Part shown: in pieces, positions 1-64,000 of the stretch
Numbering within the stretch: the first letter of the stretch is position 1
Layout: each line of letters begins with the position of its first letter
Notes under the pieces: model-generated
Database searches by the model: none
The model's input: the letters and a program-made list of their open reading frames with translations, nothing else
Told to the model about the DNA's origin: nothing
Assembly (NCBI GenBank): GCA_029261295.1
Contig: JAJDBP010000031.1
Coordinates: forward strand, 124,001-188,000
Source: Nitrospirales bacterium
Lineage (GTDB): Bacteria > Nitrospirota > Nitrospiria > Nitrospirales > UBA8639
Direction of reading: 5' to 3'
Length of the DNA: 64,000 nt
Made by a program: the position numbers and the translations under genes

Positions 1-1395
1 GTCGGCAATTCCAAAAAACATGGGACCGTTAGGTTCGAGGACAGCAATTTGTTTTCGCAGATGGGCTGGAACCAGTTCAGCGCCAGATTTTTGACTTTCC
101 TCAAGGCCGACGACTTTGGGTTTCCACATTTCGCTCATGTCCCGCACAAAGAGGAAGAAGGCGATGGCGAGTCCTACGCCAACAGCAACCAATAAGTCTT
201 CCCATACGGTCAAAAGGAATACCGTCCAAAAAGTAATTTTTGATGGGGTGGGGATGCGATGCAGAATGGGGAAGACTCGGAAGTCTAAGATGTCGTACCC
301 AACTTTAAAAAGGATGGCTGCGAGGCAACCCATAGGAATATACGAGGCTAAGGGTGCTAGGCCCAGAACAAGGGCGAGGAGTACGCATCCATGGACGATG
401 GTTGAGAGAATCGTTCGTGCTCCACATTGAATATTGGCAATGCTCCGCATGGTCGCGGTCGCAGTGGTGAGGCCTCCGATTAAGCCTGCTGCCATATTGG
501 CTAGGCCTTGTCCCCAGATTTCTTGGTCGCTGTTATGTCGGTCATCATCGCTCATTTGGTCAATGACGACGCAGGTCAGGAGGGAGTCATAGATGGCTAA
601 TCCAGCCAGCGCGGCCGCTGGAGGAAGCATGTCATAGAACTGGCTGATCGGGGGAAGATATAGATCAGGAAGGCCGATTGGCACTTCTGGAATGTAGTCG
701 ATATCCAAGGCTAAGAAATTGGCGATGGCTGTGCCCACGACTAAACCTATGAGAGGGGCTGGGAGCCAGATCACTTTTGTAATCTTGGGCCAGATCAATA
801 TTGTGCCCAAGGTGATGAGGGAAATCATGAGCGCATCAAAATGCGTGTTCATGAGGGAGCTGGGAATAGACAACAAGGCTTCACGAACTGATGAAAGGGT
901 GGGAAGCCCGAGGAAGGGATTTAATTCGATGATAATGACGATGGCACCAATGCCACACATGAATCCGGATATGACGGAATAGGGCGTGAGGTAGATGAAT
1001 TTCCCGACGCCCATAGCTGCCAAGATGAGCATGATGACGCCGCTCAAAAATACGCATCCGAAAGCGAAGCTCAGATCTGGTTGGCCATTCGCCAACATGT
1101 GGTCGTGCATGACCACGGCAAGCTGAACGGTTTTTGGGCCTGTCGGTCCGCTAACCCCAACATTTGACCCTCCGAATAGGCCCCCAACAAATCCCCCAGC
1201 AATGGCTCCCCACATGCCGGTAATGGCTCCAAGGCCAGAAGCTACGCCAAACCCCAACGCCAGCGGCAATGCGATGAAGGCGACCGTGACCCCTGCGAGT
1301 GTGTCCTGCGCAATGTTATTTCCCATGATCCGGATTCTCGGCCACGGGTTCATTTCTGAAAGGAAACCTTTAATTTTATTGCCAATGAAGTCCAT
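1..1395 (-). CDS. SulP-family anion transporter (partial, C-terminus beyond left edge)
   Basis: Reading the minus strand from an ATG at 1395 gives an open frame of 465 codons that runs off the left edge. It begins MDFIGNKIKGFLSEMNPWPR and continues with the SulP hallmark stretch GVSGPTGPKTVQLAVV, followed by many hydrophobic segments typical of the 14-helix SulP core. The last visible residues (about 450 onward, VLEPNGPMFFGIAD) are the start of a cytoplasmic STAS domain, so only the end of STAS is missing. SulP proteins carry sulfate, bicarbonate or other anions across the inner membrane; the substrate cannot be told from sequence. Bicarbonate uptake (BicA-like) would suit an autotroph, but that is inference. 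Family confidence is high, substrate unknown. Confidence 0.93.
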   Translation of the reverse strand, partial: MDFIGNKIKGFLSEMNPWPRIRIMGNNIAQDTLAGVTVAFIALPLALGFGVASGLGAITGMWGAIAGGFVGGLFGGSNVGVSGPTGPKTVQLAVVMHDHMLANGQPDLSFAFGCVFLSGVIMLILAAMGVGKFIYLTPYSVISGFMCGIGAIVIIIELNPFLGLPTLSSVREALLSIPSSLMNTHFDALMISLITLGTILIWPKITKVIWLPAPLIGLVVGTAIANFLALDIDYIPEVPIGLPDLYLPPISQFYDMLPPAAALAGLAIYDSLLTCVVIDQMSDDDRHNSDQEIWGQGLANMAAGLIGGLTTATATMRSIANIQCGARTILSTIVHGCVLLALVLGLAPLASYIPMGCLAAILFKVGYDILDFRVFPILHRIPTPSKITFWTVFLLTVWEDLLVAVGVGLAIAFFLFVRDMSEMWKPKVVGLEESQKSGAELVPAHLRKQIAVLEPNGPMFFGIAD

Positions 1396-1682
1396 TGATA
1401 TTTTTTACTTCCTGAGATTGTAAATGGGAGTAGAAAGCAAGGGAGGGACTACAACGTTCTTCTCAATTGCTAGAATCCAATAAATGTTAAAGCAAATCCT
1501 ATGCCTTTACTGCATGAGGTTTGAAGAGAGAAATGTTATCTCAACTCATTGATTCTATGTAATTTTTATGAGTAGTGATGGCAGTGTATTTGAGGTGAAT
1601 GGGTCGATTATCAAAATCGCGCTAAATGCTTTGAGTGAAAACGCACACATTAATGTTATTGGTGAATATTTTGATGTGCAGG

Positions 1683-2099
1683 TTACCCCTCAAAAAAATC
1701 CGTAAAGTAGCGAATGAGGTCGCTAATTGTCACTATACCGACAATTTTTCCAGCTTCTGTCACGACAAGATGTCGAACCCCATTCGATTTCATCATAGCC
1801 TGTGCGGCTCGAACAGGTTGATCGCTTTCGATAAGAAGCATCTCTGATCTCATGATAGCTTTAACGGTCGTCGTCTCCATGTTGAGGCCTTTCGCCACTC
1901 CCTCTCGAGCCAGACGTTTGTCTGAGACAATACCCACGTATTCATCTCCATCAGTCACGAGTAATGCGCTCACCCCTTGATCGATAAATGATTGGCTCAA
2001 TTCTTTGAGGGTGGCATTGACGGCAATGGTTTTGACATTGCGAGCCATATACTCACTGATGGTGGGTTCTGTCTTTTCGGCGTTGTTTGGTTCAGCCAT
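1683..2099 (-). CDS. two-CBS-domain protein
   Basis: The protein is about 138 residues and is almost entirely a tandem CBS pair: first repeat around ISEYMARNVKTIAV, second around VKAIMRSEMLLIES, ending GIVTISDLIRYF. CBS pairs bind adenine nucleotides and act as regulatory modules. I chose the ATG at 2099 because AGGAG lies nine bases upstream; a longer frame reaching 2171 has no such site. It follows the SulP gene on the same strand and could be a separate sensor protein, but no partner is shown. It is clearly a paralogue of the C-terminal half of the CBS protein at 58280-59047 (shared DATL, TTTVK, RHL-VTE, SD-IRY positions). Cellular role is unknown. Confidence 0.85.
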   Translation of the reverse strand: MAEPNNAEKTEPTISEYMARNVKTIAVNATLKELSQSFIDQGVSALLVTDGDEYVGIVSDKRLAREGVAKGLNMETTTVKAIMRSEMLLIESDQPVRAAQAMMKSNGVRHLVVTEAGKIVGIVTISDLIRYFTDFFEG

Positions 2100-2371
2100 G
2101 GTTTGTTCTCCTAGTGGGTGGATTGAACAGGTAGGATGAGGATCAGGTATATATGCATAAGCACCATTCAAAGTTCACCATGTTGAATGGCGACAAAAGT
2201 CTTGAGCCACCGGGTGGTCTGTTAGGTTCTGATGGAACAGGATATAACAAATTGGGTTGGATATTACAAAAGTCGAATGATCAAAGACTGGGGCTTTGTT
2301 TTACGGTGTAAAGCTGCCTGGTTCAGGAATGATGTGAAGGCAGATTAAGGCTGGAATATGTTGGCTGAGGA

Positions 2372-2701
2372 TTATGAAGCAGCAGATTTCCCCATTTCTT
2401 CCCTGACAAACGCGAGTATTTTCTCGGTATCTTCTACGATCCCATCTGTGACGTTGAGCCCTAAAGCTTTATCTTCGTCATCTAGTGTGTCCACCAAGCC
2501 TTGATTCTGAAGGAGGTTCAAATCCCAAAAAACAATTCCATGGCTGATCCGTTGGCCATCTATGTTGGCTATTACGTTGATGTTGTCCCCATGTTCCGTG
2601 GGGGTACTCACAAAAGACAGATCGACCTTGTCTTGTTTGGCTTGTTGAATAAATTCAATAAAGGTCTTAATTCTTTCGAGACTATTGGGGTCGATTTCCA
2701 T
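2372..2701 (-). CDS. hypothetical protein, 109 residues
   Basis: A soluble acidic protein starting MEIDPNSLERIKTFIEFIQQ. It has no signal peptide, membrane segment or recognised motif. Its amino-acid pattern (amphipathic helix at the N-terminus, then an alternating hydrophobic middle around INVIANIDGQRISHGIVFWD) looks like a real folded protein, unlike the overlapping plus-strand frame. The ribosome binding site is weak. It lies in a minus-strand run of small genes between the CBS protein and the DsbA-like gene. I do not recognise the family. Confidence 0.6.
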   Translation of the reverse strand: MEIDPNSLERIKTFIEFIQQAKQDKVDLSFVSTPTEHGDNINVIANIDGQRISHGIVFWDLNLLQNQGLVDTLDDEDKALGLNVTDGIVEDTEKILAFVREEMGKSAAS

Positions 2702-2773
2702 GCAAAGAGATCTTTCTCATGTTAATGATTTGAATGAAATATGCAGTTTGAACCTGATCCTTGGGTTGAATGG

Positions 2774-2989
2774 TTAGGCTGTCCCTTGAGGTCCAGATAA
2801 GGGAGGATTCTCCTGATCTTTCTTTTGGGCACGCTCAGCAATGTTTTCCATAAGGCCCGCGAATTTTTTGTATTGAGGATGGTCCGCAGACAAAGGATTG
2901 CCATCTTCGTCACACATGAGTTCTTGCATGCCTTCTAAAATTTCGCTCATTTCGGGAAAGAATTCCCCATCTGATTTTTTGCGTCCCAT
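2774..2989 (-). CDS. hypothetical small acidic protein, 71 residues
   Basis: A 71-residue hydrophilic protein beginning MGRKKSDGEFFPEMSEILEG. A strong AGGAG sits nine bases before the ATG at 2989, which supports expression. The middle (MCDEDGNPLSADHPQY) is acidic and the end is proline/glycine rich and probably disordered. There is no secretion signal. Family not recognised; it sits between the DsbA-like gene and another small unknown gene, all on the minus strand. Confidence 0.7.
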   Translation of the reverse strand: MGRKKSDGEFFPEMSEILEGMQELMCDEDGNPLSADHPQYKKFAGLMENIAERAQKKDQENPPLSGPQGTA

Positions 2990-3033
2990 TGTGTATCTCC
3001 TTCTGGTCTAAAACTGGCAATAAATATGATGCG

Positions 3034-3672
3034 TTAAGATTTCTTGTCTTGGTCGAGAATGCTTTGAATCACAATTTTCAGATTGGCAAAGTTTAAATTT
3101 CCGATACGGAGATTGCCATCCAAGACCACGGTTGGGGTATGGGTGAGTTTGATGCGTTCACCCCATTCTTTTCCTTTCCCTAAGGCTTGAAAGGGCTTTC
3201 CACTGGCCAGACCCGCTTCAAATTCTACCGTGTCTAACCCAACTTCTTTGAGAACCAACTTCCGCATGGTTCTATCAAAAATTTCAATATCCTTGTCGTG
3301 GATGGCTTGAAAAAGGATTTCCTTCATTTTCTGGCCCTTCCCCATGGTGACGGCTTGATTATACATTTCAAACGCCGTGGGAAGTTTTCCGGGCATCACT
3401 GGAAAGCCGATCATCCGCACTTCAAGCTGATCGCCGAATTCTTTTTGGAGCTTGCTCACGACGACTCGTTCAAACATGTGGCAATGCGGGCAATAAAAAT
3501 CGGCGAACTCTAGTAAAATAACCTTTCCGGATTCGTGTAGAGAGGATTCTCCCTCTATTGTTTCGTATTCGCCTTGGAGCGCACTGACAGCCATCGTTGT
3601 TGAACCCAGAAGACCAAATGTGAAGAGAAAGAGGGCCAAGGCAAATTTTAAGGGAGTATGGTGAGCGTTCAT
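3034..3672 (-). CDS. DsbA-like periplasmic thiol:disulfide oxidoreductase
   Basis: A 212-residue exported thioredoxin-fold protein. Residues 1-31 form a signal peptide (hydrophobic FALALFLFTFGLLGS). The redox site is FYCPHCHMFERV near residue 60, with the CPHC active-site pair of DsbA; a cis-proline motif THTPTVVLDG follows near residue 180, and an alpha-helical insertion lies between, as in DsbA. Such enzymes introduce disulfides into exported proteins. Start supported by AGGAAAGG upstream of the ATG at 3672. No DsbB partner is visible in the window. The family call is firm; whether it is an oxidase or isomerase is not settled. Confidence 0.88.
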   Translation of the reverse strand: MNAHHTPLKFALALFLFTFGLLGSTTMAVSALQGEYETIEGESSLHESGKVILLEFADFYCPHCHMFERVVVSKLQKEFGDQLEVRMIGFPVMPGKLPTAFEMYNQAVTMGKGQKMKEILFQAIHDKDIEIFDRTMRKLVLKEVGLDTVEFEAGLASGKPFQALGKGKEWGERIKLTHTPTVVLDGNLRIGNLNFANLKIVIQSILDQDKKS

Positions 3673-3690
3673 GCTAATCCTTTCCTAAGG

Positions 3691-4164
3691 TTACTTGTTT
3701 TTTGATTCTGGCGTTGAACTGGACTGCTTGTGGGCCGATGCCACTTGAGTCTTTTGATTCCTGTCAACAGGAATACCAGCTTGAGAGAGGAAATTCAAAC
3801 CCAAAGGATGATTGGTGAACCGGTCAGCATAGGAGGCCAAAATCTCCCCTTCGTCCTGATCAAGGTCCAGCCTGTAGGGTGCGCTGAGTAAGGCGATGAC
3901 TTTGAGCCCAGCCCAGTTGGCTGAAGCGTCGTTCATGGTTTGAGCTTCTGTAATGCCTTGAATAAATCCTGATTCGACATATTGGTAAAAATCTTCATAT
4001 GGATAGACCTCATCGCTGAACACATCAAACAGGCCTTCAATTTCACTCTTTATCTGTCGGAGTGCTTCCTCGTCTTGGGACCAGGAAACTGCCGCACCAT
4101 CACTGAAGCCTTGCAACTGAATGGGATGACCGATGGTCAAAGTAAATGATCCGTATTTAGACAT
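3691..4164 (-). CDS. hypothetical protein, about 157 residues
   Basis: A soluble protein beginning MSKYGSFTLTIGHPIQLQGF, with an acidic middle and a polar Ser/Thr/Lys tail. I place the start at the ATG at 4164, preceded by GAGG at good spacing; an upstream in-frame TTG at 4179 has none. It ends 18 bases before the DsbA-like gene begins, so the two are probably cotranscribed. No motif or family recognised. Confidence 0.65.
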   Translation of the reverse strand: MSKYGSFTLTIGHPIQLQGFSDGAAVSWSQDEEALRQIKSEIEGLFDVFSDEVYPYEDFYQYVESGFIQGITEAQTMNDASANWAGLKVIALLSAPYRLDLDQDEGEILASYADRFTNHPLGLNFLSQAGIPVDRNQKTQVASAHKQSSSTPESKNK

Positions 4165-4448
4165 TGAGTGGGGCCTCAAAATTCTTTGAGTGCTATTGAA
4201 GGACAGGTAAGCGTTTTCAGTAATACTGGGGTAAAACCCTCATCTGAAAATCTACCCTCGAATCCCCCAAGGTTGTTCAGGTAACATTGCCAGGACTTTG
4301 AAATTGTTCACTATTTCTCATCATATCAGACAAGGCCTAGGCGGCTTCAAGGCTAAATTTGGCGAGTCGGGAGATTGTGGGGCATTTTCTTGATTTTTAA
4401 AAGGTTTTGGAGAATTGACAAATTCATGAAATTCAAGGAGGGGTATTG

Positions 4449-4769
4449 ATGAAGGTTATTCAGTTGAAGGACTACCAGACATTTGCAGAAGAGAAAATGA
4501 AGAAATTAAATGTGTTTGAAACCTCGAGGTTTTTTTGTGATGTGTATTGTTTTGAGCCGGGGCAGCTCCAAAAGGCTCATGCTCATGCGGATCAAGATAA
4601 GTTGTATTTTGTGTTAGAAGGGCAGGGCACCTTTCAGGTTGGGCCTGATAGCCAAATTTTAGAAGAGGGACAGGGGACCATGGCTCCAGCTGGTGAAGAA
4701 CATGGCGTTGTGAATCACACCCAGCAACGACTTCGAGTCCTCGTCTTTATGGCCCCGAATCCTGGATAA
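4449..4769 (+). CDS. single-domain cupin protein
   Basis: A small (106-residue) cupin. The two conserved cupin boxes are visible: AHAHADQDKLYFVLEGQGTF (metal-ligand His and Glu) at about 40-60, and GTMAPAGEEHGVVN (second box His) at about 76-90. The fold binds a metal or small ligand in a beta-barrel; the substrate is unknown. AAGGAGG lies just before the ATG at 4449. It is a single-gene unit, divergent from the minus-strand genes before it and convergent with nirK, and is closed by a strong hairpin. Confidence 0.85.
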   Translation: MKVIQLKDYQTFAEEKMKKLNVFETSRFFCDVYCFEPGQLQKAHAHADQDKLYFVLEGQGTFQVGPDSQILEEGQGTMAPAGEEHGVVNHTQQRLRVLVFMAPNPG

Positions 4770-4783
4770 AGGAAGAAGGAGAG

Positions 4784-4813
4784 AGCGGGGGGCGAACCCT
4801 TGCCCCCCGCTTT
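4784..4813 (+). terminator. GC-rich terminator hairpin between cupin gene and nirK
   Basis: A perfect 10-bp stem AGCGGGGGGC / GCCCCCCGCT around an 8-base loop, starting 15 bases after the cupin stop codon and ending 17 bases before the nirK stop. The plus strand continues with TTT. It most likely ends cupin transcription and may also serve the convergent nirK transcript. Confidence 0.8.
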
Positions 4814-4829
4814 AAGAAAGATGAGGCTA

Positions 4830-5858
4830 TTACTGAGGAAACATCTCATTGAAAATCTTGGTATTGTTTTCTCCAGAGACACTAAGAATGCCTACCGCGC
4901 CTTTGGCCACACGGAAGATACTATGGTCCACTAAGAGATAGGCCCCTGGTACATCGACTTTAAATTCCACAATGGTAGTGCCAGCTGAAGGAATTAAGGT
5001 TGTTTGGACATTTTTATTAACGGTTCCTCCAATCGCTCCTTCCACATATACCTTGTCAAATATTTCGCCAATGATATGAAATGAAGACGTCCCATTTGGG
5101 CCAATATTGCCCACAAACATTCTGACTGTTTCCCCGGCTTTGGCCGTTAATTCTTCTCCCATCAGGGCTCCGGCTTTGCCATTAAACACGACATGGTCTG
5201 GATGTTCGCCCAAACCTTTTTCCATGGAGAGTTCCATGACGCCCTTGTCCTTGCTGGGCATGGTGTAGAATTCGCTTTCCATGATCGCATATTCATGATC
5301 AACGGGTGGGAGGCCTTCTTTTGGATCGACGAGAATTAATCCATACATGCCATTAGCGATGTGTGCGGGGATGTTCGGCACCGGTGATGCACAGTGATAG
5401 ATAAATAAGCCTGGGGCTAAGGCATGAAACGAAAAAACGCCCTCCTGCCCAGGAGCCGCTAGATTGGCGCCGGCACCTCCACCTGGACCATTCACCGCAT
5501 GCAAATCCATATTATGCGGGAATTTGTTACCTGCATGATTCTTTAGATGGAGTTCGACGGTATCACCCACGCGGACCCGAATCATGGGACCGGGTACGGT
5601 CCCATTAAAGCTCCAAAACTTATATTTGATCCCATCTGCTAATTCTCCGACGTATTCTTTTGCTTCAACGTTCACCACGACTTTGGCGGGACCTTTTCTG
5701 GTTATAGGGGCTGGGACTTTAGGCAATGTCGTGAGGGTGGCTTGAATCGTTGGCATGTCCATAGCCCCGGCCGTGGAGGAAACCCCAATAAGGGGCAGAC
5801 CCATAAATAAGGCGACGGCGATTATCCGAGTAGTAAGGAAATGAATATTAGCAAGCAT
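4830..5858 (-). CDS. nirK: copper-containing nitrite reductase (NO-forming)
   Basis: A periplasmic two-cupredoxin-domain enzyme reducing nitrite to nitric oxide. The first ~33 residues are a signal peptide. Copper-binding motifs are visible in order: PHNMDLHA (type-1 His, catalytic Asp, type-2 His), FIYHCASP (type-2 His, type-1 Cys), PAHIANGM (type-1 His and Met), FHIIGEIFD (likely active-site His) and LVDHSIFR (type-2 His). All expected ligands are therefore present. At 342 residues, with GEIFDKVYVEG in the second domain, it resembles the shorter NirKs of nitrifiers rather than classic denitrifier enzymes. ATG at 5858 is ten bases after AGAGGAG; an adjacent TTG at 5861 is possible. It is monocistronic, with a Crp/Fnr-like palindrome upstream. 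Confidence 0.93.
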   Translation of the reverse strand: MLANIHFLTTRIIAVALFMGLPLIGVSSTAGAMDMPTIQATLTTLPKVPAPITRKGPAKVVVNVEAKEYVGELADGIKYKFWSFNGTVPGPMIRVRVGDTVELHLKNHAGNKFPHNMDLHAVNGPGGGAGANLAAPGQEGVFSFHALAPGLFIYHCASPVPNIPAHIANGMYGLILVDPKEGLPPVDHEYAIMESEFYTMPSKDKGVMELSMEKGLGEHPDHVVFNGKAGALMGEELTAKAGETVRMFVGNIGPNGTSSFHIIGEIFDKVYVEGAIGGTVNKNVQTTLIPSAGTTIVEFKVDVPGAYLLVDHSIFRVAKGAVGILSVSGENNTKIFNEMFPQ

Positions 5859-5949
5859 CAATGGTGTTCTCCTCTTTCGTGATAGCGGCTGGATGACAGT
5901 CTATTTTACTTCTCTAAGGGCTATCATAGAGAAATCATCCGAAAAAACA

Positions 5950-5963
5950 ATGATATAGATCAT
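5950..5963. promoter_or_regulatory. candidate Crp/Fnr-type operator upstream of nirK
   Basis: ATGAT-ATAG-ATCAT is a perfect 5-4-5 inverted repeat, the spacing of Fnr/Nnr-type sites (consensus TTGAT-N4-ATCAA), differing at the outer bases. It is about 92 bases upstream of the nirK start in a 318-base non-coding stretch (5859-6176). Crp/Fnr-family control of nirK is common, and a regulator of that family lies at 12822-13517. Binding is inferred. I see nothing else clear in the rest of the gap. Confidence 0.4.
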
Positions 5964-6176
5964 CAAATAAAAGAAAGATTGGGGAAAATGTTGTGCGACA
6001 GAAGATCTGAATATGGAGGGTAAATTGAATAGGCTGTGGTTAGGAGATTGCCAGAGGAGCCATTTCTTTGAGGTATGGGAGTTTCAGGATAACCGTTTGT
6101 TTCATTGAGGTAATCTTTTTGTAGCCCCAATGATATTGGACCGATGTAGACTTACTGCCGATTTCCGCGACGCATC

Positions 6177-8738
6177 CTATGCACTTTCTGCCACTTCTTT
6201 CAGTTTCATTTTGGTGGCTATCTGATGCAATGCATGGAGGTGGGGCTCAAGCCAGGCGAGTATATACACGGTTTGGCAGGAGTCAGTCTCTGCCATTTCT
6301 TCCACTATGGATTTTAGCAACTTCTCTACGACCTCAATCATTTCTAGACCAGAGGTGCTCGCACCTAGAATTGGGAAGAGAATGGATTCCAGTTTAGAGT
6401 CTTCACGTTTAGCAAGTTGGGAAAATTGAAGGAAGGCGTTTCGCACACAATCACTCAGCAAATCTCCCATGGTGTGATACCCAGAATTGAGTGAACCTTG
6501 CAGTCCGGCAACATGGAAGACGTACTTGAACCCGAGCTCCCTGAGTCCATTGGTTTTGGTTGCTATCACTGAGCCAAGGGAAAATGGCGGTTTCAAACCT
6601 AACTTGACAATTTCCTCTTGGAGGGCCTCGTTAAGTGTGTCATTCGTGGCGACCCCCCCGGCTGTTTTCTCTGCGTCTAAATAACGCAACGTTCCAGAAA
6701 TCGCTAAATCGTGGTAGCGGGCAAGTTGTAAGTTTATATCTACCAAGCTAACTATCACGTCCGCTTGAATAGGTAGGCTCTGGATGTCGCCTGTAACAAA
6801 CTTGATGCGTCGTTGCTGACCCAATGGTAACTCAAAGTCCTTGTCGAGTCTTGGGGGAAGGGGCGAGGGGCGTGCCGATTTCATCATCTTCGGCAATTGC
6901 TGCTCCCAGCGAATCTGGTGGCCAGAACTGAATTCTTGGAATAAGCTTGGCGCCATCCATCCCTGTTCTTGGATGCTCCGTACTTGCTTTTCCACTTTTT
7001 TCGCGAAAACTCCTTTTATCAGACTAGCGACCGGCTGTAGTGAGTATTCCACGATCCGTAAGTTCTGAATGTCAAATGGCAAATCCTGCCCTTTCTCAAT
7101 CAACAAGATTGCCGGACGTGATGCCGCCTGGGCGACGGCGAGTTGATAGAAGACATTGGGGTTATTTCCGGACAAAATTGCAATACATATATCTGATTGG
7201 ATGATCTCTTTAATCATCTGTTTCGTAATGAGTCCCGTCTCTTTCATGTGATCGATGCGCAGTGATTTTATTTCCATCGACGTCATCGCAGGTTGAATGA
7301 TGAATTCGAAAACGTCATCCGCATGATGGCGGATGGATGAACCCTCTTGCCCAATTGGGCTTATGACGAAACAACGTTTGGCGCTGGAAGGTACCTCTTT
7401 CTGTTGGTGCAATTCAGCTTTCTTCATCTCACTGGTGGACTCAGCCAACTCCCAAACAGCTCCTAAGAGCGTTCGGACCCGCAAGGGTGCACTAGAAATC
7501 TCCACGAAATGAGAACGGTCGAGTCGAAAGGCCACACGACGGGGTGCTTTAGAACCGCGCATTCGGGTTTCGATGGCTACTATGGCCGAATCAATTTCGG
7601 CTGTTTTTGAAAGCGCCACCGGATTTAACCGTTGCCAATATTCAGGCACACGCTGTCCGAGGTCTATGGGAATAATTTTGGAGAGTATAGTTTCCGTCCC
7701 TTTAATGATGTCCTTAAAGAGGTTTTCAAAGGGAGAATTGAGTAGTCCTTTGGTCAAAAGGACTATCAAGGATGAGCCCTCTTGGACTCCACTCGATAGG
7801 GAACTTCTAGCTTTAGAGACATTATTTTTATCGATGCGATGGAGGACAACTGGGATCCCATAGCGACGATTGAGGTTGCCTGATAATGTTAGTGCCACCT
7901 CTTCATCTTCAGGGAAAAATGGCAAGAAGCCAGCAAAGTCGGAATTAACGTTCTTCCTTTGTTCCTGGCTTTGCGTCACCTCAATATTCTCCTCAATTTC
8001 GAGAATTAATGGATCGGTATTAGGAAGTTCGATGACCTTGGTTGTCTGTGAATCCATTTCAGTTGAAGGTTTGAAAATTTCTAGGCGGTCGAAAAAAAGG
8101 CGTAGTCCTACTTTGACCTCTCGTCCCTCAGGCGCTACCCAACCCATCCACTCGGCACGCTCCGAAGTTAGCAGTGCAGGGCCACTCATGTTCGTTGCCA
8201 GACGCATATGGGCTCCTGCGCGAAGCACGCGTGTTTCGTTCATCGATAGCACTTCCGCAGGAAATCGTGGCAATGCCCGCGCTGCCCAATTTGCTATGCC
8301 CTTCTGCCCTCCTTCCACCATTGCAGAAAGCGCAAATCTAACAAGTTCCTTGATTCTGTTACGACTATCGGGGTTCGTACTAAACTGTAGATAGCAGACT
8401 TCTTCCTCGAGCCTGACAGCAGAAGGGAGATACGCGTGAAGAGGTTGCGAGACAGTCCAGGCCGTTTCATAAAGAACAGGATCCTGCGCGAGGCTTCGGC
8501 GTAGCTCTTCAGCAGCTTTGGGTTCCCAAACAAATCCTGTTGGGTTTCTCGTGAGCACGAAGGGGCTCAGCCACAGATCAGCCTCATATCCGGCATTGAG
8601 ATGCGAAGCCAGTTCTATTCTCATTGCTCGAAGATAAGCCGGTTCAACGAGTGAGCTGAACGAAACAAGCTTGGCAAGTTCGAAAGCCTTGGGGGCGTCA
8701 CGACTCCAATTTTCCACTATGGAATTTCGCCAGTTCAT
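6177..8738 (-). CDS. multidomain conflict-system protein: TIR/NDT-like segments plus macro domain
   Basis: An 853-residue protein without signal peptide. Residues 1-250 are an unrecognised region (EADLWLSPFV, WEPKAAEELRRSLA, YLPSAVRLEEEV) that I compare, from memory only, with the third, variable component of MoxR-vWA systems. Residues ~280-360 look like a degenerate TIR fold (GSSLIVLLTKGLLNSPFE). Residues ~453-565 (CFVISPIGQEGSSIRHHADD, then SDICIAILSGNNPNVFYQLA) match the nucleoside-deoxyribosyltransferase/TIR-like Rossmannoid family. Residues ~645-800 resemble a macro (ADP-ribose-binding) domain: FVTGDIQSLPIQADVIVS, GSVIATKTNGL, FKYVFHVAG. It overlaps the upstream vWA gene by four bases (ATGA), so translation is probably coupled. 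Domain calls are by eye. Confidence 0.75.
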   Translation of the reverse strand: MNWRNSIVENWSRDAPKAFELAKLVSFSSLVEPAYLRAMRIELASHLNAGYEADLWLSPFVLTRNPTGFVWEPKAAEELRRSLAQDPVLYETAWTVSQPLHAYLPSAVRLEEEVCYLQFSTNPDSRNRIKELVRFALSAMVEGGQKGIANWAARALPRFPAEVLSMNETRVLRAGAHMRLATNMSGPALLTSERAEWMGWVAPEGREVKVGLRLFFDRLEIFKPSTEMDSQTTKVIELPNTDPLILEIEENIEVTQSQEQRKNVNSDFAGFLPFFPEDEEVALTLSGNLNRRYGIPVVLHRIDKNNVSKARSSLSSGVQEGSSLIVLLTKGLLNSPFENLFKDIIKGTETILSKIIPIDLGQRVPEYWQRLNPVALSKTAEIDSAIVAIETRMRGSKAPRRVAFRLDRSHFVEISSAPLRVRTLLGAVWELAESTSEMKKAELHQQKEVPSSAKRCFVISPIGQEGSSIRHHADDVFEFIIQPAMTSMEIKSLRIDHMKETGLITKQMIKEIIQSDICIAILSGNNPNVFYQLAVAQAASRPAILLIEKGQDLPFDIQNLRIVEYSLQPVASLIKGVFAKKVEKQVRSIQEQGWMAPSLFQEFSSGHQIRWEQQLPKMMKSARPSPLPPRLDKDFELPLGQQRRIKFVTGDIQSLPIQADVIVSLVDINLQLARYHDLAISGTLRYLDAEKTAGGVATNDTLNEALQEEIVKLGLKPPFSLGSVIATKTNGLRELGFKYVFHVAGLQGSLNSGYHTMGDLLSDCVRNAFLQFSQLAKREDSKLESILFPILGASTSGLEMIEVVEKLLKSIVEEMAETDSCQTVYILAWLEPHLHALHQIATKMKLKEVAESA

Positions 8739-9850
8739 CGTGCTTTAGTATGATAGGATACAATTGAAGCAGTGGTAGAGGGATCCCAATGAATAATCTT
8801 CAATCGTTGTGCAAGAACTGGCGGCCACCGATCTGGGCCATACGGCGTAAGGATTGTCAGTAGACAATCGCGACGCGAGACAAAACGCGCGAATTCCAAC
8901 CATTCCTCAGGAGTTGAGGGTAAGCCCCCTCGATCATCACCAATACCCAAATCAGTAATGACAAGAACGCGAGTTCGCTCTAGGGGTGACCATGCGTCTG
9001 GGTAGGGTTGCCAATGGCGGCGCAAACCGTTTCCTGTTCCTCGCATTGGACTGTTGGCGAAGTGCAAGACGCGGATTGAATCGGAGCCGAAAATACTCTT
9101 GATCAAGGATGCCGCTACCAAGGTGTCTTGAACATATGGCAGCATAGAATTGCTACGGTCTATCAAGATTTGCCCCCCTCGAGCTATGCTAGCAACAGAA
9201 AAGCGAGGCACGCGATGTAATGCCTTCTTTTGGGCCACTCTTAAGGCAAGTTCCCTCACATCCATCTCGCCTTCAGGAACCTGCATAGCCATCAGTTGCA
9301 CATAAATGCTTCGATGGAGATTTGATTTGAAGAGAGGCACCAAATCAGGTGGGGATACCAAATTTTGATGACTCAGCAAGGGATTTTCTCGGCCAGGTGG
9401 CTGGAATGGCGATTGCTGAACCTGATGCGGTCCTTCAATCAAAATCGCCGATAGCAGAAGTGGGTTTAGTTCAGTTGGAGCACCTTCTTTAGTCGTAGTA
9501 GCCAACCAGTTTTCATCCTTGTATCTGGCGCTTTCCTGTAATTCATTATTCGCTCGATTTGGCGAGGGTTGTTCCCATTCTACCTTGTTGGAGTCGTGAT
9601 TTTCAGTTGTTGGGATGGATTCGCTTTGGCCAAAGCCTGAGACATCTCTTCTGGACTTCAGCGGTTCGTGACTATGAAGGTTTTTCCTCTTTCCCAGGTG
9701 CTCGGTTGGATCTGGTTCTGTGAGATTAGAAATTTCATAGCCCAAGCTTTTGAGCATCGATTGCTTGGTTCTGGCATCTTGGGGATTAAGCCGTTTCCAC
9801 GCCTCGATAACATCTCTGAGGGCGTTATTACCTAGGGGCTTTTCGTCCAT
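8735..9850 (-). CDS. von Willebrand factor A (vWA) domain protein partnering MoxR ATPase
   Basis: 371 residues in two parts. Residues 1-200 are polar, low-complexity and probably flexible. Residues ~220-371 form a vWA domain with an intact metal-ion-dependent adhesion site: DRSNS at about 231-235, followed by FGSDSIRVLHFAN and the second strand VLVITDLGIGDD near 298. vWA proteins paired with MoxR ATPases act as substrate adaptors or metal-dependent scaffolds. Its start overlaps the end of the AAA+ gene by 23 bases and its end overlaps the next gene by four, a very compact arrangement indicating stoichiometric expression. No membrane segments, so it acts in the cytoplasm. Confidence 0.82.
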   Translation of the reverse strand: MDEKPLGNNALRDVIEAWKRLNPQDARTKQSMLKSLGYEISNLTEPDPTEHLGKRKNLHSHEPLKSRRDVSGFGQSESIPTTENHDSNKVEWEQPSPNRANNELQESARYKDENWLATTTKEGAPTELNPLLLSAILIEGPHQVQQSPFQPPGRENPLLSHQNLVSPPDLVPLFKSNLHRSIYVQLMAMQVPEGEMDVRELALRVAQKKALHRVPRFSVASIARGGQILIDRSNSMLPYVQDTLVAASLIKSIFGSDSIRVLHFANSPMRGTGNGLRRHWQPYPDAWSPLERTRVLVITDLGIGDDRGGLPSTPEEWLEFARFVSRRDCLLTILTPYGPDRWPPVLAQRLKIIHWDPSTTASIVSYHTKAR

Positions 9851-10745
9851 GTTTCCAGACGGTAGTTTGTTTGATTAATTCAAAAATCTCTTTGCGAGTC
9901 TTCGAGTCCATTTTCCAACAAGCCCGGATGGTATCTATGAACTCAGCTGGGCTGATCCCATCATTTGATTGGGAATCATCCCATGTCATTTTGTCCGGAA
10001 ATAGAAGTAAGTTAACACGTTGGATCAATTCATCGACGGTCGTGGGAAAGTGAGCTTTCGCGATCTCTACTAGGCGAAACGGACTGGGCAGAGCTAGCTT
10101 CACCTCGACGCAACGTCGGAGAAATGCCTTGGGCAACTCACGTTCTTCGTTTGTTGTAATGAAGACAAGCGGCGGATTATCAGAACCGTCTACGTCGGTA
10201 AAGGTTTCTTCCACCTGAAACACTAACGAGCCCAGGGGGACTAAAAGGTTATTAGGTACATCCGGGTCGGCTTTGTCTATTTCATCAATCAACACCACGG
10301 CTTGCTTTGATTCGGGACCTTTCCAGGGGTCCACGCCCCAATCCGAAGCCTGTTTATTATTCAGAGCCCACCAAAACACACCAGGTTTAATGTACGGTTG
10401 GTAGTTTCCGGAAAGTTGTTTAGCCTCTGCGTCTTGTAGCCGCTTTATATGGTCAACTTCCCAAAGTAAGTCATTTGCCTGGGTGCGAGATGTAATAACT
10501 CGTTCATAGTAGCGCCAACCCAAAATATCTCGGACGTTTCTCGCCAATGTTGATTTGCCAGTTCCTGAAGATCCTCGAACCAAGAGAGGGCGTCCGGTTG
10601 CTAGGGCGACGTTAATGGCAAGGATAATTTCTTCTGTATAGACATAGGGTGCTGAAGATCGTCTGTCTGCTAGGCCTTCATGTGTTTTTGGTCGTTTCAA
10701 TGGCAAGCGATCAGGATCGAATTCTCGATTGTATTCTAATCTCAT
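9828..10745 (-). CDS. MoxR-type AAA+ ATPase
   Basis: A 305-residue single AAA+ module. Walker A GSSGTGKST is at about 58-66, Walker B VVLIDEIDKAD near 150, and sensor-1/arginine-finger region LVFITTNEERELPKAFLRRC follows, typical of the MoxR branch. MoxR ATPases form rings that remodel protein complexes together with vWA partners, here encoded directly downstream with a 23-base overlap. The gene begins one base after the TIR gene stop codon. In accessory conflict operons such ATPases are thought to act as NTP-dependent switches for effectors; that role here is inferred from neighbours. Confidence 0.88.
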   Translation of the reverse strand: MRLEYNREFDPDRLPLKRPKTHEGLADRRSSAPYVYTEEIILAINVALATGRPLLVRGSSGTGKSTLARNVRDILGWRYYERVITSRTQANDLLWEVDHIKRLQDAEAKQLSGNYQPYIKPGVFWWALNNKQASDWGVDPWKGPESKQAVVLIDEIDKADPDVPNNLLVPLGSLVFQVEETFTDVDGSDNPPLVFITTNEERELPKAFLRRCVEVKLALPSPFRLVEIAKAHFPTTVDELIQRVNLLLFPDKMTWDDSQSNDGISPAEFIDTIRACWKMDSKTRKEIFELIKQTTVWKHGRKAPR

Positions 10746-10746
10746 C

Positions 10747-12027
10747 TCATTGGACTCCCTTTAATAACTGCACTTTAATACCATCCATACTCAGAAATTC
10801 ATCCTCAACAACCTGTTCCAATGGTGGATTCAACCATGTCACTGGAGAAGTTGGGACTACCTCTAGTGGTGCAGAATTAAACTTCTTCATCTTTACAAAG
10901 ACCACTTCTTTGAAATTCTCTTCCTTACTCAACTTGCCAATGTGAGTGTCCGGGATACCTTCTCCTGGAATCACCACGAAAATATAGTCCCGAACTAGAC
11001 TTCTATCTCCGAGGCTATCCCTAATTTGTGCTGTATCCTCCACCTCTAACTCCAACTTGAGTATCTTTTCAACTTCCTTCTTAAGGGTTGAGTAGTCGAA
11101 GTCGTGGCCGTATATTGAATTTAGTCCAATAACTCTCCATGAATCGATAAAGGGCAAATGAGATGCACATTTTACGTAAATCTCGACTATTTTTTGTTCT
11201 TCGGTTTGGATTCCCAGAGGGGAGCAAGTGGAGGGAAGCTCCCTGATCAATTTTCTTGCTTTGTGATCTACCCAGGAAGAGGATAAAAGATCCATCAAAT
11301 ACTTCAAATTATTCGCTATGGGTTCAGGGAGGAACTTGCGCATGCTTCGGAGTGATTCAGCGGATCCTTTGAAACCAGCTGCAGTCATTTTGAGAGCTAA
11401 CTTCAAGGGCAAATCACCACCTGGGAACCATTTTTCTAAATTATGCCTTTCAATTTCGGTGCCTCTGGTTGTTCCCTGTGCTACTATTGCTCTATACCCA
11501 CCTTTTAGACCTACTTCACCTATATTTTTTAGTAATCCGTAAAGTTCTTCAAACCGTGGTTCTTCCAAAAATCTAGCGTTTTCCGCCGTTTCTCGAAGCT
11601 TTGAAACCACACCGTTCATAATATTATTCGGATTAGCATTGCCATTTATTGCAAATCCTTGTATTTCCTGAATGAAACTCGGCGATAACCTGCTCTCCTG
11701 AATTTGAGGGTAATCAACTCCATCAATAAAGACGGGAATTAATGTGAAGCCATCATTTTGGTCTGTATGGCGATATGCCAGGACACTCGTCTCATAGGCA
11801 ACATAGTCAGATTTTAGGGCATCCCTACATATTAGCACTACGGCTGCGTCGCACGAGCCTAACCAAACATTGATTGTAGATCGCCAACTAGCACCGGCAA
11901 CTAGGTCTTCTTTATCAAGAATTGGGACGATATTCTCTTCCTTTGCAAGCGTATCATAAAGTGTGGCTAGGATTGTTCTTGTACAATCCTTCTTGGCACT
12001 GTGACTAATAAAAATCTTCAGCTGCAT
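10747..12027 (-). CDS. TIR-domain protein, probable NAD-targeting effector
   Basis: 426 residues. The N-terminal ~130 residues are a TIR domain: KIFISHSAKKDCTRTI opens the fold, LDKEDLVAGASWRSTIN matches the BB-loop region, and SDYVAYETSVLAY carries a Glu at about 79 in the position of the catalytic Glu of NAD-cleaving TIRs. Residues 140-426 have no family I recognise; they look alpha/beta with a C-terminal segment (RDYIFVVIPGEGIPDTHIG) that may sense a ligand or bind partners. The stretch looks more AT-rich than its surroundings by eye, consistent with acquired DNA. It appears to be the first long gene of the operon. NADase activity is inferred, not shown. Confidence 0.83.
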   Translation of the reverse strand: MQLKIFISHSAKKDCTRTILATLYDTLAKEENIVPILDKEDLVAGASWRSTINVWLGSCDAAVVLICRDALKSDYVAYETSVLAYRHTDQNDGFTLIPVFIDGVDYPQIQESRLSPSFIQEIQGFAINGNANPNNIMNGVVSKLRETAENARFLEEPRFEELYGLLKNIGEVGLKGGYRAIVAQGTTRGTEIERHNLEKWFPGGDLPLKLALKMTAAGFKGSAESLRSMRKFLPEPIANNLKYLMDLLSSSWVDHKARKLIRELPSTCSPLGIQTEEQKIVEIYVKCASHLPFIDSWRVIGLNSIYGHDFDYSTLKKEVEKILKLELEVEDTAQIRDSLGDRSLVRDYIFVVIPGEGIPDTHIGKLSKEENFKEVVFVKMKKFNSAPLEVVPTSPVTWLNPPLEQVVEDEFLSMDGIKVQLLKGVQ

Positions 12028-12028
12028 C

Positions 12029-12229
12029 TTAATCTACAATCAACAGAAAACTTACATGTGTATTAATAGAAGAAATTCGTTGAAATGCCGGTAGCGTATC
12101 TTTGCATTGGTAATCTCTTTGATAATTGCCTAAATCCAGACCTCCTCGTTTGCATGATAGGTTCCGTCCTTTCCCTTTAAATGAGCCATCTTGGGTAACC
12201 TGTGATAATGGAGGCCAAAAAGTTTCCAC
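12029..12229 (-). CDS. small ORF of uncertain reality at head of TIR operon
   Basis: 66 codons opening with GTG immediately after an in-frame stop and ending one base before the TIR gene ATG, so the two could be translationally coupled. The product begins METFWPPLSQVTQDGSFKGK and is basic in its middle with no known motif. It may be a true small component, or the remnant of a longer gene whose front part has decayed. No convincing ribosome binding site is seen. Confidence 0.3.
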   Translation of the reverse strand: METFWPPLSQVTQDGSFKGKGRNLSCKRGGLDLGNYQRDYQCKDTLPAFQRISSINTHVSFLLIVD

Positions 12230-12821
12230 TCATCGTTGATGACGGGACTTCCGGGATTCCCGGGATCGGTTGAAGACCTGTAGTGCATGGGAAGGTTGTT
12301 ATTGTTGAGTATGTATATTATATGAACGAAAGGCTGTAAGTGGGTAACATGAAAAGAGGTTCATGGTCAGTTTGTTCCTCTCAGGTGTGTTTGTGTTTCC
12401 ATTCATAGAGACAATATGAAATTTAATATACCGTGGCAACAAATTTTAATAAGTATTTACTTTAAACTCCACAATAAGTTGCAATATTAAGTATATTTCA
12501 ACCTAATTCTTCTTCCTAAGTAATATGCAACCTTTCAACGGATTCTGTCAGAAAGAAATTCTCCAACTGGTGTGTGCGGTATTCAAGCGAGGGCATTCTA
12601 GAGGAGTATCTTTCAAGATTTCGATCGCATATCTCTTGTTCTGTCTAAAGGGAATGGAAAAAAAGTATGGGGATCTCTGAAGAAATTTGAGGGTGTGGCA
12701 TCATGAGATGGATGATTCCACAGTAATATGCTGTTTTGAGTTGAAGACTCTTATGACAAGCTTTTTCAACAATCTCAGTAGGTGTGGATTGAATCTGAAA
12801 CGTGGGTTTTACGAAAAAAAC
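12230..12821. other. 590-base gap upstream of the TIR operon, no supported gene
   Basis: The stretch between the conflict operon and the Crp/Fnr gene has no frame that looks protein-like. The part around 12410-12540 is notably AT-rich and would suit promoters for the minus-strand operon. I saw no tRNA, integrase remnant or terminal repeat that would mark an insertion boundary. A short plus-strand frame entering the Crp/Fnr gene is not credible. Confidence 0.5.
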
Positions 12822-13517
12822 CTAAAGCTTTGCATTGATGGTCAGGTGTTGGATGCCCGAGAGGTCTTGAATGACTAACTGCCTTCCAGAGCCCGCAAGG
12901 AGTTGCTCTTTTTTGAAACGGCCAAGGATTCGGCTGGTGGTTTCTTTGGTGAGTCCTGCCATATCGGCTAAATCTTGATGAGTCAGCCGCACGGAAATGC
13001 GTATGCCGTTTGTTTCTTGAATGCCAGAACGTTCCGTGAGGTTAACCAGAAGGGCCGCGACTCGTTGTTCGGCGCGGTCCAGAGCAAACCCTTTCGCATT
13101 GTCTTGTGATTCCCTGAGCCGGTGGCTTAAATAATTAATGATGCTGACTGCCGCTTCAGGATTACGTTGAATGACATCAAGCATGGCCTTGCGGTGAATT
13201 TTAATGACGGTCCCTTCTCCCATGGATTGGGCGCAGCCAGGATGAGCGTCTCCGGAAAACGCTGAAGCTTCACAACAAAACAGGTCACCTGGCATGAGCA
13301 CCTTGAGAGTGACTTCACGTCCTTCTGGATTAGATTTCACGCATTTCACATTGCCCTGTTGGACAATATGAAACCAGTCGGCTGGGTCGCCTTCGCGAAA
13401 GATGAACTGACCTTTTTTTATGGGAACTTCTACGGCATGCTTGGCTAATGCCCGTCTATCCGCTTCGGAAAGGCAGGCAAACAGCGGCAGGGAATCAATG
13501 CTGGATTGTGAAGCCAT
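12822..13517 (-). CDS. Crp/Fnr-family transcriptional regulator
   Basis: 231 residues. An N-terminal cyclic-nucleotide-binding-type beta-barrel (FIFREGDPADWFHIVQQGNV, then VTLKVLMPGDLF) is followed by a dimerisation helix and a C-terminal winged helix. The recognition helix region LADMAGLTKETTSRILGRFK keeps the E--SR pattern of Fnr-type proteins, so it probably reads TTGAT/ATCAA-like half-sites. The N-terminal Cys cluster of oxygen-sensing Fnr is absent, so the signal is unknown. It ends up on the same strand as, and upstream of, the conflict operon and nirK, and precedes nothing it clearly shares an operon with; transketolase starts upstream and ends 12 bases before it. Regulation of nirK is an inference. 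Confidence 0.87.
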   Translation of the reverse strand: MASQSSIDSLPLFACLSEADRRALAKHAVEVPIKKGQFIFREGDPADWFHIVQQGNVKCVKSNPEGREVTLKVLMPGDLFCCEASAFSGDAHPGCAQSMGEGTVIKIHRKAMLDVIQRNPEAAVSIINYLSHRLRESQDNAKGFALDRAEQRVAALLVNLTERSGIQETNGIRISVRLTHQDLADMAGLTKETTSRILGRFKKEQLLAGSGRQLVIQDLSGIQHLTINAKL

Positions 13518-13529
13518 TGAATAACATTA

Positions 13530-15386
13530 TTAAACCAGTTGTTTAACTTTTTCAATGATCGCACGTGCACTCAGGCCATAGTGATCGAGAAGTTGGGCTG
13601 GTTTCCCGCTATGCGCAATTTCTGTAATTCCCATTTTATGGAGCCGAACACCCTCCGTGGACAAGGCACTCAGAACCGCATCCCCAAGCCCTCCATGAAT
13701 GTAATGATCTTCAACGGTCAAGATCAGGTTATTCGTGGCCTGTGCTGCTTGTTTCAGTGTTGCGGCATCAATGGGGACAATGCTGTACAGATCAATAATC
13801 CGAACCGAGATTCCCACTTTTTGTAATTCCTCGTGTGCTTTCAAGGCCTCAAAGAGGGTGACACCTGCAGACACAATCGTGAGTTGATCCTTCTCACTTT
13901 TTCGGAGAACTTTGGAGCCGCCCAATGTGAAGGTCTCGTTTGTGTCATAGAGGATTGGGGTTTTGGGTCGCCCCGTTCGCATGTAGACCATGCCCTTGTG
14001 ATTGGCCATGGTTTCCACGAGCCGATAGGCACACATGCCATCTGAAGGATACAAGACGGCGACCCCGGGCTGGGCGGCCATCATGGCCAAATCTTCTAGC
14101 CCCATTTGCGAGGGCCCATCTTCCCCAATGCTGACGCCGACATGCGAACCCATGAGTTTAATGTTGGATTGGCTAATTGCTGCCATACGGATGAAATCAT
14201 AGGCGCGAGTGAAAAATGCGGCAAAGGTCGCGGCAAATGGAATCTTGCCACAGGCCGCAAGTCCGGCGGCAGCCCCAACCATATTTTGTTCAGCAATGAA
14301 ATTTTCAAAGAACCGTTCAGGAAATTTCTTGCCGAATTTATCTGTATACGTAGAATTTTTTACGTCTGCGTCCAATCCAACGACTAACGGATTGACTCCC
14401 CCGAGTTCAGCCAATGCGACTCCAAAGGCTTCCCGAGTTGCCACCGAATCGGTCGGTCCATAAGGTGGGGCAGGAAGCGGTTTGGCTGAACCGTTTGTCC
14501 GTTGTACTGCTGTTGGTGAGGCAATAGGAAGTGAAGAAGCTGGAGAGGAAATTGATTGATTCAATAAAGCAATGACTTCTTCAGCTTGCTCTGCATTCAA
14601 CGGTTTTCCATGCCAGGTTGGATGATCTTCGGCGAAGGGAATACCTTTGCCTTTAAAGGTTTTAGCCAGAATCATGGTTGGTTGTGTTGTTGTCTGGCTG
14701 GCTTTAGCAAAGGCCTCAAGCAATTCAGCATGGTTATGGCCATCGACACAAATCGTATGCCAACCAAAGCCTTCCCAGCGGGCTTTGTAGGCATCAAGAT
14801 TATGTTCCAACATGGTGGGGTCTGATTGTCCTAGGCGATTGATGTCTATAATGGCGCAGAGGTTATCGAGCTTGGCTTGGCGTGCCACATCGGCAGCTTC
14901 CCAAACCGAACCTTCCACCGATTCTCCATCGCCCAACACCACATAGGTTCGGGCGGAGGACTTATCCAAATATTTATTATTGAGCGCGATCCCAATCCCG
15001 ACCGAAAGGCCCTGGCCAAGAGAACCAGTGGCCATATCGACAAATGAAAGGCGAGGGGTTGGATGTCCTTCTAAGTCTGACTCTAGGGTACGAAGTTCAA
15101 GTAATTCTTTAGGATCAAAGAGCCCGGCTTCTGCCCATGCGGCATAGAGAAGGGGAGCCGCATGTCCTTTCGATAGGACAAATCGATCGTTATCAGGATT
15201 TCGAGGATCCTTGGGGTCATACCGCATCACTGAAAAGAAGAGCGTTGCGACAATATCTGCCGCCGAGCAGCAACTGGTTGGATGGCCGTTTCCGGCTTGG
15301 GTGGTCGCGCGAATACTATGAATTCGAAGTTGATCGGCTTTTTGACGAAGCTGTTCTGGTAATTGGGCGGCACCAATAGTGGTCAC
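13530..15386 (-). CDS. tkt: transketolase
   Basis: 618 residues, thiamine-diphosphate enzyme moving two-carbon units in the pentose phosphate or Calvin pathways. The N-terminal half has AGNGHPTSC and the TPP-binding GDGESVEGSVWEAA followed by NLCAIIDINRLGQSD; the middle pyrimidine domain has FIAEQNMVGAAAGLA with the catalytic Glu; the C-terminal domain ends around TVEDHYIHGGLGDAV. It is shorter than the usual ~660-residue bacterial enzyme and similar in length to the animal-type form. Start is the GTG at 15386, with AAGGAG six bases before. The Crp/Fnr gene follows 12 bases downstream, so they may be cotranscribed. Confidence 0.93.
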   Translation of the reverse strand: MTTIGAAQLPEQLRQKADQLRIHSIRATTQAGNGHPTSCCSAADIVATLFFSVMRYDPKDPRNPDNDRFVLSKGHAAPLLYAAWAEAGLFDPKELLELRTLESDLEGHPTPRLSFVDMATGSLGQGLSVGIGIALNNKYLDKSSARTYVVLGDGESVEGSVWEAADVARQAKLDNLCAIIDINRLGQSDPTMLEHNLDAYKARWEGFGWHTICVDGHNHAELLEAFAKASQTTTQPTMILAKTFKGKGIPFAEDHPTWHGKPLNAEQAEEVIALLNQSISSPASSLPIASPTAVQRTNGSAKPLPAPPYGPTDSVATREAFGVALAELGGVNPLVVGLDADVKNSTYTDKFGKKFPERFFENFIAEQNMVGAAAGLAACGKIPFAATFAAFFTRAYDFIRMAAISQSNIKLMGSHVGVSIGEDGPSQMGLEDLAMMAAQPGVAVLYPSDGMCAYRLVETMANHKGMVYMRTGRPKTPILYDTNETFTLGGSKVLRKSEKDQLTIVSAGVTLFEALKAHEELQKVGISVRIIDLYSIVPIDAATLKQAAQATNNLILTVEDHYIHGGLGDAVLSALSTEGVRLHKMGITEIAHSGKPAQLLDHYGLSARAIIEKVKQLV

Positions 15387-15570
15387 AAACGACTCCTTTT
15401 TTTCTGAGATTGGGGTAGCAATTGAGGTTGGATGAAAAGGTAACAGACCCCTCTATCCCAGTCAATTTTGAAAGATTTCTTGTGAGGTAATTAAGTGACG
15501 ATTAGAGTATTATACAAGTTGACCTAGAGTAATTTTCCTACAATGAGGCCATGTGAAGAGGAGGGTTCTG

Positions 15571-15771
15571 ATGAACTTGATGACACGGATTGATTATGGA
15601 ATGAGGCGTTTAGGAATGGCTGTGGTTCTACTCCTAGGAATGATTTTGATGGGCTGCTCTTCAGCACCCGAGCCTCAACCCGAACCTTCCAAAAAGGAAG
15701 TTCAGCAAGATTCCGACCGATTTTTTGAAAAAATGAAAAAAGAAGAGACTCAGTCTCCCTATCCGGAATGA
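15571..15771 (+). CDS. small putative lipoprotein, 66 residues
   Basis: Starts MNLMTRIDYGMRRLG at an ATG preceded by GAGGAGGG, which decides this start over an in-frame GTG at 15553. A hydrophobic segment ends in the lipobox LMGC, and the mature part is short, proline/glutamate rich and then charged (FFEKMKKEE). It is probably anchored to a membrane by the lipidated Cys. No family recognised. It stands alone between divergently and convergently oriented minus-strand genes. Confidence 0.7.
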   Translation: MNLMTRIDYGMRRLGMAVVLLLGMILMGCSSAPEPQPEPSKKEVQQDSDRFFEKMKKEETQSPYPE

Positions 15772-15816
15772 GAGTCGTTTTTGGCCTTTCAGGAATTAAT
15801 AGGTTTATTGGCAGTT

Positions 15817-17184
15817 TCAATTCCCTTTCAGGCCTAGCTGTTTCTGTGTAGGAATTTGATCCAGAATCGTGGAGCGAACTTGATAGAGGCCTTTGTGTCC
15901 GGCCCCTTTTGCAAACACCAACCCCTTCTCACGTTTTCCCAAAACGAGCAGTCCGGTCTTTTGTCCTTGGCGACCTCGGCCTTGAATCGTGGCGGTGGGG
16001 GAAGCTAAGCCTGTTTGGTTGGGTGTGATTGACCCTGCAGGATGGGCAATCTCTGTGGGAAGATCCACGACGCGACTAATGAAGAGTTTTACCACTTCTT
16101 GGTCTAACGAAGTATTGGGATCGTACTCGCGTATCCATTCGTCATGTTGTTTGATAAGCACAAAGCGTAGCTGTGGTGTAGTGACTTCCAGCATGACTAG
16201 GTCGGTGCTCTCCATGCCGAATAATCGTTTATCTTGGAAGTAGAAGGCTCCTCGCGTGATGGGTTTCAGAATACTTGGGGAAACTTCATAGAGCGGGCCT
16301 TTACTAGAGGTGACGGCATAGGCTTTTTCTGGATCTTGAAATTGATACAGGCTGACATAATGAGTCTTTGGTCCTTCCAATAGTGTGACTCCAACATGCG
16401 TGCGCCCCGGTTGTCCTAGAATCTTTTGTTTTTCTTCTTCTGCATCGACAAACCCCGTGGCTCTAAGTCCGCTTAAATCCATAAGGAGCGTGCCTACCGT
16501 TATTTTGTCGGCTGGGGCTTTTAGTGGACTGGTGAACATCCAATTTGGGGTGAGGCTATGGACGCCCGCCGTTCTGGCCATGACCATTGTGGCGTCTTTA
16601 TTCTGAATGTGTACTTCTTGAACGCGTTCTCGATCAAAAAATAGAAGGTCTTTCAATCGAAAATCAGGCAAGGTTTTTTGCGCAAAGGTCATCACATCCA
16701 AGGTCGTGAGGACGACTTGGTTGTCCGCTTTGGTCTGGACGTAGAGCGACGGCGCAAAGGGTCCACGATCGCCTAAAGCGATGACTTGGGATGTCTCCGG
16801 TGTGTTCAGCGTGAGGGTGAGATATGGGGGATCTAACCCATATTTCTCCAATGTTGTCGGGCCATCTTCAATGATTCGTTTAATTTTTCCAATGGTGAGG
16901 GCCCGTAATATCCGTCGGACTTCCTGGTTATCGGCAGAAAATTGTATGGGCTTCGTAATGGTCCAACGAAATTTCTTGTCTCGCTTCAATTCGATGGTTT
17001 CCGTGGCTGTAGACCAGGTGATGGTGGTGATTGCTCGATCATCAAAAGGTATGAGTTGTCGTTCTTGTGTTTCTTGTTTTTTGAATTGACGAGTCTGGGG
17101 AATGTCGACGAATAGGATATAGCCACCTAATCCCAACACGATGAGGGCTAACACGATAGTGATGCGAGTTGGATTGTTCAACAT
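15817..17184 (-). CDS. DUF4340-type protein of a Gld-like ABC export operon
   Basis: 455 residues with one N-terminal membrane anchor (IVLALIVLGLGGYILFV) and a large periplasmic part built of repeated DUF4340-like units (e.g. ITTITWSTATETIELKR, FRLKDLLFFDRERVQEVHI). It begins one base after the stop of the GldG-like gene, closing a four-gene minus-strand operon with an ABC ATPase, an ABC-2 permease and GldG-like protein. Operons of this form are widespread outside gliding bacteria; the transported substrate is unknown. Family call rests on architecture and context. Confidence 0.8.
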   Translation of the reverse strand: MLNNPTRITIVLALIVLGLGGYILFVDIPQTRQFKKQETQERQLIPFDDRAITTITWSTATETIELKRDKKFRWTITKPIQFSADNQEVRRILRALTIGKIKRIIEDGPTTLEKYGLDPPYLTLTLNTPETSQVIALGDRGPFAPSLYVQTKADNQVVLTTLDVMTFAQKTLPDFRLKDLLFFDRERVQEVHIQNKDATMVMARTAGVHSLTPNWMFTSPLKAPADKITVGTLLMDLSGLRATGFVDAEEEKQKILGQPGRTHVGVTLLEGPKTHYVSLYQFQDPEKAYAVTSSKGPLYEVSPSILKPITRGAFYFQDKRLFGMESTDLVMLEVTTPQLRFVLIKQHDEWIREYDPNTSLDQEVVKLFISRVVDLPTEIAHPAGSITPNQTGLASPTATIQGRGRQGQKTGLLVLGKREKGLVFAKGAGHKGLYQVRSTILDQIPTQKQLGLKGN

Positions 17185-17185
17185 A

Positions 17186-18709
17186 TTAGAGGCTTCGCCG
17201 CCTTTTCCATACGGAGAGGCCTAAAAATAAGACGAGGAGGGGAAGGAAGAGCACTTGAAAAAAGACCAATGATTGTTCTTGTGATGGATTAGGAACAAAT
17301 GGATGAAACGCCGGTTCTTTGGGTGTGAGTGAGACAAGTGCCTCTTCTTGTGCGAGCCATGCCATGGTTTTTAAGAAAAAATCAGTGTTGCCAGGATACG
17401 TCAGCCATCCATTGCTGGCAAATGCCGCGTTGCCAACGATGACAATCGCCGACTCGGGTTTTTGGTCCTGCCCCACTCGTTTTGACGTGAGGACGGCCGC
17501 GACTGAAAAAGGACCTTCTGGATCGGACCCTTCATCAAGAACTGGTTCAGTACTGGTAAGCGTGGTTTCTTCCCAACTCTTTTCAGAGGTGTGAGCTAAT
17601 GGCTCAAAGTCCCAGTTTTTTCCTTGGTCTGCATCGTAGGTGATTGAACGCGAAACCGGAAAAATAATTGGTGTCGTGAAATTTTCGGTAATATCATGCG
17701 TGGTGAACGTCCTAACCATTAAGGCGGTTGGACTGCCTCGGCCGAGGCGATCTTGTGCATCGGCAAGGATCCCGCTTCCCAATTGAATGCCCCATTGTGA
17801 GAGGAGGGGGTCTAGCGAATCTTTGCTGCTGGGGTCGGACAGTACCAAGAGTCGACCACCTTTTCTGAGAAATTTATTGATTTGAGTGACGTTGCTAGGA
17901 AGAAGCGATTGCGTTGGCGAGGATATGACCAACAAGGAAGGGTTGCTGGATTCAATCGTGCTCCAGTCTATTCCTTTAACTTCGTAGCCTTGTTTCTTTA
18001 GAGCGTCAGCGGCACGTGACATGCCTGGTGTTTCCGTATCGGATAGACTTTTTTCTGCATGTCCTGTGGTAAAGCCAACGAGCTTTTTGCTGTCTCTTGT
18101 GACTCGGAGGATGGCATTGGTCACATCAGCTTCGGATGCACGCTGAAGATAAATCTGTTGTGAGCCGCTTTCAATAACAGCCGTATCTATGCGCGTGACC
18201 TGATAGGTTTTGGCTTTGTCGGGGTGTCGTTCCGGGTCAATGAATTCCACGGTCACAAGAGGGCTTTCTTTTTCATAGGTCGTCAGTAGGTCTTGGTAGG
18301 CGCCGTATCCAGGGCTACCGTCGCGGGTAAAGACATGAATGTTCACTTCACGAGGGAGGGCCCGAAGTACTTGATAGGTTTGCCGGCTTAAGGTGAAATT
18401 TTTGGTTTCCGAAAAATCCCATTCTGGTCCATGTTTGTCCGCGAGAAAGTTGGTGAGTCCCACTGCAAGGGCCGCCAATATAATGGCGAGGATACTGTGT
18501 GTGCCTAGTCGAGTGGTACGCTTGTGCGATCCCCTCACGAGTCCTTGAAAATGGATGCCCACATATCCGAGTAAGCAAAGCGTTCCAATTCCTAATACGA
18601 TAGAGCTTGTATTCTCGGTTCCTGTTGCCAGGAGAGGAAGACCGAAGCCGCCCATTGTCAGTATCAGTCCGGAGACTCCAAGTATGGAAGCGACGCGAGT
18701 TACTTCCAT
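17186..18709 (-). CDS. GldG-like ABC-associated membrane protein
   Basis: 507 residues: three N-terminal hydrophobic segments, a large soluble domain and a C-terminal helix followed by KRRRSL. The soluble part includes NFTLSRQTYQVLRALPREVN and VGFTTGHAEKSLSD, both typical of GldG/ABC_transp_aux proteins, which have a Rossmann-like fold. It overlaps the permease gene by ten bases and is followed at once by the DUF4340 gene. Probably an auxiliary subunit of the export complex in the inner membrane. Confidence 0.85.
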   Translation of the reverse strand: MEVTRVASILGVSGLILTMGGFGLPLLATGTENTSSIVLGIGTLCLLGYVGIHFQGLVRGSHKRTTRLGTHSILAIILAALAVGLTNFLADKHGPEWDFSETKNFTLSRQTYQVLRALPREVNIHVFTRDGSPGYGAYQDLLTTYEKESPLVTVEFIDPERHPDKAKTYQVTRIDTAVIESGSQQIYLQRASEADVTNAILRVTRDSKKLVGFTTGHAEKSLSDTETPGMSRAADALKKQGYEVKGIDWSTIESSNPSLLVISSPTQSLLPSNVTQINKFLRKGGRLLVLSDPSSKDSLDPLLSQWGIQLGSGILADAQDRLGRGSPTALMVRTFTTHDITENFTTPIIFPVSRSITYDADQGKNWDFEPLAHTSEKSWEETTLTSTEPVLDEGSDPEGPFSVAAVLTSKRVGQDQKPESAIVIVGNAAFASNGWLTYPGNTDFFLKTMAWLAQEEALVSLTPKEPAFHPFVPNPSQEQSLVFFQVLFLPLLVLFLGLSVWKRRRSL

Positions 18710-19476
18710 CGGTAGGCATCAATGGCTTGGTGGGCGGCAAACCACATAAAGACCATCCCCGTTATGTAGTACACGAGGTCTTTCATATTCAATAGCCCAC
18801 GAATGAGTCGTTCATAATGTTCGGTGAAGGAGAGGTAGGATAGGATATTCCCCAATGTTGAGTCACCAAATGCTGAGCTTAAGGCCCCAAGCACCCAGAG
18901 TCCAAGGATCAGGCCAAAACTCAAAAATGCGGCAATGATTTGGTTTTCTGTGAGAGCTGAGGCGAACAACCCAATAGATAACATGAGAGATCCTTGGAGA
19001 AACAGCGCGAGGTAGCCCAAAATAATCGGGTTCCAGTCAAAGGTCGCATAGGCAGACAATGTCAGAGGAATGAGTGCCGTTAATGCCAAGAGACCAGAGT
19101 AAACAATGACTACGCTGAGGAATTTTCCCGACACGATTTCATTGACGCCTATCGGCGAGGTTAGGAGTAGTTCGAATGTCCGGAGTTTTCGTTCTTCCGC
19201 AAAAAGGCGCATGGTTAACAAGGGCAAAATAATCATGAGAATGAGGTTCATGCTTTGAAATAAAGGACGGAAGATCATTTCATTGAGATTGAGTTGTGCG
19301 TAAGTATTTTGTAATTGCATGAGTCGCAAGGCTTGGTTACTGGCATTGGCCACGGCTTGATAACTCAAAAGTCCAATCACGGCCAAAAAGATGGCTCCAA
19401 TAACGTAGACTACGGGCGAAACAAAAAAGCTCCGTAACTCTTTAGCAACAATGGTATGGACGGGGTTCATGCTCAT
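18700..19476 (-). CDS. ABC-2 type permease, GldF-like
   Basis: 258 residues with about six membrane segments (e.g. VVYVIGAIFLAVIGLLSY, LILMIILPLLTMRLFAEE). The cytoplasmic loop RLFAEERKLRTFELLLTSPI is the diagnostic ABC-2 permease motif seen in GldF/NosY-type subunits. It lies 50 bases downstream of the ATPase gene and overlaps the GldG-like gene, so these form one transporter. Substrate is not known. Confidence 0.9.
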   Translation of the reverse strand: MSMNPVHTIVAKELRSFFVSPVVYVIGAIFLAVIGLLSYQAVANASNQALRLMQLQNTYAQLNLNEMIFRPLFQSMNLILMIILPLLTMRLFAEERKLRTFELLLTSPIGVNEIVSGKFLSVVIVYSGLLALTALIPLTLSAYATFDWNPIILGYLALFLQGSLMLSIGLFASALTENQIIAAFLSFGLILGLWVLGALSSAFGDSTLGNILSYLSFTEHYERLIRGLLNMKDLVYYITGMVFMWFAAHQAIDAYRWK

Positions 19477-19526
19477 GTGGCGACTGAACTCGTATCGTGA
19501 TGTAGGCGCAAGGGGGTATTCCTGTC

Positions 19527-20462
19527 TTAGCCAACGGGCTTATCTGATTTGGTAAGCACCTTAAACACATCTTCAAGACTTACGGTTTGGGTGGTGAGCT
19601 CTAAGAGTCCAGCACCTCGCTCGACGACTAATTTCGTCAGTTCTTCCCGGACATCCTCTCCAATCTGTGTTTCTAAGGCATAGGAGTTGGGTGTTGGTCC
19701 TTGGGAAACCTTGATGACCCCAGAAATTTTTCCAAGCGCATTCAAGAGTTCGGGATCGGGATGTTTGACCGTAAGATTGAGAATTTCTGATTGACGAAGT
19801 TTGGCCCCGAGTTGTTCCGGTGAATCAATGGCTACAATTTGGCCTTGATGGATGATGATCACCTTTTGGCAGATAGCCGTGGCCTCGGCCAATAAATGTG
19901 TACTCAAGATGATGGTATGAGACCCTGCTAGGCTTTTGATCAAGTCGCGAATTTCAACAATCTGGTTGGGGTCTAAGCCTGTAGTCGGCTCATCTAAAAT
20001 CAACACCGGAGGATTGTGAATAAGAGCCTGGGCTAAGCCGACTCGCTGGCGATAGCCACGCGACAAATGGTCAATCACTCGACCTTGTACTTCGGTCAAC
20101 CCAGTTTGCTGGAGAATGAGGGTCATTCGCTCTTGTAATTCTTCTGTGCCAAGGCGTTTAATTCGTCCAACAAAGGTGAGATATTCTGTGACCGTTAATT
20201 CTAAGTAGAGGGGTGGTGATTCTGGAAGGTAGCCGATATGTTTCTTGACTTCCCAAGGCTCTTCCAAGCAGTCAAAGCCAGCAATGTGTACTGTGCCGGA
20301 CGTGGGAGGCATAAATCCTGTCAAAATGCGCATGGTCGTCGTTTTCCCTGCCCCATTCGGGCCTAAAAATGCGACGATTTCTCCTTTTTGAATGGAAAAA
20401 GAGATATTATTTAAAGCCGTGACTTGGCCATACTGTTTGGTGACATGTTGAACGTCAATCAT
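19527..20462 (-). CDS. ABC transporter ATP-binding protein, GldA-like
   Basis: 311 residues. Walker A GPNGAGKTTTM near 36-46, signature LSRGYRQRVGLAQAL near 135, Walker B VLILDEPTTGLD and H-loop STHLLAEA are all intact. The C-terminal ~90 residues form the extra domain seen in GldA/CcmA-type ATPases. It energises the permease and GldG/DUF4340 partners encoded immediately downstream and is the first gene of that operon. Confidence 0.93.
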   Translation of the reverse strand: MIDVQHVTKQYGQVTALNNISFSIQKGEIVAFLGPNGAGKTTTMRILTGFMPPTSGTVHIAGFDCLEEPWEVKKHIGYLPESPPLYLELTVTEYLTFVGRIKRLGTEELQERMTLILQQTGLTEVQGRVIDHLSRGYRQRVGLAQALIHNPPVLILDEPTTGLDPNQIVEIRDLIKSLAGSHTIILSTHLLAEATAICQKVIIIHQGQIVAIDSPEQLGAKLRQSEILNLTVKHPDPELLNALGKISGVIKVSQGPTPNSYALETQIGEDVREELTKLVVERGAGLLELTTQTVSLEDVFKVLTKSDKPVG

Positions 20463-20638
20463 CAGGGTTTTCAGGGATGTGCCGTGGAATGGAAATAGAG
20501 CGAATATTTATAGAAATCTACCGAGTGGGCTTGAAATCATACCTATGTGAAAAAAAAACCGTCAAGGTGTTGCTCGAAACTGAATATACTTGACTTTTAC
20601 TCTTGGGGGGAAAGATGTATGATGAATCAAATTAACCC

Positions 20639-21358
20639 ATGTTTGTCGGTCTTTCCCTATTGGGCGTGGCCGATTTCTACGTTTTTCACAAAATGTCTAA
20701 ACTGATGGCAAAAAGGCACTGGAACAATTTTTTATTTCTGTTGGTAACCTTGAGCATGGTTGTCGGCTGTAGTGCCTCGCATGAGGTCGCCGTGGTCAGT
20801 CATGGAGTAGAGTCCGTGGCGGTCAAACCACCAGCTGAACCCCTCCCTCTACCACCGATCAAGACTTTGCCAGATCTTTCAATTGAACAGGAAAAGCTAT
20901 CATTGCCTGCTCCTGTCGCCCCTATAGCAACGCCTGCCCCAATCTCTCCTTCGATTGTTCCTCCGGCCAATGATTCATTTTCCAACGAAATTTTTGCCCA
21001 ATCTGCTGAGGACACCACACTGTCGTGGACATTGCAAGATATCTTTTTTGATTATGATCAAACGATGGTTCGCCAAGATGCCATTCCTATTTTGGAGGAA
21101 AATGCCAAGGTGCTTTTGAAGCGATATGCTAATCGCGAGGTGTTAATTCAAGGGCATTGTGATGAGCGTGGGACAGAAGCCTACAATCTTATCTTAGGTG
21201 AACGGCGAGCCAAGGCTGTGAAGAATTATCTTATCAATTTGGGTGTATCTGCTTCCAAGATACGGGTGCTGAGTCTAGGGAAAAGCCAGCCGTTTTGTCA
21301 GGAACAAACCATTCCTTGTTTTCGCCAAAATCGACGTGCCCACTTTGTTCTCAAATAA
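20639..21358 (+). CDS. pal: Pal/OmpA-family peptidoglycan-associated lipoprotein
   Basis: 239 residues at most. A hydrophobic segment ends in the lipobox MVVGC, giving an outer-membrane lipoprotein. A long proline-rich linker follows, then an OmpA-like domain with IFFDYDQTMVRQDAIP, GHCDERGTEAYN and LGERRAKAVKNYL that binds diaminopimelate peptidoglycan. The true start is probably an internal ATG at 20693 or 20705, which puts the lipobox at normal distance; the first ATG at 20639 would leave an odd 20-residue leader. No TolB gene is adjacent. Two extra Cys near the end (PFCQEQTIPCF) may form a disulfide. Confidence 0.85.
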   Translation: MFVGLSLLGVADFYVFHKMSKLMAKRHWNNFLFLLVTLSMVVGCSASHEVAVVSHGVESVAVKPPAEPLPLPPIKTLPDLSIEQEKLSLPAPVAPIATPAPISPSIVPPANDSFSNEIFAQSAEDTTLSWTLQDIFFDYDQTMVRQDAIPILEENAKVLLKRYANREVLIQGHCDERGTEAYNLILGERRAKAVKNYLINLGVSASKIRVLSLGKSQPFCQEQTIPCFRQNRRAHFVLK

Positions 21359-21525
21359 TGCTCGTTCTTTTAAGTTGTTGATGATCGCAGGCGTGAAAAT
21401 CTCCCTGCCTCCTCCTATCCTTTCTGTCCTGCCTCTGTTCCCCTTTTGAGTTATTGTTGAGGATTAGTCCTAGAGTTAGGTTGAGAAAAAGGACGAAGAG
21501 ATTCTCCCTCTCTGAAAGGTTGGAC

Positions 21526-21897
21526 ATGCGAGTTTGGATCATGACCATTGGTTTTGTTGCCTTCATGGCGCCCTTGGTGTGGGGTGAAGCTTGGGATTTT
21601 TCCTGTACGGAATCTGTTGGATTATTAAAGGCGGCACAAGATCGCGTGGTTCAAAAGCATGATCAATTGCAGGAGGCCAAGTTCAGTTTAAGACAACCTC
21701 CTCAAGTATTTGATGGATGTCGTCGGAGTCGCAAAGGATTTGATGGAGGGAAAATTCATTGCGTGAAACATCAGCCCCGACAGCGGCATTTGCTAAAAGA
21801 CATTCTTGTTGCGCAACGAAGTCTTGATTCGGCACATAAAGAGTTTGATCGACAAGTCCAAAGTGTTCTACGAGCCTGCCCTGTCTCACAACCTTGA
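21526..21897 (+). CDS. small exported protein with coiled-coil-like helix
   Basis: 123 residues from the ATG at 21526, preceded by AAAGG; an upstream frame start lacks both a site and a signal peptide. The signal peptide is MRVWIMTIGFVAFMAPLVWG. The mature protein is basic and helical, with four Cys (FSCTES, DGCRRS, IHCVKH, RACPVS) that could form two disulfides, consistent with a periplasmic location. No family recognised. It follows the pal gene on the same strand. Confidence 0.6.
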   Translation: MRVWIMTIGFVAFMAPLVWGEAWDFSCTESVGLLKAAQDRVVQKHDQLQEAKFSLRQPPQVFDGCRRSRKGFDGGKIHCVKHQPRQRHLLKDILVAQRSLDSAHKEFDRQVQSVLRACPVSQP

Positions 21898-22185
21898 TTA
21901 TTTCATCTCAGTGTTTCAGTACCTTTCGAGCTGATAATTCATCCTTCTGTTGCAGTTAGAGGCTGCTCATCTCTGCAAGAATTTAAAATTTTGGTAGACA
22001 CTTTGTGCTTTCGCCACCCCCTGTTTTTTCTGCCCCAGCAACTCCTATAACTTATTTCAAAGTCTTCATTTCCGTTGTCAGCAATACCCTGACTCGGAAA
22101 AATCTTGTGCGAAGGGAAATAATCCTGTAAATTACCTACGGGTTCTTCTTGTCATCTATCCTCTTGTGGATGTTGGAATTCTGGC

Positions 22186-22977
22186 ATGTTTAGTTTGAAA
22201 AAATTTCTGGCTCCTCTGCTCTCTCCCTTGTCTATTTGTTTTGAACTGATTGCCTTTGGCCTTCTCCTTTTATTGTTTTCCCGGCGACAAAAAACAGGGA
22301 AAATTCTTGTTGCGTTAGGCACAACGATTCTTCTGTTATGTAGTTATGAAGGTATTTCTGGTCGAATCCTCCACACCCTTGAATCAGCATATCCTCCTTT
22401 GAATCTGGCAGAGGTACAGTCGAAAGAGGAGGGTGGCATGAGAACTGACGCTATTAAATGGATTGTGGTCTTGGCGGGAGGAGTCTCTGGAAACCAGTCA
22501 TTGCCTATTCAATTACAAATTTCCCACCATTCCCGCGTTCGTCTTATGGAAGGTATTCGTTTGCATCGTCTTCTCCCAGGGACAAAATTAATTTTGACTG
22601 GGGGGATTGGATTTGGTGGTCCTGCCGAAGCGACGACATTAAGTCGAGTGGCCGAAGAATTGGGTGTGGCTAAATCCAATATGGTCTTAGAAGTTGAAGC
22701 TCGAGATACCAAAGATCATCCTCTATATGTTCGGCATCTTGTTAAGGAAGAGTCTTTTATTTTGGTGACCAGTGCCTTTCATATGCCCCGGTCAATGAAG
22801 CTTTTTCTCAAGCAGGGTCTTAACCCCATTCCTGCTCCCGCCGGTCCATGGAAACCTTCTAAAGAATTTTGGTCTCCACGAAATCTTTTCCCAACCGCCT
22901 CTGGTTTACGGTTGGCTGAACTGGCTTATCATGAATATATGGGAATCACTTGGGCTTGGATTCGAGGGCAAATTTAG
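22186..22977 (+). CDS. ElyC/SanA/YdcF-family (DUF218) membrane protein
   Basis: 263 residues: two N-terminal membrane helices (ICFELIAFGLLLLLF; ILVALGTTILLLC) and a periplasmic DUF218 domain with WIVVLAGGVSGN, LILTGGIGFGG and FILVTSAFHMPRSMKLF, the three conserved signature stretches. ElyC-type proteins affect lipid carrier use in envelope polysaccharide assembly; the chemical activity is unsettled. It lies among envelope genes, which suits that role. Confidence 0.87.
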   Translation: MFSLKKFLAPLLSPLSICFELIAFGLLLLLFSRRQKTGKILVALGTTILLLCSYEGISGRILHTLESAYPPLNLAEVQSKEEGGMRTDAIKWIVVLAGGVSGNQSLPIQLQISHHSRVRLMEGIRLHRLLPGTKLILTGGIGFGGPAEATTLSRVAEELGVAKSNMVLEVEARDTKDHPLYVRHLVKEESFILVTSAFHMPRSMKLFLKQGLNPIPAPAGPWKPSKEFWSPRNLFPTASGLRLAELAYHEYMGITWAWIRGQI

Positions 22978-23106
22978 GTCCAAGGCTAGAAGTTCCAAGA
23001 CCATTTTGCAGAATGGGCATTGCTATTCCGCTTTTTTCTGTGCTTGGTCCGTCCGATATGTTCAATGAGATGTCTGGAAGGTATTCACGTCACAGGAGAA
23101 CCCCTC

Positions 23107-23460
23107 ATGACGCAATTCCGTCATAAGCCACTCAATCATTACCAGCAATTATTTCAGAGGAAGAAGGCACTAAGCCTGTTGATGCTTATATTAGTCGGGG
23201 GGTGTAGTGTCTGGAATTCGTATCTGGATCCGAATTATGAATCCAGCCGAGCTGAACGGTTGTGTCATCCGTATGGAGAATGTTCGCAAGGGACTTGGAT
23301 AGCTACAGATGGACAAGAAAGGAGCTCCACGTTGGCGAAGACTGAATGTCAGGAGTTAGTGGATAAGAATAACAAGAACGACTGGTGGACTGATTCTGTA
23401 TCCAGGGGGTTAGCAATCAGTCACTGTATGGAGAAAAAAGGATATAAATTACAACAATGA
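23107..23460 (+). CDS. putative lipoprotein, 117 residues
   Basis: Chosen start is the ATG at 23107 with GGAG eight bases upstream; a longer frame begins at 23020 without support. After a basic N-terminus, a hydrophobic stretch ends with the lipobox LVGGC. The mature part has four further Cys (RLCHPYGEC, KTECQEL, SHCMEK) and the sequence SRGLAISHCMEKKGY, a pattern common in small envelope lipoproteins of unknown function. Convergent with the next gene. Confidence 0.68.
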   Translation: MTQFRHKPLNHYQQLFQRKKALSLLMLILVGGCSVWNSYLDPNYESSRAERLCHPYGECSQGTWIATDGQERSSTLAKTECQELVDKNNKNDWWTDSVSRGLAISHCMEKKGYKLQQ

Positions 23461-23466
23461 GGATTT

Positions 23467-23991
23467 TTACCCTTCTTGTCCTCTGGTATTAGTTGCCGTA
23501 ATGCATATCGTTACCTGAATGCTTGTTCCCTTACTTATAGAAAAAGATACTTTTTCTTGAACCTGGCCGCCTCCTTGTGGACGGGTTGCAGGAATGTCCT
23601 TATATTTGACCATTCCAATGCCCAGGTCATGATATATTGTTGTCCTGGCCAAATTGGTTAAGTCTTGCCCCTTGGCGTTTGTTGTTGGTTCAACATATGA
23701 AACGGTGAGATAGGGTTTTGAGGCCTCCACTCTGGCTTTGGCCGATGTTAAACAGGATTTTTCTACTCGCCTTTGAGATTTGACCTTTTGAATTGGCTTG
23801 GGTTTCTGGCTGGAGGGAGCTGGAATAGGTTTAGGAGGTGGTGTAGTGCTTTTCGGCTGTGATGGCACGCATGATGGGCGGAGCCAACATAAGGCCGTTG
23901 CCAGTCCTCCTTGAGGATCAGATGTGGAGCACCCAGGCAATACACTGATGGCTAAGAAAATTATGAAAATGAGAGTCATACGAAAAAGCAT
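23467..23991 (-). CDS. putative lipoprotein with proline-rich linker
   Basis: About 174 residues from the ATG at 23991, whose signal MLFRMTLIFIIFLAISVLPG ends in the lipobox LPGC. A Cys-containing segment is followed by a Pro/Lys/Ser-rich linker (~45-75) and a C-terminal beta-rich domain (YLTVSYVEPTTNAKGQDLTN). A longer frame starts at 24036 but would push the signal peptide inward. Function unknown; likely cell-envelope. Confidence 0.65.
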   Translation of the reverse strand: MLFRMTLIFIIFLAISVLPGCSTSDPQGGLATALCWLRPSCVPSQPKSTTPPPKPIPAPSSQKPKPIQKVKSQRRVEKSCLTSAKARVEASKPYLTVSYVEPTTNAKGQDLTNLARTTIYHDLGIGMVKYKDIPATRPQGGGQVQEKVSFSISKGTSIQVTICITATNTRGQEG

Positions 23992-24169
23992 GGAGTTTCT
24001 TTGTGTAAAATCATTCAGATGAATGAAAGAAAACATAGGGAAAAATTATGCGGCTTGTTACCATCTGTGTCTATTGTACCGTCTTATAGAACTTAGGGAA
24101 ATACAGGTACGTGTGAAAATATTATATGTGTTATTTGCCAACTGCTTCTAGAAGGACTCTCCTGTACTT

Positions 24170-24748
24170 ATGAAAAAAAATAAACCCAATAGTTCAGCGA
24201 CCAAAGTGCTTCGAAACGTGAAGTCATTTAAAAAGCCAACACATTTACGGATTGTCAAAAGTCCGAGGAAACTATTTAAAGACCTAAAGCTGTTTGCCAC
24301 TGATGTTGATGGCGTGTTGACCGATGCTGGTATGTATTATGGAGAATCAGGGGAAGAATTGAAAAAATTTAATACTCGTGATGGAATGGGCATAAAGTTA
24401 TTGCAAGCTGAGGGAGTCATTGTGGCCATTATAACAGCGGAGCAAACGAAGATTGTTGCAAGGCGTGCTAAAAAACTTGGAATTGCAGAGGTTTTCCAAG
24501 GTGCAAAGGATAAGGTATCTATTTTGACCCAACTCTCAGAAAAATTTACTATTCCTTTTGAAGAAATGGCCTATATTGGAGATGATGTGAATGATCTTGG
24601 TGCTTTACAAGCCGTAGGCTATGCGGCGGCTCCGGGAGACTGTGTCGACCAAGTGCGGCAGGTGGTCCATTATATTTGTCAGAAAAATGGTGGGGAGGGA
24701 GCTGTTCGAGAGGTCATTGATATGATTTTAACTGCTAAACGGAAGTAG
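24170..24748 (+). CDS. kdsC: KdsC-type 3-deoxy-D-manno-octulosonate 8-phosphate phosphatase
   Basis: 192 residues, HAD-superfamily C0 phosphatase. Motif I is FATDVDGVLTDAGMYY with both catalytic Asp residues, followed by NTRDGMGIKLL, the Thr/Ser region AIITAEQT, and motif IV YIGDDVNDLGAL. This pattern, without a cap domain, is the KDO-8-phosphate phosphatase of LPS inner-core synthesis. A ~40-residue basic N-terminal extension precedes the domain. No kdsA/kdsB neighbours here; genes of GDP-mannose synthesis follow. Confidence 0.88.
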   Translation: MKKNKPNSSATKVLRNVKSFKKPTHLRIVKSPRKLFKDLKLFATDVDGVLTDAGMYYGESGEELKKFNTRDGMGIKLLQAEGVIVAIITAEQTKIVARRAKKLGIAEVFQGAKDKVSILTQLSEKFTIPFEEMAYIGDDVNDLGALQAVGYAAAPGDCVDQVRQVVHYICQKNGGEGAVREVIDMILTAKRK

Positions 24749-24879
24749 AAGTTTTTTCCACGGTGTGTTGAGTTTTGAGAAAAAAAATCCGACATAATGG
24801 AATATCCTTATGTACACAGCCGAAGGCAATGATTCTATATTTGGGTAATTTTTTGCCCTGAGAAGACAAAGGATTCATT

Positions 24880-26328
24880 ATGAACGAACATGTGTTTGGC
24901 GTCATCCTAGCCGGTGGAAGCGGAACTCGGTTTTGGCCATTGAGTCGAGAACGCTTCCCCAAGCAATTATTGCGTATTATTGGAGAAGGGACCTTATTAC
25001 AACAGACCTTCGAACGGCTTATCCAAGATATTTCGCCGAAACAGATGACTATTGTCACTAATGATATCCAGGCTGAAACGATTCGACTTCAATTAAATGA
25101 ATGGAAAGATGATCTCGTTGATAACATTATTCTAGAGCCAGAAGGACGAAATACGGCACCAGCTATTGCCCTCACGGCGCTTCAATTGATGCATCGAGAC
25201 CCAGATGCGGTGATGGTGGTGGTCCCTGCCGATCATGTGGTTAAAGCGACGAAAAAGTTTATCAAGGCCGTCCGGTTTGCAACAAAGTTGGCCACTCATG
25301 GCCATTTGGTGACTTTCGGCATACACCCTTCTAGACCCGAAACTGGCTATGGATATATTCAACCGAATAAACGGAAGAAAGTAGGATCTCAAGGACCGTT
25401 TACTGGCTATTCGGTCACCCGATTTGTGGAAAAACCGGATTTGTCCACTGCCCAGCGTTATTGCCGGTCTGGAAATTATTTTTGGAACAGTGGGATATTC
25501 GTTTGGAAGGCTTCAAGTATTCTGGAAGAGTTGGCTGTGCAGAATCCAACCATGTCGAAAAAGATTAAAAGTCTTGCTAAATATGTGGGGACTTCAGAAT
25601 TTCCGGCGCAACTGCGAAAGACATACGCCAAAATGTCCTCACTGTCAATTGACCATGCGGTGATGGAGCATTCGTCTCGCAGTGTTGTGGTTCCGGTAGA
25701 TTTTGGGTGGTCGGATGTTGGAAGTTGGGGAAGTTTAGAGGAAGTGGCCACCCTTGATAAGGATGGCAATGTTCGGAATGGAAATATTATAGATATGGGC
25801 AGTCAGAATTCAGTGTTGTTTGCCGATCGTCGTGTGGTAGCCACGATTGGACTCGACAATATGGTCGTGGTTGATACGCCCGATGCGACGTTGGTTTGTC
25901 GGAAAGATCGAGCGCAAGATGTGAAGGCGATAGTCAGTCTTCTTAAGGAACAAAAAGCCCCTGAACATTTAGAGCATCGAACTGTGCAACGGCCTTGGGG
26001 AGCCTATACCGTTTTAGAGGAAGGGCATGCATATAAAGTTAAGCGTATTGAGGTTGTGCCAGGGAAACGGCTTTCATTGCAATTGCATCATCAACGAAGT
26101 GAGCATTGGGTGGTGATCACGGGAACTGCACGTGTGACTCGTGGTGAAGAAGTCTATGATCTGCAGGCTGGAATGAGCACAGGGATTCCACAAGAAACCC
26201 CCCATCGTTTAGAAAACCCAGGACAAAATCTATTGGAAATCATAGAAATCCAAAATGGCCCCTATTTAGGTGAAGACGATATTGTCAGATTGAAGGATGA
26301 TTTTGGGCGGTTACAACCCGTTCAATAG
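24880..26328 (+). CDS. manC: mannose-1-phosphate guanylyltransferase / mannose-6-phosphate isomerase
   Basis: 482 residues, the standard bifunctional type. The N-terminal nucleotidyltransferase has the signature GGSGTRFWPLSRERFPKQLL and FVEKPDLSTAQRY; the C-terminal ~130 residues are a type II PMI cupin (RPWGAYTVLEEGHAYKVKRI, LHHQRSEHWVVITGTA). It makes GDP-mannose for polysaccharides or LPS. AAAGGA precedes the ATG. Next to a phosphomannomutase gene on the same strand, so the two complete the route from mannose-6-phosphate. Confidence 0.93.
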   Translation: MNEHVFGVILAGGSGTRFWPLSRERFPKQLLRIIGEGTLLQQTFERLIQDISPKQMTIVTNDIQAETIRLQLNEWKDDLVDNIILEPEGRNTAPAIALTALQLMHRDPDAVMVVVPADHVVKATKKFIKAVRFATKLATHGHLVTFGIHPSRPETGYGYIQPNKRKKVGSQGPFTGYSVTRFVEKPDLSTAQRYCRSGNYFWNSGIFVWKASSILEELAVQNPTMSKKIKSLAKYVGTSEFPAQLRKTYAKMSSLSIDHAVMEHSSRSVVVPVDFGWSDVGSWGSLEEVATLDKDGNVRNGNIIDMGSQNSVLFADRRVVATIGLDNMVVVDTPDATLVCRKDRAQDVKAIVSLLKEQKAPEHLEHRTVQRPWGAYTVLEEGHAYKVKRIEVVPGKRLSLQLHHQRSEHWVVITGTARVTRGEEVYDLQAGMSTGIPQETPHRLENPGQNLLEIIEIQNGPYLGEDDIVRLKDDFGRLQPVQ

Positions 26329-26364
26329 AAATTCGTATGAAATCAGAATGTGAAAGGGAATAGG

Positions 26365-27762
26365 ATGGGGATATTTCGCGAATATGATATCCGAGGGATC
26401 GTCGAAAAGGAATTGATGCCTGAGGTGGTAAGGAAAATTGGGCGAGCGTACGCCACTTTAGTACAAGAACGAGGTGCTAAGACCATTACAGTTGGCCGTG
26501 ATGGTCGATTGACCTCACCTGTTCTCAGAGACCAACTCATTGCCGGGTTAACGGAATCCGGTGTGAACGTCGTTGATTTAGGATTGTGTGCAACACCCCT
26601 GTTGTATTTTTCATTATTTCATTGTGACGTTGATGGCGGCATTATGATTACGGGAAGTCATAATGCAGCAGAATATAATGGTTTTAAAATGTGTGTGGGA
26701 AAAGAAGCCCTCTATGGAAAGGATATACAGCGTTTAAAAGATGTGTTTGATGCTGAGGAATTTACATCTGGGGTAGGAACCGTAGTTGAGCAACTCATTA
26801 TTCCTGAATATCTGGCTTTTCTGAAAAACCACTTTTCTTCGGTAAAAGCCGATCATCTTCACGTCGTGATTGATAGTGGAAATGGTGCGGCTTCTCTGGT
26901 AGCCAAAGAAGCGCTTGAACAATTAGGTTGTCAGGTCACAGGGTTGTACTGTGAGTTGGATGGAAATTTCCCCAACCACCATCCTGATCCAACTGTTGTG
27001 GAGAATCTGACCGATTTAATTGATAAGGTTCATGAAACGAAGGCGCATGTGGGAATTGGGTATGATGGCGATGCAGACCGAATTGGCGTGATTGATGAGA
27101 ACGGTGGAATTTTGTGGGGTGACCGATTATTGCTGCTCTTTTCCAGAGATGTCTTGGAAGAACATCCGGGCAGTACCTTTATTTCCGAAGTCAAAGCTTC
27201 GCAAGTCTTCTATGACGATATTTCAAAACGTGGTGGTCGCGCAATCATGTGGAAAACGGGGCATTCCATTATTAAAGCAAAAATGAAAGAAGAAAAGGCA
27301 GTGTTGGCCGGGGAAATGTCTGGCCATGTCTTTTTTGCTGATCGGTACTATGGCTATGATGATGCCATTTATGCCTCGTGCCGACTTGTTGAAATTCTGG
27401 CGAAACAACAGCAACCGCTTTCGAATCTGTTGGCCGATGTCCCACAAACGGTAGTGACTCCTGAAATTCGTGTCGATTGTTCAGATGACCAAAAGTTTCA
27501 GCTTGTGGCAGCGGTCACTCAACGCCTTCAAGACATTGCCAGCACAGAGCAGGACAATTCGGCGGAGTTGCCCATTCGTGAATTAATTACCATTGACGGA
27601 GTTCGGGTGCGCTTTGATAATGGGTGGGGGCTTATTCGTGCTTCTAATACTCAACCTGCCTTGGTCCTACGATTTGAAGCGGAGACCCAAGAACAACTCT
27701 CTCAAATTCGGGCGTATTTGGAATCTCAACTCGCCGAAGTGAGCCAAGCCCTCACCGTTTAA
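26365..27762 (+). CDS. phosphomannomutase / phosphoglucomutase
   Basis: 465 residues from the ATG at 26365, preceded by AAAGG (an in-frame GTG at 26350 is less likely). The catalytic phosphoserine loop is GGIMITGSHNAAEYNGFK, the metal-binding loop GYDGDADRIGVID, the sugar-binding loop GEMSGHVFF, and the phosphate-binding tail IRASNTQPALVLRFE. Of the AlgC/ManB type, it interconverts hexose 6- and 1-phosphates, so it could feed both GDP-mannose (adjacent manC) and glucose-1-phosphate for glycogen. Confidence 0.92.
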   Translation: MGIFREYDIRGIVEKELMPEVVRKIGRAYATLVQERGAKTITVGRDGRLTSPVLRDQLIAGLTESGVNVVDLGLCATPLLYFSLFHCDVDGGIMITGSHNAAEYNGFKMCVGKEALYGKDIQRLKDVFDAEEFTSGVGTVVEQLIIPEYLAFLKNHFSSVKADHLHVVIDSGNGAASLVAKEALEQLGCQVTGLYCELDGNFPNHHPDPTVVENLTDLIDKVHETKAHVGIGYDGDADRIGVIDENGGILWGDRLLLLFSRDVLEEHPGSTFISEVKASQVFYDDISKRGGRAIMWKTGHSIIKAKMKEEKAVLAGEMSGHVFFADRYYGYDDAIYASCRLVEILAKQQQPLSNLLADVPQTVVTPEIRVDCSDDQKFQLVAAVTQRLQDIASTEQDNSAELPIRELITIDGVRVRFDNGWGLIRASNTQPALVLRFEAETQEQLSQIRAYLESQLAEVSQALTV

Positions 27763-28212
27763 AGTCCCTTAGGTCTCTCGCACTTCAAACGTACTCCTTC
27801 ATTCCTTGCCAATAACTTTATTGGCGACTTGAACTTGATGGGACTTCTAGAATAGGTAGTCATTCTCATTCCCTCTCCGCCTGAATCTTCATTGATGAAG
27901 TCCAAGAATTTATCCCATTTTATGATTGCCCCTGAATGTTGAAACCCCTATAATGGAACATCCTGCCATTGGTGATGGATTTTCCAAGTGATGATTCCTC
28001 CACTATCTCAATTTTTCCAAAGCCTTTTCTCACGATTTGCCAAAATGGTGAAAGTCAAAAGATTTGTATAGTCAGTGGTAATGGGAATCAATGTTCTCAT
28101 CTGAATTGAAGTAATTCACGATTTGTGCAATATTTATCATTGTGGAAATGTGCTGAAGATAGAAGATGGTCTTCTTTCCTGAATCATAAACCTAAGAGAA
28201 GGAGAATCTCGT
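27763..28212. other. 450-base non-coding stretch with one hairpin
   Basis: No plausible gene. An 8-bp stem GCCAATAA / TTATTGGC with a two-base loop lies at 27808-27825, about 45 bases after the phosphomannomutase stop, and could help end that transcript although no T-run follows. The remainder shows nothing I can name; the region just before 28213 carries AAGGAG for the next gene. Confidence 0.5.
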
Positions 28213-29238
28213 ATGGTGTTACGAGTCATGTTCCTTGTCGTTGGGATGATGCTAGGCATGTCCTTGGGCTGGAGTCTCTCGGACGGACAAACTGAAATTT
28301 TAGGAATTGGGGCGCTTATTGGTGTGGTGGTAGGAGCCAGCATTCTTGCTGCTGAACATCTGTTGCGTTCTGTTCCTTTGGCGGTGCCCTTATGGAGTGG
28401 TGTGGGATTTGTCCTCAGCCTTCTCGTGGCTGGTTTAATTAGTCTCTCCACTGGCTTGATTGGAAGTGCTGGGAACTCGGTCTTTTCTTTGCTGGCTCTA
28501 TTAATCCTATTTTTAGGGGTTCCATACTGGGGACTCAGTATGGGGCTGCGCTTTGGAAAAGAAGGTTGGGTAGATGGTGCGATAGATGCTGAAGGTTCTG
28601 ATCCGGCATTAAAAACAAAATTGCTGGATACCAGCGTGATTATTGATGGTCGAATTGCTGATTTATGTGAAACAGGTTTTATTGAAGGGACCTTGATCGT
28701 TCCCCATTTCATTCTCCAAGAATTGCAGCATATTTCGGATTCTTCAGATGGATTAAAGCGAGCAAGGGGGCGAAGAGGCCTAGATATTCTGAATGTGCTC
28801 CAAAAAATGAACAATATTCAAGTGAAATTGGTGGAAGATGATTTCCCTCATGTCAAAGAAGTTGATACCAAATTGATTGAGTTGGGCAAGCAAATGAATG
28901 GAAAGGTCTTAACCAATGATTTCAATTTGAATAAGGTGGCGGGTATTCAGGGAGTAGAAGTGTTGAATATCAATGATCTGTGTAATGCCTTGAAGCCGGT
29001 AGTATTGCCAGGGGAAACCATTCGTGTCTTTGTTTTAAAAGAAGGAAAAGAATCTGGCCAAGGGGTGGCTTATTTAGACGATGGCACGATGGTTGTTGTC
29101 GATCATGCTAAAAACTCCATAGGAAAAACGGTGGATGTCATTGTGACGAGTGTGTTGCAAACGAGTGCTGGACGAATGATTTTTACACGCATCAAAGAAG
29201 AAACCGAGCGTGAGGAGTTAAGTTTGGCGCGTGTCTAA
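28213..29238 (+). CDS. membrane-anchored PIN-TRAM domain protein (YacL-like)
   Basis: 341 residues. Four hydrophobic helices occupy ~1-115. A PIN nuclease domain follows: LLDTSVIIDGRIADL (first acidic residues), VPHFILQELQHISDS, and GKVLTNDFNLNKVAG. The C-terminal TRAM domain spans ~280-340 (GETIRVFVLKEGKESGQGVA). This is the YacL/PilT-N architecture of unknown but probably RNA-related activity. AAGGAG sits seven bases before the ATG. The ispD start overlaps its end by eight bases. Confidence 0.9.
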   Translation: MVLRVMFLVVGMMLGMSLGWSLSDGQTEILGIGALIGVVVGASILAAEHLLRSVPLAVPLWSGVGFVLSLLVAGLISLSTGLIGSAGNSVFSLLALLILFLGVPYWGLSMGLRFGKEGWVDGAIDAEGSDPALKTKLLDTSVIIDGRIADLCETGFIEGTLIVPHFILQELQHISDSSDGLKRARGRRGLDILNVLQKMNNIQVKLVEDDFPHVKEVDTKLIELGKQMNGKVLTNDFNLNKVAGIQGVEVLNINDLCNALKPVVLPGETIRVFVLKEGKESGQGVAYLDDGTMVVVDHAKNSIGKTVDVIVTSVLQTSAGRMIFTRIKEETEREELSLARV

Positions 29239-29935
29239 ATCTGTCGTGGCGGTGGTCCCTGCCGCAGGCCAGGGAACCCGCATGGGGATGGCAGCCAGAA
29301 AACAATACCTTAGCCTAGGTGGTTTTCCGCTTCTTGTTCTCTCCCTCAAAGTTCTTCAACAGATCCCATCAATTCGCGAAATCATCCTCTCCGTTCCCGA
29401 AGAAGACATTGAGTACTGCTGGCGTGAAATTGTGAAGCCCTTTGGGCTGGCGAAAGTCACTCAAATTGTGGTGGGTGGACAACGCCGGCAGGATTCGGTG
29501 CGTCATGGGTTATTCGCCATTTCCAATCCTCCAGATCTTGTGTTGGTTCATGACGGGGTCCGTCCGTTTATTCATGCGGATATTGTAGAAAAAAACATAG
29601 CGTGTGCGGCACAAACTGGGGCAGCCATTGTCGCCATGCCTATTCATGATACGGTCAAACGGGTTGATGACAAACACGTGATTCGGGAAACGCTTAATCG
29701 AGAAGAATTATGGCAAATTCAAACGCCACAAACGTTTCGGTATGATTGGTTGCTGGAAGCTCATCAACAGGCAATCACAGATCAATGGGAAGTCACGGAT
29801 GATGCGGCTTTGATAGAACGAAAGGGCTATCCCGTTTCCGTTGTGGAGGGCAGTTGTTTTAATATTAAGATTACGAGGCCAGATGATCTGATTTTTGGAG
29901 AAGCCATTTTAAATAAGATCAAACATAAGGGGTAA
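29231..29935 (+). CDS. ispD: 2-C-methyl-D-erythritol 4-phosphate cytidylyltransferase
   Basis: 234 residues, third step of the MEP isoprenoid pathway (CTP + MEP to CDP-ME). The N-terminal VPAAGQGTRMGMAARKQYL is the nucleotide-binding signature; LVHDGVRPFIHADIV and QTPQTFRYDWL are the other family motifs. It starts with GTG inside the end of the PIN-TRAM gene and is followed by ispF after 60 bases. Confidence 0.94.
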   Translation: MSKSVVAVVPAAGQGTRMGMAARKQYLSLGGFPLLVLSLKVLQQIPSIREIILSVPEEDIEYCWREIVKPFGLAKVTQIVVGGQRRQDSVRHGLFAISNPPDLVLVHDGVRPFIHADIVEKNIACAAQTGAAIVAMPIHDTVKRVDDKHVIRETLNREELWQIQTPQTFRYDWLLEAHQQAITDQWEVTDDAALIERKGYPVSVVEGSCFNIKITRPDDLIFGEAILNKIKHKG

Positions 29936-29995
29936 TGGGTTCTCGGTTTTCTAGTCGTTTGGATCCCCTAAGAAAGATAGGATTTTGAAGGTCAT

Positions 29996-30475
29996 ATGAG
30001 AATTGGACAAGGATATGATATTCATCCTTTGCGGGAGGGCCGTGCCTTAATATTAGGGGGAGTCACAATACCCCATTCTCATGGCCTTGATGGGCATTCC
30101 GATGCGGATGCGTTGACCCATGCAGTCTGTGATGCGTTGTTAGGAGCAATGGGAGAGGGGGATCTTGGTACGCGATATCCGGCAAGTAATCCGGCTTTTA
30201 AAGATCTTTCGAGTTTGCTCATGCTGGATAATGTGGTACAGACCCTGATGGAGAAAAATTATGAGCTTGTTAACTTGGATACGGTCATTTGTGCCCAAGC
30301 TCCAAAACTGGCTCCTTATTTGAAGCCCATGCAAGAAAGTATAGCCCGAACGCTCAACGTAGATGCTTCTCAGGTCAATATTAAAGTCAAGAGTGGAGAA
30401 GGCATTGGGATGATTGGTCGGGAAGAAGGGATTGCGGTTTTGGCGGTGTGCTTAATACAGTCTTTAAAAAATTGA
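29996..30475 (+). CDS. ispF: 2-C-methyl-D-erythritol 2,4-cyclodiphosphate synthase
   Basis: 159 residues, normal length. GYDIHPLREGRALILGGV contains the DxH zinc ligands, and LDGHSDADALTHAVCDALLG the third His. The end has INIKVKSGEGIGMIGREEG. It converts CDP-ME 2-phosphate to the cyclic diphosphate. The upstream neighbour is ispD; the intervening kinase gene ispE is not here. GAAGG precedes the ATG. Confidence 0.95.
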   Translation: MRIGQGYDIHPLREGRALILGGVTIPHSHGLDGHSDADALTHAVCDALLGAMGEGDLGTRYPASNPAFKDLSSLLMLDNVVQTLMEKNYELVNLDTVICAQAPKLAPYLKPMQESIARTLNVDASQVNIKVKSGEGIGMIGREEGIAVLAVCLIQSLKN

Positions 30476-30525
30476 GAGAAGATGATGTCCGCGTATTTAT
30501 CTTATTGGTCGGCTAAGGTGAATGA

Positions 30526-31170
30526 ATGCCAAAGGTGACCCAAATTGCTCAAGATCTCCAAGCCGTATTTGAGCGTGATCCAGCTGCGACTAGCCGTTGG
30601 GAGGTGTTTCTCACCTATTCGGGGTTTCATGCCCTCTTAGCCTATCGGATTTCCCATTGGCTTTGGAATTGCCACATTCCCTTTTTCCCTCGACTGATAT
30701 CTCAACTGGCACGATGGATAACCGGTGTAGAAATCCATCCTGGTGCAACGATTGGAGTCGGTTTTTTTATTGACCATGGAATGGGCGTGGTGATTGGAGA
30801 AACGACAGAAATTGGGGATTATGTGACATTGTTTCAGGGAGTCACATTAGGAGGAACTGGGAAAGAACGTGGCAAACGCCATCCAACGCTAGGGAACCAT
30901 GTTGTGGTAGGAGCTGGTGCCAAGGTCTTGGGTGGCATTTCTATTGGTGATAATGTGAAAGTTGGTGCTAATGCCGTTGTCCTCCGTTCGGTTCCACCAA
31001 ATTCTACGGTGGTTGGTAATCCCGGGCGCATCGTCAAATACGACGGGGAACGGCTTCCCGAAGCCACGATGGACCATACGAATATCCCTGACCCGATTGC
31101 AGAACGATTTGAAGCCATAGAACAGGAATTGATTGCACTTCGAAAAAAGGTTGAAGAGAAAGGCGGGTAA
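30526..31170 (+). CDS. cysE: serine O-acetyltransferase
   Basis: 214 residues, the short form of CysE. An N-terminal helical part ([21 protein letters not shown]) precedes the left-handed beta-helix of hexapeptide repeats: [20 protein letters not shown] with the catalytic Asp-His, [19 protein letters not shown] and [14 protein letters not shown]. It makes O-acetylserine for cysteine synthesis. AAGGTG is near the ATG. It lies 50 bases after ispF and may share its transcript. Confidence 0.93.
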
Positions 31171-31302
31171 TCAAAAGATTACACTCAAGGTGTTTAAAGA
31201 TATTGTTTTAGCTGACAAGCTCTTTTACACTATAGACTGTAGTATTTTTTGGTATATTTTGATTGAAAATTTGATACATGTTTCCTGGAAGGAGTAGTCG
31301 AA

Positions 31303-32226
31303 ATGACACCTCGTGTGAAAGAAATTTTGAGGAATTATGATGGTAATCCTCCTGGCGTCTTAAGCAATCTCGCTCGGTTGATGATGAACGGGGTCTTGGG
31401 TGGAACTGGTCGTCTAGTCATTCTCCCGGTTGATCAGGGATTTGAGCACGGGCCTGCAAGAAGTTTTGCGGTAAACCCTTCAGGGTACGATCCACATAGT
31501 CATTTCCAATTGGGTATTGAAGCTGGGTGCAACGCGTATGCGGCCCCACTTGGATTTCTTGAAGCCGGGGCAGCGGAGTTTGCCGGGCAAATCCCCCTCA
31601 TTTTAAAATTAAACAATAATGACTCGCTTTTAGACACGAAAGATCCGAATTCTGCCATAACAGGAAGTGTGAGAGAAGCTCTCCGATTGGGCTGTTGTGC
31701 AGTGGGCTATACAATTTATCCAGGGTCGGCTCATAGCCAATCCATGTATCAACACCTGAGGGAAATTACAGAAGAAGCTAAATCGTATGGTCTTGCCGTG
31801 GTGGTGTGGTCTTATCCCCGAGGGGCAGGATTAAGTAAAGAAGGAGAGACCGCGATCGATGTGGTGGCCTATGCGGCACAGATTGCCGCTCAACTTGGAG
31901 CGCATGTTATTAAAGTCAAAGTGCCAAGTGCCCATTTAGAACAAGCTGCTGCTAAGAAGGTCTATGAAGCAGAGAAAATTAAGATTGGGACTCCAGCAGA
32001 TCGTATTCGTCATGTTGTTCAGAGTACCTTTGATGGGAGACGAATCGTGATCTTTTCTGGTGGGGCGAAAGGTGAAGATCAAAGAATGTTTGATGAGGCG
32101 AGGGCTATTCGCGATGGGGGAGGTTTTGGTTCTATTATCGGTCGAAATTCCTTTCAGCGCCAAAAACCTGAAGCTTTAAAATTTCTCTCCACAGTCATGA
32201 AAATCTATTCGGGAGAACTCGCATAA
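31303..32226 (+). CDS. fbaB: class I fructose-bisphosphate aldolase (FbaB/DhnA type)
   Basis: 307 residues of the archaeal-type class I aldolase family. Visible are LPVDQGFEHGPARSF, KLNNNDSLLDT, the GCCAVGYTIYPGS strand and the Schiff-base Lys region AHVIKVKVPSAH, then IVIFSGGAKGEDQ for phosphate binding. It interconverts fructose-1,6-bisphosphate and triose phosphates, which in an autotroph would favour synthesis. AAGGAG lies 11 bases ahead of the ATG. Single gene with its own 130-base upstream gap. Confidence 0.93.
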   Translation: MTPRVKEILRNYDGNPPGVLSNLARLMMNGVLGGTGRLVILPVDQGFEHGPARSFAVNPSGYDPHSHFQLGIEAGCNAYAAPLGFLEAGAAEFAGQIPLILKLNNNDSLLDTKDPNSAITGSVREALRLGCCAVGYTIYPGSAHSQSMYQHLREITEEAKSYGLAVVVWSYPRGAGLSKEGETAIDVVAYAAQIAAQLGAHVIKVKVPSAHLEQAAAKKVYEAEKIKIGTPADRIRHVVQSTFDGRRIVIFSGGAKGEDQRMFDEARAIRDGGGFGSIIGRNSFQRQKPEALKFLSTVMKIYSGELA

Positions 32227-32289
32227 TTCCTCCTTGAATGGCATTGGTTAGCAATAATTTAATATTTCTTTACCTTTCCCGTTTTTCAC

Positions 32290-33564
32290 TTAGGGGTACA
32301 AACCTCGGCATTCGTGGGCCATGGCTACCTCTTCAATCCCTGCAATCAACGCAGCGGTCCTCATTGTAATTTTTTTGTCCTCGGCTTGTTGAAGAATGCG
32401 ATTAAAGGCTTTGGTAATAATGGATTGCAGTCTGCTGTGGATATGAGCCTCCTCCCACGAAAAACGTTGCGCATCTTGTGCCCATTCAAAATAGGACACA
32501 ATCACACCTCCAGCATTGGCCACAATGTCTGGGATTACCATAATGCCACGGTCATGAAGTATAGAGTCAGCTGCGAGAGTAGTGGGCCCATTAGCCCCTT
32601 CAATAAGGAATTGGCATTGAATTTTTGGGGCATTCGTGCTGGTAATTTGTTCAGCTAAGGCGGCTGGAATCAGTACGCGGCAAGGTAGTGTTAAGAGATC
32701 TTCGTGGAGTATGGATTCACCAAATTGCGTTAAGGAGGGCAGCGGTGGTTTCTCTTTTTTTCGTTCGGTTATGATGGCGGGAATGTCTAATCCTTTGGGG
32801 TTATAGAGGCCACCAAATCGATCACTTATACCAATGACCTTGGCACCCTCTTCATATAAGATCCGAGCTGCGTGAGAGCCGACATTTCCAAATCCTTCAA
32901 TAACTACGGTTGTGTCAGATAAGTCGAAATGGAAATAGTGGAGGACTTCCATTGTGATATCCACAACACCGCGGCCAGTAGCTTCTTCCCGCCCCAAACT
33001 GCCTCCAATCGAGAGTGGTTTTCCGGTGACGACATCTCGAACTGAAAATCCTACCTGTTGGCTATATGTGTCCATGATCCATGCCATGGTTTGGGCATTG
33101 GTTCCAACATCTGGTGCTGGAATGTCTTTATCCGGGCCAAGAAACGGAAATATTTCAGCAATATAGCGTCTGGTGAGCCTTTCTAACTCGCCAGTTGTTA
33201 GACATGTGGGGTTCACGGCCACCCCTCCTTTTGCCCCACCAAAGGGCAAGCCAGCCAAGGCCGTTTTCCAGGTCATCCACATAGCCAAAGCACTGACTTC
33301 CCCCAAGGTCACATCTGGGTGGTAACGAATGCCGCCTTTTGTGGGGCCTCGGGAAAGGTCATGTTGAACGCGATACCCGCGAAAGACTTCAACTCGTCCA
33401 TCATCCATTCGGACAGGAACGCTGACAGCTAAGGCACGTTGAGGCGACTTTAAGCGTTCCAGCATATTGGGGTCGAGCGCCATATGCTGCACGGCTTGGT
33501 CAAACTGTGCCACCGCTAAGCGAAATGTAGGATGATCCAGTTCAGCAGGAATATTTGTCGGCAT
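32290..33564 (-). CDS. gdhA: glutamate dehydrogenase (Glu/Leu/Phe/Val family)
   Basis: 424 residues. The substrate domain has GPTKGGIRYHPDVTLGEV and PFGGAKGGVAVNPTCL with the catalytic Lys; the Rossmann domain carries VVIEGFGNVGSHAARILYEE. Length and motifs match hexameric NAD(P)-dependent glutamate dehydrogenases that link 2-oxoglutarate and ammonia; leucine or valine specificity cannot be ruled out by eye. Convergent with fbaB. Confidence 0.9.
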   Translation of the reverse strand: MPTNIPAELDHPTFRLAVAQFDQAVQHMALDPNMLERLKSPQRALAVSVPVRMDDGRVEVFRGYRVQHDLSRGPTKGGIRYHPDVTLGEVSALAMWMTWKTALAGLPFGGAKGGVAVNPTCLTTGELERLTRRYIAEIFPFLGPDKDIPAPDVGTNAQTMAWIMDTYSQQVGFSVRDVVTGKPLSIGGSLGREEATGRGVVDITMEVLHYFHFDLSDTTVVIEGFGNVGSHAARILYEEGAKVIGISDRFGGLYNPKGLDIPAIITERKKEKPPLPSLTQFGESILHEDLLTLPCRVLIPAALAEQITSTNAPKIQCQFLIEGANGPTTLAADSILHDRGIMVIPDIVANAGGVIVSYFEWAQDAQRFSWEEAHIHSRLQSIITKAFNRILQQAEDKKITMRTAALIAGIEEVAMAHECRGLYP

Positions 33565-33681
33565 CTTTTGGCTTTCTTCGTAACAGCTAGAAGATGATAT
33601 TTAAGAACAGTCTATCAAAATTTCTTCTGGAAAGATGTCGCGGTGATCTTGCTCCGGAAAAATATCTAGAGGCAATTCTTC

Positions 33682-34416
33682 TTAGTAAAGAACCTTTACG
33701 AGATAGAGCCCATGGGGGGGAGCTGTGCGTCCTGCGGCTTTGCGGTCTTTTGATTCCAAGATATCTTTCATGGTATTCGCGTTGCGTTTATGTTGTCCGA
33801 CTTCGACCAAGGTCCCAACAATGGCGCGTACCATCTGTTTGAGGAAACGGTCACCTTCTATACGTATGATTAATGATGATGATTCCGATTGAAGAGAAAG
33901 ATGTGAAATTGTGCATATGGGATTTATTGTTTGGGATCGCTGTCCACGGAATGAGGTGAAGTCATGGGTGCCAAGGAAATGAGGCATGGCTTGGTGAATC
34001 GCATCCATATCCAATTGATAGGGGAAATGCCAGGCTCGATGACGATCTATGGCTGGTCGAGAAGGTTGTAAGATCATGCGATACTCATAAATTTTCCCTC
34101 TTGCACTAAATCGTGCATGGAAATCGTCCGGAACCATGTCGCTGGAGATGGCAGAAATGTCTTTTGGTAAGGTGCTATTTAGAGCTGAGGCCCATTGAAT
34201 AGCAGCCAACGGTTTGTCCGTGTGAAAGCTGACGACTTGGCCTAACGCATGTACACCCGAGTCCGTTCTTCCTGCTCCCACCGCACGGATGTGTTGCTGG
34301 GTAATTTTGAAAAGAGCGTCTTCAATTGCAGCTTGAACTGTTGGTTGGTGAGGTTGTCGTTGCCAGCCTGCGTAGGCCGTTCCCTCGTATTCCACGGTGA
34401 GCTTAATGTTTGGCAT
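33682..34416 (-). CDS. truA: tRNA pseudouridine(38-40) synthase
   Basis: 244 residues from the ATG at 34416. LTVEYEGTAYAGWQRQPHQP opens the domain; VGAGRTDSGVHALGQVVSFH contains the catalytic Asp; a C-terminal MVRAIVGTLVEVGQ matches the family. It modifies the anticodon arm of tRNAs. A TTG at 34428 is an alternative start. It follows gdhA on the same strand after about 117 bases. Confidence 0.94.
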   Translation of the reverse strand: MPNIKLTVEYEGTAYAGWQRQPHQPTVQAAIEDALFKITQQHIRAVGAGRTDSGVHALGQVVSFHTDKPLAAIQWASALNSTLPKDISAISSDMVPDDFHARFSARGKIYEYRMILQPSRPAIDRHRAWHFPYQLDMDAIHQAMPHFLGTHDFTSFRGQRSQTINPICTISHLSLQSESSSLIIRIEGDRFLKQMVRAIVGTLVEVGQHKRNANTMKDILESKDRKAAGRTAPPHGLYLVKVLY

Positions 34417-34556
34417 ATTATTGTTCAAGTTTGACCGTAACCACAGTCATACATGTCATCTCAAAAAACAGAAATGTGGAGAGATGTTACCCGACACGAG
34501 TTTAGAATAAAAGGTGGCGACAGAGATGTGGAGGAGGTTGCTGTGAGGTGCAGGAT

Positions 34557-35837
34557 TTAGCGAGAAGCGGTTTGTAAGGGGCGAATATATGATTTGATGC
34601 CTTCAAAAATTCCTTGAGCCATACGTTTTTGGTAGGTAGAACTTTTGAGTAGTTTCTCTTCGGTGGGGTTGGAGATGAAAGCAATTTCAGCCAAGATTGC
34701 TGGCATGGTGGTCATACGAAGCACAAAGAATGGGGCGGTTTTTACACCATGATCTTTTATTTTATAAAAAGGCTTGAGGTATTTCACCAGAGCTTTTTTG
34801 GTCGTCCAGGCAAACTCTTGAGAATCTTCAATTTTTTTATCATGGAGTTTGTCGGCCAGAATAAACTGCCAAGCCGGGCCATTATCTTTGAGAGGGGTGC
34901 CGTTTTCGCGAGCAGCGACCTCAAGTGCTCGGGGGTCACTGGCCTCTCCAAAGTGATAAAGCTCTAAACCCTTTATAGTTTTTTTAGGATGAGAATTAAT
35001 GTGAATGGAGACAAAAATGTCGGCCTTGTGTTGATTGGCAAATGTGGCTCGATCTTTTAATTCGACAAAAACATCAGATTCTCTCGTCATGAAAATCTTG
35101 GCTTTGGTTTTTTTCGCCAATAGATCTCGAAGGTAATTAGAAATTTTCAAGACAATATCTTTCTCTCTCGTCCCTTTGCGACCTAGAGCGCCAGGGTCTT
35201 TCCCTCCATGACCAGGGTCTAGCACAATCACCATCTCTTTTTTTCGAACTGAGGCAACCGGCGGAGGCACAATAACGGGAGGCGGCGGTGTTTTCTTGAC
35301 TGCTGGAGGTTGAGCCGATGGTTTTTTTGTTGGTTCAGAAGCTTTGACCATTGTACGCTTCTGAGAAGGTGCCGGGTAGAGATCCAACACGATACGTGAA
35401 GGTTTATGAAGGACATACCATTTATACCGTTTCCAAGGCTTTGTGGGGATCGAGAGGATGAGTGTGCCTTTGGCCGTTCTGGAAATGGCTAAGTCAATGG
35501 GAAAGGTTTTAGCAGAGGTTTTTGAAAGAGCCTTTTTAAGAATGCGGGTGTTGGGGAGCTCAAGTTGAAATTTTGTTTTCTTTCTGTGCTCAGTGGATGC
35601 AGGTTGAACGTCTTGATTTAAGTCTAAAACGAGGCGCGTGTATTTCTTATGCTGATGGGCTCGAATGTTTTGGATAGAGGTCGATGTGGAGCGTTTGGAG
35701 ACTAAAGAAAGGTAGGGAGAGGTTTCCCACAACAAAGGAAGTCGCCACTCATTCTCTCCTCCAAAACCAGTCACTGGAGAAAGGAAGAAGAAGAGTATGA
35801 GGCTAAATGAAAGAGAAGCGTGTCGATAGGCTGGCAT
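34557..35837 (-). CDS. amiC: N-acetylmuramoyl-L-alanine amidase with AMIN domain
   Basis: 426 residues, exported (signal peptide over residues 1-25). An AMIN domain (~45-165; HKKYTRLVLDLNQDVQ) targets septal peptidoglycan; a Pro/Lys-rich linker follows; the amidase_3 domain covers ~205-420 with VIVLDPGHGGKDPGALG (zinc His), SIHINSHPKKTIKG and ILAEIAFISNPTEEK (catalytic Glu). It cleaves the amide between muramic acid and the stem peptide during cell separation. Symbol is by family type; AmiA/B/C cannot be separated by eye. Confidence 0.9.
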   Translation of the reverse strand: MPAYRHASLSFSLILFFFLSPVTGFGGENEWRLPLLWETSPYLSLVSKRSTSTSIQNIRAHQHKKYTRLVLDLNQDVQPASTEHRKKTKFQLELPNTRILKKALSKTSAKTFPIDLAISRTAKGTLILSIPTKPWKRYKWYVLHKPSRIVLDLYPAPSQKRTMVKASEPTKKPSAQPPAVKKTPPPPVIVPPPVASVRKKEMVIVLDPGHGGKDPGALGRKGTREKDIVLKISNYLRDLLAKKTKAKIFMTRESDVFVELKDRATFANQHKADIFVSIHINSHPKKTIKGLELYHFGEASDPRALEVAARENGTPLKDNGPAWQFILADKLHDKKIEDSQEFAWTTKKALVKYLKPFYKIKDHGVKTAPFFVLRMTTMPAILAEIAFISNPTEEKLLKSSTYQKRMAQGIFEGIKSYIRPLQTASR

Positions 35838-35973
35838 AGAGAATAAAACCGTTTATATCTTTTTCCCAGAAGATACTCTTCTTGTCAAGCAAGGCGACAT
35901 TGGATCTTCCGTCATTTCGGGGGTAAACTGGGCATGGTTGGGTGATGAAGGGCAGAACAAAAAGGAAAGAGAC

Positions 35974-36522
35974 GTGACACCGAAGCATCTCATTATTGAT
36001 GGCTATAATGTCTTAGGAGCGATGGGTCTTCCTCCACAAAAGGTTGTGGGCCAAGGAGAAGGGCATCGTGATCAATTTGTGGCAAGACTTGGCCTCTATG
36101 GGCAGCGTATTCAATGTCCTATTACTGTGATATTTGATGCTTGGCGTCAACCAGGAAACATGCGAAACACCGCTCATCAATCTGGGGTGACGGTCATCTA
36201 TTCGGCAGAGGGTGAACGCGCCGACCAAATCATTCAACAGCTCGTCCGACAATATGGAAAAGAGACCGCTATTGTGTCCTCTGACTTAGAAGTGACAAAT
36301 GTGGCTCGCGCACATGGGGCTTTTGTTATTCGTTCTCAGGAATTTCTGACTCGGCTGCAAAAAGGGAATCAGGCATCAGCAACCGTTCGTGTTGCCAGAG
36401 GAAAGCCCGAGGACAAAGATGACAGTGAGAGTCCAATAGTGAGGTCGAAAGAAAAGAAGGGCAATCCAAGAAAATTGCCAAAAAAACTTCGGCAACGAAA
36501 TCGGATTATGAAGAGATTTTAA
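35974..36522 (+). CDS. NYN-domain (YacP-like) predicted RNA-binding/nuclease protein
   Basis: About 182 residues from a GTG at 35974, where AAGGA stands at good spacing and the product begins like other YacP proteins (HLIIDGYNVLGAMG). GVTVIYSAEGERADQII and AIVSSDLEVTNVARAHGA are the conserved acidic regions of NYN/PIN-like nucleases. The C-terminus is strongly basic. Its end overlaps the end of the convergent tatD gene by 17 bases. Function in RNA turnover is family-based inference. Confidence 0.82.
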   Translation: MTPKHLIIDGYNVLGAMGLPPQKVVGQGEGHRDQFVARLGLYGQRIQCPITVIFDAWRQPGNMRNTAHQSGVTVIYSAEGERADQIIQQLVRQYGKETAIVSSDLEVTNVARAHGAFVIRSQEFLTRLQKGNQASATVRVARGKPEDKDDSESPIVRSKEKKGNPRKLPKKLRQRNRIMKRF

Positions 36523-37288
36523 AGAGACGTTTGGCGTTATTCGTAGTTAATTGAGAAATTTGCTCCAGTCCAGTCGCAGAGTCTGGGTATTTTAATTCTG
36601 CTATTTGTTCTGCAACATATTTTACATAGGCTGATTCATTGCGTTTCCCTCGAAAGGGAACTGGCGTGAGGTAGGGAGCATCGGTTTCAATAAGGATACG
36701 ATCATCCGGAACAGTACGAATGACGTCTCGAAGTAGCGTGGCATTGCGAAATGTAATAATTCCAGAAAATGAGAGATAAAATCCCAAGTCCAACGCTTCC
36801 TTGGCCAGCCAAGGATCCCCGGAAAAACAATGAAAAACCCCTCCTATCGATTCGGCATGCTCTTCCCTCAGAATGGTCATGGTATCTTCCTGAGCCTCTC
36901 GTGTGTGGATCACAAGGGGGAGGTTGAGGGATTTGGCTAGTGCCACTTGTTCACGAAATTGTTGGCGTTGGGTCTCACGGGGGGAATGATCATAGTGATA
37001 ATCAAGCCCAATTTCTCCAAATGCCACAACTTTGGGCTGTTGGGCTAATTGCCGAAGTTCTTCATACCAATGAGGCTCAATTCTCTTCACTTCATGAGGA
37101 TGAACCCCCACAGTGGCATAGACATTAGGGCGTTCGATGGCGATTTTTACCGCTGAAGTGCTGGTAGAAAGGTCACAGCCAATGGTGATGAATGCGCCGA
37201 CTCCGGCTTCCTCCGCGCGCTGAAAGACTGCGTCTCGATCAGCGTCGTATCGTAAGTCATCCAGATGGACATGGGTATCAATCAACAT
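36506..37288 (-). CDS. tatD: TatD-family metal-dependent deoxyribonuclease
   Basis: 260 residues. I chose the ATG at 37288, with AAGGAG seven bases ahead and the normal TatD opening MLIDTHVHLDDLRYD (metal-ligand His pair). GEIGLDYHYDHSPRETQ, LPLVIHTREAQEDTM, GVFHCFSGDPWLAK and LIETDAPYLTPVPFRG supply the other metal ligands. A longer frame from 37327 is not supported. TIM-barrel hydrolase acting on DNA or nucleotides. Confidence 0.93.
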   Translation of the reverse strand: MLIDTHVHLDDLRYDADRDAVFQRAEEAGVGAFITIGCDLSTSTSAVKIAIERPNVYATVGVHPHEVKRIEPHWYEELRQLAQQPKVVAFGEIGLDYHYDHSPRETQRQQFREQVALAKSLNLPLVIHTREAQEDTMTILREEHAESIGGVFHCFSGDPWLAKEALDLGFYLSFSGIITFRNATLLRDVIRTVPDDRILIETDAPYLTPVPFRGKRNESAYVKYVAEQIAELKYPDSATGLEQISQLTTNNAKRLFKISS

Positions 37289-37407
37289 GAAATAACTCCT
37301 TTGTTCTTGGGTGCCACATGGTAGCATATGAAGGGTATTATGTTGTAGTGATGATTCAAATGGTTTGGCTGCGATGTTCCGAAAAAGAGGCTAGATCGTG
37401 AGTGCTC

Positions 37408-37959
37408 ATGATGTCTTTTGACGAAGAATTATTTCGAGTGATTAATGGATGGGCTGGTCAATTCCCGGCGTTGGATTGGTTTATGCTGCAATGCTCACAA
37501 GAAAGCAATTTGCTCATTCCTGTGATTTTGGCCGTCGTGTATTGGGGCTGGATTAAATGGGATGAAGCCAAATTTGCGGCACCAACTTTAGGACTGCTCA
37601 TAGGGTTGAGTGATTTGTTAGGAGGGCAATTGAAGAATGTGATTGGTCGTTCTCGCCCTTGCCAAGTTCTTGCCCAGGTTCATGAGATGGTCGGATGCGG
37701 GGGAAGCTTTAGTATGCCCTCGAATCATGCACTCAATTCGAGTACAGCCATTGCTTTCTTTGCGACTCTCTACCCCTCCCTAGGGTGGGTTCTCTGGCCA
37801 CTGATGGTTCTTGTTGGAATCTCACGTGTGTATTTGGGGGCACATTACGCTACCGATGTATTGGTTGGGTGGGGGATTGGGTTGGTGTTAGGAGCTGGTG
37901 TGGCTTGCCTATTGAAAATTAAAGTGTTTCACCGAGATAAGAATATTAAGCATTCTTAA
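37408..37959 (+). CDS. PAP2-family phosphatase (undecaprenyl-diphosphatase-like)
   Basis: 183 residues with about five membrane helices. The PAP2 catalytic motifs are present: KNVIGRSRPCQ (motif 1, Lys and Arg), SMPSNHALNSSTA (motif 2 with catalytic His; usual PSGH is PSNH) and SRVYLGAHYATDVLVGWGIG (motif 3). Likely recycles lipid pyrophosphates or phosphatidic acids at the membrane. The start is uncertain among nearby ATGs at 37408 and 37411 and a GTG at 37402. Confidence 0.88.
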   Translation: MMSFDEELFRVINGWAGQFPALDWFMLQCSQESNLLIPVILAVVYWGWIKWDEAKFAAPTLGLLIGLSDLLGGQLKNVIGRSRPCQVLAQVHEMVGCGGSFSMPSNHALNSSTAIAFFATLYPSLGWVLWPLMVLVGISRVYLGAHYATDVLVGWGIGLVLGAGVACLLKIKVFHRDKNIKHS

Positions 37960-38241
37960 CTTCATTGCCTTCTTTCCTCTTGGACTCAGAGGTCATTCCG
38001 ATGATCATTTGGTTTTGGCCAAAGGACTCAAATTTACTAATACCCAGGTCGGACTTATTAAATCGTGCGGACCTATACTATGGAGTGGTAGATCAACTCG
38101 CTTTGCTCAGACAAGGTCCGCCAATCAATTTGAGCGTCAGCCCAATTGGCTGAGTTGAAAGTGTTGGTGGAAAAAGAACTACGGTTAATTTCTGACAGGA
38201 CAAAAGGAGGTTTCAACAAACTATTAATTTGAAAGCGCAAT

Positions 38242-38556
38242 CTAAGTTATTTTAGGAATTATCCAGACCCTTGGTTTGCCTCTTGAATCAGGATCCCATC
38301 CGTTTGATATAGCTTCTTCCACAAGACTTGTTATACGAACTTCGAATTCCTTGGTTGAGCTAGGCATACCATTCATATATTCGTTCCACGGAAATTCTAT
38401 AATTAATTCTTTAGAACGCCTAGGTTTTTTGCACACGCTCACAGAAATTCCCCTGAGGCCTTCGTACAAGTTCGACCTTCCACCAAAGTGCCGAATATGC
38501 CAATGCAATTTGTGGGTCAACACCTGAATCGCATTTGAACTTTGAAAATTTGTCAT
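38242..38556 (-). CDS. hypothetical protein, 104 residues
   Basis: A soluble protein beginning MTNFQSSNAIQVLTHKLHWH with basic N-terminal half and a middle acidic/aromatic stretch (LIIEFPWNEYMNGMPSS), ending with RGKPRVWIIPKIT. No ribosome site is clear and no family is recognised. I prefer this strand to the overlapping plus-strand frame because of its more protein-like composition. It sits alone between PAP2 and a metal exporter. Confidence 0.5.
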   Translation of the reverse strand: MTNFQSSNAIQVLTHKLHWHIRHFGGRSNLYEGLRGISVSVCKKPRRSKELIIEFPWNEYMNGMPSSTKEFEVRITSLVEEAISNGWDPDSRGKPRVWIIPKIT

Positions 38557-38694
38557 TAGGGAAATTGGGTTAAATGTTCATCAAGGTTTGAGTGATATTT
38601 GGGGAACAAGGTACGCACATCTTGTCAGGATCGCTTTCGAATCATGTTTTTGCGGATAGGCGTTGTGAATCATTTGTAACAAAGGTGCATTATT

Positions 38695-39651
38695 TCAGTG
38701 ATGATGGGCGTGAGGCATGGCGGGTTCATCTGAGGATTCTTTTGTGAGGTGGTTGAGGTTGCAATGGAGGTCATCTCTCTCATGGCATTCGGTTTCTATT
38801 TGGATGGTCTGATGATGAATGCCAAATTGTGATGAAAGAAGTGTTTGGATGGGCTGGAGGAGTTGATCTTTATCTGAGACGGTATCCATGTCTGCGAGAA
38901 CATGACATGTCAGCATGATAATTCTTGGTTCCACTGACCAGATATGGAGGTCATGGACTTTTTTGACTCCAGGAATCGCTTCGAGGTTAGTGACAATTGT
39001 TGAGGTGTTGAGGTGTGGGGGAGTAGATTCCAAGAGAATATCCAATGATTCTCGAAAGAGCGGCAAACTGCCTCTAATAATCACCACCACTAGGACCAAG
39101 CTGATGAGAGGATCTAAAATCGTGAGATTCGTGAGGGCGATGCCCAGCCCACAGAGAATGACGCCTACTGACATCCAGGCATCCATCATCATATGAAGAA
39201 ATGCGCCGCGAATATTCAAGTCGTTTTTAGCCCCTTGTCGCAATAACCACGCTACTCCAAAATTGGCAATCATACTGATTCCCGCAATTCCCATAACCCA
39301 CAGGCCGGGAATATGTTCCAGTGGGGTCATCAGACGGTAAAACGCAATTCCAGCGATTATGAGGCCAGATATGAGTAAGGTGAGGCTGTTGAGGAAGGCG
39401 GCAATGGTTCCAGCACGGTGGTAGCCAAAGGTCCGTTCTTCAGTTGCGGGACGACTAGCTAGAATATGGGCATATAAGGCAAGCAACAAGGAACCTTGAT
39501 CGATAAGGTTATGGCTGGCATCACTAATGAGCCCAAGGCTATTGGTCCAATAGCCTCCAATGAATTCAGCAAGAATAATAATGCCATTTAAGACTAGGCC
39601 GAGTTTAAGCCGGTGGGTCAGAGGAGAGGGTGAACCATGGGAATGAGACAT
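38695..39651 (-). CDS. cation diffusion facilitator (CzcD/ZitB-type metal exporter)
   Basis: 318 residues, six membrane helices. The hallmark FIGGYWTNSLGLISDASHNLID contains the first metal-site Asp pair (here HNLID); the second half of the site is in FLHMMMDAWMSVGVILCG (HxxxD). A C-terminal cytoplasmic domain (GVKKVHDLHIWSVEPR) follows. Both ends are His-rich (HSHGS and HAHHH). Expected to export Zn, Co or related divalent ions with proton antiport. No regulator is adjacent. Confidence 0.9.
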   Translation of the reverse strand: MSHSHGSPSPLTHRLKLGLVLNGIIILAEFIGGYWTNSLGLISDASHNLIDQGSLLLALYAHILASRPATEERTFGYHRAGTIAAFLNSLTLLISGLIIAGIAFYRLMTPLEHIPGLWVMGIAGISMIANFGVAWLLRQGAKNDLNIRGAFLHMMMDAWMSVGVILCGLGIALTNLTILDPLISLVLVVVIIRGSLPLFRESLDILLESTPPHLNTSTIVTNLEAIPGVKKVHDLHIWSVEPRIIMLTCHVLADMDTVSDKDQLLQPIQTLLSSQFGIHHQTIQIETECHERDDLHCNLNHLTKESSDEPAMPHAHHH

Positions 39652-39750
39652 AGACTACAGTGTCCCATGATTAGTGAGAACGAACAAGTTTCTATGAAAC
39701 CTGGAAGGGCAATTGAGATGGAGGAGACTGGAAAAATGAATTGAGATGAG

Positions 39751-39786
39751 AAAATTCGACGATCGGATAGATTTCTCCGATCGTCG
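39751..39786 (-). terminator. terminator after the YtxH-like gene
   Basis: Perfect 11-bp stem CGACGATCGGA / TCCGATCGTCG with an eight-base loop (39757-39786), followed on the minus strand by AATTTTCTC. It begins about 25 bases after the stop of the 39811-40128 gene and ends the long glgC-treY transcript. Confidence 0.82.
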
Positions 39787-39810
39787 CCAGAAGTGGGCTA
39801 GACCGATCGC

Positions 39811-40128
39811 TTAGTCTTCAAATGAATTTTCTGGGGAAGTTTTAACGGCTTGTTTGGTGGTGTCGACTGCAGAATTAACCCGTGTCGCTGCATGTTTCAT
39901 GGTTTCTTTCGCTTCTTCGGACCATGACTGCATGGCTTCTTTGGTTTGAGCTGCCATCTCAGAAAATTCGTCCTGGGCGGTTCTGGCACCTCGGACGATT
40001 CGGTTGCGCAGTGATGAGCCAGATTCTGGGGTGAGCATAATGGCGGCTCCGGCTCCTAATAAAAACCCGGCAATAAAGACAAACCCATTGACCCAGCTTG
40101 AATCTCCTTGTCCATTATTATCACTCAT
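39811..40128 (-). CDS. YtxH-like small membrane protein
   Basis: 105 residues. A short polar start is followed by one membrane helix (GFVFIAGFLLGAGAAIML) with the typical LTPESGSSLRNRIVRGAR junction of YtxH proteins, then a long amphipathic helix. GGAAGG precedes the ATG. Proteins of this kind are stress-linked and of unclear function. A second copy type lies at 52097-52333 at the other end of the glycogen/trehalose block. Confidence 0.8.
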   Translation of the reverse strand: MSDNNGQGDSSWVNGFVFIAGFLLGAGAAIMLTPESGSSLRNRIVRGARTAQDEFSEMAAQTKEAMQSWSEEAKETMKHAATRVNSAVDTTKQAVKTSPENSFED

Positions 40129-40156
40129 CGTGAGGTCCTTCCTGATCGTACCATGG

Positions 40157-40417
40157 TTATGATTGTCGTTGGTTATTTTTGGCGGTTCCCATCATGGCCA
40201 TGATGGCTCCCCCTAAACAGACGCCAGAAGCAAATACTAAACTATACGAAAAGCCGGTTCGGAGTTCTGGCCACGTATCCAAAACTCGCTTCCATAAGGG
40301 AAGTTCGTCGGTGACATGAACATGGCCTTCCCAGCCTAATTCTCCCTGAGGCATATCATGGTCGGATAGTTCTTCCTCATCATTAGGGCGGACAGTGTTG
40401 AGATTGGTCACAGTCAT
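40157..40417 (-). CDS. small membrane protein, 86 residues
   Basis: An acidic N-terminal half ([20 protein letters not shown]) and a C-terminal single helix ([20 protein letters not shown]). Its start overlaps the treY stop by four bases (ATGA), and the YtxH-like gene begins 28 bases beyond, so all three are probably cotranscribed. No family recognised. Confidence 0.7.
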
Positions 40418-43374
40418 GAAAGGGGCTCCAGTACCGCAAAAGGAAAATGTGAAAATAACCTGGCCATGGGTAATTCTAACATGTTTGAGTCATTTTGTGG
40501 AGACACAATTTCTTGGGTGAAAATGTTGCGATAGGAATGGCTCTTAAAGTCTGAAGGAAGAGAGACTCCCGTTTGGCCCCAGACAGACTCTCCTACAGGT
40601 AGGCTTGCCGGGTCGCCAATGAGTTGAGTCAAGAATCGAGGCAAAATAGTCAAACTCGCCTTAGGGCCTTCTCGTCGAATGAATCCACAGATATTGTCTG
40701 CATATTCTCCATGTGTTTCTAATGGACCATATGTGCCATTCAAAAAGAGAGAAGAATGGCGTTTGCGATAGAGAAGCGCAGTCTGCGTGATATACATTTT
40801 TATCAAGCCATTGTCGGCATGTTGGAACAAAAACTGGAGAAGATCTACTGGGGCGAGCTTTTCCTGGAGGTCCTGTAATTCGGCCAGCCGTTCTTGATAA
40901 TACCCATAATCGATAAGCCCTCGGTTATCTGGGTCAACTAAGGATAAATCCCAAAGTTCGGTCCCTTGGTAAAAGTCAGGGACTCCAGGAGCCAATACTT
41001 TAATCAGGACTTGAGACAATGAATTATACAGCCCATACCCTGCGATGCGGCGCTGAAATGGCAGGAAATCTTCCAAAAAGGCATTCTTGTTTGTTGGAGA
41101 AAGAATACGGTCAAGAAATTTCAAGACCGCCTGTTCATAGGCTTCATCTGGATTCAGCCAGCTACTCGTGACTTTAGCTTCCCGTAAGGCTTTGACCATA
41201 TAGGTTTTGAGGCGTTCTGAAAATTTCGTACGGACTTCATCGGAAATGGAATCGAAAGGCCAGATCCCTAGCAAGGTTTGGTAGATCAAATATTCTTCAT
41301 TGCGGCTGGGGACCAATTGCTCTTCAAGCCGATGGGCAGCCTTTTTGTTGAGGCGAGTCCAAGTGCGAAGTCTGTTCCGCCATTCGATAGGAATTTCAGA
41401 GAGGACGTTGATGCGTGCCCGAACATCTTCACTGCGCTTGGTGTCATGAGTGGAGGTTGACGAGAGGCTCCAAGGCCAATGGTCAGCCCGCTCTTGCATA
41501 TAATGATGGAATTTTGAAAGAGATAAGCCAAAATGTTGTGGTTCGCCACCAACTTCATTTAACGAGGTGAGGCGGTTGTATTGATAGAATGCGGTGTCTT
41601 CTACGCCTTTGGCCGTAACTGGACTGGTCGTTTGTTGAAATTTCATGACAAAGGGGCGAATGATTTCCCAATCCAAAGAGGTCGAGTCTTGTGGGGTGGT
41701 ATTCGTCAGCACGTCACGAATGAAATCGAAAACTAAATTGCTGAGAGCAGGATTCCGCCTCTTGGCCCGTGCCACAGCTAGTCGAATATAGGCACGGTCT
41801 CGGTCAGTGATCGGTTCCTTTGCCTCTGGACGAATATAGGTGCGATAGACCGGGAAACACGCAATGATTTCACGAATGGCGTAAATCAAACTATTGAGCG
41901 TGAAGTCACGGGAGCGGCGGTTCTGTTCAGAAAGCACATTGAGTTCGTGCCCCAGTGCATTGATCTCTCCAGCCATAGAACTCGTCATGATCAATTTTTT
42001 GCAATGATAAATTAGATCATCATAGTGGAGTGAGGGCTTGGAGAATCGCGTATAGATCTGCTCAAATTGTCGTTGATGAGAAGGGTGAACGAATAGATGG
42101 TTGACCAGCGAGAGAAAACCATATCCAGTTGTGCCATGAACCGGCCAGTCGGGATTCAATCGTTCCCCGGTACCTAATATTTTTTCGACTAACATGTAGA
42201 GCACTCGTCCTTGGGAGTCGGGAGCAGCGTGGAACTGTTGAGCGGCCCAGGCTTGCCATTGAGCCAGGTAGCCTTGGGGATCATACAGCCCATCTACGTG
42301 GTCAATACGCAATCCGGTTACCGCACCAGAGGAGACCAGGTCAAAGATTTTTTGTTGAGCTTCCTGAAAGACGGCTGGTTGTTCCATACGAATGGCTGCC
42401 AATTGATTAATATCAAAAAAACGTCGGTAATTAATTTCTTCTCCTGCCACTCGCCAATAGGCCAATCGATAGGCTTGATTGGAAACCAATGAATCTAAAA
42501 GATCGAAACTTTGTGGGGTGCCCTTATTGCCGTTGAGTAATCGAAGATTTTCGTGGAGAAAATCTTTGAGGGGTTGATACACGGAGACCAGAGCTGAGAG
42601 TCGGCGCTGAATCACCTCTTTTTCTCGATAGCGTTCAGCAATACGTTCTGGATCGGTTTCAGTTCGTGTTGGCAAATGAGAAAGGGCGGTGATGATACTG
42701 TGATATTCTTGGAGATGAGCGGCCTCTTCCTCAAGAGCCTGAGGGAGATCGTCTTGCCGAAAACTAAGCACAATAGACCATGTAGAAGGATCTAAAGGCA
42801 GGCGATGTTCATAATACTGTAAGAAAAGTTTCCCATCATCATAATGAAGGACGATTTCTTGATTTTCTAAAACGATCCCATATTGGTCACCCAAAATGGG
42901 AAGCAGGACAGTGTTTGCTAGTTCTGGCTTAACCGGCGTCCAATCAATATCAAAAAATGTGGCGTAATGAGAAGATGGTCCATTTTCCAGAACATCTTGC
43001 CACCAGAGGTTGGCAGAGCCAGCAATGCCCATGTGATTGGGGACGACATCAAGCAATTGCCCCATCGCATGCTTCTGTAGCGTGGAGATAAAGACCTCGT
43101 AGTCCGCCTCGGTGCCAATTTCAGGATTGAGGACCGTAGGGTCAACCACATCATAGCCATGAGTACTGTCAGGTGCGGCTTTGAGATAGGGGGAGGCATA
43201 ACAATCAGTGATGCCGAGTTTTTGAAGATAGGGAATCAGTCGGGCGGCGTCTAAAAAAGTAAACGAACGATTGAATTGCAAGCGGTAGGTCGAAAGTGGA
43301 ATACGAGGAACGTCAGCAGACATGATCGATGGATCACGTGAGAGAGGAAGATGATGTGATCGCTCGACCTCCAT
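40414..43374 (-). CDS. treY: malto-oligosyltrehalose synthase
   Basis: About 986 residues; converts the reducing end of an alpha-glucan to a trehalosyl unit. GH13 barrel motifs are visible: [12 protein letters not shown] (region I), [13 protein letters not shown] (region II) and a catalytic Glu region later (LVEKIL), with the family-specific opening [20 protein letters not shown]. Length is normal for TreY. Start is uncertain: ATG at 43374 has GGAA upstream and overlaps glgC; ATG at 43323 begins just before the conserved part. It works with TreZ (47588-49483). Confidence 0.92.
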
Positions 43375-44623
43375 AGGATTTTCCACGTGCAATGGTCGTG
43401 AGCCCTAATTTTCCTGAAGCGCGTTTTACCAAACGACCTTTGTCGCCACCCAAGTTGGTGCCGGATTCAATCACGTTAAACCGATCAACGATACAGCGCT
43501 GGAGATGACACTTTGGCCCAATAACCGTTCCATCCAAAATAATAGATTCTTCGATCGTACAGCCTTCGCCAATGCGAACATTTCGGCCAATAATTGAGCG
43601 GGTGATCGTGCTGTCGATCACAAGGCTCCCTTGGCCCACCATCGCATCATCCATTTGCGAACGAACCATGCTGGCTACCGGGTCAGTCAACGCATCTGTC
43701 GTAATAGGCCACTTCACATTTCGTAAATCAAAGATTGGGCTTTCACCTAAGACATCCATATTGGCTTGCCAATAGGCTTCCATCGTTCCCACATCCCGCC
43801 AATAGCCCCATTCTTCATAGGGATGAATCCCTGGTACGGCATTCTCCATAAAATCGTATGCTAAGACTCGATGGGACTTGATGAGGGATGGAATTATATC
43901 TCGCCCAAAATCATGGGTACCAGCTTTGCTGGCATCGTTCTCTAAGATTCGAACTAACGTGTCCGCATTAAAAATATAATTCCCCATGGAACTGTATGAC
44001 ATTTCTGGATTACCAGGCATAGGTTTAGGCTGAGCGGGTTTTTCTTCAAAGCCCATAATCTGATAATCCGAGCTGGCTTCAATGATGCCAAAGCCTTTGG
44101 CGGCATGAATCGGGACGGGGAGTGCGGCCACGGTCACTTCGGCTTGCTGATCAAGATGAAACTGGATCATTTGTCGAAGATCCATCCGGTAAATATGATC
44201 CGCTCCAAAAACGGCCACGAGACCTGGGGCAAAATCCTGAATCAGATTGATGTTCTGATAGACGGCATCGGCCGTTCCTTCATACCATTTTCCTCGTCCC
44301 TTCATTTGTGGAGGGACGACAGTGATAAACGCTTGTCGATTGGGTCCGCTAAAACGCCAGGCTCGTCGAAGGTGCTCAATGAGTGATTGAGACCGATATT
44401 GCACGAGCACATACATGGCTTGAATGCCTGAGTTGATGAAATTACTCAGCACAAAATCGGCAATCCGATAATTGCCGGCAAAAGGCACTGAAGGCTTGCT
44501 CCGTTGTTCGGTCAGAGGCATCAATCGTTCACCTTTGCCCCCGGCCATAATCATAGCCAGGACCTTTTGGGGCAATCGTTCGGTTACCGAACTTTTCCGG
44601 CGTGTGGGAGGAGATTTTTTCAT
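43334..44623 (-). CDS. glgC: glucose-1-phosphate adenylyltransferase
   Basis: 429 residues. [20 protein letters not shown] is the nucleotide-binding loop, [13 protein letters not shown] and [14 protein letters not shown] line the active site, IGFEEKP-like [10 protein letters not shown] binds glucose-1-P, and the C-terminal ~120 residues form a left-handed beta-helix ([18 protein letters not shown]). It supplies ADP-glucose for glycogen. Its start overlaps the LapA-like gene by four bases and its end overlaps or nearly abuts treY, indicating a tight operon. Confidence 0.95.
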
Positions 44624-44928
44624 ACGTCAGGTGAGTGAATCACAACAGCGTCAGTGTCTACAGTCGTTGTGTGTTTGGCGATCGTTTGCTCTAATTCCGT
44701 TATGGTCTTTTGCTGTTGAGAAATCAGCCGTCTTTTCTTAATAAACGATGGAAAGGAGGCGAGAACGCTCAGAAGGACCCCACAGGCCAATGCCGTGAGA
44801 AGGATGACCACTAAAGAGCCCTGGAATCGCCACGAGAAAAAATTAATGATAATCGGTTCGGCGTTTTGCAATGAAAAGGCAACAGCAAAAAACAGAACGA
44901 GTAGAAATGTAAAGAGTACAGAATACAT
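44620..44928 (-). CDS. LapA-domain small membrane protein
   Basis: 102 residues with two membrane helices (LFTFLLVLFFAVAFSLQN; SLVVILLTALACGVLLSVL) joined by the LapA hallmark QNAEPIIINFFSWRF, then a cytoplasmic coiled coil. LapA (YciS-like) proteins help assemble lipopolysaccharide machinery elsewhere. Here it heads the glgC-treY operon (four-base overlap with glgC) and is divergent from glgB, whose start is 56 bases away. Confidence 0.82.
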   Translation of the reverse strand: MYSVLFTFLLVLFFAVAFSLQNAEPIIINFFSWRFQGSLVVILLTALACGVLLSVLASFPSFIKKRRLISQQQKTITELEQTIAKHTTTVDTDAVVIHSPDV

Positions 44929-44984
44929 AGGGGAGAGAGTTTGATATACTTCTTTCTAGTTAACATAGAACCTTTTGATTGGCA

Positions 44985-47189
44985 ATGCCCGTAACCCCAG
45001 AACAACTTCAGAGAATTTTAACCGCTCAGGAATGGGATCCCTTTTCCATCCTAGGCCCACACCGAGAAAAACAGGGAAAGGCGGAGCATATTCGGATCAG
45101 GGCTTTTTTGCCCGATGCCGCCGAAGTGGCCTATCTTCCTCCTGAACGACATGCGGACCCCTTGCCCATGACGCTTGTGGCACCTGATGGGGTATTTGAG
45201 GCCTTCTTCCCAGGCAAAGTGTTAGATCCCACCTACCTCCTTCGGGTCACCACCACCCAAGGTAATACTTTCCAGCAACATGATCCCTATGCGTTTTCCC
45301 CGGTGTTATCCGAGTTTGATTTACATCTGTTTGGCGAAGGCAAACTTTATAAAGCCTACGATAAATTAGGAGCACATGCCTGTACGCATCAAGGTGTGCA
45401 AGGAGTCAATTTTGCGGTATGGGCTCCGAATGCCAAGCGGGTGAGCGTCGTGGGTACGTTTAATGAATGGGATGGTCGTCGACATCCCATGCGGAGTCGG
45501 GGAGGCGTGGGAATTTGGGAATTGTTTATCCCAGGTCTACGTGACGGGGAGATCTATAAATACGAAATCTTGCCGCAGGGCGGAGGCATGCCGTTTGCGA
45601 AGGCCGACCCTTATGCCACAGCGGCTGAACATCGCCCCAAAACAGCGTCACTCGTCTGTGAGGTATTGCAGCATCAGTGGAGCGATTCGAGTTGGATGGA
45701 AGCACGAAAAGCCAGCGACCCACTGAAGCAACCTCTTTCCATTTATGAAGTTCACCTTGGCTCGTGGAAACGGGTCGTGGAAGAGAGCAATCGGTGGATG
45801 ACCTATCGGGAGTTAGGCGAACACCTGATTCCGTATGTGAAGGACATGGGGTTCACACATATTGAGCTTATGCCAATTGTGGAGCATCCCTTCGATGGGT
45901 CATGGGGTTATCAGGCGACTGGCTATTTTGCACCGACCAGTCGGTTTGGGACGCCAGAAGATTTTATGGATTTTGTCGATGCCTGTCATCAAGCCGAAAT
46001 TGGCGTCATTATGGATTGGGCTCCAGCACATTTCCCTGATGATCCGCATGGCCTCGCATTTTTCGACGGCACTCATCTTTATGACCATGCGGACTCACGA
46101 ATGGGTTGGCACCCGGAATGGAAAAGTCGAATCTTTAATTATGGCCGGATCGAGGTCAAAAATTTCCTCATCAATAGTGCCTTAAGTTGGTTTGATCGCT
46201 ACCACATTGATGGGTTACGGGTCGATGCCGTGGCATCCATGCTCTATCTGGACTATGCACGAAAAGATGGTGAGTGGGTGCCTAATCAACATGGGGGCAA
46301 TGAAAATCTGGATGCCGTTGAGTTCATCAAGGAATTAAATACCGTGGCCCATCAAGAGCATCCAGGAATCATGACCATTGCCGAAGAATCCACGGCATGG
46401 CCTGGTATTTCAAGGCCAACCTATGTGGGCGGGCTGGGGTTTTCCTTTAAATGGAATATGGGTTGGATGCACGATACCTTGGAATATTTTCAACTGGACC
46501 CCGTGTACCGAAAATTCCATCAAGACAAAGTCACCTTCGGGCTCATGTATGCCTTCACGGAAAATTTCGTGCTCGTGCTTTCACATGATGAAGTGGTGCA
46601 TGGGAAAAAGGCGCTCCTGGATAAAATGCCTGGAGATGATTGGCAACGGTTCGCGAATCTTCGTGCCCTCTATGGCCATATGTGGGGTCATCCTGGAAAA
46701 AAGATGCTCTTTATGGGAGCGGAAATTGGCCAATGGTGGGAATGGAATCACGATGATAGTTTGCAATGGCATTTGCTCGACTATGCCCCGCACCGAGGAT
46801 TGAAGCAATATATCGCCGATTTGAATCGACTCTATCAATCTGAGCCCGCGTTGTACCAAGTCGATTTTGATTGGCACGGTTTTCAATGGATTGATCTGCA
46901 CGATAGCGACAACTCTACGCTTACCTATATTCGCTATGCGCAGGATCAGACAGACTGTGTGGTGTGTGCAGGAAACTTTACACCAGTACCACGGGAGCAA
47001 TACCGCATGGGTGTGCCTCGTGATGGGTTGTATAAAGAAGTGCTCAATAGTGACTCAGAAATCTATGGTGGCAGCAATATGGGTAACGGCGGAAGCGTTC
47101 GAGCTGATCCCATTCCCTGGCACAACCAACCCTTCTCTCTCCTTGTCACTCTCCCGCCTTTAAGCGTCGTCTTCTTCAAACCTGCTTAA
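44985..47189 (+). CDS. glgB: 1,4-alpha-glucan branching enzyme
   Basis: About 734 residues. An N-terminal extra domain, CBM48 (NFAVWAPNAKRVSVVGTFNE), GH13 barrel and C-terminal beta domain are in the usual order. Active-site regions: VIMDWAPAHFP (region I, with D), GLRVDAVASMLYLDY (nucleophile Asp), TIAEESTAWP (acid Glu) and VLSHDEVVHGK (region IV). It introduces alpha-1,6 branches in glycogen. Start likely ATG at 44985; an in-frame TTG six bases upstream is less likely. Confidence 0.95.
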   Translation: MPVTPEQLQRILTAQEWDPFSILGPHREKQGKAEHIRIRAFLPDAAEVAYLPPERHADPLPMTLVAPDGVFEAFFPGKVLDPTYLLRVTTTQGNTFQQHDPYAFSPVLSEFDLHLFGEGKLYKAYDKLGAHACTHQGVQGVNFAVWAPNAKRVSVVGTFNEWDGRRHPMRSRGGVGIWELFIPGLRDGEIYKYEILPQGGGMPFAKADPYATAAEHRPKTASLVCEVLQHQWSDSSWMEARKASDPLKQPLSIYEVHLGSWKRVVEESNRWMTYRELGEHLIPYVKDMGFTHIELMPIVEHPFDGSWGYQATGYFAPTSRFGTPEDFMDFVDACHQAEIGVIMDWAPAHFPDDPHGLAFFDGTHLYDHADSRMGWHPEWKSRIFNYGRIEVKNFLINSALSWFDRYHIDGLRVDAVASMLYLDYARKDGEWVPNQHGGNENLDAVEFIKELNTVAHQEHPGIMTIAEESTAWPGISRPTYVGGLGFSFKWNMGWMHDTLEYFQLDPVYRKFHQDKVTFGLMYAFTENFVLVLSHDEVVHGKKALLDKMPGDDWQRFANLRALYGHMWGHPGKKMLFMGAEIGQWWEWNHDDSLQWHLLDYAPHRGLKQYIADLNRLYQSEPALYQVDFDWHGFQWIDLHDSDNSTLTYIRYAQDQTDCVVCAGNFTPVPREQYRMGVPRDGLYKEVLNSDSEIYGGSNMGNGGSVRADPIPWHNQPFSLLVTLPPLSVVFFKPA

Positions 47190-47215
47190 AGCTGGTTCGT
47201 TCTTCATCCTCAATT

Positions 47216-47548
47216 TCAGTACTTACCGGGAGCACGAAATTTGTTTTTTGCTAGATTTTCTGGCACGCCACGAATTTTTATCCAGTATTCTTCCAAAGCA
47301 TTTTCATCGATTTCCACGTCCGTGTTATAGAGAGCATCTCGACCATCTTTCCTGCACCCGGAGATCCAATATTCATCACCAGTTTTCATGTCAAAAAAGT
47401 TTGATTTGTACCCTTGCCCACGTAATGATCGAAAGATCTGTTTTTGATACTCAAGGCGTTTTCCTTTTTCTTTTACTTCAACCCACCCTATTTTCGCAGG
47501 ACCAACTAGGTTTCCTGATTTTTTTTCAATCCATATAACTCGTTTCAT
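47216..47548 (-). CDS. conserved hypothetical protein, 110 residues
   Basis: A basic soluble protein starting MKRVIWIEKKSGNLVGPAKI with alternating strands (GWVEVKEKGKRLEYQKQIF) and DEYWISGCRKDGRDALY. I have seen this type as a small stand-alone hypothetical in many bacteria but do not know its function. It lies between convergent glgB and the treZ gene on the same strand. Confidence 0.68.
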   Translation of the reverse strand: MKRVIWIEKKSGNLVGPAKIGWVEVKEKGKRLEYQKQIFRSLRGQGYKSNFFDMKTGDEYWISGCRKDGRDALYNTDVEIDENALEEYWIKIRGVPENLAKNKFRAPGKY

Positions 47549-47587
47549 GAATTAGATCTCACAAGGTGTTACCCCTCTTTTTGAACA

Positions 47588-49483
47588 TCAACGTTGGTTG
47601 TAGACCCAAGCTGGGAAAGCGGGGAGGGTGAGGGTTTGCTTAGTGGAAGTGAGGTCAAGGGTGACGGGTGCTGATTGAGAAGAGGCGCTATCTCGCTCAG
47701 CATATTCGGGTTGGGTGTTATCTAAGAGAAGGTTCCAAGTGTCTTTGGGTTGTTGTATTTTTAGGGTGGTGGGTTGGTCGTTGAATCCTAAAATGAGGAG
47801 ATTTGCGTTGGAATTGGGGTTTTTTCGATAGATGGTTAGGACGGTTTTTTCGGGGTTCATCCACACGCGTAACTGATGTCCTTTCACTCCTGTGCCTAAA
47901 GATCCATGTTGTTTGCGCAAGGTGATAATCTGTTTGGTCCAGGCTGCCATTTGTTTCTGCATCGCGTTGCGAGCTTCCGGAGGGGTGAGACGGGAGTGGT
48001 CGAAGGTTTCGACAGCATAGGGATCTGAAATATTTTTCCAGCCAAATGGTTTGAATTCAGCCAACCGGCCTTTGCGAACAGCCTCAATTAATCCCTTGTC
48101 TCCATGATCGATAAAATACTGAAAGGGCGCATGCTCGCCGTATTCCTCACCCATGAACAGCAATGGAATGAACGGGGAGAGAAGAACCGAGGCGGCGACC
48201 ACTTGTTGCGCAGCAAAAGGAATAAGGGTAGAAAGGCGATCGCCTTGTGCTCGATTTCCAATTTGATCATGGTTTTGGGCAAAGACCACAAACTGAGACG
48301 GTAATAAATGTGCGGCAGAATTTCCATGCTTGCGGTGGCGGTGCTGGGAATATTGGCCGGAGAGCACAAAGTTCTTGCGAAGAGCTGTTGCAACGTGATC
48401 GAGTGTGCCAAAGTCGGAATAGTAGCCCTGGCGTTCGCCAGTGACAAGGGCATGGAGGGCATGGTGGAAATCATCATTCCATTGTGCATCGAGGCCATAC
48501 CCACCTTTTGAGGCAGGCGAAAGGAGCTTCACGTCATTAAAGTCGCTCTCGGCTATGATAGAAGCTATTCGATCTTCTTGATTAGCAGATTCGTGAACGG
48601 CATCTCGGATATCTTTTAAGATATGTGTAACGCTTGAGTCGAAAATTCCGTGAACAGCATCCAATCGAAGAGCGTCGATATGGAAGTCTCGTGTCCAATA
48701 CACCGCATTGGAAATGATGAGATCTCGCACTCCATCGCTATGAGGGCCATCGTAGTTCATGGCACTGCCCCACGGGGTACGGTAATGGTCCGTAAAGAGC
48801 GGACCAAAATCTCCCCAGTAATTGCCCTCTGGTCCTAAATGGTTATAGACCACATCTAACACCACCGCGAGGCCTGCTCCGTGGCAAGCATCGATGAGTC
48901 GATGTAGCCCTTGTGGCCCCCCGTAAGTGTTGTGGGGCGCAAAGAGGTAGGTGCCGTCATAGCCCCAGTTTCTGGCACCTGGGAACTGTGCAATCGGCAT
49001 CAATTCAATAGCGGTAATGCCAACCTCATCCCGGAGATATGGTAAGAAGGGAATGATGTCGTCAAATGTTCCGGTTTTAGTAAAGGTTCCAGGATGAAGT
49101 TCATAAATAATATAGTCTGCTAATGGGAGCCCCTTCCATTGTTGGTCAGTCCACACGAAAGATGATGGGTCGATGACTTCTGATGGACCATGGACGCCTT
49201 CGGGTTGGAAGCGAGAGGCCGGGTCTGGTCGCGTGAGTTTTTCGTGAAGGACATAGTGGTAGCGAGTTCCCACGCCAACATTGGAGACCGTGGTTTCCCA
49301 ATAGCCAAAAGGCTGGGGCTGCATAGGAATAATTTCTGGCGTGGTACTCAAAATTTCCACCGCGAGCGTTTTGACCCAGGGAGCCCATGCTCGAAAGGTA
49401 ACTTGTGAGGGCCCAGTGATGAGAGCCCCAATTGGCTGTCTTTCGGGAATTTGGGTTTTGGGTACAGGTCGTCGATGAGGCAT
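47588..49483 (-). CDS. treZ: malto-oligosyltrehalose trehalohydrolase
   Basis: 631 residues. An N-terminal CBM48-like domain (VTFRAWAPWVKTLAVEIL) precedes the GH13 barrel: VVLDVVYNHLGPEGNYWGD, HIDALRLDAVHGIFDS (nucleophile Asp), SIIAESDFNDVKL (acid Glu) and VVFAQNHDQIGNRAQGDRL. YWGDFGP plus FAPHNTYGGPQGL are TreZ-specific. It releases trehalose from the ends made by TreY, which lies on the same strand about 4 kb away with glgB (opposite strand) between them. Confidence 0.94.
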   Translation of the reverse strand: MPHRRPVPKTQIPERQPIGALITGPSQVTFRAWAPWVKTLAVEILSTTPEIIPMQPQPFGYWETTVSNVGVGTRYHYVLHEKLTRPDPASRFQPEGVHGPSEVIDPSSFVWTDQQWKGLPLADYIIYELHPGTFTKTGTFDDIIPFLPYLRDEVGITAIELMPIAQFPGARNWGYDGTYLFAPHNTYGGPQGLHRLIDACHGAGLAVVLDVVYNHLGPEGNYWGDFGPLFTDHYRTPWGSAMNYDGPHSDGVRDLIISNAVYWTRDFHIDALRLDAVHGIFDSSVTHILKDIRDAVHESANQEDRIASIIAESDFNDVKLLSPASKGGYGLDAQWNDDFHHALHALVTGERQGYYSDFGTLDHVATALRKNFVLSGQYSQHRHRKHGNSAAHLLPSQFVVFAQNHDQIGNRAQGDRLSTLIPFAAQQVVAASVLLSPFIPLLFMGEEYGEHAPFQYFIDHGDKGLIEAVRKGRLAEFKPFGWKNISDPYAVETFDHSRLTPPEARNAMQKQMAAWTKQIITLRKQHGSLGTGVKGHQLRVWMNPEKTVLTIYRKNPNSNANLLILGFNDQPTTLKIQQPKDTWNLLLDNTQPEYAERDSASSQSAPVTLDLTSTKQTLTLPAFPAWVYNQR

Positions 49484-49713
49484 GATTGAAAAAAACCTGA
49501 GTGGTGCTGGTTGATGATCCGGATGTTTAGCCCATCAAAAAAACTATTCTAGCATGGTTTTTCTGTGCGTCACCTTGGGCAAGTGGAATGTTTGGTAGAA
49601 GCCAATGGGGCTTCCCAGATCCGGCATGGCCTGTTACCGTAATATTGCAGTTTTTTCCAATGATCTGTCTATGATAAGGACTTTTACTTCTTGATCAATA
49701 GGGAGTCGAGTAC

Positions 49714-51864
49714 ATGAGACAACGACCGGGGCGCCCTTATCCTTTGGGAGCGACGTGGGATGGGGAGGGCGTGAATTTTGCCATCTTCTCTGAAAATGCG
49801 ACAGGGGTCGATTTATGTTTGTTCGATTCCGACTCCCAAGACCGTGAACGGATTCGCTTGTCCATAGAAGAATGTACCGATCAGGTCTGGCATATCTATT
49901 TGCCTGAAGTACGACCTGGACAACTCTATGGGTATCGAGTGCACGGTCCCTATGACCCGCCTGCCGGCCATCGATTTAACCCGTCAAAATTATTAGTCGA
50001 TCCTTACGCCAAAGCCTTCACCGGAATTGTGAAGTGGTCGGATGCCATGTTCGGGTATCGAGTGGGTCAATCTGAAGAAGACCTCCTTATGGATGAACGG
50101 AATAATGCAGCCAATGTGCCGAAGTGCGTGGTGGTGGACCAATCCTTTTCATGGGGCCACGATCGGTTACTGAAAATTCCCTGGGCGCAGACCGTGATTT
50201 ATGAGGTCCATGTCAAAGGCTTCACCATGAATCATCCCGATGTGCCGCACCATCTTCGGGGAACATATGAAGGGCTGGCCTCTCCACCCATTATTGCCTA
50301 TCTCCAATCTTTAGGGGTGACTGCGGTTGAATTGCTTCCTGTTCATCATTTCGTGAATGACCAGTTTCTCATTGATAAGGGACTCACCAATTACTGGGGA
50401 TATAACTCGATTGGATATTTTGCCCCGGATATTCGATATTCCGCCTATCCTCGTGAGGGCCGAAAAGTCTATGAGTTCAAGACGATGGTCAAAACGCTGC
50501 ATAGCGCGGGGATCGAAGTGATTTTGGATGTCGTGTACAACCATACTGGAGAAGGGAATCACCTCGGCCCGACGTTGTCTTTTAGAGGAATCGATAATGC
50601 GGCGTATTACCGGTTATCGCCGGACAATCCACGGTATTACATGGATTACACCGGATGTGGAAATACCCTCAATGTCCGACATCCTCGCACCTTGCAATTA
50701 ATCATGGATAGTTTGCGATATTGGGTGTGTGACATGCACGTCGATGGGTTTCGCTTTGATTTGGCCTCGGCTTTGGCACGCGAACTTCATGATGTCGATC
50801 GTCTCAGTGCTTTTTTCGATATCATTCATCAAGATCCAATTTTGTCACAAGTGAAGTTAATCGCTGAGCCTTGGGATTTGGGTGAAGGTGGGTATCAGGT
50901 TGGAAATTTCCCCCCCGGGTGGGCCGAATGGAATGGTAAATATCGTGATGTGGTTCGACGGTATTGGAAAGGGGACAACGGATTATTGGGTGAGTTTGCT
51001 TCCCGCTTGGCTGGAAGTAGTGACCTGTATGGACAAAGTGGGCGACAGCCGTATGCCAGCATCAATTTTGTGACGGCCCATGATGGATTTACCCTTAACG
51101 ATTTGGTGTCGTATGACCAAAAACATAATGAAGCGAATCAAGAAGATAATCGAGACGGGACGGATGATAATGAAAGTTGGAATTGTGGAGTGGAAGGGCC
51201 AACCGATGATCCGGCCATTCAACAGCTGAGGGAACGCCTAAAACGAAACTTTTTTGCGACTCTCTTACTCTCTCAGGGTGTGCCCATGATTGCAGGGGGA
51301 GATGAGATTGGGCGAACGCAAGGGGGCAACAATAATGCCTATTGCCAGGATAATCCTATCAGTTGGTTCGATTGGAATATGACAAAAGCCCAGACGGAGC
51401 TCCTGGATTTTGTGAAAGATCTTATTGCGATAAAAAAAGACCACCCGGTTTTTCATCGGCGGCGGTTTTTTCAGGGCAAACATATTAAGGACTCTGAGGT
51501 GAAAGATATCGCCTGGTTTGCGAGTGATGGAAAAGAAATGACTGAGGAAGATTGGGATAAGGGCTTATTGACCCTGGGCATTCGATTGGCGGGAGATGCG
51601 ATTGAAGAAATGGATGATTTGGGCAATCCGATCGTGGATGATTCCTTTTTATTGCTCTTAAACGCCTATCATGAGGCGGTCTCTTTTACCTTGCCTGCGC
51701 ATAAGAAAGGGGTCGCCTGGGAATGGGTTTTTGATACGGCAATTACAGACAGTAAAGATATGCCAAAAACTTGGCGAGGAGGAAAGGTGTATGAATTAGA
51801 AGGTCGTGCTATGGCCTTGATGGGTCTGCGGTACACGAAACCACACAACAAAAATTCTCAATAA
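49714..51864 (+). CDS. glgX: glycogen debranching enzyme (isoamylase type)
   Basis: 716 residues. The N-terminal CBM48 ([20 protein letters not shown]) is followed by the barrel: [34 protein letters not shown] (nucleophile), [19 protein letters not shown] (acid Glu) and [16 protein letters not shown]. These match GlgX/TreX, which hydrolyse alpha-1,6 links. In TreYZ pathways TreX debranches glycogen to feed TreY, so this gene may serve trehalose formation as much as glycogen breakdown. Confidence 0.94.
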
Positions 51865-52031
51865 ACTCTAGCCCCTTATCCTGCTGTTTTATATTGCCGT
51901 TGGTTCTTCTAAAAGACTATCTAGCCTCGCGAATTTTTGTGTGGACTTTTCCAGACAGCCGAATTGTGGGCCGAAGTATGGGAGTGGCTCGAAAGGGAGA
52001 GAGGCTCAGGCTGAAATGTAGGCATCGAATG

Positions 52032-52068
52032 CGGGGAGCCAAACCATTTAAAGGGTTCTGGCTCCCCG
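52032..52068. terminator. hairpin downstream of glgX
   Basis: Inverted repeat CGGGGAGCCA / TGGCTCCCCG, extended inside by AACC/GGTT, between convergent glgX and the YtxH-like gene. No T-run follows on either strand, so it is either a weak bidirectional terminator or an mRNA-stabilising hairpin. Confidence 0.55.
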
Positions 52069-52096
52069 AATCCGAATAAGAGTCGCTCTGCGAGAG

Positions 52097-52333
52097 TTAA
52101 ATCCGGTCTTCGACGAAACGTTTACCTTTGTCCATGAATTCGTTCATTCGGTCTTTGGTCTCACCTGCCATGTCCTTCATACCGTCAGTGGTGTCATGTA
52201 GATAATTTCTAATTTGTCGCCGGGTTCTTCGACCTGTTTGCGGGGCCATTAACAGTCCTAGGCCTGTGCCTAATAGAATGCCGGTGACCATGGCTAATCC
52301 TCCGCACAGAATGACTCGTGTATCAGAATCCAT
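52097..52333 (-). CDS. YtxH-like small membrane protein, 78 residues
   Basis: A single membrane helix (VILCGGLAMVTGILLGTGLGLL) followed by the YtxH junction MAPQTGRRTRRQIRNYL and an amphipathic helix (MAGETKDRMNEFMDKGKRF). Short and typical of the family; function unknown. It is a second member next to the glucan genes, matching the one at 39811-40128. Confidence 0.78.
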   Translation of the reverse strand: MDSDTRVILCGGLAMVTGILLGTGLGLLMAPQTGRRTRRQIRNYLHDTTDGMKDMAGETKDRMNEFMDKGKRFVEDRI

Positions 52334-52694
52334 AACGCCTCCTTTTGTATGATGATTGAATGAAACAGGACCCCAACGGGGTATGACTCCTTTAGATTCC
52401 AGATGGGCTGTACCAGATCTTTGATGTCTTTATCATTGTAAAACGTAAATGAATATTTTACCAATGACAAAATGGGACTATAAAAGCCTTCATCGAGGTC
52501 CCAAGCTGTAAAGGAACTTTTGAGAGAAGTCTCTCTTATCTTTCCCCTGAAAACTGTGTAAGGGTTTTTTCTTGCCCTAACATCTTCTTTATGGTATCTC
52601 AAAAGAGGGTAAATACTCACAATTTCAGTGTTTTTTAAGCGATTTCACGTGAATAGTGGGAACGGATACAACTAAATTTCCAGCGAAATAATTC
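52334..52694. other. 361-base divergent gap before malQ, no supported gene
   Basis: This gap separates the YtxH-like gene (minus) and malQ (plus). A 108-codon minus frame overlaps it but runs into the YtxH gene and has no convincing composition. It must hold both promoters; I could not fix any box. Confidence 0.5.
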
Positions 52695-54959
52695 ATGGTT
52701 AAAGTAGAAGAAAAGCTGTCGATGGATTCTAAGACTTTCAAGAATGGCTCCATGACTCCACCACCCCAAAACTTACGAGCATTGGCTGAAATGGTGGGAG
52801 TGGAATGGGAATACATTGATGGACGCGGTCAATCTCGTCAGGCCACGGATGAGTCGCTTCGAATTGTCTTACGCGCTTTGGGTATTGATATTCAATCAGA
52901 AAGAGATATTCAACGAGAATGTGAAAAAATTACTACAGGGCGTTGGAGCCAGGTGGTTGATCCTGTCCTGCTCTACTATCCTGAAACACGAACGCCCTTT
53001 TGTTTTCCTGTCGTGCTCCCGTTGGGAAATTGTGTGTTAGAGCAGGTGGTGCTCGAATGCCAAATGAAGAATGAACAGGGAAAGATTCGACGGTTTACTA
53101 TCCAAGGGGCTTCTTGCGTTGTTCTTGAAGAAACCATCATTCAGGGCATCGGTTATACGCGAATGCAAGTGACTCTTCCGGGTCGTTTTCGTCTGGGGTA
53201 TTACGAGATGAGTCTGGCGATCAAGCTAGGATCTCGTGTCTTGAATGTCGAAAGCTTCGTGATTGCTGCACCGCAACGTTGCTATCTTCCCCCTCGGGCT
53301 AAAAAGGAATGGGGAATTGGTGTGCAATTGTATAGCATTCGTTCTCGGGACAATTGGGGCATTGGTGATTTCCGGGATTTAGAACGGATTATGAAAACCG
53401 CAGGGAAAACCTGGAAGGCTGCCACCATTGGGCTTCAGCCATTGCACAGTTTAACTCCGGGCCTTCGCAGCCCGTATTCCCCCTCAAGTCGTTTATCTTG
53501 GAACCCGTTGTATTTGAATATTGAACAGGTAGCGGAATGGCGGTCTTCTCCCAAACTGCAACGCCTCTCCCGGACGAAAAAATTTCAAGCGACCCTACAG
53601 GAATATCGATCTGGCCAGTTTGTTGAGTATGACAGAGTTGAAGGGCTCAAGATGTCTATTCTGGAAGATTTGTATCGTGTCTTTAAACGGCAGCATCTTC
53701 AGCAGAGAACCCGGCGCGGAAAGGTGTTCCTTTCCTTTGTCCAACAGAGTCCAAATTTCCTGACACGATTTTGTACATTTCAGGCATTGACTGAATTCTT
53801 CAACGGGGAGGCCTGGCGGGCCTGGCCCGCTGACTTTCAGGATCCCACGTCCCTGGGTGTTGAGCGATTTCAAAAATCCAAGGTTGACCGGATTCAGTTT
53901 TATTATTATGTGCAATGGCTTTGTGAACTTCAGCTGACGAGGTTGGATCGTGTGGCACAAACCTCATCTCTGGGGCTAGGTCTTTATCATGACCTCCCGG
54001 TGGGCATTCATCCTGATGGAGCAGATGCCTGGAGCTTTCAAGGCCAATTAGCCCAAGAGGCCACCATCGGGGCACCACCAGATGCGTTTAATTTGGAGGG
54101 ACAAAATTGGGGATTACTCGCTCCAAACCCCCGGACCCTTCGTCGTCATCGCTACGAATTTTTTCGCCAAACCGTGAGCCAAAATATGAGGCATGGTGGA
54201 GTCCTTCGTATCGACCATGCTCTTGGTTTGTTCCGGATGTTTTGGGTGCCATTTGGGCGAAGTGGGCAAGATGGGTTGTATGTCAAAACGTATGTTGATG
54301 AAATGTTGGCGGTGTTAGCCTTGGAAAGCGTTCGGCATAAGGTGATGGTCGTTGGTGAAGATTTAGGGACGGTCCTTCCTGCCATTCAACAAAAACTTGA
54401 AGGGGCGGGTCTGCTCTCGTATCGGCTGTTATTATTCGAGCGAGAAGGGGACGGGGCGTTTCATTTGCCGCATCAATTTCCAGGGCAAGCATTGGTGTCG
54501 GCGACCACCCATGATTTGCCCACTCTGAAGGGATATTGGGCGGGCCGAGATATTGAAGTGAAAGAAGACGCCAATCTCTATCCAATGCCTGAGGATAAAA
54601 TTCGAGACGCCGAAAATCGCCAAGATGCTCGGCGTCAGTTATGGGAGTCCTTGTGCCGGGCTGGAATTGCAGGGCCTGAGACAATGCCGGCTGCCCTCTC
54701 TTCTGAAATGGCGATGAGGGTGTATCAGTATTTAGCGAGAACCCCGTCTCAGTTACTTATGGTGCAACTAGAAGACTTATTGGGAGAATTGGATACGCCA
54801 AATCTTCCTGGTGCGCAAGATTCGGCCTACCCTTCATGGCGGGTCAGGTTGAACGGATCACTGAATGGCTGGCTGAAAAATCCGGCCAATGCCCGTTTTG
54901 CCCAGGTTGTTACTCGGGAGCGTCGAGGTCGGCGAAATAGGGCGCTGGCTCTTGCTTAG
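52695..54959 (+). CDS. malQ: 4-alpha-glucanotransferase
   Basis: 754 residues, GH77. After ~220 N-terminal residues of MalQ-specific domains, the barrel opens GIGVQLYSIRSRDNWGIGDF. Later motifs are GVLRIDHALGLFRMFW (catalytic Asp), MVVGEDLGTVLPAI (acid Glu) and SATTHDLPTLKGYW. It transfers malto-oligosaccharide segments, recycling short chains left by debranching. Length exceeds the common 500-residue form and matches the larger bacterial type. Completes the glucan block. Confidence 0.93.
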   Translation: MVKVEEKLSMDSKTFKNGSMTPPPQNLRALAEMVGVEWEYIDGRGQSRQATDESLRIVLRALGIDIQSERDIQRECEKITTGRWSQVVDPVLLYYPETRTPFCFPVVLPLGNCVLEQVVLECQMKNEQGKIRRFTIQGASCVVLEETIIQGIGYTRMQVTLPGRFRLGYYEMSLAIKLGSRVLNVESFVIAAPQRCYLPPRAKKEWGIGVQLYSIRSRDNWGIGDFRDLERIMKTAGKTWKAATIGLQPLHSLTPGLRSPYSPSSRLSWNPLYLNIEQVAEWRSSPKLQRLSRTKKFQATLQEYRSGQFVEYDRVEGLKMSILEDLYRVFKRQHLQQRTRRGKVFLSFVQQSPNFLTRFCTFQALTEFFNGEAWRAWPADFQDPTSLGVERFQKSKVDRIQFYYYVQWLCELQLTRLDRVAQTSSLGLGLYHDLPVGIHPDGADAWSFQGQLAQEATIGAPPDAFNLEGQNWGLLAPNPRTLRRHRYEFFRQTVSQNMRHGGVLRIDHALGLFRMFWVPFGRSGQDGLYVKTYVDEMLAVLALESVRHKVMVVGEDLGTVLPAIQQKLEGAGLLSYRLLLFEREGDGAFHLPHQFPGQALVSATTHDLPTLKGYWAGRDIEVKEDANLYPMPEDKIRDAENRQDARRQLWESLCRAGIAGPETMPAALSSEMAMRVYQYLARTPSQLLMVQLEDLLGELDTPNLPGAQDSAYPSWRVRLNGSLNGWLKNPANARFAQVVTRERRGRRNRALALA

Positions 54960-55103
54960 AAAAATGGAAGGTGCCTGGTATAGTTCGGTTGCAGCTGGAT
55001 GAATGAGAGACGTATGATGAACATTGGGTTTCTAGACGTAAAGAGAGATATTCCACCTGATAATATTGGCTGAAAACATTCCATGAAAAGGTATTCCTAA
55101 AAA

Positions 55104-55952
55104 ATGGAAGACAAAAATTTAACGATGGCAGGTTGGTGGGAAGGCCTTACTGAGGCGTTTACAGCGAGCCTGAGCCAAATTCTGGCCTTTTTGCCCACGA
55201 TAATTTTAGCCATTTTCCTATTAGGTCTGGGGTATCTTCTTGCCAGAGTGGTGTCTGTCGCGACCATACGGTTTCTCCAATTTGTGGGCTTTGATCGATT
55301 GTTAAGCCGAACGGCTGTTCAGACGTTACTTGAACGATCGGGGACCAAACAAAAGGTTTCAGAAATATTTGGCCTGGTAGGATTCTGGATTATCTTTTTA
55401 GTCTTTCTTATTAAAGCGTCGGACACCTTAGGCCTAACGATGGCGTCTGATGCATTAACTGGCCTTGCCAATTATATCCCCAGAATTGGGATTGCCGTCT
55501 TGGTGCTAATAATAGGTTTAATGGCTGCAACCTTTGTTCGTGAATTGATTACCATGACATGCAGCTCTGCCGGCATCACTCATGGCACGATGGTCGCTCA
55601 GGCCGTGTATGTGGCGGTGGTATTGTTGATTGTGGTGACGGCTATTGATGCTTTGGGGATTGATACGGAATTGCTGAATAATACGATTGTGATTTTACTG
55701 GCCGGGTTAATTGGTGGGGCGGCCCTGTCCTTTGGCTTAGGTTCTCGCTCTGCTGTGGCAAATTTGATTGCTGCACATTATTTGAGTCCAGTTGTTCGAG
55801 TGGGAATGATGGTGAAGGTTGGAGAGACCCAGGGGACGGTCGTGGCTGTGACTCCGATTTCTGTGGTTGTAGAGACGCGGGAAGGTCGCGTGATTATTCC
55901 GGCTTCTCATTTTTCTGAATCCACCGCAGTCATTTCGCATCCAGAAAAATAA
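55104..55952 (+). CDS. MscS-like / TM-helix-repeat membrane protein
   Basis: 282 residues. Several membrane helices (e.g. FLPTIILAIFLLGLGYLLARVV, IGIAVLVLIIGLMAATFV) with the repeated VVxxATIRFLQFVGFDRLL-type segment of TM-helix proteins, then LAGLIGGAALSFGLGSRSAVANLIAAHYL and a small beta domain (VGMMVKVGETQGTVVAVTPI) like the MscS pore helix and beta domain. Probably an ion channel or mechanosensor. Two bases separate it from the MgtE-like regulator, so they form an operon. Confidence 0.82.
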   Translation: MEDKNLTMAGWWEGLTEAFTASLSQILAFLPTIILAIFLLGLGYLLARVVSVATIRFLQFVGFDRLLSRTAVQTLLERSGTKQKVSEIFGLVGFWIIFLVFLIKASDTLGLTMASDALTGLANYIPRIGIAVLVLIIGLMAATFVRELITMTCSSAGITHGTMVAQAVYVAVVLLIVVTAIDALGIDTELLNNTIVILLAGLIGGAALSFGLGSRSAVANLIAAHYLSPVVRVGMMVKVGETQGTVVAVTPISVVVETREGRVIIPASHFSESTAVISHPEK

Positions 55953-55954
55953 AT

Positions 55955-56791
55955 ATGGATCTTGAGCGCCATCTCACACTTGGGTATTTTCAAGCGCATC
56001 CAGTTGAGGCGGCTCGACATTTGGAGTCGCTGGGTCCGCAAGAAGCCAGTGCGCTCTTGGAGTTGTTGCCGGGAGAAGAGATTGCCAATGTGTTAGAGCA
56101 TTGTTTACCGGTATCGACGGCGAAAATTCTGGGCGAACTCTCCAAAGAATTAAGCTCCGACGTATTAAGTGCCATGAATGCCACGTCAGCCATCGGCGTA
56201 CTTCGACAATTTGACGAGACTAGTCGTAATGATATTTTAGAGCGCTTAGATAATTCGATGGGCTCTACGCTTCGGCGTGCACTACGCTATTCACCCAATA
56301 CAGCGGGGAGTTTAGCTGACCCTCAAGTTTTCACGTTACCGCCAGATATTTCCGTTGAAGAAGCCGTTTCGCGTATCCGGACGTATGGTCAAAAGGCCAT
56401 GTATTACATTTATGTGATTGATCGCGACGGAAAATTGGAGGGGGTGCTCACGCTGAGACAATTGTTGGTTGATTCGTCCGATCATCTGGTTGGGACGTTA
56501 ATGGAAGCCCAAATTACGACCTTGTCGGCCGAAGCCAATCTTGAAGAAATTATCAAACATCCGGAATGGAGCCGATTTCATACGTTACCGGTTGTTGATC
56601 GATGGGGAACATTTTTTGGAGCGTTGCGTTATCGCATGTTACGTCGAATTGAAAAAGACGTGGAAGGCAAAGCGCCCTTGGGTTCTGTGAGTGACTCACT
56701 GATGCAACTATGGGAAGCCTATTCCATTACAGGTGTCCGTCTGATGACAGATGTGGCACAGACCCTACATGAACGGAAACCGAGCTCATGA
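55955..56791 (+). CDS. soluble MgtE-like protein: MgtE-N and CBS domains only
   Basis: 278 residues, no membrane helix. An MgtE_N superhelical domain (~20-120; LLELLPGEEIANVLEHCLP) is followed by a CBS pair (~125-240; GSLADPQVFTLPPDISVEEA, then VVDRWGTFFGALRYR). It resembles the cytoplasmic part of MgtE without the transporter, and overlaps the full mgtE by four bases. It may sense magnesium or regulate the neighbour by pairing. The transmembrane domain is absent rather than cut off, since the frame ends cleanly. Confidence 0.85.
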   Translation: MDLERHLTLGYFQAHPVEAARHLESLGPQEASALLELLPGEEIANVLEHCLPVSTAKILGELSKELSSDVLSAMNATSAIGVLRQFDETSRNDILERLDNSMGSTLRRALRYSPNTAGSLADPQVFTLPPDISVEEAVSRIRTYGQKAMYYIYVIDRDGKLEGVLTLRQLLVDSSDHLVGTLMEAQITTLSAEANLEEIIKHPEWSRFHTLPVVDRWGTFFGALRYRMLRRIEKDVEGKAPLGSVSDSLMQLWEAYSITGVRLMTDVAQTLHERKPSS

Positions 56792-58122
56792 GCCATGAAG
56801 CGGTGGATACAGCTGCGCCTCGATGGGGTGGGGCTCATGTCTTAAATGAAGCGTTCTTTCTGAAACATCATCAGGAAGCCGCCCGCATTTTAGAGGCCTA
56901 TCCCGCGACGGATATTCTCCGGGTTCTGCAAGGGACCAGTCCCAAAAATGCGGCAAATCTCCTGTCCAGTATTACTCCCCCTATTGCAGCGGAAACTCTC
57001 ACGCTGATGCCTACCGATTTATTGAAGCAGGTGATCCCTCATATGTCGCCGGCCCTCGCAGCCGCGTTGTTTCAGCGATTAGATGAAGATTTACAACGCG
57101 CCATTTTGTTCCGTGTGCCAGAACGATATGCCCAAGAGATTCGCTCGTATATGACATATCCGGTGGAATCCGTTGGTAGTATCATGGATCCCAAGTTTTT
57201 GGTGTTACAAGAAGAGCTGACCGTTCGAGACGCCATGTTGCATGTTCGATCACGTGCGCAAAAAGATGTTCATGATCTGTATGTCATCGATCGTCATCAC
57301 AAACTCGTTGGGAAATTTTCCGTGCGTGATTTGTTGCTGGTTGATCCTGAAGAAAAACTACAGGGCGTCATGATTCGCGATTTACCGACGATTCATCCCC
57401 TGGAATCCAGGGAAGAAATAGTTGAGCTCTTCAAAGAACGACATTTCTTCACGATTCCAGTGGTAGATTTAGATAATCGGTTGGTCGGCGTCGTACGCAA
57501 TGAAGACATTATTAAAGCCAGCCAAGAAGATGCGAGTGCCGATTTGCTCACCATGGTCGGGGCCAATAAGGATGAACGGGCCTTGTCTCCAGTGTGGTTT
57601 TCGGTTCAGAAACGATTGCCATGGCTGCAATTAAATTTAGTCACGGCCTTTTTAGCAGCGTTTGTGGTGGGGATGTTTGAAGGCACGATTGCGAAATTTA
57701 CCGCTTTGGCTGTGTTACTCCCTGTGGTTGCAGGCCAGTCGGGGAATACGGGTGCCCAATCCCTCGCTGTCGTGATTCGCGGGTTGGCTTTGCGAGATAT
57801 TCGACCTTCACAATGGCTGCGCGTGAGTGGAAAAGAAGTCTACGTGGCGTTTCTGAATGGATTAGCGGTGTCGGCTACCGCCTGTTTGGCTGTGGCTCTC
57901 TGGAGCCGGTCGTTGGGCTTAACCGTTATTATTGGGCTCTCCATGATCATTTCAATGGTGATCGCAGGATTATCCGGGGCTATTATTCCTATTGCCTTAA
58001 AAGCGATGAAACAAGATCCTGCTCAATCTTCCTCTATTGTGTTAACCACGATTACTGATGTGGTGGGATTTTTCAGCTTCCTCGGTCTTGCCACTCTTCT
58101 CTCCAGTTTATTGGAAGTATAA
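56788..58122 (+). CDS. mgtE: magnesium transporter MgtE
   Basis: 444 residues. MgtE_N (~25-130), CBS pair (~135-255) and five membrane helices (~285-440). The pore signature LPVVAGQSGNTGAQSLAVVIRG with the GNTG motif is intact. It lets Mg2+ into the cell, gated by magnesium at the cytoplasmic domains. The start overlaps the previous gene in ATGA, showing coupled translation with its soluble paralogue. Confidence 0.93.
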   Translation: MSHEAVDTAAPRWGGAHVLNEAFFLKHHQEAARILEAYPATDILRVLQGTSPKNAANLLSSITPPIAAETLTLMPTDLLKQVIPHMSPALAAALFQRLDEDLQRAILFRVPERYAQEIRSYMTYPVESVGSIMDPKFLVLQEELTVRDAMLHVRSRAQKDVHDLYVIDRHHKLVGKFSVRDLLLVDPEEKLQGVMIRDLPTIHPLESREEIVELFKERHFFTIPVVDLDNRLVGVVRNEDIIKASQEDASADLLTMVGANKDERALSPVWFSVQKRLPWLQLNLVTAFLAAFVVGMFEGTIAKFTALAVLLPVVAGQSGNTGAQSLAVVIRGLALRDIRPSQWLRVSGKEVYVAFLNGLAVSATACLAVALWSRSLGLTVIIGLSMIISMVIAGLSGAIIPIALKAMKQDPAQSSSIVLTTITDVVGFFSFLGLATLLSSLLEV

Positions 58123-58279
58123 GGCTCCACTCAATTAGGTAGTTTCCTCAATCTTCTGGCTATCCTAAGTCAGGCTTTTTCAACACCTTTCCTGGTGCCT
58201 CCGCTCGAATTTGGTTGCCTCCATCTAACGACTCGGGTAGGATCAGAGTCCATTTTATCTCTCTAGCAGAGGAGGCTTT

Positions 58280-59047
58280 ATGAAATCTCAAATCGCGACA
58301 AAACCGGATCGATCACAGTCGTTAGATCAAGATATTCAGCGACTACGTCAGCAATTGGAAGCCTTAAAGAAACACCTCATGAAGGAACCTTCCGCAGATA
58401 CTCTCAACGAGTTTGATGCGGTCACCGAGGACATGTTGGCTGAAGTGTTTGGAAGTTCTTCGCCCTTGTTGGATACGTATGAATATGCTGAAGTCGGAGA
58501 AGCCGCGGGTCTCTTAAATCTTACCGATGAAGCTCCAGAGGGAACGAATTCCCAATCGCAGCGAGAAACCATTCGCCAACGACATCGTGTACTTGAAAGT
58601 GCGGTGGCTGATTTAGAATCTCGTCGAGCGTCATTAGCCAAGGAAGCGAAAAAACGGAAAGCCACTGGTCCGCGTGTTTCCGACTTTATGGCCCACACGG
58701 TTCGAACCATATCCTTAGACGCCACGCTTCGGGAGGCCGGACAAAGCTTGCAGAAATGGAAGATCGGTTCGTTATTAGTTCAAAGTGGCGATGAGTATAT
58801 TGGTTCTATTTCCGAAACCGAATTAACGAGTGAAGTGGTGGCCTCTGGGACGGATGCTACGACCACGACGGTCAAAACCTGCATGCGTGAACCCCTGGTG
58901 ACCATTGAAACCAGCGATCCGATTGTTGAAGCCGTTCGTCTCATGAAGGAAAAAGGGACTCGGCATTTGGCTGTGACGGAAAGTGGGCGCATTGTTGGTG
59001 TGGTTTCTGTCTCGGATGTCATTCGATATTATTCTGGTGTCGTCTAA
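58280..59047 (+). CDS. coiled-coil plus two-CBS-domain protein
   Basis: 255 residues. Residues 1-130 are helical and charged, with a coiled-coil stretch near the start (SLDQDIQRLRQQLEALKKHL) and another before the CBS pair (LESAVADLESRRASLAKE). Residues ~135-255 are tandem CBS repeats (VSDFMAHTVRTISLDATL; TTVKTCMREPLVTIETSD). GGAGG precedes the ATG. Paralogous to the CBS protein at 1683-2099. Same strand as mgtE, 157 bases after it; a role in ion or nucleotide sensing is inferred. Confidence 0.85.
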   Translation: MKSQIATKPDRSQSLDQDIQRLRQQLEALKKHLMKEPSADTLNEFDAVTEDMLAEVFGSSSPLLDTYEYAEVGEAAGLLNLTDEAPEGTNSQSQRETIRQRHRVLESAVADLESRRASLAKEAKKRKATGPRVSDFMAHTVRTISLDATLREAGQSLQKWKIGSLLVQSGDEYIGSISETELTSEVVASGTDATTTTVKTCMREPLVTIETSDPIVEAVRLMKEKGTRHLAVTESGRIVGVVSVSDVIRYYSGVV

Positions 59048-59073
59048 CGATTACCAATGACACATAACGGTCT

Positions 59074-59115
59074 CCAGGGAAGAGTTTGCCTGAAAATACT
59101 CAAACCCTTCCCTGG
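59074..59115 (+). terminator. hairpin after CBS gene
   Basis: CCAGGGAAGAGTTTG pairs with CAAACCCTTCCCTGG with one bulge around a 12-base loop, 27 bases after the stop codon. No strong T-run follows, so its terminator role is moderately supported. It separates the mgtE group from degP. Confidence 0.6.
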
Positions 59116-59304
59116 TGGTTGTCTCACTTTGCCAGCCTTCACACTAGCCGCAGTTCGGAATTTCTCGTCTCGTTGAATCGCAGTATGCCTTCCTAGTCTT
59201 AAAAAATTCTAATCTGTATTTAATCTTCATATTAGAGTTCCCCTGTATGCTCTTTGTATGAGCAAGGTGCGATGTTGGTTTATTCTCATCAAGGAGGACG
59301 GCAT

Positions 59305-60822
59305 ATGGAGAGGAACGAAAAAGTCGCGGTGTTTCAAAAGGACTTTGGTCACGTGTGGCAAAAGGGTCTAGGATTGGCAGGAATCGGTATCCTTGCTGGT
59401 GCCCTTCTGTTTGGGGGGTGGAATAATCCTGCTCAAACTTTTGCTCATAAGGCAGAAGCGAATCAGAGTGGTCAAGCCACCGATCCTCCTCATTTCCAAA
59501 AAGGAGGATTTGCCGATATTGCCAAACGCGTGACTCCAGCCGTCGTGAATATTACCGTCAGCAAACAAGCCGCCGTGCCCATGTCTGGCGGGCCGTTTGA
59601 TCCGATGAAAGAGTTTTTTGGGTTGCCGGGTAATCCTGGATTCCCACCTCGTGGCAATCAGCGCCCGATGCCTGATCTTCAAGGGGCCGGTTCTGGGGTC
59701 ATCGTCTCCTCCGATGGCTATGTCTTAACCAACAATCATGTCGTAGAGGAAGCCAAACAAATTACCGTGACGCTTCCCGATAAACGGGAATATCCAGGAA
59801 CGGTAGTGGGTCTGGATCCGAAAACTGACTTGGCCGTGATAAAGGTGGAAGGCACCGATCTGCCTTTTGTGCCGTGGGGTGACTCTTCCGATCTGCAAGT
59901 GGGCGAATATGTGTTGGCCGTGGGCAATCCCTTTGGGTTGAATTCCACCGTGACCTTGGGAATCGTGAGTGCCTTAGGTCGAGGCGGGATGGGCATTACG
60001 CAATATGAAGACTTCATTCAAACTGATGCCGCCATCAATCCCGGGAATTCTGGCGGGGCATTGGTCAATGTTCGGGGCGAGTTGGTCGGAATCAATACCG
60101 CCATCTTTTCTCGAAGTGGAGGCTATCAGGGAGTAGGGTTTGCTATTCCCACCAAATTAGCCAAACCCATCTATGGGAGTTTGGTGAAGACTGGGTCAGT
60201 GGTACGAGGATTCTTGGGTGTGGGGATCCAAGGCATTACTCCTGATTTAGCGGAGTCGTTTCAATTAGACAAAACCCAAGGGGCCCTCGTGACGAATGTG
60301 ATGCCTGGAAGCCCTGCGGATCAAGCCGGTATTCAACGTGGTGATGTGATTATAGAATATGAGGGGCAAGCGGTAGAAGATCCACGAGGCTTGCAAGGGC
60401 AAGTGATGAATACAGTTGTGGGAAATCAAATATCGCTCATGGTCATGCGAGAAGGGAAAAAAGTCACCCTGAGCCCCGTCATTCGTGAACAGAACGAGCC
60501 CACGAAAGTGGCTCGTACTAACCACATAAAAAAAGACGGCCCGTTTGCCGGAGTGGCCGTTCAAGACTTGAATAGCCAAATGGCGCAACAGTTAGGCATA
60601 GCCGAAGAGGTGAGTGGTGTGGTCGTGATGGAGGTGACACCAGGGAGCCAGGCAGAACGAGCCGGATTGGCACAAGGCGATGTCATCAGTGAGATTAATC
60701 GAAAGCCAGTGCATTCAGAGCAAGACTTCGTTCAAGTCGTCTCTCACTTAGAAAAGAAAAAAGACGCTCTCATCTTTGTCCATCGTGGGAAAGGAGCCTT
60801 ATATCTGACGGTGAAGATTTAG
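59305..60822 (+). CDS. degP: DegP/HtrA-type periplasmic serine protease
   Basis: 505 residues from the ATG at 59305, seven bases after AAGGAGG; a longer frame to 59254 lacks support. One N-terminal hydrophobic segment (signal or anchor). The protease domain has all three catalytic residues: VLTNNHVVEEA (His), PKTDLAVIKV (Asp) and NPGNSGGALVNVRGE (Ser). Two PDZ domains follow (~300-390; ~410-500). It degrades or refolds damaged envelope proteins. DegP/DegQ/DegS cannot be separated surely; two PDZ domains rule out DegS. Confidence 0.92.
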   Translation: MERNEKVAVFQKDFGHVWQKGLGLAGIGILAGALLFGGWNNPAQTFAHKAEANQSGQATDPPHFQKGGFADIAKRVTPAVVNITVSKQAAVPMSGGPFDPMKEFFGLPGNPGFPPRGNQRPMPDLQGAGSGVIVSSDGYVLTNNHVVEEAKQITVTLPDKREYPGTVVGLDPKTDLAVIKVEGTDLPFVPWGDSSDLQVGEYVLAVGNPFGLNSTVTLGIVSALGRGGMGITQYEDFIQTDAAINPGNSGGALVNVRGELVGINTAIFSRSGGYQGVGFAIPTKLAKPIYGSLVKTGSVVRGFLGVGIQGITPDLAESFQLDKTQGALVTNVMPGSPADQAGIQRGDVIIEYEGQAVEDPRGLQGQVMNTVVGNQISLMVMREGKKVTLSPVIREQNEPTKVARTNHIKKDGPFAGVAVQDLNSQMAQQLGIAEEVSGVVVMEVTPGSQAERAGLAQGDVISEINRKPVHSEQDFVQVVSHLEKKKDALIFVHRGKGALYLTVKI

Positions 60823-60849
60823 ATGCAAGAGGCAGTTAAGTTGCTAAAT

Positions 60850-60881
60850 CGGGCTATCTTCTCTCGAGAGAAGATAGCCCG
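60850..60881. terminator. perfect 32-base palindrome after degP
   Basis: CGGGCTATCTTCTCTC followed directly by its exact complement GAGAGAAGATAGCCCG, 27 bases after the degP stop. As RNA it gives a 14-bp stem with a TCGA loop, a likely terminator or stability hairpin although only TTGG follows. The gap from here to 61143 has no gene I can support. Confidence 0.65.
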
Positions 60882-61143
60882 TTGGTCCGGAAGTTCTTGA
60901 ACGAAAAATACTAACCCTCTCCCATATCAGTGTCACTCACTTTTCTTCTGTAGGTTAACTCACGTCTAGGTTCTACCTGTCCTTCTCAGTTTTTGTCTGG
61001 CCTTATCTCATATACAAAGCCTGGTTTTCAAATAGAGCAAGTCGAATTTTTGGAATGTCTAATGGGCGCCATTCTTCCGGAAGATTTTTTTTCGGAAGCC
61101 CTGCTCGTCAATATTCTTTTTGGTCTTGTATTTTGTCATAAAG

Positions 61144-61189
61144 TATACATTTAAAAATTATATGAATTAACTATAAATTATATATTTGT
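61144..61189. promoter_or_regulatory. AT-rich element B upstream of the repeat protein
   Basis: 46 bases starting TATACATTTAAAAA and ending ATATATTTGT. It matches element A (62935-62980) at 36 of 46 positions with no gap, including a fully identical first 14 bases. It contains ATGAAT and a T-N11-A spacing as in LysR-type sites, and TATAAT directly follows (61189-61194) as a possible -10 box. It lies about 258 bases before the repeat-protein ATG. Most likely a binding site of the LysR protein nearby. Confidence 0.5.
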
Positions 61190-61299
61190 ATAATTAAATT
61201 AAAAGGCTATATTGAAATTAATGAGAAAGAAATAAATAGGGAGCAAACATAGTTCATTAAAGAATGAAGAAAACGAAATTGAGTCAAATGATTTTCGTT

Positions 61300-61384
61300 A
61301 AGCAGGATTTGAAAGAGATGCCTGCTTGAGAAGTGGGAAGCATGACGATGTTTCCCATAGTGCCCTGGACGAGCTCATCCAGGG
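61300..61384 (+). other. three tandem hairpins in the leader of the repeat protein
   Basis: Hairpin 1: AAGCAGG (61300) with CCTGCTT (61321). Hairpin 2: TGGGAAGCAT (61334) with ATGTTTCCCA (61348), ten pairs including one G-T, loop GACG. Hairpin 3: CCCTGGA (61363) with TCCAGGG (61378). They are separated by six and five bases and end 62 bases before the ATG. A structured 5' leader is likely; I know no riboswitch class it fits. The AT-rich stretch before it (61190-61299) has no gene. Confidence 0.5.
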
Positions 61385-61446
61385 AGGATAGCTGGGAGGT
61401 GTAAAGCTTCCTACATTACTAAACACTCAAAATATGGGGGTCAATC

Positions 61447-61749
61447 ATGAAAATCTTCACTACGACATTGATCAGTCTGTGTTTGCTTGGCAGCTCGACC
61501 GCATTGGCGGCCCCTACCCACTATGATGTGGAGCAAGATGAGTTTTGGCATGGGGCAGAGGCAGTGGTTTCCCACCAAACCACCAGTCCAGCAGATAATG
61601 TATCCGTCAAGCCGTATGATGTGGAGCAAGATGAGTTGTGGCATGGGTCGGACAAGGCGGGCCCCCCTACCTCTACGACTACCGCATCCGAGAATATGCC
61701 AATTCAACACTATGACGTGGAACAAGATGAGTTGTGGCATGGGGGGTGA
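61447..61749 (+). CDS. small secreted repeat protein with three YDVEQDE-WHG motifs
   Basis: 100 residues. Residues 1-21 are a signal peptide ending ALA. The ~79-residue mature protein has three near-identical 11-residue units (residues 26-36, 57-67, 89-99) spaced 31 and 32 residues apart, joined by Ser/Thr/Pro-rich linkers that are probably unstructured. Each unit has four or more acidic residues plus Tyr, Trp and His, which could bind metal or a partner. The DNA of the units is nearly identical too. No family recognised. It has its own structured leader and terminator, and an upstream element shared with a LysR gene. Confidence 0.8.
   Translation: MKIFTTTLISLCLLGSSTALAAPTHYDVEQDEFWHGAEAVVSHQTTSPADNVSVKPYDVEQDELWHGSDKAGPPTSTTTASENMPIQHYDVEQDELWHGG
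61522..61743 (+). repeat. three 33-base coding repeats
   Basis: Units at 61522-61554, 61615-61647 and 61711-61743, each encoding YDVEQDE(F/L)WHG. Units 1 and 2 differ at one base; unit 3 has two further silent changes. Spacing is 93 and 96 bases. The closeness at synonymous sites points to recent duplication or gene conversion. Confidence 0.9.
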
Positions 61750-61771
61750 GATGGATACCTGAGTATTTATG

Positions 61772-61810
61772 AACCCGCGGGGGCCATTTGGCCCCCGCGG
61801 GTTTGGTTTT
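61772..61810 (+). terminator. strong terminator after the repeat protein
   Basis: Perfect 14-bp GC-rich stem AACCCGCGGGGGCC / GGCCCCCGCGGGTT with loop ATTT, followed by TGGTTTT. It starts 23 bases after the stop codon. An efficient single-gene terminator, consistent with a highly expressed short mRNA. Confidence 0.92.
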
Positions 61811-62022
61811 ATGAAAGAAAAAATAGGTTGTGTGCTTATGCCCCGACCTCAAAATCGGCGGATCTTTTAGGACAATTAGTGCGATGAAGTTTTAGAATCT
61901 AGAGCGGTGGACCATAATCGATTGGTCTCTCTGTTAATTCTGAAAAGGTGGGTTTCCGAATCCTGTCAAATCAATAAGGGGGTTAAGTAGTATATCTCTG
62001 CTCCTCCTAGGGTTGTGAGGTA

Positions 62023-62922
62023 TTACTTAAAGACCGTCTCTTTCGCCGACGTAGATATGGCCAAGACAGCAGGGTGTTTGATGCGTCGAGCGACCGTAAT
62101 GCCATAGAACTGTTCTGTAAGCTCTGGAATGTGGCCAACCGTGCGCACCTGATATTGGCGGGTAATTTCCTTTGCGACTACGGATGACCCAGGAAATAAA
62201 CCGTGCCCTTCCTGCCCAAACGCTTTCATCGTCGCCCCATCTTCAAACTCTCCAACAATTGTCGGATGAAGCTGGTGTTTGCGAAACCATTCCTCCATCC
62301 CACGTCTCAGCACAGAGTTGTTCGTCGGTAACAAGAATCGTGCGCCATCCAGGGATTGTGGAAATTTACGGCGATAGTGACGGGCCAAAGGTTCCGTTCC
62401 AAATATCGTCACGCCGGTTTCTCCGAGTAAATGACTGTGGGCTTCAATGCTAACTGTTGGAGGGACAGGGGCATCAGTCAGTACAATATCGAGTGTATGC
62501 TGAGCGAGCTCCCCTAGGAGTCGCTCTAATCGACCTTCCCAACAGACGACCTTGATGTGCTCAAACTGTTGAAAAGCTACTTTTAACAATTTATAGGCCA
62601 CCATTTTTGGCACGACCTCTGCGATCCCAACAACCAAGCGAACAGGATGATCAGCTTCCCGTCCTTTTAGGGTGTTGGTCAATTCATTGCCTAGGGTAAA
62701 GATTTCATCAGCATAGCGATAAGTAATTTTTCCAATTTCAGTCAGAACTAATCTACGGCCAACCCGTTCGAATAATTGTTCACCCACTGCGTCTTCAAGC
62801 GTCCGAAGTTGAACGCTGAGTGCAGGCTGCGACAGGCTGAGTCGTTCACAGGCCTGTTTAATTGAGCCTTCCCGCGCGATAACCCAGAAATATAACAAGT
62901 GATGGTAGTTGAGCCAGTCCAT
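62023..62922 (-). CDS. LysR-family regulator, NhaR-like
   Basis: 299 residues from the ATG at 62922, with GGA shortly before; a longer frame to 63015 is unsupported. The N-terminal winged helix LNYHHLLYFWVIAREGSIKQ and LSLSQPALSVQLRTLEDAVG is very close to NhaR-type proteins, which activate sodium/proton antiporters or envelope polysaccharide genes in other bacteria. The C-terminal ~200 residues form the effector-binding domain. It is divergent from a receiver-like gene, and its upstream region carries element A, which is also present before the repeat protein, suggesting autoregulation and control of that gene. Ligand unknown. Confidence 0.87.
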   Translation of the reverse strand: MDWLNYHHLLYFWVIAREGSIKQACERLSLSQPALSVQLRTLEDAVGEQLFERVGRRLVLTEIGKITYRYADEIFTLGNELTNTLKGREADHPVRLVVGIAEVVPKMVAYKLLKVAFQQFEHIKVVCWEGRLERLLGELAQHTLDIVLTDAPVPPTVSIEAHSHLLGETGVTIFGTEPLARHYRRKFPQSLDGARFLLPTNNSVLRRGMEEWFRKHQLHPTIVGEFEDGATMKAFGQEGHGLFPGSSVVAKEITRQYQVRTVGHIPELTEQFYGITVARRIKHPAVLAISTSAKETVFK

Positions 62923-62934
62923 TGATCTTCCAAC

Positions 62935-62980
62935 TATACATTTAAAAAAGTAATGAATCAAATTCATATTATGTATTTGT
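62935..62980. promoter_or_regulatory. AT-rich element A between LysR and receiver genes
   Basis: 46 bases, TATACATTTAAAAA at the left and TGTATTTGT at the right, 36/46 identical to element B. Its centre is the dyad ATGAAT-CAA-ATTCAT (62953-62967), which fits the T-N11-A pattern of LysR operators. It starts 13 bases before the LysR ATG and ends 272 bases before the receiver-like gene, so it can serve either or both. The rest of the 330-base gap (to 63252) shows nothing else clear. Confidence 0.55.
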
Positions 62981-63252
62981 CTTATGCTAATTAGTGCCGA
63001 TATCATACGAATCAATGGTCGTCCCCAGGCAAATGGGTTGTCCTCCTAAGAAACGAAAGGTGAAATACATAAGAAGAGGGGTCGGAATCCAAAGTTTTTT
63101 GCCATGGCCAATTGAAAGAGAAATGGTGAAAAGATTGTATAGTAGGTTTTTGACTCTTCGTAGGTTGGACTGGGGGAACACGAGGTTGAAGAATGATAGC
63201 GGACAATGAAATTTTTCGTATTTGCGTTCACTAGGTATTCTGTTTTATTTTG

Positions 63253-63630
63253 ATGAAAAAAGGGCAATCTCGTAATTTAGATGTTGTGGTTGCGGAAAAG
63301 AATAATGAGGACCGTCTTTCCTTATGCAGTTTAGTCGCCGGGTTGAATTGCGTGCCCATTCCAACCGACTCGGGCTTGGACACAATGAGGGCAATTAAAC
63401 AGGGACAGGTCGCCCTTGTGTTGTTGTCCGTTGATTTTGCATTGCCCGCTGGAGAGAACGTTCTTCATGAAATTCGACAAGTCGCTCCTTCGCTGCCGGT
63501 TATTATGATGAGTGGAGTCATGGCTCCGACTTTGCTCAGGCGGCTAGGTGACCGTGGGGCTCAAGGCTTCTTGGTGAAACCAATACAACGGGACCAGCTG
63601 GCGATCACCTTGTTCCGGTATCTTTTGTAA
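63253..63630 (+). CDS. receiver-like domain protein lacking the phospho-acceptor Asp
   Basis: 125 residues, a stand-alone CheY-like fold. Strand 1 is DVVVAEKNNEDRLSL, strand 3 VALVLLSVDFALPAGENVL, strand 4 PVIMMSGVMAP and strand 5 GFLVKPIQRDQ with the conserved Lys. The position that normally holds the phosphorylated Asp (LLD-) is Ser (LLS), and the usual acidic pair at the N-terminus is reduced (AEKNNED). It may work without phosphorylation. No output domain. No good ribosome site is visible; ATG at 63253 follows an in-frame TTG. Confidence 0.72.
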   Translation: MKKGQSRNLDVVVAEKNNEDRLSLCSLVAGLNCVPIPTDSGLDTMRAIKQGQVALVLLSVDFALPAGENVLHEIRQVAPSLPVIMMSGVMAPTLLRRLGDRGAQGFLVKPIQRDQLAITLFRYLL

Positions 63631-63668
63631 TTTTGGAAATGAGGATAACGAAATGTTTGAACACGGGA

Positions 63669-63719
63669 GGCAACACCTTCAACAACTGAGCTATCAGGGT
63701 GTTGCCCGGCCGTCGATAG
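63669..63719 (+). other. candidate pseudoknot upstream of secreted protein
   Basis: GGCAACACC (63669-63677) pairs with GGTGTTGCC (63698-63706), nine perfect pairs. The 20-base loop contains CTATC (63691-63695), which can pair with GATAG (63715-63719) just after the stem, giving an H-type pseudoknot. A short CCATGA/TCATGG repeat follows. It lies between the receiver gene and the next gene; could be a terminator or a leader structure. Pairing is by eye. Confidence 0.4.
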
Positions 63720-63781
63720 TAGCCCATGATTTCATGGTTGGGTTCTTGTAACTATTATTTATTTTTATGAGAAGGTGTTGT

Positions 63782-64000
63782 ATGAATCACTTTTTGCGTT
63801 CAAAGTGTATCTTGTTTGTCATTTCCTTCGGTTGGGTTTGGGTGATGTTGTCGCCAGCCGCTGGCGCAGAGTCCTCATCTTCTACATCTTCTCCAACTCA
63901 ATCGACCGGGGGAAAAATAGAATCTTCTGATGTGTTTCCTAGCCCCGAGGTTCATTGGCGGGCTCATGCTCAAGCGGAAGATCTGTTTAAGACTTGGAAC
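63782..64000 (+). CDS. secreted protein (partial, runs off right edge)
   Basis: 73 codons visible. ATG at 63782 has AGAAGGTG just before it. The first ~30 residues are a signal peptide (SKCILFVISFGWVWVMLSPA, cleavage near AGA). The mature part opens with a Ser/Thr-rich low-complexity stretch and then DVFPSPEVHWRAHAQ. Too little remains to name a family. Confidence 0.7.
   Translation, partial: MNHFLRSKCILFVISFGWVWVMLSPAAGAESSSSTSSPTQSTGGKIESSDVFPSPEVHWRAHAQAEDLFKTWN

Follow-up and report, generated by a model that had tools for sequence, protein, structure and literature searches.

An undescribed, lineage-specific exported protein with tandem YDVEQDE-WHG motifs next to an nhaR-linked promoter element in Nitrospirales

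What could be the role of a small, isolated gene whose product is built around three almost identical copies of one short motif? The question is raised by ORF 61447-61749 (+), which encodes a 100-aa protein and lies in a 64,000-nt stretch of a Nitrospirales contig (the whole of this stretch is called the window below). An earlier note, made from the sequence alone, had described the product as an undescribed secreted protein with three 11-residue units at regular spacing in a 79-residue mature part, joined by flexible linkers, and had proposed a multivalent metal or surface ligand, or a bait motif. The features of the gene are the following (G011 is a congeneric genome, see below):

61436-61440 (+), Shine-Dalgarno-like GGGGG, from reading of the sequence
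61447-61749 (+), gene encoding the exported 100-aa protein with tandem motifs, from the ORF, its homologues and codon-position differences
61447-61509 (+), Sec-type signal peptide, predicted cleavage after ALA (residue 21), from the sequence and its conservation in G011
61522-61554 (+), unit 1, YDVEQDEFWHG, residues 26-36
61615-61647 (+), unit 2, YDVEQDELWHG, residues 57-67
61711-61743 (+), unit 3, YDVEQDELWHG, residues 89-99, followed by a C-terminal Gly and the stop codon
61770-61805 (+), intrinsic terminator with a 16-pair stem (12 of the 16 pairs are G-C)

The protein consists of a signal-like N-terminus, MKIFTTTLISLCLLGSSTALA, and a mature part, APTHYDVEQDEFWHGAEAVVSHQTTSPADNVSVKPYDVEQDELWHGSDKAGPPTSTTTASENMPIQHYDVEQDELWHGG; a unit-type peptide, with its Trp and His, reads HYDVEQDEFWHGG. 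Recomputation gave the unit starts at residues 26, 57 and 89, i.e. a spacing of 31 and then 32 residues, and a mature part of 79 residues after the predicted signal cleavage, in full agreement with the earlier description. Acidic residues number 16 and basic ones 2 in this mature part (8.8 kDa, pI 4.26), which has 6 His and lacks Cys. The Sec-type signal peptide predicted at the N-terminus points to export by the Sec pathway, as the word 'secreted' had implied. The AlphaFold model, built on an alignment of just three sequences, has a mean pLDDT of 51 and the signal helix as its sole structure: the flexible linkers are thus borne out, and the low predicted order of the protein is consistent with disorder, the alignment being too shallow for proof. 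When 854 kb of the same genome were crudely scanned for internal exact repeats in small exported ORFs, the window ORF came out clearly on top with its 11-residue repeat, the runner-up being a 7-residue repeat in an apparently spurious ORF, and no other ORF ending in W[HT][GL][GA] was found in this 854-kb sample.

Is the protein known? The Pfam, NCBIfam, PHROGs and PADLOC collections contain no model matching it at the curated cut-off or at E<0.005. The best family match, YbgS (PF13985), scored 17 bits, below the cut-off of 27 and too low for membership; YbgS is likewise a small exported low-complexity protein, but it has no repeat unit in common with the motif protein. Two motif strings were looked for and found in no paper of the literature searched, and no significant homologue was found among plasmids, phages and viral contigs. 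The protein is therefore still undescribed, as had been supposed. A tblastn search of 21 genomes of the genus returned two homologues, in the congeneric Nitrospirales MAGs G011 and G012. The first has two units, MKIITTTLISLCLLGSSAAFADRNHYDVAQDEFWHGAE...DDFVDHYDVAQDEFWHGG, and the second has one, MKIQAIMAADIFLSQSSVAFANTPLMNHYDLMQDEFWHGG, so that the unit number, whose variation between strains the earlier note had asked about, does vary between genomes: 3 in the window genome (G000), 2 in G011 and 1 in G012. WHGG is the C-terminal end of all three proteins, QDEFWHGG* being kept in the homologues, and the units and the C-terminus are conserved while the linkers have diverged. Since there are only three homologues, the constraint on the units is read from few sequences. 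The fourth residue of the unit (E, A or M) is identical in all units of a given genome, and units resemble each other more within than between genomes. The signal peptide of the G011 protein is MKIITTTLISLCLLGSSAAFA; that of the G012 protein is weak, with an Asp at residue 10. Farther afield, a DNA pattern for QDE[FL]WHG was found in no other genome among 396 drawn from the phylum (a draw that excluded G011 and G012), and a scan of GTDB contigs with the longer QDE[FL]WHGG pattern gave only three further matches (L067, L069 and L070), which were taken as chance matches because their contexts, once read, proved unrelated.

Comparison of the window gene with its G011 orthologue supports the coding status of the ORF: over 53 alignable codons, the differences at codon positions 1, 2 and 3 number 4, 5 and 12, respectively. 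These substitutions favour the + frame, and a 99-aa antisense ORF spanning the whole gene (window 61441-61740, -), probably a by-product of codon composition, was for that reason set aside. From the above we concluded that the repeat protein is a genuine, undescribed, lineage-specific exported protein.

The motif gene sits between a gene for a DegP-family protease and nhaR, tail to tail with the latter:

59254-60822 (+), DegP/HtrA-family periplasmic protease, the upstream neighbour and a separate unit (TIGR02037, E 8.9e-148)
62023-62922 (-), LysR-family regulator NhaR (NCBIfam NF008284, E 2.7e-69, 233.6 bits, above the cut-off of 219)
63250-63630 (+), response-regulator receiver protein, downstream of a second promoter site (Pfam PF00072, E 2e-10)

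Two other regions of the window may be mentioned. Between 6177 and 12027 (-), a TIR-like protein, a MoxR-type AAA ATPase, a vWA-like protein and a large protein, identified by eye, may form a defence or conflict system, and at 55955-58122 two consecutive ORFs resemble the halves of an MgtE-type magnesium transporter (CBS domains, the second ORF with the membrane part).

The DegP-nhaR-receiver synteny is kept in G016, the closest relative as judged from NhaR (93%), where an Hsp20-like gene (L063:5156-5554, -) occupies the place of the motif gene between degP and nhaR. Its absence from the equivalent site means that the motif gene is dispensable or lineage-specific. Together with the confinement to three genomes of one genus and the homogenization of the units within each, this absence would suit a young orphan gene devoid of selected function, in which slippage or unequal exchange has multiplied a short segment. 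We consider such an origin decidedly improbable: the units and the C-terminus have been kept across species in spite of the divergence of the linkers, third positions account for 12 of the 21 nucleotide differences, and a conserved promoter (see below) precedes two of the three gene copies.

The proximity of a periplasmic protease gene brings to mind a different fate for the protein, that of a precursor whose linkers would be cut by a protease after Sec export to release repeated signal peptides of about 12 residues. A leader, near-identical short units and variable linkers are also what is seen in yeast alpha-factor and in multi-core RiPP precursors, and the variable copy number and the signal peptide are in keeping with the same idea. 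However, the motif protein has no conserved processing sites: the residues before the units (THYD, KPYD, QHYD) and after them (HGA, HGS, HGG) differ, also between species, and conserved cleavage residues flanking a core, the mark of RiPP and peptide-hormone precursors, are thus not seen. DegP is not a neighbour of the motif gene in G011 and G012, no receptor gene was recognized, and matches in the PDB were all insignificant, including those to alpha-factor fusions (E 0.74). A precursor role is accordingly improbable in our view. The assigned neighbours (DegP, NhaR and the receiver protein) include no modifying enzyme, though one may be encoded farther away.

The upstream region proved more informative. 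A common element emerged from the regions preceding the window gene, its G011 homologue and nearby island genes, with the consensus CATyyA-N5-TnnATG, 18 nt, TATTTGT-n-TATrT. In the window it occurs as follows:

61147-61196 (+), 50-bp promoter element upstream of the motif gene, from alignment with 5 other upstream regions
61148-61164 (+), LysR-type dyad CATTTA-N5-TATATG containing T-N11-A
61167-61194 (+), sigma-70-like TTAACT-16-TATAAT
61183-61189 (+), TATTTGT, 18 nt after the dyad, overlapping the TATAAT -10 (61189-61194)
62938-62987 (+), second copy of the element, in the intergenic region that separates nhaR from the divergent response-regulator gene, with its dyad at 62939-62955

The earlier view of the gene as a separate unit agrees with this promoter and with the terminator at 61770-61805. 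A PWM was built from six sequences, the seeds being aligned on TATT[AT]GT only; leave-one-out scores for the six ranged from 15.6 to 38.3, and the window site scored 48.6 (36.5 when left out). In a further 790 kb of the same genome nothing scored above 14, but many congeners gave matches in their nhaR intergenic regions. A pattern search of the 21 genomes, allowing up to 2 mismatches, found the element 26 times and the reversed control pattern once; 24 of the 26 matches had nhaR-island genes downstream. The window genome (4.06 Mb) has exactly two pattern matches, 61148-61193 and 62939-62984, which are 1.8 kb apart and flank nhaR, one on each side. The T and A of T-N11-A, the signature of LysR regulators, are invariant in all 22 sites tabulated, and dyad symmetry over 24 sites peaks at the T-N11-A centre (0.594 versus a median of 0.349 among the centres tried), part of the similarity in dyad and spacing being built in because the sites were chosen by matching. 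The genes found downstream of a site are of several kinds:

motif gene: G000, G011
exported DWTLA-repeat proteins: G001, G002, G012, G015, G018, with degenerate copies in G017 and G019
coiled-coil lipoproteins: G007, G011, G012, G013
HlyD: G001, G002, G018, G019
receiver protein: G000, G016, G020
lipoprotein gene with degraded leader region: G005

The motif gene of G012 has no site directly upstream and is preceded by a lipoprotein gene that has one. Several genes under the nhaR-linked element encode lipoproteins with a KPYxDPKGFRRxGWKRL-like motif, a small coiled-coil family present in several copies (L061:5112-5510 (-), L061:7270-7677, L061:13661-14059 and L061:18803-19294).

As the adjacent LysR gene is an nhaR and the T-N11-A dyad matches the divergent intergenic region of this regulator, the sequences argue for regulation of the motif gene by NhaR. 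The regulon of E. coli NhaR includes nhaA, osmC and pgaABCD. An LysR protein of the NCBIfam NhaR family, a divergent promoter beside the regulator gene and a T-N11-A dyad are common to both cases; the targets differ, those predicted here from their sites being genes for exported repeat proteins and lipoproteins as well as for an HlyD adaptor and a receiver protein. E. coli NhaR is described as a high-salt and high-pH regulator (PMC6307784) and, by analogy, NhaR control of the motif gene would perhaps imply a response to sodium or pH.

Between promoter and gene there is a leader:

61328-61414 (+), 5' leader with three predicted hairpins (61336-61355, 61363-61384 and 61394-61411)

Over 141 nt it shares 74% identity with the sequence ahead of the G012 homologue, and over 87 nt it shares 79% with that ahead of another exported-protein gene of G012. 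Its fold has a z-score of -3.1 in the window, compared with -0.2 and -1.8 for the relatives; the three sequences show no compensatory or covarying pairs, and Rfam gave no gathering match in the window and nothing relevant to the leader at E<=1. The usual grounds for calling it a structured RNA or a riboswitch are thus not provided by Rfam or covariation. A leader model (R1), run on the 21 genomes, found only these three copies at low E-value; a regulon-wide RNA was therefore rejected, and the leader is at most a local duplication. A G012 gene, L024:4059-4673, encodes an exported protein ending in YDWIVEEAILGW; its leader is as in the motif gene and the start of its signal is similar, with a different mature part, which suggests that leader and signal are exchanged between genes as a module.

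In G011 and G012 the motif gene is followed by genes for a nucleotidyltransferase, a disulfide oxidoreductase and a CBS protein and, on the other strand, by nhaR, beyond which lie genes for a coiled-coil lipoprotein, HlyD, TolC and an ABC transporter. These exporter genes belong to the nhaR island of both genomes and of most genomes with DWTLA genes, and they have the promoter element in common with the motif gene. Could the motif protein be their substrate, its units acting as recognition signals? We find this very hard to credit: the window genome, which is 100% complete, has no HlyD orthologue at E<=1e-30 and neither has G015 in spite of its DWTLA gene, so that the exporter was rejected as an obligate partner. 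The presence of HlyD, TolC and ABC genes in congeners also led us to consider the SecA-linked type I module of Planctomycetes and Nitrospirae (PMC4452313); no SecA was recognized among the ORFs downstream in G012.

The DWTLA-repeat proteins, for which we know of no established name, are encoded at L079:1195-1626, L080:1259-1732, L081:1354-1824, L075:1402-1803 (-), L076 about 1308-1614 (-) and L024:5553-6062. They have a signal or anchor segment followed by an acidic tail (predicted pI about 4) in which a unit of the EEEVDWTLA type occurs 3 to 5 times, the final one generally at the C-terminus. Among 217 genomes of the order, a strict DNA pattern for EVDW[TA]LA was confined to this genus. No sequence homology is detectable between DWTLA and YDVEQDE proteins, yet both are small and acidic, with an N-terminal signal or anchor, a tandem Trp motif and a C-terminal copy of it, and both go with a location near nhaR and with the same promoter element, which is found with DWTLA-repeat genes of six congeners. 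They differ in the motif itself, in the period (14-17 residues for DWTLA), in the signal sequence and in the usual operon of DWTLA genes with a conserved lipoprotein, beside nhaR. The W-x-L within DWTLA recalls WxL domain proteins, the motif protein having WHG instead; neither protein has a Pfam match to the WxL domain. A further G012 protein (L024:2746-3048) has a signal peptide and two DSEWALEDQP repeats, with no relatives in the 21 genomes of the genus.

The DWTLA proteins also bear on the proposal that the acidic, His-containing units chelate metal, the protein buffering metal or cations in the periplasm. The composition of the mature part and its low pI favour such a role, as do the Asp and His kept four residues apart (QDEFWH) in all units and the salt response with which the NhaR type of regulator is associated in E. 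coli. However, the His flanking unit 1 (THYD) becomes a Pro in unit 2 (KPYD), Cys is lacking, no known metal-binding family matched, and the repeated motif of the DWTLA proteins, under the same promoter, contains no His, so that any metal role common to both would have to depend solely on their acidic residues. On balance we see metal or cation binding as unlikely.

Our preferred explanation, held tentatively and at a little short of an even chance, is an NhaR-controlled, Sec-exported, disordered envelope protein presenting several copies of a short motif. The neighbouring NhaR-type regulator would control the gene, and Sec would export a small acidic, largely disordered protein resembling beads on a string. 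Each bead, YDxxQDE[F/L]WHG, is hypothesized to be a short linear motif that docks on an envelope or extracellular partner; the linkers would serve as spacers only, a copy number of 1 to 3 would tune avidity, and one bead would always be retained at the extreme C-terminus. Because the same promoter element precedes genes for acidic exported DWTLA proteins in congeners, the YDVEQDE protein may be the local version of an NhaR-regulated family of multivalent motif proteins. A bolder extension, which we judge rather unlikely, has NhaR switching, genus-wide, interchangeable exported strings of Trp motifs (WHGG or DWTLA) that act as multivalent ligands or peptide precursors in a salt or pH response; if true, it would amount to a previously undescribed secreted short-motif signalling or assembly system. 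The earlier interpretation is thus partly supported, and the nhaR-linked promoter, the DWTLA parallel and the constant C-terminal position of the last unit are absent from it.

To conclude, an unannotated exported repeat protein is tied to a defined regulator site and, as this site occurs only twice in the genome, its function is open to a small number of clear tests: the nhaR-linked promoter site makes an undescribed protein family testable. One Nitrospirales lineage has multiplied unrelated short Trp motifs in exported proteins with a common promoter, a pattern suggestive of selection in favour of multivalency on the cell surface.
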